Assembly (NCBI GenBank): GCA_028752905.1
Contig: JAQNBH010000015.1
Span: forward strand, 32,323,529-32,387,528
DNA length: 64,000 nucleotides
Direction: 5' to 3'
From: Cladorhizidae sp. MBARI D1340-BT2
Taxonomy: Eukaryota; Porifera; Demospongiae; Poecilosclerida; Cladorhizidae
Of the stretch, positions 1-64,000 are shown one piece after another. Position 1 is the first letter of the stretch. Every line of letters starts with the position of its first letter. The notes under the pieces were generated by a model, which was given only the letters and a program-made list of their open reading frames with translations, was not told the DNA's origin and ran no database searches. The position numbers and the translations under genes were made by a program.

Positions 1-359
1 TGCCAATTCACCCCCTGCACCATATACACTCCATTTCCTCTCAGACTCTCTTTCCTCCTCTTGTATCTTCCTCTCTTTCTCATGATGATTGGCCTCCCTA
101 CCAGTTTGCTCAAGACAACCTCAAAATTTTCTTCTTCCCTCATCGTAATATCCTCATATATATTGTCTCCATCCTTCACCAACTTTGCCTGTCCTATTTC
201 GTTTACCACCTTCTCTGTTTTGTCTTCCTTACCCACTTCCTGTACAACCCCTAACTGATTTAGCTTCCTCACCAAAACTTCGATCTTGTATTCCACTTGT
301 TTCTCCAACTCTACCACCCTTAACAATATATTCATGAGTGCACCTCCCATTTCATGGCT
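1..359 (-). CDS. Partial ORF of unknown function, runs off the left edge
   Basis: The minus strand is open from an ATG at about 359 down to position 1, roughly 119 codons with no stop. The translation is rich in Lys, Glu and Val and begins with a heptad-like stretch (ELEKQVEYKIEVLVRKLNQL), so a coiled coil is plausible. The reading frame is also open a little upstream of the ATG, to a stop near 411. I do not recognise the family. An ORF1-like protein of a LINE, or the N-terminal part of another element, would fit because the neighbouring DNA is transposon-derived, but no diagnostic motif is visible. The 65-codon plus-strand ORF over the same bases looks like a shadow of this frame. Confidence 0.3.
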
Positions 360-679
360 TCCCATTATATTAAAGTTAATCCAGACACCAGCATTCTCCT
401 TATGTACCAGTTTTTAGCACCTCCCTCATCAGCAGCTGTTTTGTGTTAGATCTTGCATCATTCCTTTCTACCCAATACTGTTCTTTTATGTTAGTTAAAA
501 GTTCCTCCTTCTTAAAAACAACCTTGTCATTAAAAACCTTACTAGTGATTTTCGGTCAGCCAGTCGCTGCATATCCTGCTGCTACTCTGAAGTGAGGTCT
601 GTTCCTGGTGGGGCTGTTGCTACAGTCATCTCAAACCATCACCTGGAGACCATCCTGCTCGCCCTCGTCCATGATTGAT

Positions 680-1800
680 ACCGCCCGACTGCTGCAACTG
701 GTGACCTCCATTCTTTCAACATGTTTACATGGAAAGCCTGACATCTCTTTCGGTGGTCAGGCATGTCCACCTGGTAGGTGACTTGTGACACCCATCTGGT
801 TATTGTGTAGGGTCCTTACCACTGGGCTGCTAGCTTCCCTGAGCCTGCTGACAGCAGTGTCAACACCTGATCGCTGACTTCGAATGTTCATTCTCTGGCT
901 CTCCTGTCATAGTAAGCCACCACCTCCTCCTTCACCTTGGTTTGATTCCGTCCCACAATCTCCGGCATCTGACTAAGAATGGCTCTCATGTGGATCACCC
1001 TTTACCTAGTCATGGTCAACATGCTCTTGCTTTTGGCCCAAGTTCCTTGCGATGTCCAGGGATCCTCTGACGTGCGATCCAAACATGAGGTCGAATGGCA
1101 ATAACCCAATAGTTTTGCATGGCACCACACAAAACGCAAAGATGAGGAATTGTATGAAAATATCCCATTCCCTCTCATCAGTGGCAGTCTTCTTAATTAA
1201 GCATATGCTTTAACGTCGATGGAACCATTCCACCAACCCATTCTTCTGCAGGTTGTATGGTGAAGTTTTTATATGCCTGGCCCTAATCGCTGATATAGGT
1301 CCTCGATGGGAGTCAACAACAAGTTGAACCCCTAGTCCATTAGAATCAAATTGGGGATACCCAGATGGTCATCAAGGGTACTGCATCTGGATATTTAGTG
1401 CCATAATGGATAAGAGTTAACAAGAAAACTTGTTACCTGCTCTGGTCTTTGGCAGTGGGCCCATGATGTCTATAGCCACTCATTGGAATAGCTCTGTCAT
1501 AAGGAGCAATGGCTGGAGAGGTTTTGGTTATGGATCATTGGGCTGCCCTCTGGCACTCCGGGCAGCTTGAGACTTATTGGTTAAGTCCAGGCCAGAAAAT
1601 CCTCTGCTGAGTTTTCTTTGAGCCCTGGTGGCCTGCTAGTGGTATAAAGTGTGCTAGGCAGATGGCTTGTTGTCTCTTCTCCACAGGTAGCATGAGCTGC
1701 TTGACATCATTCCTGAGGGAATCACCGCTCCATCCTGGTAGAAGTATTGCGACCCCTCTGAGCATGCCTCCTATCGGGTGGAGGCTACTTCATCTACTTT
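680..1800 (-). pseudogene. Gypsy-1 integrase remnant
   Basis: A 63-codon ORF (1765-1574) carries HFIPLAGHQGSKKTQQRIFW, the His-His part and following helix of the H2C2 zinc-binding domain of gypsy integrases. Further along the minus strand, short frames give a core-end-like segment (GLVEWFHRR near 1230) and, near 900-720, a stretch resembling the GPY/F module (waste of frames around SPVVRTLHNNQMGVTSHLPG followed by an HVERME-type end). The catalytic D,D,E set cannot be read in one frame. Old pseudogene. Confidence 0.65.
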
Positions 1801-2149
1801 TCCTTGCACAAGATAGCCATCAGCTTCTGTTGCAACCCACATGAAAGTCCTTCTTGGGGCAAGTGGCGCCCATATGCCCCCCACTCCCTGCAGTTAAAAT
1901 ACATAGGGCCTTTCTACTTACACTCTATAGAACAAAAATCTCAGCAGGTGCTTCATCATAGCGTAAGGACAGATATAATGCTAGGAGAAAGAGAGGAGCA
2001 AGAAAGTAGTGGCCTAGGCATTGAAGGATATATAAATAGGCACTAATGGTCAATTATTTGCTAATTATATCCGCAGACGGTTGGGGAATGCACACATTTG
2101 GACACTGCATGTATTTTAGGTTTAAATGCAGTGCCAAGTTATTGTTTTT

Positions 2150-2604
2150 ACTTCTACTGTACTGAGCTGCATAGGAGCAAACATTTGCACATGTGAAGAA
2201 TGAGATCACTAAACTGGTTAATAATTCCCATAAACCTTCGTAATTCTATTAGCTACTGTAGTGCTAGAATTACAGACATTTTCAATGGATCAGCTAGAAC
2301 ACACTTAATATTAATCAGATGTCCCAGAAACTTGATGGACTTCTGGTATTTCAATGTTACCCCAGCTACTATGAGTCACTCGAGTATGGCAATCGGCTTT
2401 TCTAAAGATGATATTATCATCAATAATGCAGAAGACTCCAGGAAGGTCCTTCAGAATCTGGTGCATTCTTTTCGAAATTACTCTATGCTCTTTAAACCCC
2501 ACTAGCTTTTTTGAAAATGTGTCTAGCAAAAGGGAGTGATGAAGGTAGTTAATAGTCAGGACTCCTTCTCCGAAGAATTTTACCAAATCCTGAGTTGACT
2601 TCAA
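2150..2604 (-). pseudogene. Gypsy-1 reverse transcriptase fragment
   Basis: The minus strand encodes RMHQILKDLPGVFCIIDDNI, which matches the region around the RT catalytic loop, with the normal YxDD replaced by IIDDN. A shifted frame then gives KSIKFLGHLI, the usual block after the palm. Another shift gives ELRRFMGIINQ, the connection domain start seen in gypsy Pol proteins. At least two frame changes and one stop separate these blocks, so no protein can be made. Seen directly: the three motif blocks in correct order. Inferred: one original RT domain. Confidence 0.7.
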
Positions 2605-2620
2605 GCCTACTGAAAATGGT

Positions 2621-3600
2621 CACTACTGTCAATTGCATGAAAGTGTCATCCACTTTTGGAATTTGGTGAGTTTTTCTCAAGACACTTTTGTAGAATAGTT
2701 TTTGATAGCTACACAGATCATAACCTTGTCTGACTTCTTAAATATGACCAATATACAGCATGCCATTTGGTTGGTTCAGATACCTAGTCACATTCATTTC
2801 ATATGGGATAGCTCGTCCTTCACCTGGCCTCTTAAGGTATATATATGCCTTGGTATGAAAAAAACATGTGGTTTGGCCAAGGTCGTAGGTTTCATATGAA
2901 GTTTTGGGGAGGACAGATTTTTTTATTCCCTCACCTAGCAAGAGTATGTCCCAGATCCTTCCCAATGAAAGACATTGTGCATGCTTGCTTCTGCGCCCAC
3001 CCACCCTCACTGCCCGTCCTTTGTACACCACCCCTCAGTCTGTTGGCTAAACTGGTGGCATACATGGTGTCCAGGAAAAAAATATCCACTATCTCAAATC
3101 GGGTTGTGGAATCAAACTTTCGATGTCAATTAAAATGCACTGTCACAAAATACTCTGAAAGTCCTCCCCTCTCCGCGCACCACACATGCATGGTAGTTTC
3201 ACAAAAAGACAGGAGCCAACAAACTTGAACAATGGTGCAAACTTTATTCACTGCATTTAGAGGAGAAAAAGTATGTTCAGGAGCACATCAAATCTATGAT
3301 GGAAATATTCTAAGCACTTGAGGACCACATAACTGTTCAATTGAATGGTTAGATGACCAATTACCATTAAAAAACTGAAATTAAAAGTACAATTTCATGA
3401 AATCAATGCTAATTACAAATCTTTGTCCAATTCGTCAATGTTTCTGGCTCTATCAGAATATGACTATGCTATTGCAATCATAAGCATTAATAACTGACCT
3501 CTTTTTTCTGAATGTAATAATTGGTAAAGGGATCACTGTACCTTTTAGCTACCAAAATAATACAAAAGTGGGGTTTATGCTCAACATAAAGTAAATTGAC
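2621..3600. other. No recognised gene
   Basis: Several ORFs of 65-127 codons occur on both strands, but none shows a domain, a repeat relation to other parts of the window, or convincing splice context. I treat them as chance ORFs. Confidence 0.4.
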
Positions 3601-3620
3601 TCTCAATGAACTCTCAGTTG

Positions 3621-3763
3621 ACATAATAATATTAAAATCACCTTCTCAATAATCAACTTCTAATTTTATTGACTCGACGTTTCGACTAGAGCATCTAGTC
3701 GAAACATCAGTAAATAAAATTTGAAGTTGATTATTTAGAATGTGATTTTAATTTTAATAATGT
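3621..3763. repeat. Palindromic hairpin repeat, copy 1 (hammerhead-core-like family)
   Basis: Two arms of about 65 nt face each other around a perfect small hairpin, TTCGACTAGAGCATCTAGTC followed by GAAAC (3681-3705). Both arms end in the sequence CTTCTCAATAATCAACTT or its variants. Three more members are at 6638-6712, 8835-8945 and 60148-60330. This copy has the hairpin and the GAAAC box but lacks the CTGATGA box that precedes the hairpin in other members. Confidence 0.75.
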
Positions 3764-3914
3764 AAATTGGTAGATGGTAAACTTCATCTACAATATCAAG
3801 TATATTTCTAACCAACAAAGATGGTAGAATGTATCACATGAACAAGTCTCAACTGTGTATAATTAAGTCATGGTGTATGTATATTAAATTAAAGTATACT
3901 ATATATAACATGGA

Positions 3915-5425
3915 ATTTGTATTTTCTTTCTAAACAGACCAGAAATAGAGACAGAAGAGTGTGTAGCATATGGTGATGTATCAACTGCAAAGTAAGAATT
4001 ATCAGATGTGTTATATGCGATATCAAAGGGTTTTTACTTCATAACAGTCCAGCAGTGAAGATGGTGAATTGTGTAGCATATGGACAAGCATTAACTTTAA
4101 GGTAAGACTTTGTTCACATTAAATTCCTAAATGATTTGTTTTCCTCTTTTTGAAAACATATAAAGTTGGTGTTCATAAAAGTGCCATAAGTGTTTGTTTG
4201 CCCAGGTTGTATCTTTCTTTTTTCTCTCCCATAAGAAGTAGCTCAGTATAACTTCATAACTATAATAAATTATAGCCAATCACAGAAGATATTATTCTTT
4301 TAACATTTTAATTCCTAAACTATACACATGTGTCTAGATATTCACATATAGACACATGGATGATACATGGAAGTATTTACCAGGTTTTGTTTGAAGATCT
4401 GCACTGGTAATTCACAAAAGTAAGTTTTGATCACTTTTTTGTAGTGAAAATACACAGCTACAGCTGCCTCTGCTTAAACGGACATGATATCAATATACAC
4501 AAGCATCTTATTGCATTGACAATGTTTTACGGATTTTTGGGTGTTAAAAAAAAAGGTACCATGGCTCCCACGGTAAGCCATTTGTTCTGGTATACCTCGG
4601 AAACTATGCCACAGCTCTCTTTCTTAATATTTTTAATTAATTAAATGAATGAAGAACTTTCAACTCCAATTTGCAGAAACAAAATTCTTCTATATGCAAT
4701 GTGAAAGTTTTTATCTTGCATATAACAGTCCATCAGTGGAGATGAAGGAGTGTGTAGCATATGAAGAAGTCTCAACTCTAATGTAAGAATTTGCAGACAT
4801 AATAAATTTCTTCCATGTACAATGTGAATTTTTTTTCCTTGTATATAATTATAACAGTCCATCAGTGAAGTTAGAGGAGTTTGTAGCATATGGACAAGTC
4901 TCAATGTCAAGAATTTATTTTCTTCTTCCTGTACTAAGACTTGGCATATACATTTAAAATGATGTGGAATACTTGTATTTTCTTTCTAAACAGAACAGAA
5001 ATACAGACAGAGCAGTGTGTAGCATACGAAAATGTCTCAACTGTAAGGTAAGAATTTGCAGACATAAAGTATAATATGTGAATGGATTTTCTTGTTCATA
5101 AGTAAAACTTTGTTGATGTTAAATTCTTTTCAATTTCAAGTATTTATTTTCTTCTTCTTTTTGAAGACTGTTATTATACTTAGTGGTCATTATTATATAA
5201 TATCAGTGTTGATGTCTACATTGTAAATTATTTAGCTTATTTTTTTGTCCTCCTATATACAACAAGTTGCTCAGGATAACCTTATAACTAGTCTATCATA
5301 GGCGATATTATTCTTTACCATATTAATTAAGCATACACAAATTCCTAGTTATTATATATAGACACATGGATCACATGTAAGTATTTACCAGGTTTCGTTG
5401 AAGATCTGCACTGGAAATTTGGTGG
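3915..5425 (+). repeat. Diverged tandem segmental duplication of about 1 kb
   Basis: The stretch 3915-4415 reappears at about 4968-5425. Both begin with TTGTATTTTCTTTCTAAACAG before a 54-nt unit, share the AACTTTGTT..TTAAATTC block, an AGTAGCTCAG/AAGTTGCTCAG block, ATATAGACACATGGAT, and finish with TATTTACCAGG..GAAGATCTGCACTGG. Divergence and indels are high, so the duplication is old. It explains part of the multiplication of the exon-like units. Confidence 0.7.
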
Positions 5426-5994
5426 GAACAGAGGTTAAGGGGGGACTATTCTAAATTTATTATTATTTATTTTTTACCCGTGGTTACAACTTTAGAGCTC
5501 CGTAGATTCTGCAAACTTCATGGTATGGACTTAATATATAGCTCAAAAGATAGGTCTCTCTGTGTGCTCTATTTTGATACTAAAAATGCTTCATTAGGTA
5601 TAACTATAGGCAAGTTACTAGACCGAGGGACCTCAAAAATCTGAATCGCCGCAACCTCCACAGAAACCACTCCGAGTTGCAAAGTGCCAAAAATTTTAAA
5701 TGGTACGAGTGGCTAGAGGAAGCTCCAATAACTCATTTGAATAGGCGTTAAAAATGTATTACTGGTCAGACACGTGGGTGCAAAATTGAGGGCGACGAAA
5801 AATCAACGCCCTCAATTTTGCACCACGTGTCTGACCAGGTAATAAATTTTTAACGCCTATTCAAATGAGTTATTGCGTGCTCTAGAGCTTCCATTTTTAA
5901 AGTACAATGTGAAAGTGTTTATCTTGTATATAGCTAACAGTCCAGCATCAGAGATGGAGAAATGTGTAGCATATTGACATGTTTCTACTTTTGA
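3938..5994 (+). other. Array of six 54-nt exon-like units encoding ITIM-like tyrosine motifs
   Basis: Units lie at 3938-3991, 4048-4101, 4729-4782, 4858-4911, 4994-5047 and 5941-5994. Each is exactly 54 nt and is preceded by a pyrimidine-containing tract ending in CAG. Units 1, 2, 3 and 5 are followed by GTAAG. Units 4 and 6 have lost the donor. Read as symmetric phase-1 exons, five are fully open and the sixth has one stop. Each encodes about 17 residues with the core ECVAYxxVST: VAYGDV, VAYGQA, VAYEEV, VAYGQV, VAYENV, VAY*HV. The pattern (I/V/L/S)xYxx(I/V/L) is the ITIM/SH2-binding consensus, so this could be the cytoplasmic tail of a transmembrane receptor. The rest of that gene (ectodomain, membrane segment, catalytic or terminal exons) was not identified. 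Exact length conservation while the spacers vary supports exons. A noncoding tandem repeat is the alternative. Confidence 0.5.
5718..5892. mobile_element. Palindromic MITE-like element
   Basis: Arms of about 77 nt (5718-5794 and 5807-5892) are nearly perfect reverse complements around a 12-nt loop. They include CGCCCTCAATTTTGCACC and TTTTTAACGCCTATTCAAAT. The outer ends are GGAAGCTC and GAGCTTCC. This is the shape of a snap-back MITE. No transposase is present and no clear target-site duplication was found. The flanking stretch 5490-5620 resembles 15160-15290, so the palindrome may be part of a larger repeat family. Confidence 0.75.
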
Positions 5995-6637
5995 ACACAC
6001 TTATCAGGGACTTCCTCCCGCAACTATAGAACAGTATTACATGATAATTGATTTAATTGGTGTATGTAAATAGCGTCATGAAGATATTCCTCCCCTCCTC
6101 CCACCCCCCCCCCCCATTATTTCATTATGTTTCTTTTAAAGCTAATTGGATTATGTTGAATTCTAGAGGTACAAAATATATATGTACATCGAAACAAGAA
6201 TTTCCTATGTAAACCACAAACTTTTGTGGGTCACTTTAGTCTAATATATAAATAAAAGGTTATTTCATTTCCGCTTCACTTACCAAAAAAAGCACAAAAA
6301 AAAAGTCATATCATCTACAACTCAGCACAGACCTCCCAAAGTTCCCATGCTACAGCTTACCGTGGAATTTTATTTTGGTACAAGGAGTAAAACCATGCTT
6401 ATATAATTGTTGCATTTCTGCACTAGATCACTGCTCCCCAACTGCGTATGTGGCTGTATTGAAATTGAAATACACAGGCTCTGCATCAACATCTACATTC
6501 TAGCTGCATGATACAGGTGTACTTGTAAGTACTTGCCATGACTCTCTATTATTAATAATCTTGATTGTAGCGTTCTGGGATGTGACCTGGAAAAAAAATG
6601 GCAGACAGGAGAGAAGTTTTGAAAGACAGCAACATTA

Positions 6638-6712
6638 CAATAATCTTACTTAAAATTGTATTCTCTCAACGTTACGACTAGATGCTTTAACATTGATCAG
6701 GAATAATGAGAC
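6638..6712 (-). repeat. Hairpin repeat, copy 2 (half copy)
   Basis: On the minus strand this reads CCTGATCA, then a degenerate hairpin ending GCATCTAGTCG, then TAAC and the family's AATTTTAAGTAAGATTATTGT tail in diverged form. Only one arm is present. It abuts the AAT microsatellite directly, which may be where the second arm was lost. Confidence 0.6.
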
Positions 6713-6715
6713 AAC

Positions 6716-6967
<252 letters not shown>

Positions 6968-7184
6968 ATTAACAAATAAAATATTAATAAAAAATTCAAT
7001 AATAATAATAATTCAATAATAATAATAATTAAATAAATAACAAATAAATCAATAAGAAAATAAATAAACAAACAAATAAATATATAAATAAATAAATAAA
7101 CTAAAAATTAAAACAAAATTAAAATAAAAAAATTATGAAGAATAAATAAACAAGATAAAATAAGAATAATTATTAAGACTGTGG

Positions 7185-7285
7185 CTTCAAGTTCAGGCTC
7201 TTGAGAGTTGCTCCGCAGCAGCCAGGCAAGTCCATTTCATAGTCTCGATTGAACTGCTCACACTTTGGTGCTGATGTGTAATGCA
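7185..7285 (-). repeat. Interspersed repeat, member 1
   Basis: About 95 bp are shared with 14035-14130, including GTTCAGGYTCTTGAGAGT, AGCCAGG and CTCACACTTTGGTGCT. Both copies sit beside AT-rich microsatellite DNA (left side on the plus strand). If read on the minus strand the microsatellite lies at the 3' end, as with tails of some non-LTR elements. I cannot name the family. Confidence 0.6.
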
Positions 7286-7289
7286 ATTA

Positions 7290-8834
7290 ATGAGTTGTTG
7301 AAACTAATTGACAAGGATGACATTGGAATGAGTGATCTATGCGTGGACAAATTGCTAGAGTAATAGCAAGCCAGATGCTTTTCAGCTTATATTTCTTTAT
7401 GAAAGAAAATATCCGACAACATTATGCAAACAATCCAAGTTATTCCATGCCTTAGTCAATGAAATCAAATACTGGAATTTTGCGCAACGACATCTGCTCA
7501 GTAAACTCCAGGTTCCCAAGCAGTTAGCTATGTTGACAAGCTGATGGATATCGTTTGCAACTTCAAATTATTCCACACCAAGGCAGCAAGCATTTTACGA
7601 CTGTATATAACTAGGAAATTATTACATTTTTGTGCTATGGGCTAGGGATAGAGTTTGAAACTCCTTTTTCCAGTATAATCGATGGTTGTTGATATAAGGG
7701 TGAGGATGTTTATAATCTCCATTGGTTTTGTAAACCATGTTTCTATTGAGGTTTACACATATGCCTATGTATTCCTATATATATATATAAATGAGGAACC
7801 GTAAGTAGTTAGCTGGTCTTATTGAAGGCCAACTCTGTTAACTATTGTCAAAAGAGCAAACTTATGATGTCACCAACTAGCTACCTTTTGGGAAAGCCTG
7901 CAGCTTCTTGCAGACTTGGCTCAGCTAAACTCAATATTCCACAAGCAGAAGTGTATTGAGTCTACATGAGCAGCTGCTGCACATTTTTTCCTCAAAAAAG
8001 AGAACTATCTATTTGTTTACTGAGAAATTTACTCTTGTGAAATCAACTTTATTGTAGCAAAGTGCAGGAAATAGAATAAGAAATGTACAAGGGCTAGAAG
8101 TTTCACATTCTGTGAAAGCACCAAGAGTAATGGGCTTGGCATGGCCATGAAGTGTAGTGACATATCAGCAATTTAACTGACAAGTGAAAAAGAATGAATG
8201 AGAATGACAGTGGGTGAATGAAGTTGAGTCTGATTTGCGGAAGTCTATTAACATTATAGACACATTCAGTACTGGCACAAAAGAGGGAACAGGTAATAGA
8301 GATCCTGCCGGCTTCATCAAACAGTTGTCAGATTCACTTTGTTAGATGGGCAAGAAGATCTGAATCAGTCTGTGATGGAGATTGTCCAAGGGCCCCATCT
8401 TTCAATGTCTTAAGAGAAACTTTATAACCCTTCCTGTTTAGCCGAATTAGGACACATATTTTGTAACCATTCCCATCCATCGTCATTTAGGATATAGATT
8501 TCTTTGCTCTTTCTTTTACAAGCACTCTATGGGCCTTAGGAGAATTAATAATGATTAGATTTCTGCAAGCAGATGTTAAGCATAGACAAGATAAACTGCT
8601 TGTCACCAATATGTGCATGCAAACAAATATCTATGATCTACAGCTATCTTGAACAAAGTTCATGGAGGAGCCTGCTCTATTTTCATGAGAAGAAACAAAA
8701 CAAAAAAGTTAGAAAACACTCAAAAATATAAAAGCTAAGACATGTAACTAGGAAAAAAGAATTTACCTAGTAGATTACAAATATATGGAGAAATTAACCC
8801 TTTAATAATTATGTATAACATTATTATTATTTCG
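7290..8834. other. No recognised gene
   Basis: No ORF with a recognisable domain. A short plus-strand stretch near 7290-7365 translates to an acidic segment (KLIDKDDIGMSDLCVD), but it is followed by stops and has no support. Confidence 0.4.
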
Positions 8835-8945
8835 ATAAACTCTCAGTTGACATAATAGCATTACAATAACCTTCTCATTGATCAACTTGAAATTGTACTC
8901 TCTCGATATTTTGATTGGATACTCTAGCCTTCATCACTAAGAATG
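8835..8945 (-). repeat. Hairpin repeat, copy 3
   Basis: On the minus strand this reads GTGATGAAGGCTAGAGTATC, then a mutated 3' stem and AAAATATC, then GAGAGAGTACAATTTCAAGT and TGAGAAGGTTATTGTAATG. The last blocks match copies 1 and 4. One arm only. The GAAA box is mutated to AAAA. Confidence 0.65.
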
Positions 8946-9086
8946 AGATGGTAGGACTCATGTGAGATTGTAAAATACTAGTAGCTAGCTATCACCACAT
9001 GCTATAAAGCATAACTCAGCACATGTGTGAACCAAATGTGAACCATGTATGGAAAGAAAAAAAAATCAAAATCAAAATAAAAATAG

Positions 9087-9299
9087 TGTAGGGAAGTCTA
9101 TGTGTGTATAGGATTCCCTATGAGGTTCTGTGTCACCGTTGCATTTCTTCTACCCGATAGAGAAAGAGAATTGAAACTTCATGAGAAAGACAGAGAGTAT
9201 CAATACAACGTAACAAAAGGTGATTATCAATTTGAATATTTAGTATTAAAAGTCAAGGGAGTTATGTCCCGATTACTGTTCCTTAATTGCACCACCACA
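9087..9299 (-). repeat. Gypsy-2 3' LTR
   Basis: On the plus strand it begins TGTAGGGAAGTCTATG and ends GCACCACCACA. It contains 14 extra bases relative to the other LTR (AAACTTCATGAGAA block) and a TGTGTATA insertion near its left end. The purine-rich tract is at 9300-9312 on the complementary strand. Confidence 0.9.
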
Positions 9300-9539
9300 C
9301 AGCTCCCCCCAGAACTGACTTGATCTTAATGAAGCTGTATCGTCCACGGGTAGCTCAGTCCAAAACCCTTGCCGGTGTTCGTCCGGAGCATGTAGTTCCT
9401 AGGATTGGGGTACTTTGTATCCCGTGTGATGGGTCCAGGGAGTGTTGAGTTGGCCGGGCAGTGGGCTGTGCTAGGGGACGTAGAGGGGGGTGACCATGGT
9501 GAGGTGGCTGTGCCACTTGGACCTAGGCAGACTCATCAA

Positions 9540-10515
9540 CATGTGCAATTTTCAGCCTATTGATCGAGATGTTCTCCTCGCGATGGCCGACCTAGACTTT
9601 GAAGAATTTGTCCCCTGTGGTCAATACCCGAAATGGGCCATCGTAAGGTGGCTGTAGGGGCGACTTGTGGCTGTCATGACGAATGAAGACAAATTTGGCC
9701 AATGAGAGGGAGGCCGGAATTGAGGTTGTTGGAGAGCTATGGTGCACTGGGGGGACTGGTCTGAGTTCTGCCACATTGTCACGGAGGTGGCGGAGAAGTT
9801 CCGGAACTGGGATCACCCTGTCCATGGCCCACAAACTCCCCGGGGACAGTGAGTGGCGATCCAAACACTAGCTCTGCTGGAGATGTACCTAGGTCCTCCT
9901 TCGGCATGGTCCGGAGTCCTAGCATGACCCAATGAAGGTCTGATGTCCACAAGGGTGATTGACAGCGTGCTTTGAGGGACACTTTCATGCTTTGATGGAA
10001 CCTTTCCACAAGGCCATTCGCCTGGCCATAGTCCGATGCAGTTTGGTTCCAAGGAGGTTGGAGAGATCTTGTCAGAGTTGAGATGTGAACTGGGGTCCTC
10101 TGTCAGAGGAGACATCGGAGGGAAGGCTGTAACGAGTAATCCATCCACTCAAGAAGGCATCAGCCACGTCTTTGGTACTTGTGCTAGCCAGGGGAATTGC
10201 TTCTGGCCAGCGAGTGACTCTGTCCACTATTGTGAGGAGGTGGGCGAAACCTTTAGAGAGTGGGAGTGGCCCTACGCGATCCACATTCACATGGTCGAAT
10301 CGCTGGAGGTTGACTTTGGCTCGTTGGCAAGCGATGCATGTCCTGGCCCATTCTCCGACCTGTCGACCAAGGCCCTGGCAGATGTACTTGCGGTCTACCA
10401 GCTTGCGGGTTGCCCGTATGCCTGGTAGGCTGAGGCCATGAAGGGTGTCGAAAATGCGACGGCGGAAAGAGACAGGTACGAGGGGACATGGTCGACCAAG
10501 AGACACATCACACAA
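9540..10515 (-). pseudogene. Gypsy-2 integrase
   Basis: The frame 10515-10072 shows the zinc-binding part (HGLSLPGIRATRKLVD, TCIACQRAKV) and the core with first catalytic Asp (FDHVNVDRVGPLPLSKGF) and second Asp (SSDRGPQFTS). A second frame gives MERFHQSMKVSLKA, containing the catalytic Glu, and a third carries the C-terminal module (LAKFVFIRHDSHKSPLQPPY, DGPFRVL). Two frame changes, near 10050 and 9830, break it. The domain set and spacing are typical of CsRn1-like elements. Confidence 0.85.
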
Positions 10516-11067
10516 CAGGGTTGTGTGATTGGGGGTCCAAAGGGAATGTCCTTAAGTTGAAGGCTGGTGATTGCTGTCCGGCAGGCAGCCATATCGACTT
10601 GGTCTGCGATCTGTGCATTGCAAGGGCAGAGAAATCAATGCCTCCACTGATGGCCGAAATGGCAGCAAGGGAAAGAGCATCTGCTACCACGTTGTCCATG
10701 CTTGGCACGTGTCTAATGTCCACGGTGAATTCTGAGATCACTGAGAGCTGGCGCTATTGTTGTGCAGACCAGGCATCCGAGATCCTACCGAGGGCAAACG
10801 TGAGTGGTTTTTGGTCGGTAAACAGTGAGAACTGGCATCCTTCCAGGAAATACCTGAAGTGACGGATAGCCGCGTGGGCAGCAAGCAATTCTCTGTCAAA
10901 TGCACTATATCTGGTCTGGGCTGGCTGGAGTTTGCGGCCAAGCAGTCGCCAGAGGCCATCTGTGAATTGCTCAAAAGTGCCTCCAATGGCCATATCTGAA
11001 GCATCAACGGTTACAGCCATGGGAGCATCTGCACGGGGATGGACCAGGAGGGCAGCAGAGATGTCTA
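10500..11067 (-). pseudogene. Gypsy-2 RNase H domain
   Basis: In the frame running to 10754, VTVDASDMAIGGTFEQ, LLGRKLQPAQTRYSAFDREL, HFRYFLEGCQFSLFTDQKPL and FALGRISDAWSAQQ are the blocks of a gypsy RNase H with its catalytic Asp and Glu. A shifted frame continues with ISEFTVDIRHVPSMDNVVAD, the usual end of the domain. One frame change near 10745. Confidence 0.85.
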
Positions 11068-11717
11068 AAGTCCCCGCATGGGCGCCAACCACCACCAGGT
11101 TTGGGTACAATGTGAAGTAGGGACGCCCATTGACTGGAGGAGCGCCGGACGTTCCCAAGGTCTTCCATCTCTTTGAATGCAGCCTTTGCGACAGCGAGTT
11201 TGTCGGGGGGCAAACGCCGGGCTGGCGAGCGGAGAGGAGGAGACTGACCAGTATCGATACAAAGCTCGACCCCATGGGGGACCCTGTCCTTGCGAAAAGA
11301 CAATTCAGTGAGTTTGAGCCTAGAGGCGAGTAGGTTGGCATAGACATTGTTTACCTGAGGATGTTTGATTACGGTCAAAGGTACTGGTTGACACACAATG
11401 CTGGGTGCGGCGATGGTGGTGTGCATGGCAGAGTGAACGAGGCGTTGTCCTACCAGGTCGACTAGCAGTCCGTTGTCACGTAAGAAGTTTGCCCCGAGGA
11501 TGGCCTGGTTCACGTCAGCGACGATGAAAGACCCTTGGAAGCACTTGCTCCCAAACTGAAGTGGAATGCGACATGTGCCATAAGTTATAATTTCTGTCCC
11601 ATTGGCTGCCACTAGTGGAGCAGAATGGGCAGAGGAAGCAGCTGTGCGGTAGTCAGCAGGAGAAGCCGGGATGAGAGAGACTTCTGCACCAGCGTCGATG
11701 AGGAAGGAGCGTACCAA
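11004..11717 (-). pseudogene. Gypsy-2 protease and start of reverse transcriptase
   Basis: The 237-codon frame begins with the retropepsin active-site segment FLIDAGAEVSLIP (usual DT/SG replaced by DAG), followed by VAANGTEIITYG and LGANFLRDN, the protease flap and end. From about residue 160 the RT N-terminus follows (LPPDKLAVAKAAFKEME, SSSQWASLLHIVPKPGGGWR, CGDFR). After GDFR, near 11067, the sequence jumps to the RT/RNase H connection, so the palm with the catalytic aspartates has been deleted. The changed protease active site and the deletion both argue that this copy is inactive. Confidence 0.85.
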
Positions 11718-11851
11718 GGCCCTATCCTGGACATGTAGAAGCCTTGAGGTTGTTCAGCCAGCTGATGGGTTACCAGAGCCGTAGAACGAGCCAGGTGGTC
11801 TTGGACATCTGCTGGAAGCTGTCGTAGGAAAAGGGCCTTAAACAGGATGTG

Positions 11852-12308
11852 CTAGGAGTCCTCTCCAATGGGTAGGGATGCAAGCAACTTACTGAGGAAT
11901 GCTGATGGTGTTCCATTACCCATTTCAGGCCAGTCTAGAAGACTCTTGCTCCTCTCCAAGGGCGTTGGACCAAACACGGAAAGGAGGCGATCTTTGATGG
12001 CTTGGTAGCGAGTGCCATCAGCAGGGGGGTTCCTGATGATGTCGATCACCCTGTCCATGACCTGGCCCTTGAATGCTGCCACCATGTAGCTGTACTTGGT
12101 CTGGTCCTGGGTAATGGCAGGAACGTGGAGGTTGAATTCCGTATTCGATCCTGTCAGGCGAGAACTCTGGTAGTTTGAGGGCGACTGCATTGACTGTAGC
12201 CGCCATTAAAGCATCTGCAAGTGCTTGTGCTTCAGCCATAATGCCGAAGAGGAAGGAATTGATGCTGTTGAGCTGGAACGCTGTGAGCGTGTACGTCGGG
12301 GTCACCAA
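11852..12308 (-). pseudogene. Gypsy-2 gag remnant
   Basis: Two overlapping frames together give the Gag of this clade: LTAFQLNSINSF, then KLPEFSPDRIEY, then a frame change and ITQDQTKYSYMVAAFKGQVM, and near the end LLDWPEMGNGTPSAFLSKLL. The region with the usual CCHC knuckle, between about 11850 and 11720, is not intact. A frameshift near 12150 separates the halves. Confidence 0.75.
12291..12307 (-). promoter_or_regulatory. Primer binding site complementary to tRNA-Trp
   Basis: The plus strand here reads GTACGTCGGGGTCACCA. The last 14 bases equal the 3' end of animal tRNA-Trp including CCA. It lies one base inside the 5' LTR, as expected for a minus-strand primer site. Confidence 0.85.
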
Positions 12309-12507
12309 TGTAGGGAAGTCTATGTTTAGGATTCCCTGCGAGGTTCTGTGTCACCGTTATATTTCTTCTACCCGATAGAGAAAGAGAATTGAGAAAGACA
12401 GAGAGTATCAATACAACGTAACAAAAGGTGATCATCAATTCGAATATTTAGTATTAAAGGTCAAGGGAGTTATGTCCCGATTACTGTTCCGTAATTGCGC
12501 TGCCACA
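12309..12507 (-). repeat. Gypsy-2 5' LTR
   Basis: On the plus strand it begins TGTAGGGAAGTCTATG and ends GCGCTGCCACA. It should contain the element's promoter, but no clear TATA box is seen. Confidence 0.9.
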
Positions 12508-12689
12508 ATATAACAATATGAATATCAATTAATACACAAAATAAAAATGATAATAATAACCAATAAAAAAAATTAATTATCATTATTATATATAAACAGG
12601 CAATATCAGAGTCCATTCACACCTAATTAAGTCAGGCGAATTACTAATTAAATAATAATGATAAATAATGATAATAATAATTAAAATAA

Positions 12690-13860
12690 TAAGTTAAAAG
12701 TAGTCTGACATTTCCTGCACCCGAGATGTTCCCAGCACAGCAGCAGCGTTTCCACGGTGTATTGCTACTGACAACCTTTGGAGCAAGTATAAATTGGCCT
12801 TAGCCTCCCTAGTCTCCTCATAAATTTTTCTGCCCAACTCCTTAAAAACCAGAACCTTCCCATTCCTCCAAGGCACAACTGTGGCACCATCAGGACGTTT
12901 GCCATCATCACGATCCAAACCTACAGGTTCCAGGTAAGAGGGAATTTTGGCGGAATATAGAGATCTTTGGATCACATGATTAATAGCAGCATTTTGAGAA
13001 TGGCGGCCCTGACTCTTTCTGCAATTTAGCCCATGGGTACCCTGCTGGCCAACTGGAGCTCCACACTGAAGACACTGGTGAGGACTACAAAGCGGTACAC
13101 CAAGACAAAGACCTGTGGCAACACGAATCACATCGTCATCTATCCTCAAACCATCTGCAGACATAGGGAGGGCATGGAGCCAAGCACTTGCTTCACTCTT
13201 GGTAGCGGCTCTAACACGAGCATCATCCTGTGCTCCTTCCACAAGCTTGTTTAGGCAGGCCTTCACATGCGGAGTATCCCAACACTTTTAGAAAAAGGAT
13301 GACTCATCTGAGTGAGCGGGAAGATTTATGTCTTTGCTCCACACCTCCATACCTAACTGAAAAGCAGGATCACTACAGCCCTCAAATGTAGTGGGCAAGA
13401 TTCGGTGAACTAGATCGAGGGAACCCGAAGCGGATACCAGGAAAGCTGATGGAGCCAACATGGCAGCACTTCTGATCCCAAGACCACTAAATTTGACTGG
13501 CAAAGAGGCCTATAGCCAAGTATCACTGTGCGATGGGATGCTAACATTGGTGATGTTGCTGAAGATAGCACACTGAACAGAGTCAAATTCTTTGAGCTTT
13601 AACGGAGAAGAAAATAAGGGAGAAGTGCGGAGATTGTATAATAACTTTGGCATGGAGAAGGCATGACGGAGGAGACACAAAGTATCATGTGAATAAAGAT
13701 GGCTTAGCCTACTGCCCAAGAGCTCCAAGAGTTTAGTCCTGGACTCAATACATCTCTCAATGCCTTCCAGGCCACCAATGTAGAGCCTAGTAGAGTGGCT
13801 ACTTCAGGGTTCACCACTTGAATACCTGGGATAGCACATAAGAATTCACCAATCAAATAT
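12690..13860 (-). mobile_element. 5'-truncated LINE with restriction-like endonuclease C-terminus
   Basis: Minus-strand frames in order encode the post-palm RT region (NPEVATLLGS, SRLSHLYSHDTLCLLRHAFS, MPKLLYNLRTSP) and then a C-terminal zinc knuckle and nuclease (CLQCGAPVGQQGTHGLNC; GRHSQNAAINHVIQ; DGKRPDGATVVPW). The C-x2-C..H-x4-C knuckle followed by RPDG fits the PD-(D/E)XK endonuclease of R2/NeSL-like non-LTR retrotransposons. The last block is VLVFKELGRKIYEETREAKA and QRLSVAIHRGNAAAVLGT. A deletion between VLV and FKELG removes the end of the nuclease. The copy starts after the RT catalytic motif and is dead. Confidence 0.75.
12694..13266 (-). pseudogene. LINE C-terminal zinc knuckle and REL endonuclease fragment
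   Basis: This 190-codon open frame is the best preserved part of the LINE copy. Residues about 62-82 hold the CCHC knuckle, about 84-100 the RHxxNxxI segment, and about 126-131 the KRPDG motif that supplies a catalytic Asp in this nuclease family. The stretch after the nuclease is shortened. Related proteins carry a longer segment between the LVWD-type strand and the QRLS block. Confidence 0.75.
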
Positions 13861-14034
13861 AAATATATAATATATATATATAAATTATATTTTTTTTAAT
13901 AAATAAAAATATAAAACAAATAATAAATTGTTAAATCAATAAATAATTAGATAACTAAGACATGCCTGAAATTAAAATATCAGCCAAGAATGATGAATAA
14001 CTAAATACAGATAAATTATGGTGGTTATGGCCAA

Positions 14035-14130
14035 GTTCAGGTTCTTGAGAGTGGCTTCCCAGTAGCCAGGAAATTCTATTCCACGGTCTCGATTTAACCG
14101 CTCACACTTTGGTGCTAGGTTGATGAAAAA
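14035..14130 (-). repeat. Interspersed repeat, member 2
   Basis: Matches 7185-7285 (AAGTTCAGGTTCTTGAGAGT, AGCCAGG, CTCACACTTTGGTGCT). Preceded on the plus strand by AT-rich low-complexity DNA, as in member 1. Confidence 0.6.
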
Positions 14131-15680
14131 GCCTCCTTCACTAGCAGTCCTTCACTGTCATTTTGCCAGGTAGTAAACTTTCTACTGGTATCTTGATGTT
14201 GTTTTACTCTGGGGGTACTCATTTAATATATGTTTTGGTCGGGGAAAAGTGAACTTTACGACATCCTACATGATTTGGCACCATTTGTTTGATGTTTAAG
14301 GTTCAGACATGACTTTTTCCACAAGCGAAAGTGCACCAGAGCCATCTGATGGTATATTTCAATTTTAGTGTAAAACAACCCAGGTTTTATCTGAGGAAGA
14401 ACCAGGGATGTGCCCCCCCACACACACACACAACTCAATTTTTGTATAATTTTCTATGTCAACTAAACAGGTAAACTGCATCTTAATCATACTCCCCATA
14501 TTTGTATCCGATATCACCGACTTAATTTCATTGGCATAGTAAGAACATATGGCAGTTACCAAATTTTCCCAATCACCCCCACCCTCCACCAAAAACTAAA
14601 TCCCAAAGTAAATCTTTCTTCAGCCCTCCCAAGTGAAAAAGAGTTTACACCCCCGAGTTAGTGTGGCATAGATAAGAATGCGTGATCTATGGTACCTATA
14701 TGTGTGAATGGGTATTCTGTAGTTCTTTGCTCTAATGGAGCAAGGAAACCCTCCTTTATTCACCACCTACAGCACCTTTGGAAGATTTTGGAAATGCCCA
14801 ACGTGGGCAGGAATTCAGTGGACCATGATCATAACCTCTCCTTAAATTTGGCTATACAGGTGATACACTAATTAATGTATATAAGAATTTTCTTCTTCAC
14901 TACCAGCAAGATCTCATTAAGTTCTTCACTAGTCTCTCATATACCCAATACTCTGAGACATAGTTCTTCAACAACAAATGAGAGAGAGAGAGAGGGAAAA
15001 ATCATAATCTAGTGTCTGGAGAATATGCCAGATCCACGCAGCAGCATTCCATCAGAGACTCTGACATAGTCCTTGTTAACTCAGTGGGCTGTGTTCCAAC
15101 ATAATAGTAATAAGGGGTACCTAAAGGAGAATATTAAAATCAACTTGTGTTAGAACTTTGGAGTTCCATAGATTTTGCACAATTCTCTCCATGAGCTTTA
15201 TATATAGCTTAAAAGTCTTTGTGAGCTCTCTTTTGATTAAAAAAATAATGTGGATATCAAATTACTTGCAGCCAAAGTGAGGTTCCTTACAATCTGACTG
15301 CCTGAATTTTCTGCATTGTAGCTCCTGATTTGGAAGTGCTTGGAAGCTGAAATTAGTGGCTTTGGCAAGTGGAAGTTCTACTCTATGGGGTAAGTGTCTT
15401 CATTATGGGAATAAGTAGTCAAGTTAGTGTGGGTCCTTAAAATCAAGTGTGTATTTTTATGAATTTGTCAATGCCCATGCTAGAACACTTAGCTCTGACA
15501 GTCGGCTCTCACACAGTCTTTTCCCAAAACAGCTTTGTTTGTCTGAAGCTTTGATAACTCCTTCCTTAGTTCTACCTTCAGATGAATCAGCTTGCTGAAG
15601 TTAGGTTGACTAATGAACCACCAGATGCATTCAGCTTCTTTACATCAATAATTTGCATACCTTAAACACTAAAGATGATA
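14131..15680. other. No recognised gene
   Basis: Contains a short CA tract (about 14420-14434) and a short GA tract (about 14980-14996). The segment 15160-15410 resembles the flank of the palindromic element at 5490-5720 (GGAGTTCCATAGATTTTGCA against GAGCTCCGTAGATTCTGCA). No coding evidence. Confidence 0.45.
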
Positions 15681-15689
15681 AGAAATTAG

Positions 15690-16450
15690 TACAAAGACCT
15701 GACAAAATTTCCTGAAATGCCCATGCCTACGGATAGTGTGCCCAAGATATTGCACTACCTTGCAGAGAAAAGAATACCTCAAAAGCTATATCATGAGATT
15801 ACTTTTACATAGTCTTTCCAACACCAACTGAAGATGGGCAATGTGTTCTTCAATTGTCTGTGATCATACAAGAATACCATCTTTGCAAACATTCCACTCG
15901 AATACAGCTAACAAAGTTTGCATCAATTATTGGAACGTTGAGGGTGCATTACATAACCCAAATGGCATACATTTGAACTTAAACAACCCACAGTGAGTAG
16001 TGAAAGCTGTTTCCACAGTAAGTTCAATCTAGTTGGATCTGCTACTATCTAGGAGATAGATCAACAGTGGTAAAATACTGATCCCTGCTGATCATGTACT
16101 AGATGTCTTCAATTCCATGAAGAGAATAATTATGTCCTTTTGGGTAATAGCATTTAGACATAATTATGTAGTCGATGAATAATTTTGTTGGAGCATCCTT
16201 TTTGGGCACAAGGACTACAGGCAGGGCTACAAACTGAGCTTCACTATACGCTTCTTTATCATGTTAGACATCATAGATGTGCAAATGGAATATGCCATGT
16301 GTATTGGTTTATAGGGGGATGAACCCCAGTGTCAATTTCATGATATACAACATATGTACAACCTATATCGTCATCTACTAAGGCCAGCATATCATCAAAG
16401 TTCAGTTTAAACTGTTCCAACTGATCCTGCTACAATCACTTTGGCCACTC
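15690..16450 (-). pseudogene. Gypsy-3 reverse transcriptase fragment
   Basis: The minus strand encodes ALPVVLVPKKDAP (near 16230), then MPFGLCNAPSTFQ (near 15960), then a mutated catalytic block with TIEEHIAHLQLVLERL (near 15830) and VQYLGHTIRRHG (near 15745). These are RT motifs in the right order. The YxDD block is degraded to KDGIL, and stops interrupt all frames. Confidence 0.75.
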
Positions 16451-16459
16451 CACAGACTC

Positions 16460-18680
16460 AAAAAAATATCTGTTTACATTTATATACATCAGTACAATTC
16501 TTAACTGCCACACAATCACTTCCAGCTTCCATACTCTTTTAACCACCATATTACTGTTCCATCATGTGATTAGTTACAGTTTCACCCCTTCATTGAGTTG
16601 GTTGTCAATCTAATGCAACCTCTACTAAAAAAAAGTAACGAACCATGGAGATCCATACCTCTAGTTTCTACTAGCTCTAAGTAAATAAATCATAGTGCAG
16701 TATTGCTTTCTGGATGTTGAAACGAACAGAGAAATGCTGCGGCTGAAGTTTGAGTCATCATGAAGAAGTGGCCTAATTCAACACCAGTTACTTTAGCTTC
16801 CCAAATTCATAACTATGTTATGAATTACTCCCAATAAATAATTATTGTACATTATGATATTATATGAATGGGGAAACAGCAATGATAGCAATGTAGCTAC
16901 ATTAGTCAAGGTTCCCGTATGCCCACTTTTCCATGCCGAGAGCATGCCAATTCTGGCAGAAGAGCATCACAGTAGAATGGTTTATGTTTTGACAAAATCA
17001 CAGCACTCCCTTTCTGTGCAGTACAGCTGGTGCAGTACAGCAGACACTGTGTCTGATGGTAAAAGTCATTTTAATACTATAATCAATTTTTGTGTAGAAA
17101 TAGGTTAAATTGGTGCATGCTTCTTCCAAGCTCTTTTTTCATGTACTAAAAGGATTTCTAATCACCATTAATCCAAAGGTGGGTGTCTGTACTGACCCAT
17201 CAGGGCTAGTCATGCCAAATTACTGTCGCTGGCTTAGTATTATTGCCGTATTCTCTAGATTTGTATGCATATAATGGGCAATTTATGTATGCCACCCGCA
17301 GTAAGTTCTATAAATAAACTTGGGTATGGCCTTTAAAAAAACAGGATTCATCACTCGATCTATATATCTTACAAAAGCAATATTTATGCTTCAAACAAAC
17401 ATAGTTTCTTCATCAATATCAAAATTCTATCCAAACAGTAGCCAATCCCATAGCCAATCCCCCTTAGCAAATACACTAGCACTCTCACTACCACCAATAA
17501 ACAAGAAATTAATTTCTACACCGCCATTGTTTTCATTTCTGCATCCATCTGATCCACCAAAACCACACCCAATCTCACTACATGCTCACATGTGTCACAT
17601 AATTTCTTACTAATCCCACAGATTATCACCTGCTAATTTACACACACCTGACACAAATCCTAACCTAGAGACCCTTTCCAAGCAAACTACTACATGCTGG
17701 AAATTTACCATTGGCCTTTCCCTATCAGTCACTCACAGTAGTGACATAGGAGCACCAATACTAAGTACTTCAGGTTCAAATTCAATCAAATACAACTACC
17801 CTCTATAATTCCATTTCCACCTCAGCTTCAATTAAACAAGCCCTGGCTGGAATTGTCTTAGATTGGACAAAGCTGACAATAAGATTTCAATCTATAAATA
17901 CTGCTGCTCTCCTCAGAGGTTGCCCTCTGGCATTCAGAAATTAGAAACCAAGTGCTGGTGCTGCATTCATGCCAATTAAACAGGTCTGACTGCTATCAGG
18001 CTGTAAAACAGGGACAGATATATTATCTTCCTCCACACTCATATTGACTGTCACCATCGTTTTCCAGCTTTGCTATCCTTACCAAATAGGTGAACAAAAT
18101 GCTGATTGAAACTTAAGTACAAGCCAGATTCTGGACTGTGAAGTTGTGTCGACCATAGCAATCACCTCTAGCTATACCCATAATGTTCACACCCAATTCC
18201 AGGGTGGCACCTACATCTTCTGTGCTTCCATGTACTACTGTTCTAACAAACTGTCACTGATACTGAGCAAACCTTGCCCCATGTGACATCTTCTGGTATC
18301 CATAATATCTTTCACCTGATCATCAAGGGAAAGAGCTCCCCTGATCTAACTGTACATGAGGTCTTCTCAACACTTGATTCCAGCTGCTTGAAGACTTCCC
18401 TGGCACCTCACTTCTGTCCACTCTCTGAGAAAGAATCACTTCATAATGGACTACCTTCTCTAATGATGGGTGGAAAACTGTGTGCTCAGCATTTATAGTA
18501 AGATTGCTCAACCTTCCAGTTTCTTCCCTTTTGGCTCCTTTGCTCAAGGGTAGCAGTACCCCTGTACTGCTGATCATGTCAATGACATCTCCTGGAACTC
18601 ATTGAAGGATTGTCTGACCTTAGGTGCCACTAGCTTTTACTGCTATTTTGGCAACAACATCTGCCTTTCTGCAACCTGTC
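16460..18680. other. Interior of Gypsy-3 without recognisable domains
   Basis: Short ORFs on both strands (for example 87 codons at 16845-17108 and 97 at 17320-17613, plus strand) show no known motif. Given the flanking Gag and RT on the minus strand this should be decayed protease and spacer or a later insertion. I cannot distinguish these. Confidence 0.4.
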
Positions 18681-18687
18681 CAGCTCC

Positions 18688-18942
18688 TTAGCACCTAAAA
18701 ATTGTCTTTGCCAAAGACAACAACTGTAAACCCAAGCTTCTCCAGAGACTCATCTGTCTGTATAGCTGATGAATCTCGAGACCCCTTAGTTCATCAATAT
18801 TGACTGGTTGAAATCTAACCTTGAGTGCTGTCACTAGCTCAGTGTAATTGCTATGCCTTTCTGATGTTAACAACTGAAACAACTGTAAGGTAGTCTTAGT
18901 GAGATGAACTTGAGTTGATAGCACTTCTGTTCTTCTGACCAA
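18688..18942 (-). pseudogene. Gypsy-3 gag fragment
   Basis: The frame contains HLTKTTLQLFQLLTSERHSN, then YTELVTALKVRFQPVN, LRGLEIHQLYRQMS and SLGLQLLSLAKTIF. This pattern of a capsid helix followed by L..RF and then S.E.LG..L..L matches Gag capsid-like regions of gypsy elements. No knuckle follows in frame. Confidence 0.6.
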
Positions 18943-19235
18943 GACAATAAAGCAGCTCTTCCCTCAAACCTTTCCAGCTCCTCTCCAGACTGTTTTCCTC
19001 GACCTCAATATCTTAAACACTAAAGGAGTAGCAATCTCTAGCTACAGCTAAAGCATTGGCTTGTGAAGCTAGCAGTTTAAAATGAGACTCCAATCAAAAT
19101 ATCAGCAAGCCACGCACCACACATGCCTCACTGCACAATCTCTTACACTTATCGCTGTGCATCACTCACAAGCTTGATGTCAGTAAAACCTCTGACAGGT
19201 AGTTTCCTGGCTCCTGCAAACCACAAGATGAATGG

Positions 19236-19338
19236 GGAGAACGTGGCAAACCATACCAATGCAGAGAATGTGGCAAACCACACGGATGCAGAGAACGTGG
19301 CAAACTACACCAATGCAGAGAACGTGGGAAGATATCGA
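19236..19338 (+). repeat. 27-bp tandem repeats inside the LTR
   Basis: About four copies of a unit like AACGTGGCAAACCATACCAATGCAGAG (shortened here to its core GTGGCAAACCA). In frame they encode a NAENVANHT-type nonapeptide. The same array recurs in the right LTR at about 19907-20009. Confidence 0.85.
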
Positions 19339-19378
19339 CGATCGCGAGTTCGACCTCGGGAGGAGAACACAGATGACA

Positions 19379-19848
19379 AGTGTGAACATTCCTTTAACTT
19401 GCTTAAAGAAGTGCTCACTAGTGAGCCAGTGCTAACGACCCCGGATTGGGCGAGGAAGTTCACTCTACAGACGGATGCGTCAGCCACTGGACTGGGATAC
19501 GTGCTGAGCCAAAAAGATCAAGCTGGAGACGAGCATCCTGTAGCCTTTGGCTCGAAGAAACTGCTACCCAGGGAACAAAAGTACTCGGCTATAGAGCGTG
19601 AGGCTTTAGCGATTGTGCAGGGTGTCAAGCACTTTAGGACTTACCTGCAAGGCACAATGTTTCACATTGAGACTATCACGATCCTCTCACACATCTTGGA
19701 AGCCTGAAAGATGCACATGCAAGATTGGCTAGATGGGCTTTATCACTGCAGTCTTACCGGTTCACTGTAAGCCACAGAGCTGGTACGGCAAACGCCAATG
19801 CTGATGGATTGTCTCGTGACCAGGGCTCACGATCAAAGGAAAAGGGAA
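19379..19848 (+). pseudogene. Gypsy-4 RNase H fragment
   Basis: Encodes HSFNLLKEVLTSEPVLTTPD, FTLQTDASATGLGYVLSQKD, LPREQKYSAIEREALAIVQG and HFRTYLQG, then after a frame change RLARWALSLQSYRFTVSHRA and NANADGLSRDQG. The catalytic Asp (QTDAS) and Glu (EREAL) are present. One shift near 19690-19720 breaks it. Upstream RT is absent. The tail NADGLSRDQG runs straight into the purine tract and LTR, with no integrase after it. Confidence 0.8.
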
Positions 19849-20329
19849 TGTCAGTGAAACCTCTGACAGGTAGTTTCCTGGATCCTGCAAACCACAAGTT
19901 GAATGGGGAGAACGTGGCAAACCATACCAATGCAGAGAACGTGGCAAACCACACGGATGCAGAGAACGTGGCAAACCACAACAATGCAGAGAACGTGGGA
20001 AGATATCGACGATCGCGAGTTCGACCTCGGGAGGAGAACACAGATGACAAAACTATTGCGTGGACTCGGGAGCGAGCTCCTGATAGGTTGCCACGAAGTC
20101 ACCTTGGAGACAAGTGACATCAAACTGAACAAGTAGCTCGTAATTATAAAAGGACTGAACTTTGTATACTATTGAGAGAGGGCGTTAAAAAGTGAGAGTT
20201 GTCTTTATTGAGTATGAATTGTTATTGAGTAAGAGCACTTGATTGATTCGTTATCCTTGGGATATATTAGCACTAGACTCTTGCTAATTAGCGACATGGC
20301 AAAGGGTGCTGTGTTTGTTGTTAAACAAC

Positions 20330-21820
20330 TATGGGCAGGGTCACCAAGTGTAGCATCAACTATCTTCTAAATAATATTCAGCAAGATATCTGTCCAGACA
20401 TTCACATATTGTTACTATAGTATCTATAAGTAATGTTATAGCTAATGCAAAATAATATTTAACACTAGAATGGACCACACTACAGAGCAACTTTCGTCAT
20501 ACAATTTTGATTACCTGAAAAGATACAATCTTGGCAGAAACATACACTTGTCTATTTTACTTTATGCAACACTTATCTAGCAGCCCTATTTTATTATTAT
20601 TATTATTATTATGAACTTTACAATAATTATGACAGGTTTTTTTTTGTTGTTGTTCTTTGTATTGTTGCAATGTCGATATTATGCTTATTCCATAGCAGAA
20701 CTTTCACCAGTTCCTCATAGAGGGGATCTCTGTTGTAGTGCAGGAGGAATGCTGCTTCAGTTCTGGTAACCGATTAGTAGGGTTGGAAAACATTTATGCT
20801 AACTATATAGCTACATTAGTAGCTAGTGGTGGCTATAGTTATAACAATTTTTTTCTTCCTTTTTTATATTGTATGTAAATTATTGAATATTAATTTACTA
20901 CTCCGTATTGAATTGTAATTTTTCTTCTGCATTATATTGCTAACCAGCTACATGTTATATTTTCACTTTATTAATTGATCGTTCCTAAAAAGATAAAAAT
21001 ATTATTATTGTAAACTTTTGTATTAACTTGTAGCTGCAATCGATATTTTTGTTTGTTTTACTGTTGTTGTTAGTCGTTCATAGTATATTTTTGTATTTAT
21101 TACTGTGATGTCTCCCACATAGGCTCCAACTTATTCATATGTAGAAGCATCAGGAATATTAGCCACACCCACCGGTAATTACTGTCCAACCCATCATTAT
21201 TTAGTAACTAAGCCATTTTGATATAACCACAACCAAAAGATATATTTTGAAAGCGTCTTTGCCAGTGTACACAGCATTAAAAATCATTCCATGACCTAGT
21301 TAAGATGTATGCCTTTCACAGCTGTCTGGACTATTATAATACTTAAAGGACTACATCCAAGAAACAGGACAAATCAAAAAAAATCCAGGACCCTCCTTGA
21401 AGGTTGGAGCATGCTCTTGGTATATATTAGCTATGTATTATCAGATATTGGGGGGGAAATTAATGTTGTGTATCCCTACCATAGCTGGATTTACACAGCA
21501 CTTTTTTAAAAATAGTGACGTTATTTTACACAATATTTTATATTCAACAGGGAGTGCAAAAATGTCCCTAGCAACCATGGTTGATGTTATAGCATTGGTG
21601 TTGACAAACAGTGTGGTCAACTGTAGGTTTCCTAGCAACTGACCACAGATGATGAATATCATTATAACATTTGATTGTTTGTTTTGATTGTATTTTTAGG
21701 CAGAAAATGGACAGATAACTGGAGATTACATCATGATGTAAATATAGTAAGCACACACTCACTATTGGCCACTCAAATTACTGCACTACATAAAGTTTTT
21801 CTTGTCATCCAGGAACCTAG
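20330..21820. other. No recognised gene
   Basis: Contains a short ATT run (about 20592-20611) and AT-rich DNA. Overlapping short ORFs near 21309-21762 on both strands lack motifs. Confidence 0.4.
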
Positions 21821-22620
21821 AACCTAAAAGTGGTTGAATATTGCTCGACAAAGCAAACCCAGTACCACTTCCAGCTGGTTGTGCTTGACCTCTCCCCTGA
21901 CACACACCCCTACCAACACCTCTCCCCCGACGCACACCCCTACCAACACCTCTCCCCTGATGCACACCCCTACCATTGCCTCTCCCTTTACATAAACCCC
22001 TAACAACACCTATCCTCTCCTCAGAGCAGAATCTCGTCCATCCAACAACATGCTAGAAGATGCTGAAGTGCCAGGACCAGGTATAGAATCTCAATCATCA
22101 AAGTCAGATTCATGATCACTACTCTCAATCTCCATCTCAACACTGTTGCCTAAATATACATAAAAATTACAGTGTCATATTTTACTAGGGCAGATAATTA
22201 GAAACCATAGCTAACTAACTACCTACTAGCTTTATATTTATTATAGCTAGCTAGTACCCGCGAAGTACCCCAGGTAAATGCTATTTTTTATACAAGTCAG
22301 AAAAAAAGCAGTAATGCTAAAGGATCTTACATGTATGGCTATTTATTTACCTGGGACATTTTGTTCCTGTTCTTCACCATCGTCAGTCTCAAGACCTGGA
22401 TCCCTACGCAAATCAGCGCTATCTCTGGACTGGCAAAAAACAGGTTCTGAATCTACGATGTCAGTCAGAGTTACTAGCTCTTCAGGATCTCTAGTCTGTT
22501 CTCCGTGGTAGGCAAATATCCCTTCTCTTCCTCACTGCTTTCAACCTCAGAGAGACCGAATTCGTCGTCATCAGCATTGCGCCCACATTAATTTTAGTCT
22601 AGAAGCCATTTTTAAAGTGA
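21820..22620 (-). pseudogene. piggyBac-like N-terminal fragment (tentative)
   Basis: The minus strand shows an acidic segment (NADDDEFGLSEVESSEEE; after one frame change DPEELVTLTDIVDSEPVF and ETDDGEEQEQNVPG), a donor CCAG|GTAAAT near 22350, an acceptor TTTAG near 22148, a second acidic segment (EMEIESSDHESDFDD), and then, in another frame, Arg-Gly repeats of the type RGVRRGRGVG. Acidic then RG-rich N-termini split by an intron are also seen in the piggyBac copy at 57.0-58.8 kb of this window. No DDE domain follows, so this would be only the start of such a gene. Another acidic nuclear protein is possible. Confidence 0.3.
21888..22010 (+). repeat. About four 36-bp tandem repeats
   Basis: Imperfect repeats of the type ACACCCCTACCAACACCTCT joined by CCCCTGACAC-like spacers. 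On the minus strand they encode the Arg-Gly repeats described for the overlapping fragment. Confidence 0.75.
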
Positions 22621-22738
22621 TCAGCTGAGTTTGACGTCACGAATACCTTGCGCTATACCTCAGCTATTTTAATTCCAGCTCTAGCTAAGCAAAGGACATG
22701 CCCAGCAGCATAGCAATAATCATTTGTTTTTGTCGCGG

Positions 22739-24800
22739 TCATTTACAACTCCGGATACAGCGGTGAGACGGATATACAACATTGTGATTTACGGCCCAAG
22801 TCCAGTTGTTCAGATATGTCCTTATGCACATGACCATCACATGATTTAGCCTTTGTGTAGACATCGAGTTTCTTAAATAGGTTTTCAGTCGGAGGAGTGC
22901 AGAGAACGAACATTCAGTTGTGGCTGTACTCACTGGAATCACATAAACCTTTAATACCTCGAAAATAAACTTGCCGTTGTATTTAGTGTAAGGATTGCTT
23001 TGTGGATGTGTTGAAATGTAGGATTCACAACATTAATTACATCCTGAAGGACTGTTAGTTGTATCCTAAGCCGTGAATGATCCACGTCTTCTTCAAAGTG
23101 ATTATACATTTCATCAAAAATTTCATCTAGAAGTCTTCCAGTAGATGCAGCTTTAAGTAGTGATTGCTCAGCTTTTAAGAACAAATCAAAGTTCTTTATC
23201 AAATCTTCTTGAAATCTCTCCATTAATGTTATCCAGAAATTACCAAAGTAGACTTTCATAAAGGTACTTGGACTGGAACCAGTCTGTCCGCCTGGGAGGT
23301 TTCCATACTCTCGGTAATGTAGGATCAGAGAGTTGTAATTGTTGAGCTTTAGTTGTAGACTTCTCACAAAATCAGTATCAGTTCTCATTTTTTAAATCTT
23401 CTTGCAAACAACATTAGAAGCTGATTTAGCATCAAAGGCAGTTACATTTTAACATTGCAAGGCACAGCTCAGTGAGTCAGTCAAACCGAAGAATTTTTCA
23501 CCGAGCATAATCCCAAATAGTACATCAAAACACTCTAGACTTTTGTGAATACCTCCAGTTTTGGCTGTCACTTCAAAGGTACTGCTAGATCCTGACATGA
23601 CCTCATGAAGAGTTTCCAGAAGAGCTTCATGATTCAGAAGTACAGATTCAAATGATTTAGCTTTGACTGTCCATCTTGTAGCACAGAGTGGCCTCAGATT
23701 AGGTACCAAATCACACGATAGGTCATGCCTTATCTTCTGTAGCAGGGCTTTTTGTTTGCCCAAGTTATTGTATTAGGTTCGATAACTCTTGTAACTGTGC
23801 TAAGACAATTTCTGATAATAAGAATACCTTTGGAAGAGTCTTGGAAGGCCAGATTTAACGAATGGCAAAACAATGAATGTAGATAGCCTTTGGATATTCA
23901 GAACTAATTCTCGCCTGAACACCTGATATTCGGCCGCTCATATTCGAAGCTCCATCATAACCTTGGCCAGGCAATCTAGCAGATCAAGTCCACACCGAAA
24001 CATTACATCTTTGATGATTGTTGTCAGAACTTCTGCTGTAGTACTACCTGTTTCATAGTCCTCATGTATATCCATATCACGTGATACATGGCGAATACAA
24101 ATGCTCAATTGCTCGTTGAAGCAAACATCAGTAGCTTCATCCACTTGAATAGAATAGTACCTATGAGCTCTTATGTCATCTGTGATTTGACATAAAACTT
24201 TGTGAGCGATAATCTCAAATATTTTATTTTGTACATCATGTGTCATCCTGTTTATATGCCATTCCTTCATAATAGGACAATCACTACTTCATAGTTCGAT
24301 TATTTCCTGACTATCATCATGACCTCTTGAAGCTAAGCCTAAAAATTCAAAGTTGATATAATTTTCATCAAGCTGGTACAAGCATTGGTTTGGTCCACAC
24401 AAACTTGCAGAGCAAGTTGGGCTGATATGGACTTAGATTTAGTATAGTGTGTCCATTTCATCACAGCTTCTTTATGAGCATAGGAAGAGTAATGCTTCCT
24501 AAATATGCAAGTTGCATCTTTCCAGTTTTGAAAGCCGTCATTGCTGAAAGTACTTTCAGCTCTTTTGGAAAATGTTATAAAGCTTAAATGTGTTGCCATA
24601 CATGGATGACAAAAAGCACATTCCTTCACAACATTCCATTTAAGCCATGGCCAGTTACTATACCAGCTACTTTGAAAACTCCTGCATTCTCCACCTCTAG
24701 ATACTGTAGGAAATTTTGATTTCTTGGGTTGATAAGTTTCAAGGTGAACAATTATGCATGCAAGTATAGGCTCAACAATTGATGACAACTCATTTGCAGG
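22739..24800 (-). mobile_element. hAT-superfamily transposase, ZMYM1-like, broken
   Basis: Minus-strand frames read from 24788 to 22742 give, in order, a TTF-type zinc-finger region (SFQSSWYSNWPWLKWN, CAFCHPCMATH, STFSNDGFQNWKDA), a DUF4371-like segment (YYSIQVDEATDVCFNEQLSI), a middle part (NLRPLCATRWTVKAKSFESV) and the C-terminal hAT dimerisation domain (IPVSTATTECSFSALLRLKT, YLRNSMSTQRLNHV). This is the architecture of ZMYM1-like hAT transposases of about 700-800 residues. Frames change near 24300, 23850, 23400 and 22945, so it is a pseudogene. Terminal inverted repeats were not identified. Confidence 0.85.
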
Positions 24801-25129
24801 TTCGTCATCATCTCAGAATCACGCCTATTTCTGCATCACTCGAGCTATTTAGTTCAGCATCACGGTGAAAACTGCCATCTTTCTCAATACTTAGGTGTTG
24901 CTCAATATTCACTTGCTTAGGAGTCGAGCGCTTGAAAATAGTTCGTAATAGGTTGTGAAGAACAGCCCAGTTTAGCCTTCATTTTACAACTAAATCCAAG
25001 CTCTGCCATTTTCTTGACTAACCGCATCACGTCAGTCTCGTAATTAGTTCGGACCAGTTTTTTTTAACGGATTAGCCCATCCTTATTAGCATTAGGTATG
25101 GCTGTAGCCATACAGGTTCCACCACCTAT

Positions 25130-25235
25130 GATAACGGGATTCACTAAATTCACTCCATCTGAGGTAGAGGGTATGGGTGACATGAAAAGGTGTGGTTCCA
25201 GTCATGTGATATTTCCCCCAGGTACAGGGTTGTGG
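25130..25235 (+). repeat. Fragment of the long inverted-arm repeat
   Basis: GGGATTCACTAAATTCACTC and AAAAGGTGTGGTTCCAGTCA with TGTGATATTTCC match the start of the arms of the units at 42256-48379. The rest of the arm is absent, so this is a short solo fragment of that family. Confidence 0.75.
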
Positions 25236-25239
25236 TTTT

Positions 25240-25840
25240 CATGATGAGCTGAGTACAAGTGGTGGGGAAACAAAAACTTGAAGTATGTTGCTGCTCACTA
25301 TTATGGAGGGGTGGTAGATGATTTCGATGGGGTCTTGTTGGAAGCCAACAGAAGAAAAACGCTCAGTTCATTTGGAACTAGATCTTCAGTGAAGAAAACC
25401 GTTCAGAAAATGATGAAAATCAGCCTCCAGCTGGAAAACATGAGAAGGTATGTGGTTATTTGTGGCATCTTAGCTATAGAGCCAGGGTATTGTCGCACAA
25501 CAACTTCAAGATATAAATCTGCAGTCAGTGAGAACATAAAACTTTATTGTTGGTTCTGATGCACCTCAATAAGTGTGCACATAATTATGATGAAAACAAG
25601 CCTGCTTCTTCTTCAACTGCAATGAACAGATAGCTAAGTTGGCATTCTGGATTACAGCTCCATTGCAACTGATACAAATCAATTGACGGGACTCTGATTT
25701 TCGAGAGAGTTGTTGTGCGAGGCTACATGCATCTAGTCTAGGGCATATATGATAATAGCTAATTTGTGTGTACTATAGGCTTTTCAAACTTTCTGGACCA
25801 CACAATTGAGCGGCAGAATATCACTTTCAACAATGTACCT
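25240..25840. other. No recognised gene
   Basis: A 93-codon plus-strand ORF (25278-25559) contains KKTVQKMMKISLQLENMRRY but no recognisable domain. Nothing else is visible. Confidence 0.35.
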
Positions 25841-25849
25841 TTTATTGTG

Positions 25850-27740
25850 ACAGAAGTAATGATGTAGCACTGTCAATTTGGAAGGAAAAAAGAGCTACTT
25901 CAAATCGTATGGAACTCCAAGGTACCCGTAAAATTGTTTGTCCAGCACATCTTAATATATACACGATTAAGCTATTTCCAGAATTTGGAATTACAGTAGC
26001 CAGGATGGAGTCTCGAAAGCTGAAGGAAAAGAAGAAGGAAGTAATAATGAAGTTAAGATCACTGATTGTGAACAGCAACAACCTAAAAATGCTTACAAAA
26101 TATTTTGTCCTTTTCCCTACACAAGATACGCATCGTATCATACCACAAGACTAGTGATGGAATAGGATTTTCCCAAAAGATCCATCCAAAGTTAGTATGT
26201 AAAATTAATGAATTGGTTTCGGAAGGTGCAGCTACTACACAAGAAGTAAAGAGGGCTCTAAAGAGTTATGTACACCACATGCTATGCCCAGATCAACAGA
26301 TAGCAACAACCAATAGGACATACTCCCCAACTGAAACAGATATTCGTAACCACATATACTTAGCTCAAAAGGCATTGGAGATGTCCAAATTTGATCAGGA
26401 TAATTTAAAGCTCAAAATTAATCAATGGATAAAAGATAATCCAGCTTCAAAGTTTCATTTTCGTAAATACAAAGACCCTGAAGCAACATCAAGAAGACAT
26501 TAAATTAGGGCCACCTCAACCTCTCCTTTATGTCCACCAGGAACAGTGGCTACAAAAATGTATGGCAATTCTATAACTCTCATGGATACAACATATAAAA
26601 CTACAAAATATGAGCACCCAATGTTTTTTTGTTTCCGTCAAGACAAATGTAGGCTATTCAGTGGTTGCTGACTTTATTATACAGTCAGAAACAACTGAAC
26701 AAATTGCCAAAGCTCTGAAGATCTTAAGCATGTGGAATCCTGAGTGGACACCAAGATTCTTCATGGTAGATTATTCTGAAGCAAAAATGAGCGCTATCAA
26801 AAATGTCTTCCCAGAATGCAAAACTTACCTCTGTGATTTTCATAGGGAGCAGTGCTGGTTGAAAGAGAGAAAGCATGGCCAATTTTCATCAGATGCTGAA
26901 GTGCTCCTTGCTCTGCTTCGAAGCTGTGCTTGGGCTCCTTTACTTACAGAGATAGGATGCTCATTGGATTATCACTATCAGGAGGAAGTCAACAAGTTGA
27001 AGAAATCAGCTGGACAAAGAATCAGCAAGTCCGAAGTGGTTAGAAACCAAGTGGTTCCCAATTCCTCAAGTTAAATATCTGTGGACATCTTTGAGCCCCT
27101 ACATAGTTGCACATGCATGTGTACGCATCCATGCTGAGTGAATCTTGTGAGTGAATCTTGTGTGCATATCTGTGCATGTATAATTATGACACGGTTAAAA
27201 ATGGGTTATTCATATACATGTTTAAATATGATACCTAATGGGGTTATTACCATTGCCATGGCAACTTTTGAAGCGACCTTGTGAAAATTAAAGGTTTATA
27301 ACATGCCTAGATAGCCATTTTAATGCACACAAGGATGGTCTATAACACTCGACCGAATTAAGATGAGTGTATTATATTGATCATCGGAGTGTGCATACTA
27401 AAACCATGAAGTGCCAGCTAGGTATGTTGTAAATGTTTCAACTGGCATAACCTATAATAAGTATTAATTTTATCGATGTGGACACATGCTTTCCGTAGTC
27501 AAGAATACCATGCTGCTGTCAACACCAATAATGGAGCTGAATCTTAAATAAAGTTCTGAAGTACAGTTTTCTCCCACGTTGAATATGACCTTTTAGTTAC
27601 ACTCTTGATTGAATCATTTCTCCCAGAAACTCACCAAAAGTATCTGTATCGTAACTACTCACAGTCAGGTCAGTACAGAACGTACAATTCATGTGTTCCA
27701 GACTATCTACCATAGAGATGTCCAAATTTGATCAGGGTCA
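25850..27740 (+). mobile_element. MULE-type transposase gene remnant, interrupted
   Basis: Plus-strand frames encode an N-terminal DNA-binding-like part (RKIVCPAHLNIYTIKLFPEF; IHPKLVCKINELVSEGAATT), then the MULE catalytic domain with MDTTYKTTKYEHPM (first Asp), NVGYSVVADFIIQSETTEQI, FFMVDYSEAKMSAIKNVFPE (second Asp) and YLCDFHREQCW. The C-terminal part resumes after about 400 bp of foreign sequence (27090-27485) with NTNNGAES, SHVEYDLLVTLLIESFLPET and HQKYLYRNYSQSGQYR. The relatives are animal MULE/CaRF-like proteins with PF10551-type domains. Frame changes near 26100, 26500 and stops at 27520-27535 show decay. Confidence 0.75.
27090..27485. other. Insertion of unknown type inside the MULE remnant
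   Basis: The transposase reading ends with WFPIPQVKYLWTSLSP and resumes at VNTNNGAES about 400 bp later, while related proteins are continuous here. The inserted DNA has no ORF and a short duplicated GTGAATCTTGTG. Neither target-site duplication nor splice signals are clear, so a non-autonomous element or an intron are both possible. Confidence 0.45.
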
Positions 27741-28035
27741 GAAGCGTACCTTGGCACGTCTTATACAGGACTATTATTGAACCACTATGGCAAAGGATGT
27801 TTATAGTTGGGTAATTATTTGTAAATAGTGATAAATCAATACATAATGTTGTAATATCGTAAAAGCTTGTTGATAAGCTAGGGTCTATATGTTATATCAA
27901 GTACCTGTTCTTTGTTAAGTGTCTACTTAGCTGTTGATGTTGTTAAGCTCAGCCGTCTGCTCAGCCATAGCCCACCCTCCTCTCTTTCCACACTTGATCT
28001 TTCTCCATCATACGGTCACCTAATCTCCATGCATA

Positions 28036-29726
28036 CCGTATTCACTCGAATAGAAGTTGCGACTTGTATTTATTTCAGCCAAATCAAGTTGCAAGCATTG
28101 CGCTTGCGCAGTGCCAAGCCAATTGCTGACGCAATTTTTTGGTGCGTAATTGTGGTTGTGATTGTTTCATTTCAAATATTGAGCTAGGTAGTAATTGGCT
28201 GGCAAGAGTTCCTAATCGCTATCATTATCTACAATGAGTTCATTATGTTCGATCTGTTCTTCATCCTCTTCGTCCAGGGAAGCAAATGGATCTTCTCCAC
28301 CACTGTCACTTTCGCTAAAGCTGCTACTTTTTCGTCCTTGAGGCAGTGAATTTCCCTATCTTCAGACCCGTCCACCTTCACAGTGATGCCACAAGCACGG
28401 AATGATTTCTTGATTAACTCGGCAGACAAGCTATCCCAACAATCCTTAACCCACCTCAAGCATTGTGCTTTGTCTGGAGCATGCACATTGCCAGCAGCAG
28501 CTTCTGCCCTGACATCATCCATTGGCTTTACTTCTCCTAATATGCTGTTTTTAAGGGTTTATTCCAGGAGACATCTGCTGGCTGCACTAAACAGGTCAAC
28601 CCCCCAGGAATGATGCAAAGGTCAGTGTTGGTGTGTTTGTCGATGCGTGTCTTAATATTTTCCATCAAATGGCACCTGTAGGCATCCCAAACCAAAAGCC
28701 TCCTCCCAAAGTTGAGAGTTCCCCATGATCGATCGACCCAGTCCTTGGTCAGTGCCTCATTCATCCACCCATTGCGGCTGTATGCCACCACAACACCCGT
28801 GATCCTGTCAAGCTCTGAAATTGGACGCACTCCCTTGAAGATCATGAAAGGTTTCAAATTGCGTCCATCTGCCATGGCTGAAAGGATGACAGTGAATCTC
28901 CCCTTGTCGTGACCTGTGGTGCGTATGGGGATAGACCTCTCACCTCTTCTGGCTATGGTGGTGTCTCCGGGCATGTTGAGCCAGAGTGGAGTTTCATCCA
29001 TATTTCCAATGGAAGACAGCGGGTAGGATTTGGAGTGGCAAAGTCGTCGTACCTTCAATATGAAGGAAGTGACTTTAGGGACAAGGTCATGAGGGAGTCT
29101 CTGGCTCACTGTCGTCCGTCTTCGAAGAGAGAGTCCATTTCTCATCATGAAATTGCCTAACCACCCCTGACTGGCTATAAATGTGGTAGGGGTCACATTC
29201 TGACAGAGTTCCATGGCTTTCTTTTGAATGTCTGAACGAGTTACCCTGAGATTTTCAGTCCTCAAGGAGTCCAACCATGCCACGAACTCCTCTTCCATAT
29301 CTGGAAGTGCTGCTTTCCGACCTCCCCCTTCAAGCCGCTTGTTCTTGGATGGTATTTCCTCCAGCTCCTTTTTTTGCTTCCACCAGTCCCTCACCAGCTT
29401 CTCATTCACTCCAAATCTTCTGCCTGCGCCTCTGTTGCTGTGCTGCTCTGCAAATGCACCATTGTCAATTTGAATGATGCACCAAAACACCTCCTTTTTG
29501 TTGTACTAGTACATTGTGTCTCAGCCATTGTAAATGTTGAATTTTCTGGCAACACGCGCGTTACATTGTGGTCTAGCAAACATCGCGCATGAGTGTTCTT
29601 AGCTAATGATTTTACGACTCCACGTGTGCAAGAACGGTGGTGTAATTAACTTGGTGTGCTACATTTGGAATACGGCTGTCAGAGCGACTTCTATTCGGTG
29701 TGCGACTTCTATTCGAGTGAATACGG
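28036..29726 (-). mobile_element. pogo (Tc1/mariner) DNA transposon, near-complete
   Basis: Terminal inverted repeats of about 25 bp (CCGTATTCACTCGAATAGAA at the left and its complement at the right, differing at about one base) are flanked by TA on both sides, the target duplication of Tc1/mariner elements. The element holds one transposase gene on the minus strand filling most of its 1.69 kb. It is the best-preserved DNA transposon in the window, needing only two or so frame differences to be explained. Confidence 0.92.
28229..29529 (-). pseudogene. pogo/Tigger-like transposase
   Basis: The likely start is an ATG at about 29529 (MAETQCTSTTKRRCF). A frame change near 29460 leads into the main 317-codon frame with a Psq/CENP-B type N-terminus (GRRFGVNEKLVRDWWKQKKE; ALPDMEEEFVAWLDSLRTEN; TPTTFIASQGWLGNFMMRNG). 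The DDE domain follows with SIGNMDETPLWLNM (first Asp), LLVWDAYRCHLMENI (second Asp) and CLVQPADVSWNKPLK (third Asp). Near 28535 the frame shifts again into the C-terminal segment (WVKDCWDSLSAELIKKSFRA; ACGITVKVDGSED). All three catalytic aspartates remain, so inactivation is recent or due to the frame changes alone. Confidence 0.88.
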
Positions 29727-29913
29727 TATGTATGATTAGTTACCTCAAACATCACTGTTCAGGGTGTGCTCTGCCAGAACTCCTGAAGGTTGGGAGGCTA
29801 ATTCTCTTGCTCTCATACACAGAGTTGCAGAAACAGTAAACAAACAAATAACAATCAGGGTTTTCATATTATGCATATGCTGTGTCCGCTCGCTGTTAGG
29901 TGGTTGCTCAGTT

Positions 29914-30433
29914 TTAGGTGCCCATTTTGTTATTTACTGATATAACAAGCGGCCCAGCTTGACAAATGGTAGTTTTGTGGTGACCCATGGATATCTCAGT
30001 CACTGCATGTAGCTGTCCATCTCTAAGTGGTGATGGACCAAGTGATCCAGAAGACAGCTTCCCTTTGTCTATGAAACAAGCTGGACTATTTTTACTTAAA
30101 GAGTCAAAAAAAGAAACTTTGTTAAACACGTTATAGAACTTTTCATTATCGTTTATGCTCGATATTGTGTCAATATCGATATTTCTTTCAGAAATTCGAA
30201 TAAGGGTGTCTGGTGGTGGGACAAAAAGCAATGTTATAATGAACTGAGGGGGGAGCATTCCTTAAAGGAGCATAAATGAATTTATGTTCTCTGAAGTCAC
30301 TATGGGTGCTCCCTGGGATGTGGTATTGCAGTACATATTTTAGAACAAAACAGGTCAACACTAAAACTTGGTGTGTGCTACACATCTGTAGTATGCACTG
30401 CCAGCAAATGTCACATCCATGGATCTTCATCAC
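29914..30433 (-). other. Two overlapping unrecognised minus-strand frames
   Basis: Frames of 114 and 81 codons overlap between 30188 and 30258. The upstream one includes GCDICWQCILQMCST and REHKFIYAPLRNAPPSV, the downstream one FFDSLSKNSPACFIDKGKLS. If read as one protein with a frame change it is not a family I know. It lies between the pogo and hAT elements and could be host-derived or transposon-derived. Confidence 0.25.
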
Positions 30434-30437
30434 TATT

Positions 30438-32903
30438 CAGGGGCGTATCTAGGAATTTAATTTAAAGGGGGGGTTTCCTGTGAAGCTTGTAAAAAAAATA
30501 ACCTGGCCACAACCACTTTTATCTGACTGTGCCCCACAATACAATTACAGAAATGATGCATTAATGACTCAAAATGTCCTGGAGTAACATTCTTCGAGGG
30601 TGTTGACGAGCAAAAATATTAAGAATATCATTTAGGTCAAAGTTTTAAGCCATAGTGGATGTGCACAGTGCCAGTCCTGATAACCTTTGCTGCCCCATAG
30701 TCATACGCAAGTATGTTTTGAGTCTTCTAAGTACACTGACACTATGTTTACATTCACAGCTGGTTATGGGTAGAGTACAAACAATACGAAGCAGTTAGAT
30801 ATTCGGAAACATGCTCTCATTTGCACAGTTCAAGGCCCGGGATGGAGTTTTGGGCAATTCTGATGAGAAACTCCTCCATTTAGATCTCCACAAATAGAGT
30901 TCCTGTTCAAAAGATGAAGGACTTGGCATATCATCTTCATAGAAATCCAAAAGTTCCTTTATCAAATTAGACTCAATTTGAGTGACTGCATTGTCCATGG
31001 AACTATATGCTCAAAGCTCGTACTGCTTTCATTTGTGTTTCAGAAAAACGAGTGTGAATATGTGATATCATCTCATCCAGAAATGGAACAGAAATAGATC
31101 TTCTGTAATAATCTTCAGCAGAGTCGGCAGGTACATTGCTTCTACATGTTTGGCTTGCAAATTGACGTGGAAGAGATGGCTGTGATGCATTGATTTTTGG
31201 TTTGTATTAGAATGACTGCAGAATCAAACCATTTCTTGTGATGAGAATCAATGCTGTCACGAACTTCATGTAAAGTAGTCTCGACTAAATTTACCTCGGT
31301 AAAAGTACTGCAAATATCTTGCAAACGGCTCTGTAGAGACACTGTTAAGCCTTTTATTTAGCCTAGGCCATATACACCACCTCAAATGCCATAAGAAACT
31401 CAAACTGAGTTGTAGCTGTTAAAAGTGATGCAGCTTTTTGAGCAGATTCTCTGTTCCACCCATCTTCAGTATACTGATTGTCTCCAAGGTACTAATAACA
31501 GCTGGTACATAATCGAAAAGACTTCATAGGCCTCTATTCTAGCTATCTAACGGTTCTTGCAAAGGCTTACCACTTTCTGTCTGTTAGTTGTTCTCAGTGG
31601 AAGTTCACTGATCCATTTTTCTAGTTCTGCTTCCCTCTTGGGAGAAAACCTAAAGAAAAGGCATATATAGCTCCACCAAGAGTTCCTTGCATATTTCGAA
31701 TAGCTTGGATGTTACATGCTGCCACAACACAAAGATTCTGTGTATGAGCCACACTGTGAACATAGACTGCTTTTGGATATTGTTTCTCGATTAGAGCAGC
31801 AACCCCATGATACTTGCCAGCCATTTTGCTGGCACCATAATAGCCCTACCCACGTAAATTAGTGGGGTCTAAGGCATAATTTTGTATTGCATTTAGAAAC
31901 AGCTACTCCAGTGGTGCCACAAAGAATAAATTCAACAAACTCTTCTCTCACCACATTTTCCGGGTACATATCGCAGGACTAGAGGAAGCTGCTCTTTATT
32001 AGATGTATCAGCAGCCTCGTCAGTACACAGAAAAGTACTAACCTCTTGCAGAATTTTCTCTCTTAAGGGCTGTATTTGCTTTGCTTGAGTTAAATTAGTC
32101 ATTGGAATAGTGACCAGCTGTCACAAGAATAGATCGATTCTTGGTGAAGAGTACACAGAAGCCACCATTGCATGAAACAGAGTAGCTCAACCAAGAGAGT
32201 TCTGGAAGGATCTAGACTTTGAGTACTCAATTTTAGTAGGGAACTTGAAGTCACACCCTGGTCTAAAGGCATTCTTCAGAAGCCAAAGCTTCTGGTCATT
32301 GCTAAGAATTCTGATGTCCTCAAGTTTATAGTTTCCTAAGTCAGCCCCAGGAGGAGATGCATGCACCCTAGCAGCTGATACACATCCTTGACCTGACGCA
32401 TTTCCCAGATCATCAGGAGATAGAGACTGAGTAGTACTTGGCTGACTTGCTTCCCTTTAATCTTGAACTCTGACTTTCTTAGGATCAGTAGCAGTGCTAC
32501 TGGCCTGCTTGACACTGACACCCCAAATGATAGAATGATATTTGCCTCTTGTCCATGTCACAGCTTTACTACAATCTCAAATAAAGTGCCCTCCTGGAAT
32601 AGGGGCTGGGCTAAGGTAATCCTATAAGAGATTAGCACAAACTCACTAATGTTCTAGGCTTGCCAGTTCCAAGCAAATAGTTTTCTACAAGAAAACAACT
32701 GCTTGAGAACTGTACTAAAAGTTTTGTGGTTTGTAGAAGTAAATTTATGAGCCTCTAAGGGCTTAAATTTGCAATACAAGAGTACACTCTAGTACAAATT
32801 TATATGTAGGATTAGCAAGGATTGATGCCAGCTGCAGGCTTATGGGTGTGGCTCATACTCAGGGGGGGTTTCTGGGCAACAGGAAACCCCCCTAAATACC
32901 CTG
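30438..32903 (-). mobile_element. hAT transposon, THAP12 (52-kDa repressor)-like transposase, degraded
   Basis: The left end is CAGGGGCGTATCTAGG and the inverted right end CAGGGTATTTAGGGGGG; both are followed by GGGGTTTCCTGT, consistent with hAT terminal repeats. Flanks share CTATT but a clean 8-bp duplication is lost. Minus-strand frames encode MAGKYHGVAALIEKQYPKAV, NLCVVAACNIQAIRN, a middle part (TLHEVRDSIDSHHKKW) and, near 30790-30640, a hAT dimerisation segment (TSCECKHSVSVLRRLKTYLR). This fits transposases related to THAP12-type proteins. Many stops and shifts are present. Confidence 0.8.
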
Positions 32904-33269
32904 CTATTATCAATATTCAAGAGAATATATGGCTCCAGAGAGGTTTTACTGCTGTTGCATTTTGATCATTACAACAGGCCCTGATCTAAATATCTAATGA
33001 AAAGCATAGAATGTACTTGTAAACAAGGTGTAAATCAACAGGTGATATGTTGATTAAAATTACTGTACTGTGCGCATCATTCCAAAGTGTGCTATACATA
33101 TACTCAATAATCTAAATGCTGGTTCACAATAGATGCATCGCTTGCGCGTTGTGACTGACACATCGATTGTGAACATTAGGTTACATCCCATACACTCAAA
33201 TAGACTTGAGTTTTATTCAAGCATCAGATCGCAACACAATGCATTGGTGTGCTTTATTTAAAGATTAAA

Positions 33270-34260
33270 GAACGATTAATAGAAGCGGTTAGAGACTTTC
33301 CTTGCCTATGGCAAGTATGTAGCAAATCGTACAGGGACATAAAATGCCTGGAAGCAAGTGGTATGTGAAGTAAGCCAATAGATTGATCAAAATGATGTAG
33401 AACTAGCTATATTATATTGTGTACATAGCTTCACCTAGCTGTGGCCATAGCAGGCATGACTGAATGACTGTATGCTCTAGGTTGGAGAAGAAGTGAATCC
33501 AGATCAATGCAGTAAAAAGTGGAAGGTGTTGCGGACCATTTTGTGAGGGAGCTCCACAACATTAAGAAAATGCAGAGTGGTAATGCAGGCCCACCTTATA
33601 AGTCTTATTGGCCTCTTTTTGATTTATTGTTATTTCTATCTGATTCTGTACGACACAGAAGGTAAGTACTTTATGAATGGTTGCTTCCACATAGCTTTTG
33701 AACTGAACTTTCTCAAACTTGGAGGTACAGGATTCCACAAAGGATTCCACAGAGGTGGCCGGTAGTCCAAGACATGAACTGGAACTGGGTATGTATTTAA
33801 CTATCACCAATTTTCCCCGATTAAAACCAAAGTATTTCGGTTGCTTCAAAAAAACAAAAAGCCGATTTTCAAGATAGATCTTCAAGCATGAGGTCGGCTG
33901 AGAGTAGTCCTACAGGTTGGAACTATAATTGCATTCTGTTGTTGTTTTTACATAATGCTTTATATTAGGGGGATTTTGACTGGACCATCATGCAGTTTGC
34001 CAGTTGTGATAATACAGTCTGCCTCACCGCAGTCACAATCCACAAGTGGACGTAGTGGTAGCAAAGAGGATGACTTGGATGCTGAAATAATGAGGAGCCT
34101 TCTCGATTCCCATGAGAGGTGGGAATTGAGAGAGAAATCAAGGGAAGGGCATATAATTAATAATGCTGACATGCACTACAGTCTAGAGGTGGCTGCAAAT
34201 TCAAGGTTTACACCTCGGCAAAAGGCCATAACAAAAGCACCAACTTTTATACCAAATTGA
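33270..34260 (+). pseudogene. Harbinger MADF/Myb-like DNA-binding protein gene
   Basis: Exon-like segments at 33270-33360, 33481-33661 and 34018-34260 have AG/GT borders (donors GTATGT and GTAAGT, acceptors CTCTAG and TACAG). The first encodes RLIEAVRDFPCLWQVCSKSY, the start of a MADF domain. The second continues with NPDQCSKKWKVLRTIL and, after a stop in that frame, a PYKSYWPLFDLLLFLSDSV-type segment. The last encodes DDLDAEIMRSLLDSHERWEL and ends with a stop at 34260. Such a protein assists the transposase in recognising transposon ends and nuclear import in Harbinger elements. An in-frame stop in exon 2 suggests this copy is inactive. Confidence 0.65.
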
Positions 34261-34379
34261 ATTCCCCCCTGAACAATTTTCCACTCCCCCTCCGCAAAAT
34301 GATGTATTTTATCCACCTCAATACTGATGTAATTAATAAATAAGAATTAAGTTAAAGCAACAAACATATCAATGAACAA

Positions 34380-36165
34380 TAATTGTTATTGTGTGCGGCG
34401 TACATGCACACCCAAGACACTTCACCAACACTACTGCTAAAGTACTCCTTGAAGCCATCACGTGTGGCAGCAGCTGACCTAGAATGCCTGCAGAGGGTTT
34501 GAGTTGTATTAAATTGTAGAAAAAAAATATTTGGAATGTACCTGTTGCTACTGCTGCATGCCACTGATCCCATACCAGTGCACTGTTCCTCATCATTCCT
34601 CCATCTATATACCTGAAATATTGTTGCCAGCACCATCCTCCCCATCAATAAATCCTGGAGGTCAGTAAACCAAACTATCTATGGGTCCATAAATAATTGT
34701 GGAGGGCTATTGCACCCTTGGTATAGATTACCACACAATCAGGTAGAACAATGATGGGCCTCCGGAACAGCCTCCACCTACATCAACCACTTCTTTATTG
34801 CATGGTAACACAATTAGTATAGACATACCTAGCAGCCAGTATGCCAAAGCTGTTTTCAATAATCTGTCTCGCCCTACTGAGCCTGTAATTAAACACTGCT
34901 TGATCCTCTATAAAGAACAAAAATAACCATTACACAGATTTTTCAAGTACATCAATAATGTACCAGGCATGTTCTTTCCAGGATATGGCCATAGCATATT
35001 CTTCCTGAGAGGGAAGCCCTATGATTACATAGGGAAGCTTGGGCTCTGTGGTCCCTGTCAGTGCACTGGGAGAAGGCAATGGCAAGGAGTCACTCTCTAG
35101 AGTCTAGAGCATTCCCAAATACTGAATTGGATAGTGTACTGCCATCACTTTGGCGGCCAGGTTGGCCCAAGTCAACCAAGGTAAACCAATATTGGTTTCG
35201 CATTGAATAATAATTCCAAAATAAAATTTAAATATTCTACGAATACACTCAGAATAATTATAATACCTGTAGTGAGCATCACAGACTGCCAGTAGCACCA
35301 CCGAATGTTTTCCCTTGTAATTAAAATACAAGGAGCCACTATTGACAGGTTCTTGCACAGCAATGTGCTTTCCATCAATAGCTCCTGTTTGGAAAAAAAG
35401 GATCGAGGTTTAGCTCATAACACATCTTTAAAGGTTGATCTTGTTCATGAAATTTGAAGAGTGGAATGACATTCATGGTGGCCAACATTACCAATACAGT
35501 TGGGAAAGTTCCACATCATGTTGAAAACTCTGCTGATTTTCACCCATTCAGCAGCACATAATAGGGCTTTAACAAAGTCCTTGGCCACCTCGGTCACAAG
35601 CACATCACATGTCTCCTTTATTATGTTACAAACAGTGGGGCACCCAGTGCGGAAGTTGAGAGAGAGAGACCTAGAAACATTGTTTCTGATGAAAATTAAT
35701 ATAAATTTACAACAGAAACAACATTTACTTGCTAATTTCCTGTGGCAAGGTATCTGAGGGTGAAGGCTAACCTCTCTGCAGGCAGTATCTTAGCTCTTAC
35801 AGAACTGTAGAAACGCTTCCAAGTCAAGAATGGACTGACCTAGTCATTGAAATGACTTCATTATTGAGAAAACATTTTTAAGCTGAACTTTAAATTATAC
35901 CATTTGTAGAATTGAGTCAAATTTCTTCTTTGACATTCTAAGGTAGGTAAAATGAGACTCTGGGTCAGAAAGTCTCATCTCCTTGAGGAGATTGTGGTAC
36001 AATATCCTGCGAGAGAAAAAATTGGCTGTATCCACATTCCTCTCCTCCTCTTTGCCTTCCTCCTCCTCCTCCTCCTGATAGCCAAAAGTAAAAGCAGCTC
36101 GAGGTCTTCCTATTCGTTGGAGTAGCTCGACTCGCTGTCACCACCATCCATGTTCCAGAATTCCA
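34380..36165 (-). pseudogene. Harbinger transposase gene
   Basis: From the right, the minus strand gives an Arg/Lys-rich N-terminus (RRRRRRRKAKRRR), AERLAFTLRYLATGN near 35780, then [20 protein letters not shown] and [16 protein letters not shown] (35358-35104), FPLRKNMLWPYPGKN near 35000 and SRARRTIENAFG-type sequence near 34870. The C-terminus is RNDEEQCTGMGSVA with FKEYFSSSVGEVSW near 34440. These are the DDE_Tnp_4 blocks of PIF/Harbinger transposases. Splits near 35215, 34920 and 34610 look partly like introns and partly like frame damage. The first catalytic block just before QEPVNS is present as an IDGKH-like sequence interrupted by an insertion. Confidence 0.75.
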
Positions 36166-36268
36166 TGGTGTCAAAGCTCAAAGTGAATGCGATAGTCGCG
36201 TTCATCGTGAACAGCATAGTGACGCGTTGATCAATGCGTTGCAACCTGTATCGACGCGATATGTTGAT

Positions 36269-36834
36269 TGTCGGGGAAACAACTTCAGTAAACGACTAAC
36301 CAACTTCAGGAAACCACTCAGACACCCCAGGAAACTACTACGTCTTCAAAGTCTTCAAAGACCCACACACCACAGCACGAGGAAGAGTAGTAGCAGACCA
36401 CGGCAGGAGGAAGAGTAGATAGTTATAATTACTTATATCTTTATATGGAATTATTGATCTAATGTATATAATAGTTTTATGTAATATATTAGAACTGGGC
36501 CAACGCCTTGAGAGAGAGAATGAATCCACTAGAGAGAATACAGGCTGAGAGCCGAAAGAGACAGAACACAGTATAGTTATGTGCTTATGTAGTATCTAAT
36601 ATTTGTATGTTTAACTGACGTATACTTATTAAGAGGCTACTGGAGAAGTGCGCTGGGAAAGCTTACAGCTACTGGGCATAGATAAACTAGGCAGCAGAGT
36701 TAGCCAAGGAAGCTAACGTTAGGACCTAGGTATTTCGGAGACTTTACCCCAGGGCGCTAAGGGATCAGCGACCCTGATTAGGATTATTAGCAGAGGTAGA
36801 AAGACCTTAGGAGAGAGGGTAAATTTCCCCGACA
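36269..36834 (+). repeat. Gypsy-5 5' LTR
   Basis: Starts TGTCGGGGAAACAACTTC and ends AAATTTCCCCGACA, giving inverted termini TGTCGGGGAAA/TTTCCCCGACA. The last 114 bp recur at 39770-39883. Confidence 0.9.
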
Positions 36835-36835
36835 G

Positions 36836-36853
36836 TGGTAGCAGCGGTGGGAT
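36836..36853 (+). promoter_or_regulatory. Primer binding site complementary to tRNA-Leu
   Basis: TGGTAGCAGCGGTGGGAT begins one base after the LTR and matches the complement of the 3' end of animal tRNA-Leu with one mismatch. The golgin-carrying element uses the same type of primer. Confidence 0.8.
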
Positions 36854-37043
36854 CTCAAGCAGAGGAGGTCCCAGACCAGCCCTAGCTAGGCAAGGCAGAC
36901 TGGTAGCTAGCGGACGGAGACTAGGCCTTGGAGTTGCAAACCCACCCTTCACTAGTGAGTGAAGAGGAGTGGAATTAGTTATTAAATTTTTGTTTTTGGT
37001 TCAAATGTCCCCTTAGATCTGGAGATCGACCTCCCCAAGCATC

Positions 37044-38390
37044 AATGAGCCAGGCCGAGTACATGGATGAGGACGAAGAAACACCTCGAGTCAGCCGGTT
37101 CGACCGCTTCATGGATCGCTGGACAGACCTCGAACAGGCCTGAGCACAGTGGGAGGACGACCGACGACAGAGGGATAAAGAAAACAAGGAACAACAACGT
37201 CAGGACGACCATCAACGACGAAAAGAGGACTACGAACGACAGCGGGCACAACAGGACCTGATGGTTCAGCTGCTGGCCGAGGGCCAGAGACAAAGGACTG
37301 AGGTGGAGAGAGCACCTCCACCACCTCAACCACCCAGACTGGCAGTGCAGAAGTTTCAAGAGGGCAAGGATGACATGTCTGCCTTCCTGGACACGTTCAA
37401 AGCGACAGCATGGGCAGGAGCATGGCCCCGAGGCCAGTGGACAATCATACTCCATGGCTCTCTGTCTGGTGCAGGATTGACAGCAGTCGCAGCCATGCCA
37501 GCCACCCAGCAAGGGGACTACGACAGCGTGAAGAAGGAGCTATTGAGAGAGTACTGGATCTCAACGGAAACCTACCGGAGAAGAACTGTCGACACCCCCT
37601 TCGACACCTGCAAACCCGATGCTTGGTTCGCCAGACATAGACAAAGCTATCACCAATGGCTAGCTTCCTCTCCACTCTCAACAACGGACACTGTACTGAT
37701 GGAACTCACCCTGACCCGACTTCCCAAATGGTTGGAGGCCAGGATGAGGAACCAGAATCCTGGAAGCTACGACGAGTCGGCAAAGTCAGTGACCAGACAC
37801 CTAGCCAACTTACCGCCATAAAAGGAGCTGGGCGACCCCCCAGCCAGATGACCTCAACCTCAACTGAGACCAGAAGCCCCAACCAGACAGAACCCTCAGA
37901 ACAGAGGAGAGCACCGAACGCCTCCAGAACGGTACCCACCCCGAGGTGGAGAGCATGGGAGAAATCCCAGGAGAACCAGCCCCACTCTACTTAACGAGGT
38001 TCGATGTTTTCGATGCAACCAGCTCGGACACTACCGTGTGAACTGCTGATTCAAACAGGAGAACGCGCAGATGAGCGCGGCAGAACCAACCCTCTAACCC
38101 CCCAACCCTTGGCTCCAAAAGGCCAAGGTGAATGGATGCTCAGCAACTGTATGGCTCGATACTGGGTGTACTCGCTCTCTCATTCACCCCCGGTGTCTGA
38201 ACCAGAACCAGACACCGACTTGGAAGATAACCTACTAAACCGCCAGTACCGAGATGGTATGGTTCCCAGCAGCTCGAATGGAGCTAGTGCTGAACGAAGA
38301 ATGTACTGGTTGTGGGAGTATCTCTCCACCTCACAATGGACATGCTTGTGGGACAGGATGTTCCCCAACTCAACCACTTGATGCAGGACG
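37044..38390 (+). pseudogene. Gypsy-5 gag and protease
   Basis: Begins with ATG at about 37044 (MSQAEYMDEDEETPRVSRFD; RFMDRWTDLEQ then a stop). The Gag core is LAVQKFQEGKDDMSAFLDTF, LHGSLSGAGLTAVAAMP and WISTETYRRRTVDTPFD, followed by a knuckle CFRCNQLGHYRVNC and a retropepsin segment WLDTGCTRSLIHPRCL. The C-terminal protease end is GQDVPQLNHLMQ. It lines up along its length with the Gag of the golgin-carrying element. Stops near 37141, 37820 and 38048 and several shifts make it nonfunctional. Confidence 0.85.
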
Positions 38391-38719
38391 AGAAGGCCTC
38401 AGGAGACCGACCAAATCCTGGAGGCATGAGTCCTAAGAAAAGCTACGCCACGACAAGGGCGCAAGCTGAACGACTTGCCCAGCAAGAGCAAGCAGACCGA
38501 ATCCAGGACGAAGGTGGCATCCTCCCGTTTCACCAGCATTGGTGGCCACGGAGTGCTTCTCGTCCGTAGGCCCTGGACCTGAGCAGCAACGAACGATCAA
38601 CTCACTCACTCACACACAGGAAGAGCAACTCAACCGACTCATGACCGAGTTCGACAACCTCTTCAGCGAAACCCCAGGACGAACAGACGTGGTGGAGCAT
38701 ACAGTCCACACAGGGGACG

Positions 38720-39770
38720 CCTTACCCATCCGTCTATCCCCCTACTGACTACCACACACGTGGCATGAATTCCTGCGTTAGGAGATTGCTACATTACTAG
38801 AACAAGGGTTAATTGTACAGTCTAAGAGCCCCTGGGCGGCACTGGTAGTAATAGTACCAAAGGTTGATGGAAAGAAAAGACTATTTGTAGATTTTAGGAA
38901 GCTCAACGTAGTAACTCAGTCCGACCCTTACCCTATTCCCCGAATTGAGGCGATCATCGACAATGTGGGAGGAGCAAGGTGGATATCCACGATCAACCTT
39001 ACCAAGGGCTACTGGCAAGTACCCTTGGAGAAGGCTAGTCAGCCTAAGACTGCTTTTGTCACTCCATGGGGAAAGTACGAATTCACAACTATGCCCTTCG
39101 GCTTAGCTGGAGCCCCCTAAACCTCCCAATGTCTCATGGACGACACACTCTCCGACACGACATCCTACGCGATACCGTACCTGGATGACATCGTCATTTT
39201 CAGCAGCAGCTGAAAGGATCACCTTCAACACCTCCGAGTGGTGTTCGAAAGACTCGACAGAGCCAGACTCACAGTGAATAGACGGAAGTGCCAGTTCGGC
39301 AAGAATACATGTACCTACTTGGGCCACCAGATAGGTCATGGACATTCAGGCCAGTGGAAGCTAAAATCCAAGCCATTCAAACATTCTCAACCCACCGAAC
39401 GAAGAAGGATATCAGGGCCTTTCTAGGAGTACGCGGTTACTACCGAAAGTTTACACGACTTTTCAGAAATTGCCACTCCCCTCTCTGATGTGACTAAGAA
39501 GGAGCAACCGAACCACATCCGGTGGACAACAGATCAGTATACAGCCTTCGTGAAATTGAAGCACTAACTCGCCCACTACCTCGTGCTAAGGACCCCATAA
39601 TGGGAGCGGAAATTCTACTTGCAGACAGATGCATCCAACACAGGAATTGGTTATGTCTTCTCCCAAATGGACGATACAGGAGATGACCATCCACTAGCTT
39701 ACGGATCTCGGAAGCTATTGCCACGAGAGAAGAACTATTCAGTGATAGAATGAGAGGCTTTAGCTATTAG
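38720..39770 (+). pseudogene. Gypsy-5 reverse transcriptase and RNase H
   Basis: RT blocks are LLEQGLIVQSKSPWAALVVI, VPKVDGKKRLFVDFRKLN, ISTINLTKGYWQVPLEKA, TTMPFGLAGAP and the catalytic loop AIPYLDDIVIFSSS. The connection is RAFLGVRGYYRKFTRLF and RNase H starts FYLQTDASNTGIGYVFSQMD, LAYGSRKLLPREKNYSVIE. At EALAIS the sequence breaks into the truncated 3' LTR. The palm aspartates are intact but scattered stops (for example near 38748, 39119 and 39213) prevent expression. Confidence 0.88.
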
Positions 39771-40307
39771 CCAACGTTAGGACCTAGGTATTTCGGAGAC
39801 TTTACCCCTGGGCGCTAAGGGATCAGCGACCCTTATTAGCAGAGGTAGAAAGACATTAGAAGAGAGGGTAAATTTCCCCGACATTGCTCAATGCAGTGCG
39901 ATGCGTCTATTAAACAGCACACTTCGCAAATAAGTGTGCTATGCCCAATCATTTATATAATTGGTGTATGTATAACAAACTAATTACAGCATGGTGTGCT
40001 AGGACTTTAGTGTGCTGTACACTCCAGTTTTTATAATGTATTTTCAGCACTGCTCTATTTGGTCATTGCGGTCTATTCCCTTCAAGGGGAGTGGCAATTT
40101 CTGAAAAGTCGTGTAAACTTTTTGATAAGTTTCTCTTTAAAGTATAGTTTGTGTGGACAATCTATGAGTTGCTTGCTTAATGTGTGGACCAGTATTAGTG
40201 TGGGCAATCTGTGAATTGTTCAAATCCTGGTTTGCTCATAACATGTAATACAGTATATCAAAATGTTGCCCCATGAAACTACAGTAATTTTTGTGTTTTT
40301 AGATATC

Positions 40308-41122
40308 CACTTGTCAGCGGTGCCAAAAATTGGAGAAGATTAAGACCATTGCAACAGAGCTACATCCTATCAAAGTTTCCAACAGGTCACTGATTTTATA
40401 CTGCATGTCCCATGCAAATCACATGAACATATATGCTTAAACTCCCTTCATCCACACACCCCACATCTGGAAATGTCTGTCTACTAGGCACCTGCACATT
40501 GCACAATCAAGTCATGCATATCGCACGGTCCTCAAAAATAATCTTGTGAAGAAATGGCATGAAACTGCAACTTGGATGAGACAGGAATCACTGAGGAAAA
40601 TACCATCATTTCTTTTTAAAATAACTGTGTTCATGTTGTTTTCAGTCATTGCACATGTGCAGCATGTACATGTACAGTGCAAGTACAAAATTGAAGGCAA
40701 ATCATCAATATTGGGGAAAATGTGGGGTTTTTCCCCAGATGTGGCAGTTTCTGAATTATCCAGTGCCTATCCAGATAAGATGAGTTTGAGTATAATAACT
40801 CTGTGTGTTTTTTGTATCTTGGTAGAATTGGTAGAATAAAACATTATTATATTAAAGATTGGAGACTCTGGGTATTGACCTGATTGGCCCATTTGCAACT
40901 ACCGATAAAGGTCACAGATATGTCTGCACTGTGACTGACCTTTTCACAAAGTGGGTGTTTGCTTGTCCCATTACGTCAAAGTATGCTGCAGATGTTGCTA
41001 AAGTGATACTTGAGCTCATCTACAGTTATGGTCCTCCAAAGAAAATGATCATGGACCATGGTCGTGAATTTATTAACCAGGTTATATATACCACAACACT
41101 TGACGAAATGGGAGTTTTGTGA
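40308..41122 (+). pseudogene. Integrase-derived gene fragment with intron-like gap (GIN-like)
   Basis: Two coding pieces fit one integrase. The first (about 40303-40385) encodes STCQRCQKLEKIKTIATELH, the Cys-Cys part of the zinc-binding domain, with TTTTTAG before it and CAACAG|GT after it. The second (about 40860-41122) encodes LETLGIDLIGPFATTDKGHR, YVCTVTDLFTKWVFACPITS and KKMIMDHGREFINQV, the core with two catalytic aspartates. It begins after TTAAAG. About 470 bp without coding signal separate them. Gypsy-type integrases lacking the rest of Pol and containing introns are typical of domesticated GIN/KRBA2-like genes in animals. A gypsy remnant with an insertion is the alternative. A stop follows GVL at 41122. 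Confidence 0.5.
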
Positions 41123-42255
41123 CAGGTGCGATAGCATGCCATATAATTAACTAAAACTATATTTAAAAAAAGAATAATTCACACACTTAGTATTAGAAAG
41201 AGAAGAGAAAAACAATTCAAGTGAAATTAGAATATCTAACAAGCAGATGAAACGGAAATGAACGAGGGTCCTGGGTCAGCAAGGTATCCACCCTATGATG
41301 GACATTGTCCCACAGAGCTCGCAAGGGCAACAGAAGGTAAGGAGAGTAATAAAAATAAATATATAGTGACTGATATGGAGAGAGAACTGATGGGCAGAGC
41401 CGACTATATATATACTCTGCTCATCTTTAGCTCTGAACACCACACAGGAGCATACCATTGCCACTTTCCCACCATCATTAAATTAACCATAATTTTATGC
41501 TAAGGGCTTGTATATACAGGATTCCAAAACCCAGGCTGGGTCTTATGGAGTGAGTGACCAAGGGCCCCAATTTCCACGGTCATAAGACCTTGCATCTATG
41601 CAATCACTGATGCAATAATTGATAATTGTGTTTCTCACTCTTTCTCCTACTCCTGCTAATTATATATAAAGATTGAGTTCTGTGGGAATTTTGTACTGAT
41701 AATCAACTGCAAATTTCATGCCTTATTCTGATAATTATGCTATAATTATAGGTGTTCTGAAAGATTGTGCACTTCTTGTTGTACTGTTGGGAGTTTGCTG
41801 GTGATCGAGGAAGATTATTGGATATGGTCGAGAGTATTGAAGGGTCTGAGGGGTGGGTAGTAGAATGGAGAAATGAAGATGATGAAGGGAGAGTAGGTCT
41901 AATGTTGAGTAGGTGAGTATATAGGGGTGAAGGAAGAGGTGTTGGGTATGGTGGACCAAATTTTAATTGTAATGGAAAATGTGTTCAAGTGGTGGGAGAA
42001 GAGGAAAATATTTTTAGCACCTAGGGTCCCATGTCCTTATGTCTTTGGCACCTCCCCCGCCATCCCATGTTGTAATAAGTTAATTAATGCTTTTCCCCCC
42101 CTTCAGGTAGTCAGTCATTTATATGTAGGCCTACTTCCATATCAAGGCACAACGGAACAATTAAATTCTACATTATTTTGGTATTTTTGCACTAACTTAT
42201 AATTAATTTTTATTATTTTATGTTGTTGTTGGTTAATATGTTTTGCTTTTTCATG
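41123..42255. other. No recognised gene
   Basis: Short ORFs on both strands without motifs. AT-rich stretches only. Confidence 0.4.
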
Positions 42256-42699
42256 CGAGTAATATGGAATGGCCTCCATTCCATATTGGGATTCACTAAA
42301 TTCACTCGATCTGAGGTACGGGTGTGTGGTTTACACAAAAAGGTGTGGTTCCAGTCATGTGATATTTCCGGGGTGAAAGTTCTGGTCAGGCGTGGGGTTG
42401 TTATCGGTTGTGCTAGAAACTGCTACTTGGAATGCATACTACTTGCTAAAAAGCTGTAATGGACTGTAGCTATACTGCTCTATTGTGTGCAGTGATAGTA
42501 TAAACATTGCTGCTTGGACACGATAGCTTGCTAATGCTGAAGACTGTATCACCTCCAAAAGCCTTCAGGCTCTCACTGACAATCCAGCAACTCCAGCTTG
42601 ATATCATGGAAACACAGGACTAGATGGTGGCAGAGGGTTTTTATGAATCTCATGGGACTGGCACTTGCATCCCCACTCAAATATTTTATGTCAAAACGT

Positions 42700-43870
42700 A
42701 ACTCAATCCTTGTTTGCTTCCCTGGATGCACACAAGTCTGTCTGTGCAGTCTTTCTAGACATCAAGAAGCTTTTGACTCTGTGCCGCATAGACCATTAAG
42801 CATTCTTCCTCACTTCTCACCTCCTCTGTTGGCTCACTTCCTATCTTACAAACCCCAGTTCATCAATAAGCAAAAGGTCTGGGCAGAGCAGGGACTGCAT
42901 GATCTTTGTGAGAGTGTTGGCCTGTTCACAGAGTCTTGCTATCTCTGGTGCTCCCTTCTTCGTGTCATGCATCCTCTGGAGTACCTCGAGGATCTATTCT
43001 TGGTGCTCTTCTCTTTGTTCTTTACATTTACGACATTGCAAAGCTCCCACTCTCGACATCTTCTACACTTGCTCTCTATGCAGATGACATCCTCCTCTCC
43101 CATCCCTTCTCTTCCACCTCTTCCTTAGATTCAGTGCAACCAGACATTGACATTATATCATCATGGCTATCTTCCCATCTCCTAATAATTAACCCTAATA
43201 AGAGCAAGTGCATGATGATCTCTCGTAAACCCCTCGCATCCCCATACTCCACTGTATTAGTCCTTAATAGTACTCCCCTTGATCTCGTCACTTCATTTAC
43301 ATACTTAGGAGTAACTTGCACCTATAACCTCTCCTAGACTTGCACATTAGCAAAGTACGTACTAAATCAAGGAAAATAATAGGATTAATTTATTGCAACT
43401 TTTACCATCACTTATCCTCTCATATGCTAATTAAACTTTACACAACATTAGTTCTCCCTCATCTAAGTTACTGTTCCTCTGTGTGGTCACCTCCTCCCTC
43501 TTCTTGTAGTTCAAAATCCTTAGAACACATTCAGCACTTTGTACTCAGACTCTGTACTCACCTATGGACTTCTGACTATGTATCCAACCTCTCCACCTTT
43601 AAACTTCCTACACTCTCAAATAGACGTGCTCAGGCCAAGCTCCTTCTAATTTACAAAATAATAAACAATTACATCGATTTTCCTCCAGACTCAATCCAAT
43701 TAGCTCCTACTCCGCTCATGTCTTCTCGCCAATACCACCCATCAAACATCATAATCCCATTCTCCTGCACTGCATCCATGCAGTCTTCCTTCGTTCCCTC
43801 TGCCACAGCTCTTTGGAACTCACTCCCAACCGCCATTAGATGCTCATCCTCACTCTCTTCGATTTATTAA
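42700..43870 (+). pseudogene. LINE-type reverse transcriptase fragment, unit 1
   Basis: After FASLDAHKS-like sequence in the arm come FLDIKKAFDSVPH (broken by a one-base loss at about 42770), HASSGVPRGSILGALLFVLY, the catalytic segment TLALYADDILLSHPF, SSHLLIINPNKSKCMMISRK and FTYLGVTCTYNLS. The C-terminal part (HISKVRTKSRKIIGLIYC; LPHLSYCSSVWSPP; LSNRRAQAKLLLIYKIINNY; SATALWNSLPTAIR) is that of CR1/L2/Jockey-group LINEs. The endonuclease and the first RT motifs are absent. Frames change near 42935 and 43335. Confidence 0.85.
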
Positions 43871-44479
43871 ACAATTCTTCGCCTAACTTAAATCATTTTT
43901 CTACCTATATTGTTATCATGTATGTAAGGCTCTAAATGGCTTTTGCTACTGAGCTCATTTTTCAAAAATAAAATGTTGGTGTCAGATTATGCTCCTCCAA
44001 CAACTATCTCATATATAGCCTCCAACTTTTTTTTAAATACCTTCAGGGATAAAAACACTTATACAAATATTTGCATGCCTATTTTTAATTAACAGCACTC
44101 CCTTTCACAATCATAAAATAGTAGAATAGTGATATATAGCACAACTGACCTTTTTCCTTTGTATACCTGTCCAGTGACATTATAGCCCACCAGACAATTT
44201 TGGACAGAGGTCTCTGAGGTGAAGAAGCCAGCTGAAATAGCAAACTGATGTAAAAGCCTATAGGATATTGCAGTGGCTTCCAGAGACTCAGCATGTTACC
44301 CTCACAATAATTTTGCCTGGCCAGCAACAGTTAGTCTTGTCCCCAGCTAGTACAGGACAATAAACCTTCCTCCTAGCTAATATTGGCCATCACTCGCTGG
44401 ATCTTAGCAAAATTCTCCCCACCAACCCTGTACATTCATCTTTTAAAAAAACATAAAAATATCAAAAGGTTACTCTTTG

Positions 44480-44950
44480 AGAAAAGTTAAATCTACTGTC
44501 TGACAAGTATTTTGTACGAGATGAGGAGGGGCGAGCAACTTTCTTTCCTTGAAAAGAGGCAGAACACTACTGTAGTGACAATTATTTTCATATGCGATCT
44601 CTATCCAGCTCTTACACTCCATTGATTTTTGAAAACCACTTTGTGCAATGTCTGTGGGAATCTGTATGGAGCCTTTTAAAGGTGTGAATCTGTTCCAACT
44701 GCACTCGCCTTTGACTAAAGAATCAGTAAGCACATAGGTGTCCAATTGAAAGTGTTGAGGCAGCAACAAGCTCAAGTTGTGTCCCCCATGATCCCAATCT
44801 GCTTGCTGTGTCTAGATGTTCTTTCAGTCCCGCCTCTGGTGTCTTCTGCAAGATGTTCCTGGGAGTAGTAGTGACCCATGATTTGAACAATTCCATATTT
44901 TGAGCAACAAATTGCACTAAAGTAGCTCACTAGAAAGACTTCACAGACAG
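44480..44950 (-). pseudogene. OTU-like cysteine protease fragment, unit 1
   Basis: Minus-strand frames combine to QNMELFKSWVTTTPRNILQK, KEHLDTASRLGSWGTQLELV, AASTL, FQLDTYVLTDSLVKGE, CSWNRFTPL and WIEIAYENNCHYSSVLPLFK. The WGT..EL block and the HYSSVLP block resemble the middle and the catalytic-His end of OTU proteases, which occur in several retrotransposon families. The N-terminal DGxC catalytic segment is missing because the inverted arm begins there. A frame change lies near 44750. Domain call is by eye only. Confidence 0.45.
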
Positions 44951-45829
44951 ACTTGTGGGCATCCAGGGAAGCAAACAAGGATTGAGTTACATTTTGACAT
45001 AAAATAGTTGAGTGGGGGTGCAAGTGCCAGTCCCATGAGATTCATAAAAACCCTCTGCCATCCATCTAGTCCTGTGTTTCCATGATATCAAGCTGGAGTT
45101 GTGGATTGTCAGTGAGAGCCTGAGAGCTTTTGGAGGTGATACAGTCTTCAGCATTAGTAAGCTATTGTGTCCAAGCAGCATTACACTATTACTGCACATG
45201 ATAGAGCAGCATAGCTACAGTCCATCACAGCTTTTTATCAAGCAGTATCCATTCCAAGTAGCAGTTTCTAGCACCACCGATAACAACCCCAAGCCTGATC
45301 AGAACTTTTCCCCCTGAAATATCACGACTGGAACCACACCTTTTCGTGTAAACCACCCCCCCCCCCCCATACCTCAGGTCGAGTGAATTTAGTGAAACCC
45401 ATTCCATATTACTCGGGAATTCACTCGATAAGAGGTACGTGTGTGTGGTTTACACGAAAAGATGTGGTTCCAGCATGTAATATTTTGCCAGTTAAAGGGG
45501 TGTGGTACTCACGGGGAAAACTTCTAAGTTCTGCAGGCATAGAGTTGTTATCGGTGGTGCTAGAAACTGCTGCTTGGAATGGATACTGCTTGCTAAAAAG
45601 CTGTGATGGACTGTAGCTATGCTGCTCTAGCGTGTGCAGTGATAGTATAAACATTGCTGCATGGACACAATAGCTTGGCTAATGCTGATCACCTCCAAAA
45701 GCTCTCAGACTCTCACTGACAATCCAGCACAACTCCAGCTTGATATCATGGAAACACAGGACTAGATGATGGCAGAAGATTTGTGACTGGCACTTGCCCC
45801 CACTCAACTATATTATGTCAAAATGTAAC

Positions 45830-46930
45830 TCGATCCTTGTTTGTTTCCCTGGATGCCCACAAGTCTGTCTGTGCAGTCTTTCTAGACATCAAGAAGGCTT
45901 TTGACTCTGTGCCGCTTAGACCACTCTTAAACAAAATAATTTAATATTCCTTCTCACCTCCTCTGTTGGCTCACTTCCTATCTTACAGCCAGATCACAGA
46001 GTGTCGCTATCTCAGGTGCTCTCTCTTCTTCATGTCATGCATCTTCTGGAGTACCTCAAGGATCTATTCTTGGTCCTCTTCTCTTTGTTCTTTACATTAA
46101 TGACATTGCAAAGCTCCCACTCTCGACATCTTCTACACTTACTCTCTATGCAGATGACATCCTCCTCTTCCATCCATTTTCTTCAACCTCTTCCTTAGAT
46201 TCAGTGCAATCAGACATTGACATTATATCATCATGGCTATCTTCCCATCTCCTAATAATTAACCCTAATAAGAGCAAGTACATGATCTCTCGTAAACCCC
46301 TCACATCCTCATACTCCACTGTATTAGTCCTCAATAGTACTCCCCTTGATCTCGTCACTTCATTTACATACTTAGGAGTAACTTTCACCTGTAACCTCTG
46401 GAACCTGCACATTAGCAAAGTACACAACTAAATCAAGGAAAATAATACGATTAAGCTATCGCAACTTTTACAATCACTTATCCTCTCATATGCTAATTAA
46501 ACTTTAGACAACATTAGTTCTCCCTCATCTAAGTTACTGTTCCTCTGTGTGGTCACCTCCCCCTTCTTGTAATTCAAAATCCTTAGAACACATTCAGCAC
46601 TTAGCACTCAGATTCTGTACTCGCCAATGGACTCTATGTATCCAACTTCTCCACCTTTAAACTTCCTACACTCTCAAATAGGCGTGCTTAGGCCAAGCTC
46701 CTTCAAATAATAAAAAATTACATCCATTTTCCTCCAGACTGAATCCTATTAGCTCCTACTTCGCTCGTGTCTTCTCGCCAATACCACCCATCGAACATCA
46801 TAATCCCATTCTCCCGCACTGCATCCATGCAGTCTTCGTTCCCTCTACCACAGCTCTTTGGAACTTACCCCCAACCTCCATTAGATCCTCGTCCTCACTC
46901 AAATGATTTATTAAACAATTCTTCGCCTAA
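45830..46930 (+). pseudogene. LINE-type reverse transcriptase fragment, unit 2
   Basis: Same blocks as unit 1 in the same order: FLDIKKAFDSVPL, a broken HASSGVPQGSILG-type segment read in a shifted frame near 46030-46090, a YADDIL block near 46145, SSHLLIINPNKSKYMISRKP and FTYLGVTFTCNLWNLHISKV. The KKAFDSV block is uninterrupted here, unlike in unit 1. The C-terminal region is more degraded. Confidence 0.75.
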
Positions 46931-47519
46931 CTTAAATCATTTTTCTACCTATATTATTGTTATCATGTATGTAAGGCTCTAAATACCTTTTGCTACTGAG
47001 CTCATTAAAAATAAAAAAATAATAAAAAAATGTTGTGTCTGATTATGCTCCAACAAAGATATATAGCCTCCAACTTTTTCAAAATACCTTCAGGGATAAA
47101 ACCATTTATACAAATATTTGCATGCCTATGCAGCACTTCCTTTCACAACTGACCTTTTTCCTTGGTATATATTCCTGTACAGTGACATTATAGCCCTCCA
47201 GACAATTTTGGGCAGAGGTCTCTGAGGTGAAGAAGCCAGCTGAAATAGCAAACTGATGTAAAAGCCTATAGGATATTGCAGTGGCTTCCAGAGACTCAGC
47301 ATGTTATCTATGACACCTCACCCTTACAATAATTTTGCCTGGCCAGCAACAGTTAATCATGTCCCCAATTAGTACAGGACAATAAACCTTCCTCCTAGCT
47401 AATATTGGCTGCATCTTAGCTAAATTCTCCCCACCAACCCTGTACATTCATCTTTTTCTCAATTACTAAAACATAAAAATATCAAAAGGTTACTCTTTGA
47501 GAAGAGTTAGATCTACTGT

Positions 47520-47950
47520 CTGGAATTATTCTGTACGAGATGTGGAGGGGCGAGCAACTTCCTTTCCTTGAAAAGAGGCGGAAAACTACAATTATTTTCA
47601 TATGCAATCTCTATCCAGCTCTTACACTCCATTGATTTTTGAAAACCACTTTGTGCAATGTCTGTAGGAATATGTATGGAACCTTTTAGAGATGTGAATC
47701 TGGACCATCTGCACTCGGCTTTGACTAAAGAATCAGTAACCACATAGGTGTCCACTTGAAACAGGCAGCAACAAGCTCGAGTTGTGACCCCCATGAACAC
47801 AATCTGCTTGCAGTGTCTAGATGTTCTTTCAGTCTCACCTGTGGTGTCTTCTACAAGATGTCCTTGGGAGTGGAAGTGACCCATGATTTGAACAATTCCA
47901 TATTTTGAGCAACAAATTTCACTAAAGTAGCTCGAGACAGTGGGCATCCA
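47520..47950 (-). pseudogene. OTU-like protease fragment, unit 2
   Basis: The 148-codon frame shows FQVDTYVVTDSLVKAECRWS and WIEIAYENNCSFPPLFKERK. Compared with unit 1 the HYSSV segment with the presumed catalytic His is deleted, and the region before FQVD is in another frame. Confidence 0.4.
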
Positions 47951-48425
47951 GGGAACCATACCAGGATTGAGTTACATTTTGACATAAAATAGTTTAAAAA
48001 GTGCCAGTCCTATGAGATTCATAAAAACCCTCTGCCATCATCTAGACCTGTGTTTCCATGATATCAAGCTGGAGTTGCTGGATTGTCAGTGAGAGCCTGA
48101 GGGGTGGAGGTGATCAGCTATTGTGTCCAAGCAGCAATGTTTATACTTTCACTGCACACGATAGAGCAGCATAGCTACAGTCCATCACAGCTTTTTAGCA
48201 AGCAGTATCCATTCCAAACAGTTTCTAACCACTGATAACAACCCTACGTACGCCTGACCAGAACTTAGAGAAGTTTTCCACCCCGTAAAAAAAATACCCC
48301 TGTACCTGGCACATGACTGGAACTACACCTTTTCTTGTAAACCACACCCCGTATAAGTGAATCCCATAATTATAACTCGCGGGACGGTGTCGTGCCAAAT
48401 CCCAATTTTGTCCTCTTTTACTTAC

Positions 48426-48437
48426 TGCGCATGCGCA
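48426..48437. promoter_or_regulatory. NRF1-type palindrome
   Basis: TGCGCATGCGCA is a perfect match to the NRF1 recognition palindrome used at many animal promoters. It is one of few CpG-rich spots in AT-rich surroundings. Similar sequences lie at 49182 (ACGCATGCGC) and 49251 (TGCGCACGCG). Confidence 0.45.
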
Positions 48438-49181
48438 GATACGGATTTTCTCCTGCCGTTAGTTTGACAGCGTATTATCCTCCTTGATTTCTCCTAGCGT
48501 GCGTTACTCAACATGTTGATTGCTCCTAGCTATATATATAGCTACCTGTGTATCAATCTTTTTGACAGTGTTAATTGCTTAGCTATATACCTGTGTATCA
48601 ACTTTTGGCTGCATTTGCAGATGGAGCGAACAGAGAAACTGTGGAGTACATTTAAGGAAGGTGGAGCATTACATCAAGTATGGCACCTATAGTAGTGAAT
48701 ATTCTCCTTTTACACCCACCCATCAAGGACGCAGACAGAGGCCCTCCTTCAATCATCCAATCGTTATACTTCTCGCTTATGCAGTTATCCTGCAGGACAC
48801 ACATGCAATTTTGTTCTAGAAGGCCCCAGAATTGATATCTGAGAGTGTAAAATTTCCTGCGGGAGCATACCACCAGATCCCCCTAGATATACATAAAAGA
48901 ATTGCTAATATCATTAGCTACTAATTTTAGTTTAGATACCCAATGGTAAGGAGTAAGGAGTAGGTTCTATAATAATTCCATCAGTAGACCTGAATTCATC
49001 TTATACTCTAACAAAGTTTATTAAAAATGTTTTTTTGGAAATATCTAAATTTTTACATTGTAGATTTACCCTGAAGAAATATGCTGGAATTGAAATAATG
49101 CTCAATAAATCATTAAGTGCAAAGGGGAAATATGACATGGGGGAGAATTTAGCAGGCGGAAGCCTGAGCGAATCCGTGTTG

Positions 49182-49270
49182 ACGCATGCGCTGTAGGTCA
49201 AAGAGGGCAACGGGAAGAATTTGGCATGACAACGGAAGGAAATTAAGGATTGCGCACGCGTAGTGCGCAG
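49182..49270. promoter_or_regulatory. Cluster of NRF1-like sites before a candidate first exon
   Basis: ACGCATGCGC (49182-49191), TGCGCACGCG (49251-49260) and AGTGCGCAG (49262-49270) lie 150-240 bp upstream of an ATG exon with a good splice donor. GC content is higher here than around. This is promoter-like but not proven. Confidence 0.4.
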
Positions 49271-49421
49271 TGGTGGGGAGTGGGCGGGGTCAACCCTTCA
49301 CAAATTCGCTTGTCACCTTGCTCAAAGAAGACAAGTGTATACCTTTCTTGCTAGGTTGAGGTGCTTCTAACTTGCCTCCCGTTCAATTGCTGCTGGGAAG
49401 AGTTGATGTAGCGCTGGAGTG

Positions 49422-49490
49422 ATGGTAGTCATAACCGCTCGCTCCTCCGTAGGTGCGGACTTCTTGAGAACATCGATTTTCATATCTCTG
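49422..49490 (+). CDS. Candidate first coding exon of a host gene
   Basis: An ATG at 49422 opens 23 codons (MVVITARSSVGADFLRTSIF plus three more) ending exactly at CTG|GTAAGTGTGT, a near-consensus donor. A second small exon could be 49763-49784, preceded by a T-rich tract and AAAG and followed by GTAAGTAG; it would continue in frame (LTWLARY). Together with the NRF1-like sites this suggests the 5' end of a gene. The continuation is not recognised and the region downstream is overtaken by transposons, so the gene may be broken or its later exons lie elsewhere. Confidence 0.25.
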
Positions 49491-50238
49491 GTAAGTGTGT
49501 AGACCAAATAATAATGTAATAATGCTCATGATATTTAGGTGTAGAAATAGCACAGTGACCCAGAAACTTTAGTTACTGGTAGTTTAGTAGTATTACTAAT
49601 AGACATCAATATCTAGCATAACAACCCCTGGATGGGCATAGGTGGGGATAGTCTTGCGATTACAGAATGAAACAGAATGAATGCCAAGTTAAGCTGGTCG
49701 GAATTCAGAGTTCCATTTTAATGTTAGGAATATTCAACATGACCAGCCTTTTTTTTTTAAAGCTCACCTGGCTGGCAAGATATGGTAAGTAGCACGTTTA
49801 CTGTTGTCTTTATGCCACTGCCACTGTCTTTAGCCTCAAACTATGTGAACAAAAAGCAAGAACTTCAACAACTAGTAAACGAGAGGCACGTCCTAATAAA
49901 GAGCAACAGTGTAACAATAATGAAAGTAGTAACACAGTATGTGATAGACTGTGACCTTAGTTAGTTATTTATTAACATTGTTGTGGTTATACATTTATCA
50001 TTTGCTATGATGTCACACTTGTTTAGTGTAAACTATAAAATACCATGTTTTCGTTTACGAAGTAATTCGGTGCTTTTGATAATGTATTGCAAGTTCAATA
50101 ACAAGTTGACTTTATATTTGGTACAGTATACTAGTAGTAACATAGATTAGTAGATTAGTACAGTACAAGCAAAGACAGCACATCTGGTGATGAGGATACA
50201 TCTCGCAAAAAGGATTAACTGTCCAGCGAGAAGAGAGA

Positions 50239-50530
50239 ATGGCTGCCATCCACGGATCCATCTCAGAGTTCTACCATGAAAAGGAGAACTGCACCTCGTA
50301 CATCGAGAAGCTGCATCATTATTTTGTTGCAAACGATGTCGTAACTGAATAGAAGAAGTGAGCCATCCTTCTATCGGCATGTGGAGCGGCAACTTTCAAG
50401 CTAGGTAGTGGATAGCACTGAATTGCCAGTTATGCTCAGCTAGTGCAGGTTACAAATGACCACTATGATCCTATTCCATCTTGCATCGTGCAACATTTCA
50501 AATTTAATAGTCATATGAGAGCATCAGGAG
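50239..50530 (+). pseudogene. Gypsy-7 gag, N-terminal part
   Basis: The ATG frame reads MAAIHGSISEFYHEKENCTS, YIEKLHHYFVANDVV, then stops and continues ILLSACGAATFKLG and, shifted, VTNDHYDPIPSCIVQHFKFN. This is the capsid pattern (coordinates of two helices and HYDPxPSxIVQxxxFN) of gypsy Gag proteins. It is interrupted at AGGAG by the golgin-carrying element. Confidence 0.8.
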
Positions 50531-51081
50531 TGTAAGCGTCCCGCTCCCTACACTCCAGCTGCTTTAGCTTGGCAATGTAGAGGAACACTTTGATGCCTAG
50601 TCCAAATTAGAATCACACTATTCTAATTTACCACTAGACCAACCCAGCCTACAGTATTCCTGTAGCTACAATTTGAGAGCGAGTTAAATAGCTTTAATTA
50701 CAAACAAGGCACAAATGAGGTGCGCCGCCTTTTAATTGAACAACAATGCAACTACTCTCAGTTCTACAAAAGGCCTAATCACACATAAATCTATCAAAGT
50801 TCTTCTCTTTCTCACTCGTCTCTCTCTCTCTTCACGTCATCCTTCGTCAGACGTGTCCACAATCTCTCCCAAAATGACCATGTTTGGTATTCTGGTATTC
50901 TGGAGTGGCCTTCCGGCATGAGTCTCTGACCAATCAGCATCCTTCTTGTCAGGTGACTTGTCTGAGCCATTTGGCAACCTGTGTGGTTCATCAACGTTCG
51001 AGACACTTCCGCTGGCCTGTAGATCTGACGACCCGTGTGGTTCTCTCTCAGTCAGGGTCGAGTCTGTGGAGATCCCTGACA
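50531..51081 (-). repeat. Gypsy-6 3' LTR
   Basis: Same sequence as the 5' LTR with a tandem GGTATTCTGG copy near 50886-50905. The second ORF of the element reads about 80 codons into this LTR before its stop near 50837. Confidence 0.95.
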
Positions 51082-52432
51082 TTCCCCCAACCTTAGTTAG
51101 AGACCCCTGGTCTCTAGACAACCCATCCGCATTAGCGTTGGACTTGCCTTGGATGGTGTCTTCCAGGAACTTAGCCTCGTGTGGGTTGAGAAGGAGCAGC
51201 TCCTCAATGATGGGCACTAGAGCCTTCTTCTCTTCCCCTTCGTTGTGCAAGAACTTGAGGATGACGTTTTTAATGTATTCCATATTTGACACGCCCTTTT
51301 CTCTCTCACGATTTCTCTCCCATCTTCTGATCTCTTCCTTGAGGACCTTGGCCTGGTCGGCCAGCCTGAGGGAGTTTGCTTCGCTCTCCCGTAACAACTC
51401 CGTCAGATGCTTCAATTTCTTCGCCGCCACCTTCAGCTGCCACTGAGAGTTGACAAGGAGCTCGCTGCTAGTCTGGCGAGTCTTCTCGTGAATGGCAGTA
51501 GTAGTGGGGCTCCCTAGCTCTTCCTCTTCCATACTCAGCAACTGGTTGAAGTTAATGCTGGAATCCGGGCCAGGGAGCATGCCTATGCTCTCCAACTGCG
51601 CCTGTTCCATCCCTTCTCCCGAGGAGCGTTGCTCGCAGGGGGGCCTGATGTCGTCCACGACATTCGTGGGCCTTCTTGCAAACGGTGCTACAGTCCTTTC
51701 CTTCGCTGAGCCTGTGGTGCTGGTGCTGTGGGCCCCAACGAGGACACGGCTGTCCACCTCTTGCTGCAGCCTGCTGAAGTCACTCTGCAACACCTCCAGC
51801 TCTGTCTTGACACCCGTCACAACCTTGTTGTGCTCCTCTTGCAGCTGGTGCAACTGGATCTTAAACGCTGCTGTCACTTCCTCAGTCTCGTGCCGAAGAT
51901 GCACAATAAGCTCACCCTGCTCCTGGCTCTGGAGGGCATGCTGCGCTGCCTCATGCCTCAGGGTCTGTTCCAGCCCTTGCTTCTTCTTCTCCAACTGCCC
52001 CTGCAGCACCGCCATGGTGTCCTGAAGCTCCATCTCGCTCGCCTCTGCCTCACCTCCATCAGCAACCGGGTAGAGAGCAGACATGATGGGCCCGTCTCGT
52101 TCCTGTTGTAGGCGCTCCCGTTCCTCAAGTGCGTCCTGCTCCAGTTGCTGAGCACGGGTGACCACCATGCCTGACTCGGTCGCGATGGAAGTAGGTGGGG
52201 TGTTCAGCTCGTCGTAGCTCGGTTCGCTGTCCAGAGCCTTCTTCAAATAGTTCCGGAAGTGAGGTATATCCCTTCCCATCAGCATATCCTCGGTGATATG
52301 TTTCGACACTCCTACCGCAATGGTTGTGGTCTTCCCTTCAACTTCGAGGGTCACACTTTGGAAAGTAAATCTTCCTTTCTGAAGCAGTATTGTACGGTAT
52401 ATTCCACCCCAAATAATCTTCTTTGTCAACAC
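50837..52432 (-). CDS. Protease-golgin (GRIP domain)-RNase H tail fusion, 531 codons open
   Basis: Residues 1-60 are the second half of the element's protease, ending GRDIPHF. To about 113 the linker resembles Gypsy-5 (VVTRAQQLEQ against YATTRAQAER). About 115-430 (52090-51143) are host-like: Glu/Gln/Leu-rich coiled coils (SEMELQDTMAVLQGQLEKKK; ELEVLQSDFSRLQQEVDSRV), a Ser-rich linker, a second coil (LADQAKVLKEEIRRWERNRE) and a GRIP domain (SNMEYIKNVILKFLHNEGEE; LVPIIEELLLLNP) at about 381-427 with its conserved Tyr. GRIP domains bind Arl1/Arl-family GTPases and place golgins on the trans-Golgi. The pattern most resembles GCC2/GCC185. There are no introns or stops. From 431 the sequence is NANADGLSRDQG, the RNase H tail, then the purine tract and LTR. 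A natural host locus is excluded by the LTRs and target duplication. Confidence 0.88.
   Translation of the reverse strand: MLTKKIIWGGIYRTILLQKGRFTFQSVTLEVEGKTTTIAVGVSKHITEDMLMGRDIPHFRNYLKKALDSEPSYDELNTPPTSIATESGMVVTRAQQLEQDALEERERLQQERDGPIMSALYPVADGGEAEASEMELQDTMAVLQGQLEKKKQGLEQTLRHEAAQHALQSQEQGELIVHLRHETEEVTAAFKIQLHQLQEEHNKVVTGVKTELEVLQSDFSRLQQEVDSRVLVGAHSTSTTGSAKERTVAPFARRPTNVVDDIRPPCEQRSSGEGMEQAQLESIGMLPGPDSSINFNQLLSMEEEELGSPTTTAIHEKTRQTSSELLVNSQWQLKVAAKKLKHLTELLRESEANSLRLADQAKVLKEEIRRWERNREREKGVSNMEYIKNVILKFLHNEGEEKKALVPIIEELLLLNPHEAKFLEDTIQGKSNANADGLSRDQGSLTKVGGMSGISTDSTLTEREPHGSSDLQASGSVSNVDEPHRLPNGSDKSPDKKDADWSETHAGRPLQNTRIPNMVILGEIVDTSDEG
51143..52090 (-). other. Captured host golgin segment (GCC2-like), intronless
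   Basis: This is the insert part of the fusion ORF, about 316 codons. It is GC-richer than the surrounding DNA and has host-protein character (coiled coil plus GRIP) unrelated to Pol. Both junctions are in frame. The GRIP domain is nearly complete, but the short C-terminal tail that follows GRIP in golgins is replaced by the RNase H tail. Absence of introns indicates capture through RNA. The parent gene is not in this window. Confidence 0.85.
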
Positions 52433-53528
52433 AGCTGGGGTGCACGAGGGTCTTAGTGCATCCAGTGTCTAGTAAGGCTTTGATGACCTTGCCGTTGATC
52501 TTGACCGTTTTTGTCCAGTCGGGCATGTGGTGTTGTCGTGGTACGACTTGAAGGCTGCACTTGGCATGCTCTACCTTCACCTTGCAATCTCTTTGGTAGT
52601 GACCTTTCCTACCACATCTAAAGCATTCCACTGATCCTAAGTCTTTGGGATAGGGAGGAGGTCCATCCCGGCTCCGCTGTTGCTCGTTCTTCTTGGGCTC
52701 TGCTCTTTCGAAACGACTCGGGTTTCTCGTCACAGGGTAAGGTTCTTTCTTTACGTAGCGGTCTGTTCGTGTCTTTTGGTTTCCTAGGTATCGGATGACC
52801 GCTTCCGTCAGATCCTCATAACTCTGGCAGTCCAAGTTTCTCATAGGGGTTTCCAACCAACCTGGAAGTTTCATGAGAACCATCTCCATCAAGACTGCTT
52901 CTCTGTCCGTCTTTCTGGTGGAGTCCAACCACTGGTTGAAATTCTGCCTATAATCCCTCAACCATTGGTCTGGATTAGTAGAGTTGAACGTCTGGTCAAA
53001 CACTTTTCGCCTATGGGTCTCTGTCGAGATCTGGTACGTTGAAAGTAACACTTTCTTGACTGTGGCGTAGTCAGCTTGTTGTTCTGCTGGAAGTGCTGCG
53101 ACAACTAGCAGTCCTGCCCCAGACAACGATCCTCTCAATCTGATGGTCCATTGAGGTTGAGGCCATCCTGCTATGTCTGCTGTGGCCTCAAATGTATCCA
53201 GATAGGCAGACATGTCATCTGTGTCCTCATTGAACTTATGGAGAGTAAGGTGAGGTGGTGGTGCTGCTGCTGCTGCTGCTGGAGGTGGTCTCTGGTCGCG
53301 CATAGCTTCTATCCACCTTCTCTGTTGATCATTAGCGAAACGTCTCTCTTCAGCACGTTGCTCTTCATCCCTTTTAGCTTTTTCTTGCTCCAGCTCAATC
53401 CAATGATCCATGAACTTGTCGAAGCGACCAAGGGGTCGTGGAGTGTCTTCCTCCTCTTGATAATCCTCCTTGAGGACGTTTCCTGTTCGTGGTGGTCGCT
53501 CATAACCTGATCGTAGAGCCATCTTCAA
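52338..53528 (-). CDS. Gypsy-6 Gag-protease, 396 codons open
   Basis: Starts at an ATG near 53528 (MKMALRSGYERPPRTGNVLK). Residues about 35-70 are a charged helix (FDKFMDHWIELEQEKAKRDE), followed by poly-Ala/Pro and a Gag capsid-like core (LTLHKFNEDTDDMSAYLDTF; LRGSLSGAGLLVVAALP; YQISTETHRRKVFDQTF; WLDSTRKTDREAVLMEMVLM). A CCHC knuckle CFRCGRKGHYQRDC lies at about residues 305-318 and the retropepsin active site ALLDTGCTKTLVHP near 352. The frame ends inside the protease. The protein continues in the +1 frame around 52390-52350, which could be a programmed shift or a one-base mutation. Gag would bind RNA and assemble particles. Closely related to the Gypsy-5 Gag. Confidence 0.9.
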   Translation of the reverse strand: MKMALRSGYERPPRTGNVLKEDYQEEEDTPRPLGRFDKFMDHWIELEQEKAKRDEEQRAEERRFANDQQRRWIEAMRDQRPPPAAAAAAPPPHLTLHKFNEDTDDMSAYLDTFEATADIAGWPQPQWTIRLRGSLSGAGLLVVAALPAEQQADYATVKKVLLSTYQISTETHRRKVFDQTFNSTNPDQWLRDYRQNFNQWLDSTRKTDREAVLMEMVLMKLPGWLETPMRNLDCQSYEDLTEAVIRYLGNQKTRTDRYVKKEPYPVTRNPSRFERAEPKKNEQQRSRDGPPPYPKDLGSVECFRCGRKGHYQRDCKVKVEHAKCSLQVVPRQHHMPDWTKTVKINGKVIKALLDTGCTKTLVHPSCVDKEDYLGWNIPYNTASERKIYFPKCDPRS

Positions 53529-53706
53529 TCAACGATAACAACCACACCAAAAAAATTGTAGTACAACTCAAAAACTACGTCAGGGTTGTTTTGCACGTTC
53601 CAAGGTTCTTACCTGAACGGTATCCCTAACTTAGCTAATAGTTTACAACTCAGAAACAATACAACTGCACTTAGCTACAATAGCTATGCCTGGGATTCTC
53701 ACAACT

Positions 53707-53726
53707 GATCCCACCGCTGCCACCAA
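53707..53726 (-). promoter_or_regulatory. Primer binding site complementary to tRNA-Leu
   Basis: The plus strand reads GATCCCACCGCTGCCACCAA, matching the 3' end of animal tRNA-Leu (ATCCCACCGCTGCCA plus CCA). It abuts the 5' LTR. Confidence 0.9.
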
Positions 53727-54271
53727 TGTAAGCGTCCCGCTCCCTACACTCCAGCTGCTTTAGCTTGGCAATGTAGAGGAACACTTTGATGCCTAGTCCA
53801 AATTAGAATCACGCTATTCTAATTTACCACTAGACCAACCCAGCCTACAGTATTCCTGTAGCTACAATTTGAGAGCGAGTTAAATAGCTTTAATTACAAA
53901 CAAGGCACAAATGAGGTGCGCCACCTTTTAATTGAACAACAATGCAACTACTCTCAGTTCTACAAAAGTCCTAATCACACATAAATCTATCAAAGTTCTT
54001 CTCTTTCTCACTTGGCTCTCTCTCTCTCTTCACGTCATCCTTCGTCAGACGTGTCCGCAATCTCTCCCAAAATGACCATGTTTGGTATTCTGGAGTGGCC
54101 TTCCGGCATGAGTCTCTGACCAATCAGCATCCTTCTCATCAGGTGACTTGTCTGAGCCATTTGGCAACCTGTGTGGTTCATCAACGTTCGAGACACTTCC
54201 GCTGGCCTGCAGATCTGACGACCCGTGTGGTTCTCTCTCAGTCAGGGTCGAGTCTGTGGAGATCCCTGACA
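53727..54271 (-). repeat. Gypsy-6 5' LTR
   Basis: On the plus strand begins TGTAAGCGTCCCGCTCC and ends GAGATCCCTGACA. Compared with the other LTR it lacks a 10-bp GGTATTCTGG duplication. Confidence 0.95.
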
Positions 54272-54276
54272 AGGAG

Positions 54277-55060
54277 GGTCTCTATCGAAATATGTAGCAG
54301 CATTGCATTGCTTTAGCGGAGCACTGTCAGTTCAAGGACACTGAAGGAAATGCTGCTCGATCATTGGTTTGCAGAGTCAACCACGATGGAATACAGCTGC
54401 AGTTGTTGGCTGAAAAAGGACTTACCTTTGAAAAGGCATTGGAGTTTGCCTTGGCTATTAAGTCAGCAGAAAACAACATTCAAACAATCAGGACAGCCAG
54501 TTTGAGGCAACCTTCACCCATGGAGGTGCATGAGTTCGATATTCCACAGAGGGTCATGAAAGGAAAGACAAACCTATACACACCTCAAAACAAACCTGTA
54601 TGTTATAGGTGTGGAGGAGAACATAGGCTCCAGATTGCAAATTCCGAAATGCTAAATGTCACAACTACAATAAAATTGGACATATTACAAGAGCATGCAG
54701 GAAAAAGCCTACACAGCGGGACATAAAGGCAAGCAAATGAAAGAGCATCATTATTTGGAGAATGAAGTCAAAATACAAGGACACTCCGAAGACAGTGAAC
54801 AGTCTTATTCTGTATTTGCCATGGATAGTAGCAAACACAAGGCATTCATGGTAGATGTTTACATTAAACCAAGTGGCAGTAGAAATGGAATTTAAAACTG
54901 GTGCTGCCCCCACTCTCATCATGAAGGAAACGTATGAGAGGATATGGAAGAGGCCTCATATCCAAAAGCTCCAAGATACTGACGCCACAGGGGAGAAAGT
55001 GTCCTTGCTTGGATCAGCATTTGTCACTGTGGAGTTGGGTGAGAAAAGGTGGTGTTAAAT
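54277..55060 (+). pseudogene. Gypsy-7 gag C-terminal part and protease
   Basis: Continues the Gag pattern: CRVNHDGIQLQLLAEKGLTF, EKALEFALAIKSAENN, then the first half of a knuckle (CYRCGGEH) followed by a frame change. The protease region reads EMEFKTGAAPTLIMKETYER, where the usual DTGA is KTGA, so the catalytic Asp is lost. LGSAFVTVELG is the end of the domain. Confidence 0.75.
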
Positions 55061-55199
55061 ACACACATTGTAGAGGGGGAAGGACCAAACCCGCTGGGTT
55101 GAGATTAGATTACAGCACCCAAATTAAATTTGGGCTAATCAACAGTCTGGTGGGTAGCAATCAGTTACGGGTGTTGCTATACAAGCATAAGCTTGTTCA

Positions 55200-56180
55200 A
55201 TAATGAGATAGGTACGCTGAAAGGAGCGACGGTGAAGCTACATGTAGACCTAGAAGTCAGGCCTAAGTTTTTCAGAACTAGGTCAGTACCTTACTCTCTT
55301 GAGGAGAAAATTGAAACAGAGCTTGAGAGATGGAAAGCACAGGCATAATTTCACCTGTCCAGTTCAGTGGTTAGGCTGCACATATAATCCCTGTAATGAA
55401 AAGCAATGGTACTGTAAGTGTCTGTGGAGACTATAATATATAATATTACCATTAACTCTGTTTCTCAGGTAGACACTTAACCTTTACTGTAAACGATCCG
55501 TCTAATGGTAGCTTCTATTGGTAGATATGGAGAAACAGTGCACCTTTGAAGATTGAGAAGAAGTGATGTTGATCATGAAAATAGGCGTAAACCATGACAA
55601 ATATTGTAAAACTATTCTAAACCTAACAATAATTACATTCCTTATGCTTAGCTGTACAGAAATGAAAAATCACCAAATAAGTACACAAAATAAGAAGTGC
55701 AATCCTTGCAGTCACCACTTCCTTATTTACCGTAAACAGAATCAATAACTGGTGCAATATCTTAATATTTATGCTAGACAGTCATTAATCACACATGACA
55801 TACAAGTTCAATAATGAGTTCAATAAATCCCAAGCTCCCAGTTATGAGTTTATCCAATCCTTCTCATTTACCTAGAGTGGAGGAGTTGTTTGCTGCTCTG
55901 AATGGTGGAAGATATTTCGACATGTCTCGGGCTTACCTACAGTTGGAGTTAGAGTAGGACTCTAAACAGTATGTCACTATGAATACACACAAGCCGTTAT
56001 TTCAGTACAACAGGTTACCTTCTGGATTAATTGCTCCATCTATTTTTCAATGGTATATGGAAAACTTGTTACAAGTGTTTCTGTGAATCTAGATGATATT
56101 TTAGTGACTGGAAGTACAGCAGAAGAGCATATGGAGAATCTTGATTGTGTCTTGGTTAACTAGTATTAGCAGGAGTTCGA
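55200..56180 (+). pseudogene. Gypsy-7 reverse transcriptase
   Basis: Frames encode VDLEVRPKFFRTRSVPYSLE, LPRVEELFAALNGGRYFDMS, RAYLQLELE, YNRLPSGLIAPSIFQWYMEN and, after a damaged catalytic loop, VTGSTAEEHMENLDCV. The next piece of the domain (KAFMLPKVEYIVRV) lies beyond the TTAA element at 56405-56450 and the next (RAFLGIIE) beyond the piggyBac element at 59020. About 300 bp of the fingers region (55350-55850) are poorly preserved. Confidence 0.8.
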
Positions 56181-56184
56181 TTAA

Positions 56185-56400
56185 CTCTTAGAACCCTAGC
56201 GGCTGGTTTTTCGGCCGATATGTAGAGGCGTATATACCCGAGCAGCCGATATTTCGGCCTGGGATTTCCTTCTTTTTTTCCTTTTTTTCCCTTTTTTTTT
56301 TTTGCATTATCAATAAATATAATCAACTTTGAAATTTTGGTCCCTCCAGGACCATAGGGTGGGTGGCATGCCCATGTTAGGGAGCATAGGGTTCTAAGGG
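56185..56400. mobile_element. Short MITE with TTAA target (piggyBac type)
   Basis: TTAA at 56181-56184 and 56401-56404 flank ends CTCTTAGAACCCTAG and ATAGGGTTCTAAGGG, inverted repeats of about 15 bp with one mismatch. The interior is T-rich and noncoding, and contains two CGGCCGATAT-like boxes. It interrupts the Gypsy-7 RT. Confidence 0.85.
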
Positions 56401-57074
56401 TTAAGCAAGGCATTTATGTTACCTAAAGTTGAATACATTGTGCGTGTGATGGTTTGTTCCCCATTGAAGAAAAAAATCATTCTATTAACCGATTGCATGC
56501 CGTATTCCTAGGCAAATTATTCATGAATTAACGAGGTATTTTACTTATTATTTTTATATCTTCCGTTCTGCAGGGACTCCACCCATGAAACTTGGGTCAT
56601 ATTCAGCCACATGATAGCTCTACTTCCTGTAAAAAAAATCGAGCCTTCCTTACCAACTGGGCAGAACTAACCAGCATTATAAAACCTTGTCATCTTCTTG
56701 GGGGTGAATATTTTCATATTTTCACACTATTATACACACATTATAATGCCAACACAAGATGGAGCATCTATTTACAAACCCTCTACCAGCTGCAAAGCCA
56801 GTGGGTTGTTTTCCCCATCAAAATGCTAACACATAATAATACAAAAAACAAATTATAAGAGAGTGAAAATGCTAACACATACTAGAATAAAACCATAATA
56901 TAAAACACAATTATGTAAGGGAGTGTCTTGGGTAGAGCTCCGGTCTTGCTGTCACGGGTAGAGTAGAACTTGCTCAGTCTTGGGTATAGCTTGCTTGGTC
57001 TCCGGCATGATATTTCACCATGTTTTTATTCTACACAAACATGAGATACCAGGATAAGAATAACACTTGAATAC

Positions 57075-57182
57075 TGGAGAGACGAGAGAAGTAGACGAAG
57101 GGACAGGGAACGAGAGAAGTAGACGAAGGAGCAGGGAACAAGAGAGAAGTAGACGAAGGAGCAGGGAACAAGAGAGAAGCAC
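57075..57182 (+). repeat. About 30-bp tandem repeats in the piggyBac 3' region
   Basis: Three to four copies of GAGAGAAGTAGACGAAGGAG followed by CAGGGAACAA. On the minus strand they encode a repeated LFPAPSSTSL segment past the normal end of the transposase. Confidence 0.85.
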
Positions 57183-57289
57183 AGAAAGGAGCAGGGGGTG
57201 CATAAACATTACTGATAGTCCACCAAGGTATGGTATTACGAAAACAGTCACGGCCTGTTGATCCAGCACACAAAGGAACCTTACAAAAA

Positions 57290-58751
57290 CAACACTGGGA
57301 CCTTGCCTCATGCCTGTAACCTTTACTAATGCAAACTACACAGCGCTTCTTTGCACAGCACTGTGGGAAATGACCTTGACCTAGTTTTAAATTGAGGCGA
57401 TCTAGCTGACTATTTGCCTGACTACAACGTTGACCTGCACGCTGCCGAGAAGAGAAAGAACCAATCAAAGATTTAGCTAGAACAATCCTAGCTTCTAGAT
57501 AATTACCCTTCCTTACTGATATTGGAGCTCGGACAGAAGAAAACAAAATAAATGAATTCAATAAACAAGCTTCTATCAAATTTGTAACCAACAAACCATC
57601 AATAGAATTTACATGTACATAACGCATTAGCTCCAAAAACCGAGTCCTAGGCATTACTTTACGAACCAAAGATCCAGACAAATCCGAGTGATTAGTGGAC
57701 CAGTACAATTCTAAGTATGGAAGTGTGGAAACTCCCATTATTATCAACATTCCTACAAAAGCTTTCATTTCCTCTATATTAGTATCTACCCATGGCCTGG
57801 AGAGACTAGCCATCCTAGAAACGTAACTGTTCGAATCTGCTACTAGGAGTTCCCACACTTCAAGAGTAAAAAAAAGGTAAAATGCATCTAAAAATGTACT
57901 TGATGCACCAAGCAATGAAGAAGTTGGACCAGCTGTTGCTGTATAGTCCAATTTCAAAGGAGTTGGCTCCTTTATTTCCCACTTACCTGTGACCTCAGTT
58001 AGCCTAGAACCAGTGCCAGATGCTTGGGCAGAACCAGTGCCAGATGCTCGGACAGAACCAGTGCCAGATGCTCGCACATGCCTATAACCTCTGGCCCGCC
58101 TACTACCAGTACCTTTTGGAGGACCACTAGCAACACTTACGACTCCACTACCACTTGAGCTGCTTCCCCCTTGGCCAGTACTCCCTCGCCCGCCTCTTCC
58201 TCGCACAACTCCAGCACCAGTCGTGTTCCCACGCCCTGTAGAGACTTCAGGCAAGGCTTCCTCATCCTCCAATGTAACAAAAGGAGTCATAGATGCCTCA
58301 TCTCCACTCTCATCATCTGATGCTGTAGGAAAAGTAGTGGGGAGGGTGGGAAAAACAAGATATATATATCTATCAAGTTTGTGGTCAACATTTGAAAATT
58401 CAAATTCAAATGAAAATCAACAACTCAACAACTCCAACCTACACTCTTAGCTATAACTTTTTTCCTATAACTATCCTGTCTGAATTTGGAATACCAACAG
58501 AATAAGCTAGTATTTGGCAATAGTACACTCTCAGTTGACTATGGTAAACAAAGGCTATGAAGCGCTAAGGTTAGAAGAAACTTACAATCGAGAAGTCCAT
58601 CCAAGCGCGCCTCTTCTCTTAGAGCAACTGGATCCAGAGTGTTTCCTCGGTATGCATAGATGTCTTCACCTTCTTCCCCAAATGAATCTGACCCAGAATC
58701 GCCAGAATCGTCGGCTAAAAGTTGAGAAATAACGTCCTCACAGGAGAGCAT
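57290..58751 (-). pseudogene. piggyBac transposase, catalytic core deleted
   Basis: Exon 1 (58751-58586) starts MLSCEDVISQLLADDSGDSG and ends at GATT|GTAAGT. Exon 2 starts after CTACAG at 58322 and joins in phase (SDDESGDEASMTPFV). It has RG- and SG-rich sequence (GVVRGRGGRGSTGQGG), three ASGTGSxR repeats, then the N-terminal transposase domain (FLDAFYLFFTLEVWELLVAD, EMKAFVGMLIIMGVSTLPYL, MPRTRFLELMRYVHVN). After HVNS the sequence passes to the end of the domain (ARIVLAKSLIGSFSSRQRAG) and the Cys-rich C-terminal finger (CCAKKRCVVCISKGYRHEAR, CCFCKVPLCAG). The catalytic Asp region between these is deleted, yet the frame stays open for 419 codons. Confidence 0.88.
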
Positions 58752-59061
58752 CTTTGAGCAGTTAAAAAAAAAAACTCGACCAACAAAAATGGCGTGGCGT
58801 TCAACCGCAGGATTTTTGTTGCACGATGCATCAACCGGAAATAATCATTTTTGTGACGTTCTCTAGTCTACTAGGCATGTGCAGAACCCAACCAGGGCTG
58901 TTAGCTCGTAACGGTTCATTTTATATATTTTTGTGTGGCGAAGGATGTAAGGTCTCGCGCCATATGGCGCTTACGGCGTTTAATCGGTTAAAGAGCCCCG
59001 AGACAAACTAATATCACTCAGTTGAGAGCCTTCTTGGGGATTATTGAAGGTTCGTGCCTAA

Positions 59062-59520
59062 AGGCTAGTTCACAATATGCTGCTAGGCCGTCGCATCACG
59101 GCGCATTGCATCGTATCGCATCACATCACTTAGAGCTGTTCACAATAACAGAGTCGCGGAGTCGCCACTTGAGCAAACTTGAACTTTCACCCAACCAGAA
59201 CCCTCCCCATTAATTAACAGAAGCCAGCACTCATCTCATTTGTGCATCCCAACTAGGGAAAGTTCTCACTGCTTCGATAAGCCTTTCGTCGGCAAGTTTC
59301 AAATCACCAGCTTTTACTGGAAAATCAAAACAAAGCACACCAGAATGACGAAAAACTCACATACCAGAATGATTCAATCACATGTCGCAACTCCGCTCAA
59401 ATAGAACTCGATTCTATTCAAGTGGTGCAACGCGATGTGATGCGATGCAATTTTGTGTTCATAATAATTATTATTGCATCGCATCGCTTGAGAGTTTTGC
59501 ATCATATTGTGAATGAACCC
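59062..59520. mobile_element. Harbinger-type MITE with TAA target duplication
   Basis: TAA at 59059-59061 and 59521-59523 flanks ends AGGCTAGTTCACAATATG and the complement of GGGTTCATTCACAATATG. Near both ends are runs of GCATCGCATCGC-like sequence. The ends resemble those of the Harbinger element at 33.1 kb (GTTCACAATA..GCATCGC), so it may be mobilised by that family. It interrupts the Gypsy-7 RT/RNase H connection. Confidence 0.8.
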
Positions 59521-59523
59521 TAA

Positions 59524-59930
59524 CATATCCTCACAGTTGTCTCCATTATATCAATTACTGCGTAAAAACTTGAAATTGGTTTGGACAAGGAAGCAGGATC
59601 AGGCTTTTGTGCTAAGGGAGCATTACCAGCTAACTCGCTATTGGTCCACTATGATAGAGCAAAAACCCTTATCATAGCATTTGATGCATCTCGATAGATT
59701 TGGGAGCAATCCTATCACATGTAATTGACAATGGCTATGAAAGACTAATTGATTACACCTCTAGGACACGATAATATTTGTTGTCACCAAATTTCATACC
59801 TAGACCATTATTATCTGGCCATAACCCTTTGTCTTACCTTGGGCTAAGGATAGCCTAGCTTTCAGTTGACGACCTAATATTGAACAGCTAGATCATTTTA
59901 CCTTCTGTGATAGCTCTGCTTTTTGAAAGA
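59524..59930 (+). pseudogene. Gypsy-7 RNase H fragment
   Basis: Frames encode VVSIISITA and, shifted, PLYQLLRKNLKLVWTRKQDQ, then ANSLLVHYDRAKTLIIAFDA (catalytic Asp), LSHVIDNGYERLIDYTSRT. These are the connection and the first half of RNase H. Later sequence is too decayed to follow. Confidence 0.75.
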
Positions 59931-60147
59931 GCAGGATTTCATTAGAACTCTCATCTGGGCATCTGGGCACTAATTATAAATTTTGCTGACAGAAGAATGG
60001 TATATGCACTATGTTGCCTACTAGCTATATAGATTTTCTATTCGCTGATAAAAAAACAACCCACATCAATGCTAGGGCAAGTAGGTAAGGCCAAGAATCA
60101 CCACTGATCTGTTACTAGTTGGTCATTACCTAACTAGCAAAAAAAAA

Positions 60148-60330
60148 TTTACAATAACCTTCTCAATAATAAACTTGAGATTGTTGTTTCGACTAGGTGC
60201 TCTGGCCTTCATCAGAAATAATTATTCCTGATGAAGGCCAGAGCACCTAGTTCAAGCGTAAAGACAGTACAATTTCAAGTTAATTATTGAGAAGGATATT
60301 GTAATGTCAACTGCAAGTTAATTGAGAACT
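60148..60330. repeat. Palindromic hairpin repeat, copy 4, with two hammerhead-core-like halves
   Basis: On the minus strand (left arm) the sequence is CTGATGAAGGCCAGAGCACC, then TAGTCGAAAC. On the plus strand (right arm) CTGATGAAGGCCAGAGCACC is followed by a mutated TAGTTCAAGC. The two halves meet head to head at GAATAATTATTC (about 60217). Tails with TTGAGAAGG and ATTGTAATGT match the other copies. CTGATGA, a stem-loop, then GAAA is the hammerhead ribozyme core order. Confidence 0.7.
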
Positions 60331-62120
60331 TCTTTTCTCTATAGCTAAACTGTTTCTATGGTAGTAGTACTACACTATAAACATGCTTTTGGTGTGTAGA
60401 AATGATTAGGTTGTCAGATATCCTCTGCAATATACTGTAACTGATAATTATAATAATGTGTGTGGGTGTGCATGTGTATATAAAATAATATTACCCTGAA
60501 TTACCGATCTTTTTTATCTTTGAAGGTCCGAATGTATAACTTTTGTGATTATAGAGGGTTTTGCTATCATACTTTAGCTATATCTAGCAAGCTAGCTACA
60601 TGTTGAGAATTATTGGTGTCAAAATCAAACATTGACTTCATTTGCTAGCTAGTATTTCGCATCATTCACCATTGACAAACTTCCTTAGGCTCAGATAAAG
60701 CTTCTACACTACATTTGTCCATATTTTTACTAGGTGGAGAGCCATAAAAGTATGCCATTAATTAAACCTTGAAGATTGCCTTTGAGATCTAGGGACACTA
60801 AAGCCTGACACACTATATACAATGGAGCGCTGCAGATAGCTGAAGAAAGGTCTAGCTACAAACCTCATCTGTAGCTACAACTACTGCATTTGTACTCTAG
60901 GCATGATGAGATGAACCAAGTGCTAACATTCTAAGTCCCACAGCTTGAGATGTGCAACTTACTTTGTTGTGGTTTTTAATACATATCTTGACCATAGAGT
61001 TGTGATATAGCTACACACCATAGCTGTAATAGCAGTTGCACTGGTCTGGGCCATGACCAAAGCGGGAAGTCTAATGATGAAAAACTACACCATAACTGCT
61101 ACACACTTCCCTAGCTATGGAGGTGTGTTTTATTTGGATTCCTGCATGCATGTACATACTGAATCCATAGCTACGTGCACAGATATTTATTTTCCAGAAT
61201 GGATAAAGTGACTTCAGAAATGGAGAGAAACAAAAGTCAAAGCATGCTTCACAAACAACAGAACAAAGAAAACTGAGATAAAGAGAGAAAAAAAGGACCG
61301 CGTGGGCATGTGAGAAGCACAGCAACCCATGATGGAGAAGGTTTCTTTGGCTCAAGTAAAGCTTCTATGCTCCATGCTTCTATAGCTTAAAAGAATGGAT
61401 GTTGAAGTTTCATTTGACACTAGAAACGGAAATAATAATCACGGATAATGGCCTTGCTAAACTGGAAATGACAATCACACTCAATATTGAGCATGTTCTC
61501 GTCCCAGCTTTGCACTAGATTTCTTCACTGGTGTAAGCTAGGGCAATGTAGAAGCCAATGTAACTTCAATATGTCAGCCTAAAACTATTAAAAATCGATA
61601 AAAAATCGATTGTAGGGTTAAAAAATATCCCATAAAATGTCCAAAAAAATTGCAATATTGCTCTAGTCGCCTACTGAATATAAAGGCTATAGACATTCGG
61701 TAACTAAGGTGAAAATATTGAAAAATGTGTCACATTCAGAATTCAAGCAGCGTTTTCACCATGAACGAGATGTCCATTTGCCTAACCTTGGAGGATTGTA
61801 CTTTCTCGGGTTCTTGATGATTATTTTGGACTTTCTGAGGCGGAAAGCAGTGATAAAGGCAAGTTGGAGAATATAAAATTTGCTTTCAAATGATATAATT
61901 TATTAAATGAACGGTTTTTGAAAAATTACTTCCAAGATATCGAGCCATGAAGTCCAAGCAGTTTGTAATCACATACCAGCTGCCAGAAACACCCCCTGCT
62001 TCACAAGAATACATCCCCTCATTAGTAGAATTGTGTGTGTACAAACAAAATGTTAAAAGCAACCAATTTACTTTTCAGTCCTTTATTTTTCAACAACAGC
62101 AGTATCCTACATCCTAACCA
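60331..62120. other. No recognised gene
   Basis: AT-rich. A 94-codon minus ORF (61355-61071) and others have no recognisable motif. Confidence 0.4.
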
Positions 62121-62131
62121 CAATGAAAACA

Positions 62132-62168
62132 GGGCTAGGGCTAGGGCTAGGGCTAGGGCTAGGGCTAG
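62132..62168. repeat. (GGGCTA)6 hexamer array followed by (AT)n
   Basis: Six units of GGGCTA, one base different from the metazoan telomere unit TTAGGG in rotated form (TAGGGC). An AT dinucleotide run follows at 62174-62200. Confidence 0.9.
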
Positions 62169-62204
<36 letters not shown>

Positions 62205-62409
62205 CACATAAATTAAGACACATCAGACTTGTTATGTTGCTTTGCTAATATTGAATTAGCAAACATAAACACGTTATCATTTGCAGGGCTCCCATGCCCA
62301 GGTCCATCCATCATTACCCTCCACACATGTCTTCCGACACCCTCCAGTAATCCCTGAAAAACAATAGAATGAAAAATACACACAAACAAAAGTCATCCTC
62401 CAGTAATTC

Positions 62410-64000
62410 CTAAGCTTGACAAAAATACACATAAACAAAAGTATCTTCCAGTAATCCCTGCAAGCTTGACAATAGAAAGAAAAACACACATAAACACACA
62501 TAAACAACACACATAAACAAAATAAAAATGTTACAGGTCCCCACCATACAATGCCCCAGCCTCCATTGATATGTCTCCTGCCGAGTCATCGTTGCCGTCC
62601 TTATCCGCCTCGCTTCTTCAGTAGCCTTCCTCTCCCGCTGGTCCTCCCTAGACTCATCAGAACACTCAAAAGACATGTTAGCTCGCATACTAGATATACC
62701 TAGTTTAGACATAATCTTACCAAAGCCAACATTCCTGACTAAGAGTGATAAAAAATCGCTTTCTCATCGCAAATCATCCCCTCTAGGTTGTCCTTATTAT
62801 TTCTAATTGCTCCCCTATAGTAGGTTTGCATTTTAACTATAGACACACGACTAACCCCCCTAGCACCACCCAAAGTTACACGCTTGCCATTGTCATAAAC
62901 ACCGCCTTTTTTAATGCATGTCTCAAAATGCTTTAAAAAGTGCTTTCTAACATGATATATACACTCTAGGACCGTAAGGCTCGACTTCCAACAACTGTTT
63001 ATGTGCATTTGTATCCCCATCACTAATTATGTGTGTGTACCTAAGCTTCAGTCTCTCCACTGAACACTCAAAAAGTGTTTGCGTTACTACAACTTCCATA
63101 GAACTCGAAGAGCCTTCAAAATTGGCTTCACAATTTACCTTGTGACCCTCAAACCTTTCTTTATAACTTGCTTATGTTTCATCTTCAGGTCTTCGCGCAC
63201 AAGCTTGACAGAACTTAGACATAAGATAATAATCTAAAACTTCTCCAGTGTCCCAAGACATCACCGCAACCAAGCCATAATTTGATTTGTAGCCCTGTCT
63301 ATGCCATGTACCGTCAACAGTAATACTAACATCAATGATGTCTTCATGCCTAACCCCATAAAAATCATGTCACCTATGAGCGGCATCCAACATAATACTC
63401 TCTGTTACTGCATTTGCGTCACTCCCTATTTACCTAGTATATTAAGTGGAACTGAGAGGGGGCAAGATATCCATGACTGCAGTGATGTCTTCCAGACCAG
63501 AATGACTAATTTCAGCAATGCAAGCACCCAGTACTGACTGGATGTTCAAAGAATGAGCTTCTACAGATACAGGGTTTGAGATGTCTTTAGTGTTACCACA
63601 ATTTGAACAAAAAGTAAAAATATGAGCCACCATGCCTGCCCTATGGGAACATTTTTCCTTCAGTTGCTAGGGAGCTCAGCTACCACATTGAATATACTTA
63701 TTACACCTTTCTATGACCTCTCTAAGCTTATCTAAGTTTATGAAACGATTACCCTTACCCAGTTCTCCAACACCACCTGAGTCCAAAGAGGTAGAGCCAG
63801 TAGATCCAGTAGCAACACCCGCAGAAGCAGCTGAACAATCCATGAGAGCCAACTTCTTCCTGGTCATAGTCACCACTGGAACTGGCCTCTGTTCAGACAT
63901 TTTCAATTGATTGCAAGGTAAGTGAAGTTTCACAGAAGGCGCTACCCCACCTACAGGATCCAAGAGACTCACTAACAAAGGAAGGAAACAGCTAGTAACT
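62410..64000 (-). mobile_element. Mutator-like transposase remnant (metazoan Mutator domain), runs off the right edge
   Basis: The minus strand encodes, from 63978, KGNRFINLDKLREVIERCNK, FTFCSNCGNTKDISNP, VLGACIAEISHSGLEDITAV and MDILPPLSS. It continues AAHR*HDF, GVRHEDIIDVSITVDGTWHR (likely first catalytic Asp), YKSNYGLVAVMSWDTGEVLD, SKFCQACARRPED and, near 63030, THIISDGDTNAH (second Asp). GMICDEKAIFYHS and the linker TYYRGAIRNNKDNLEG are at 62750-62820, and a charged C-terminus (DESREDQRERKATEEARRIR) near 62650. This order matches the Mutator-like transposase domain family of invertebrates, which differs from the MULE at 25.9 kb. Two stops and one or two frame changes are visible. The N-terminus starts near 63900 (MSEQRPVPVV). 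Confidence 0.75.

What the first reader, a model, noticed from the sequence alone, without database searches (positions are those of the whole stretch)
50531..54271. A retrotransposon that captured a GRIP-domain golgin in place of RT and integrase, then retrotransposed
Seen: two nearly identical LTRs, perfect AGGAG duplication, tRNA-Leu primer site, purine tract, Gag-protease, then a 316-codon intronless segment with coiled coils and a GRIP domain, fused in frame at both ends, running into the RNase H tail and LTR. Known: this is how acutely transforming retroviruses carry host genes. Comparable cases in animal Ty3/gypsy elements are rare, and I know of none with a golgin. Inference: the chimera was mobilised in trans by an autonomous relative. 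A Gag-GRIP polyprotein might be directed to the trans-Golgi, which would be an unusual route for particle assembly.
Basis: partly seen in the sequence, partly recalled or inferred. Interest (0 to 1): 0.92.

Follow-up and report, generated by a model that had tools for sequence, protein, structure and literature searches.

The report
Jumping gene carrying a stolen golgin
A mobile element in an animal genome copied part of a cell's own Golgi-tethering gene from its spliced messenger RNA, put it in place of its own copying enzymes, and spread to about a dozen places, and a sister element took a piece of a different gene in the same way.

Summary
The window holds a 3,741-bp LTR element with LTRs, PBS, PPT and 5-bp target duplications. 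An 879-nt segment encoding a coiled coil, a GCC2/GCC185-type Rab-binding domain and a GRIP domain replaces integrase, RT and nearly all of RNase H. It is no assembly accident: the search found 17 copies from 12 independent insertions, 11 with their own duplication. The donor is a GCC2-like gene 0.66 Mb away on the same chromosome; one diverged copy carries ten of its exons spliced together. An autonomous relative has the order PR-INT-RT-RH (Gmr1-like). Junctions share 9 nt and 2 nt, fitting reverse-transcriptase template switching onto spliced mRNA. The other copies lack 432 nt of the spliced form, in frame, and one derived form carries the cassette behind another Gag. A sister family carries the coiled coil of a TAX1BP1/CALCOCO-like gene at the corresponding place. 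Three of 12 insertions keep a Gag-PR-GRIP frame of about 890-940 codons. Constraint on the golgin segment is not demonstrated (shared changes omega-like 0.61, P=0.097); gag-pro is constrained. Golgi targeting and expression are untested. Gene capture by LTR elements is known; this is a new variant.

The parts
50526..50530 (.). target-site duplication AGGAG, low-coordinate side
50531..51081 (-). 3' LTR (551 bp; TG...CA)
51082..51094 (-). polypurine tract next to the 3' LTR
51082..51148 (-). remnant of the RNase H C-terminus (GKSNANADGLSR...) kept from the autonomous-type element
   Evidence: same frame and nearly the same sequence in L048
51149..52027 (-). 879-nt spliced segment of a host GCC2-like gene (coiled coil, Rab-binding domain, GRIP)
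51170..51289 (-). GRIP domain (PF01465)
   Evidence: residues 338-377 of the translation
51296..51439 (-). Rab-binding domain (PF16704), similar to GCC185 chain 3bbp_D
51965..51983 (-). scar of the 432-nt internal deletion that joined captured exon 1 to exon 5
52028..52036 (-). left junction: GAGATGGAG, shared by L048 and the host exon
52341..53522 (-). Gag (with CCHC zinc knuckle) and N-terminal part of protease; the frame is shifted inside the protease in this copy
52028..52468 (-). second frame: C-terminal part of protease and the linker (...VVTRAQ...), running into the insert
53705..53725 (-). primer binding site TGGTGGCAGCGGTGGGAT...
   Evidence: the tRNA-Leu match is recalled
53727..54271 (-). 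5' LTR (545 bp)
54272..54276 (.). target-site duplication AGGAG, high-coordinate side

Best explanation
This is one copy of a non-autonomous LTR retrotransposon family. It arose when the reverse transcriptase of an element with Gmr1-like domain order switched from its own RNA to a co-packaged, spliced GCC2-like mRNA at a 2-nt homology, copied toward the 5' end, and switched back at a 9-nt homology. The result keeps LTRs, PBS, PPT and Gag-PR, and carries the golgin C-terminus (Rab-binding and GRIP domains) in frame in place of INT-RT-RH. A 432-nt in-frame deletion, amplification in trans by autonomous relatives, and a recombination that put the cassette behind another family's Gag followed. Shown by sequence: structure, donor gene, spliced origin, junctions, repeated insertion, existence of autonomous-type relatives. 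Inferred: co-packaging, the direction of template switching, trans-mobilisation. Proposed, not shown: some copies make a Gag-PR-GRIP polyprotein that could bind Golgi GTPases.
For: Twelve independent insertions, 11 with a 5-bp duplication of their own. Chimera = L048 positions 1-2236 (97%) + insert + 4940-5543. L048 has the order zinc knuckle, protease, integrase, RT, and RNase H in the next open piece. The host gene has GT-AG introns between the captured exons, and 94.5-100% DNA identity per exon to the window insert. Copy L046 holds ten exons spliced. Junctions share GAGATGGAG and GG. No piece of the element (LTR, gag-pro, pol) matches the 39.9 kb of donor gene read, at E<=1e-3. LTR mismatches from 0 of 547 to 15 of 548 show insertions over a span of time reaching near the present. 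Eight of eight junction or internal-deletion events that I placed in the two families are in frame.
Against: No transcript, protein or mobilisation data. Changes in the golgin segment shared by several insertions show no significant constraint (24 N to 15 S, omega-like 0.61, P=0.097), whereas gag-pro does (16 N to 20 S, P=0.0003). L048 has one in-frame stop between RT and RNase H, so an intact helper was not seen. The gag tree and the insert tree are weakly supported and disagree. Nine of 12 insertions have a broken frame.
Confidence: 0.93

Rival explanations
1. Passenger only: the golgin segment has no role. It sits where pol was lost, and the family spreads because it keeps Gag-PR, the packaging signals and the LTRs and borrows RT and INT from relatives.
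For: Shared changes in the insert are not significantly below neutrality (omega-like 0.61, P=0.097), and singletons, which should be mostly neutral, give about the same ratio in the insert and in gag-pro (0.68), while shared gag-pro changes give 0.33; 9 of 12 insertions have a broken frame.
Against: Over all changes, singletons included, silent changes are in slight excess (73 N, 43 S, 3 stops; omega-like 0.65, one-sided P=0.018); no stop among the 39 shared or common changes; NMEY of the GRIP core is kept in all 12; eight of eight placed junctions and deletions are in frame, expected one in three each if frame did not matter.
Confidence: 0.5
2. The captured golgin tail works for the element: Gag multimers carrying Rab-binding and GRIP domains gather on trans-Golgi membranes through Arl1/Rab6-type GTPases, changing where particles assemble or travel.
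For: Both targeting domains are kept, the host stop codon was left out and the frame stays open in three of 12 insertions; the cassette sits behind a second Gag in an open 937-codon frame; a sister family carries another coiled-coil adaptor at the corresponding place.
Against: No significant constraint among shared changes, no difference between the coil and the Rab-bind plus GRIP part (P=0.84 and 0.51); no localisation data; the fold search of the model gave no match with E<=0.001.
Confidence: 0.25
3. Assembly artefact, or a host gene read as an insert.
For: None found.
Against: Seventeen copies on nine contigs, with distinct target duplications; the host gene lies separately, with introns.
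Confidence: 0.01
4. Capture through read-through transcription of a provirus next to or in the donor gene, then splicing, as in the classical retroviral oncogene model, instead of two switches between separate RNAs.
For: The donor gene and the window copy lie on the same contig, 0.66 Mb apart.
Against: Both junctions lie inside exons and inside pol, with microhomology; no LTR, gag-pro or pol match in the 39.9 kb of the donor gene read, although the 5' part of the gene was not read.
Confidence: 0.06

Closest known systems
Bs1 of maize, an LTR retroelement with transduced pieces of three host genes (PMC13317346, PMC7264820: passages read)
   Same: An LTR element carrying pieces of host genes.
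   Different: Plant, with ATPase, xylan endohydrolase and glucanase pieces; here an animal element with Gmr1-like order and membrane-targeting domains, with the donor, a longer form, the deleted form and a recombinant all in one genome.
Crocodilian ERV captures of KIT-ligand and nectin3 mRNA (PMC4299795: passages read)
   Same: Animal LTR elements in several copies that carry captured host mRNA.
   Different: Endogenous retroviruses; KIT-ligand was gained without loss of a domain and nectin3 replaces env. Here INT-RT-RH is replaced and the host part is fused to Gag-PR.
LTR-mediated retroposition in metazoans (Tan et al. 2016, recalled and not held; described in PMC5408686: passages read)
   Same: Template switching at microsimilarities between element RNA and cellular mRNA in particles.
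   Different: Here the chimera became a family with 12 insertions; how often that is reported elsewhere I did not check.
Gmr1-like Ty3/gypsy elements (PMC8220671: passages read)
   Same: Integrase upstream of RT in the autonomous-type relative.
   Different: No captured host gene is mentioned in the passages read.
GCC2/GCC185 golgin
   Same: Rab-binding plus GRIP domain; best hit is a protein of the sponge Ephydatia muelleri (42% identity over 76% of the query); solved chain 3bbp_D matches.
   Different: In the element only a C-terminal part is present, without its last five codons and stop, behind Gag-PR.

Membership tests
LTR retrotransposon | two LTRs (TG..CA), 5-bp target duplication, PBS, PPT | tested here: met
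LTR retrotransposon, autonomous | own RT and integrase | tested here: not met
   replaced by the insert, so the element is non-autonomous
Gmr1-like Ty3/gypsy | INT encoded upstream of RT in the parent element | tested here: met
   L048: H2C2, rve, SH3, then RVT_1; RNase H in the next open piece
Gmr1-like Ty3/gypsy | position with Gmr1 in RT/INT phylogeny | not tested
   no reference set was used
LTR element with a transduced host mRNA | insert is an intronless match to a host gene with introns | tested here: met
   ten exons spliced in L046, introns in the donor
LTR element with a transduced host mRNA | further copies with their own target duplications | tested here: met
   11 of 12 independent insertions
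LTR element with a transduced host mRNA | captured part expressed | not testable with these tools
   no transcript data
GCC2/GCC185 golgin | Rab-binding domain followed by GRIP domain | tested here: met
   PF16704 and PF01465 above cut-off; 3bbp_D
GCC2/GCC185 golgin | Golgi localisation through Arl1/Rab6 | not testable with these tools
   needs cell experiments
GCC2/GCC185 golgin | fold resembling solved GRIP structures | tested here: inconclusive
   model mean pLDDT 80.6, pTM 0.45; 0 of 31 PDB matches with E<=0.001

The most novel reading that the evidence does not exclude
A clade of Gmr1-like elements in this genome repeatedly swaps its replicase for coiled-coil adaptor modules of the trafficking and autophagy machinery (GCC2 golgin; TAX1BP1/CALCOCO-like receptor) and keeps them in frame behind Gag-PR because such modules help Gag: they oligomerise it or steer particles to Golgi or autophagic membranes. 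That would be a modular, Gag-plus-targeting-domain class of parasites of LTR elements.
Probability: 0.2. Interest if true: 0.92.

Novelty: new variant of a known kind. Interest (0 to 1): 0.76.

Why it matters
Transduction of host genes by LTR elements is often inferred from isolated remains. Here the donor gene, a longer form with ten spliced exons, the amplified shorter form, an autonomous-type relative and a further recombinant sit in one genome, so the steps can be read directly. Two different host genes taken up at the corresponding place by sister families suggest that such capture recurs, and both give in-frame Gag-adaptor fusions, which makes it testable whether a captured domain can serve a retroelement.

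Tried and rejected
Assembly chimera: rejected (copies with separate target duplications). Host gene in place: rejected (donor elsewhere with introns). An independent capture for the L043/L044 form: rejected, because it shares the right junction and the 3' part with family A. A provirus in the donor gene: none in the 39.9 kb read. Structure comparison: no useful match. Selection test split into coil and Rab-bind plus GRIP: no difference (Fisher P=0.84 for all changes, 0.51 for shared). Matching the sister family's insert to the golgin gene: no match in the 39.9 kb held; its donor was then found on C16. A pairwise dN/dS table used two wrongly set exon edges for the host row; I redid the counts and use, which scores double-hit codons in the carrier's own background. 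The empty target site could not be searched.
Full report
What is in the window. On the minus strand between 54271 and 50531 lies a complete LTR element: LTRs of 545 and 551 bp that start TGTCAG and end CTTACA, a primer site just inside the 5' LTR, a purine tract just before the 3' LTR, and AGGAG on both sides. Gag with a CCHC knuckle and part of an aspartic protease is followed by 879 nt that encode a coiled coil (my reading of the sequence), a Rab-binding domain (PF16704, E=2.4e-11) and a GRIP domain (PF01465, E=1.3e-10), then a short RNase H tail and the LTR. By sequence the only PDB match at E<=1 is the GCC2 chain 3bbp_D (E=3.1e-8). In this copy the frame is shifted inside the protease.

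Copies. The window lies in an 857-Mb genome of 325 contigs. A search with the golgin part alone gave 22 matches, all 22 candidates scored: 19 rows belong to 17 copies of the chimera and three to exons of one host gene. Five C6 copies share flanks and target duplication, as do two C10 copies, so I count them as duplications of one insertion each. That leaves 12 independent insertions on nine contigs. Eleven have a 5-bp duplication of their own (read on the element strand: window CTCCT, then ATAGA, GTGAG, CTACC, GTCTC, ACCAT, CTCTC, CTGGC, GAGAC; CCTCT, GTAGG); the twelfth, L046, has an incomplete 5' LTR. Between the two full LTRs of one copy, one search shows from 0 mismatches in 547 to 15 in 548. 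Three of the 12 insertions keep an unbroken frame (891, 892 and 937 codons from stop to stop) through Gag, protease, golgin part and tail; nine are broken.

Autonomous-type relative. L048 on C16 has LTRs 96% identical to the window's 5' LTR, no mismatch between its own two, and the duplication AGCAT. Its open pieces give zinc knuckle, protease, integrase H2C2, rve, SH3 and RT, and, after one stop, RNase H. Integrase before RT is reported for the Gmr1 clade (PMC8220671, passages); I built no tree of RT or integrase. The chimera equals L048 1-2236 at 97%, the insert, then L048 4940-5543. Of 11 loci that match only the protease tail (L019-L024, L026-L030; L021 is L048 itself), all 11 carry integrase matches, some of them partial.

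Donor gene. On C6, 0.66 Mb from the window copy, the insert matches exon by exon. Insert nt 52-879 matches 31688753-31688905 (the homology begins inside this exon), 31694757-31694966, 31699249-31699296, 31699384-31699625, 31703978-31704047 and 31711359-31711463, with AG before the last five and GT after the first five. The first 51 nt come from an exon further upstream. Identity of the window insert is 94.5-100% per exon. The host frame ends five codons after the right junction (GLRYI and stop). L046, one of the most diverged copies, matches ten exons of this gene in a row without introns. The other copies join the first of these exons to the fifth; the stretch they lack is 432 nt, a multiple of three. 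L046 itself also has out-of-frame gaps (11 and 2 nt) and an interruption of about 690 nt. The gene appears once in the search.

Junctions. Left: the autonomous-type element reads GCGAGATGGAG and the host GGGAGATGGAG, so nine bases are shared where the chimera passes from one to the other. Right: host CAA|GGTTTAAG, element AGT|GGCAAG, two bases shared. This is what template switching by reverse transcriptase between packaged element RNA and spliced mRNA would leave; PMC5408686 (passages) describes that mechanism, citing a paper that is not held. The order of the switches is inferred. LTR, gag-pro and pol of L048 have no match at E<=1e-3 in the 39.9 kb of donor gene read.

Later steps. L043 and L044 have another Gag, protease and linker and a different second half of the LTR, but the same right junction, tail and first 315 or so bases of the LTR; their golgin part starts later and has small in-frame losses. 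I read this as the cassette passing to another backbone by recombination.

A second capture. L050, L056 and L058 belong to a sister family; L056 and L058 share 200 identical bases of left flank and differ at 1 of 500 on the right, so they are one insertion. Between protease linker and RNase H they carry another coiled coil. The best of two protein matches (P0021, 52%, E=7.3e-32) ends in the zinc finger of autophagy receptors (PF18112, E=1.3e-10). A 440-codon frame at C16:12431925-12433247 is 71% identical to P0021 over 433 residues and ends in that zinc finger; I take it as the donor exon. The insert of L056 is 91 and 98% identical to it in two stretches and that of L050 97.6%. A further copy on C14 is seen from coordinates only: a protease tail at 8454296-8454580 and the insert at 8453593-8454166. 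L050's left junction shares GGAGGAG with the host exon and the L056 linker. Here the donor part lies within one exon, so splicing cannot be tested, and L056 and L058 carry a frame break after the insert begins.

Does the captured part do anything? Eight events that I could place (family A: left junction, right junction, 432-nt deletion, junction to the other Gag; sister family: L056 left, a net 108-nt internal loss, right, L050 left) are all in frame. By chance that is (1/3)^8, about 0.00015, but the events were picked afterwards from copies that spread, so it is a hint only; smaller gaps in L045, L046 and the window copy are out of frame and I count them as decay. Changes against the host present in two or more of 12 insertions: 24 replacement, 15 silent, no stop; omega-like 0.61, P=0.097 against neutrality. 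All changes, singletons included: 73 replacement, 43 silent, 3 stops; omega-like 0.65, one-sided P=0.018. Gag-protease of ten insertions against L048: shared 16 to 20, P=0.0003 (omega-like 0.33 for shared, 0.19 for those common to all), singletons 67 to 37 (0.68); the two regions do not differ significantly (P=0.17). As singletons should be mostly neutral and give 0.68 in gag-protease, 0.61-0.65 in the golgin part is weak evidence. So gag-protease has been under constraint in the replicating lineage; for the golgin part this is not shown. A simpler count gave 25 to 14. The class common to all copies includes changes on the host branch. NMEY of the GRIP core is kept in all 12. A model of the window's Rab-bind plus GRIP part has a long helix and two short ones (mean pLDDT 80.6, pTM 0.45); Foldseek gave 31 PDB matches, none with E<=0.001.

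GRIP domains in the genome. Pfam's GRIP model gave 24 matches, 20 over the cut-off: 17 are the chimera copies and three lie elsewhere; the exons of the donor gene score below the cut-off.

Age. Insert-to-host distances are 2.3-4.6%, and the most diverged LTR pairs differ at about 2.7%, so the capture is probably not much older than the first insertions still visible. No rate is known for this animal, so no date is given.

Organism. The best protein hit is from Ephydatia muelleri, a sponge, at 42%; I infer a sponge, without further test. None of the 17 hits of that search, in which only 8000 candidates were scored, shows both retroelement and GRIP domains.

In print. Searches (open-licence PMC only) listed no paper that I recognised as an LTR element with a golgin or a TAX1BP1-like gene; I saw listings, and passages of five papers, no whole paper. 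Maize Bs1 (PMC7264820, PMC13317346) and crocodilian ERVs (PMC4299795) are the nearest cases.

Noticed in passing
L050, L056, L058 (C1:6.586 Mb; C10:18.697 and 18.709 Mb); C14:8.454 Mb: A sister element family carries the coiled coil of a TAX1BP1/CALCOCO-like gene between protease and RNase H; the likely donor exon lies at C16:12431925-12433247 (L059). The C14 copy is known from coordinates only.
   Followed up: partly
L043 and L044: The golgin cassette sits behind another family's Gag-protease with a hybrid LTR, apparently a recombination between element families.
   Followed up: partly
window 50300-50525 and 54277-54726: The element seems to sit inside a gag-like frame of an unrelated retroelement (a resemblance from memory; Pfam found no family in 54298-54723); the empty site could not be searched.
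   Followed up: partly
G000:C6:32428260-32428804 (outside the window): An LTR 99% identical to the window's 5' LTR about 50 kb away, without a partner among the 40 LTRs scored of 172 candidates; it may be solo.
   Followed up: no
G000:C7:864692, C12:15650091, C13:5763768: Three other GRIP matches over the Pfam cut-off, perhaps other golgin genes; 17 of the 20 over the cut-off are in the retroelement.
   Followed up: no
L047 485-1896 and 4160-6606: Long tandem arrays (repeat spacings of about 30-32 and 54 bases) between exons of the donor golgin gene.
   Followed up: no
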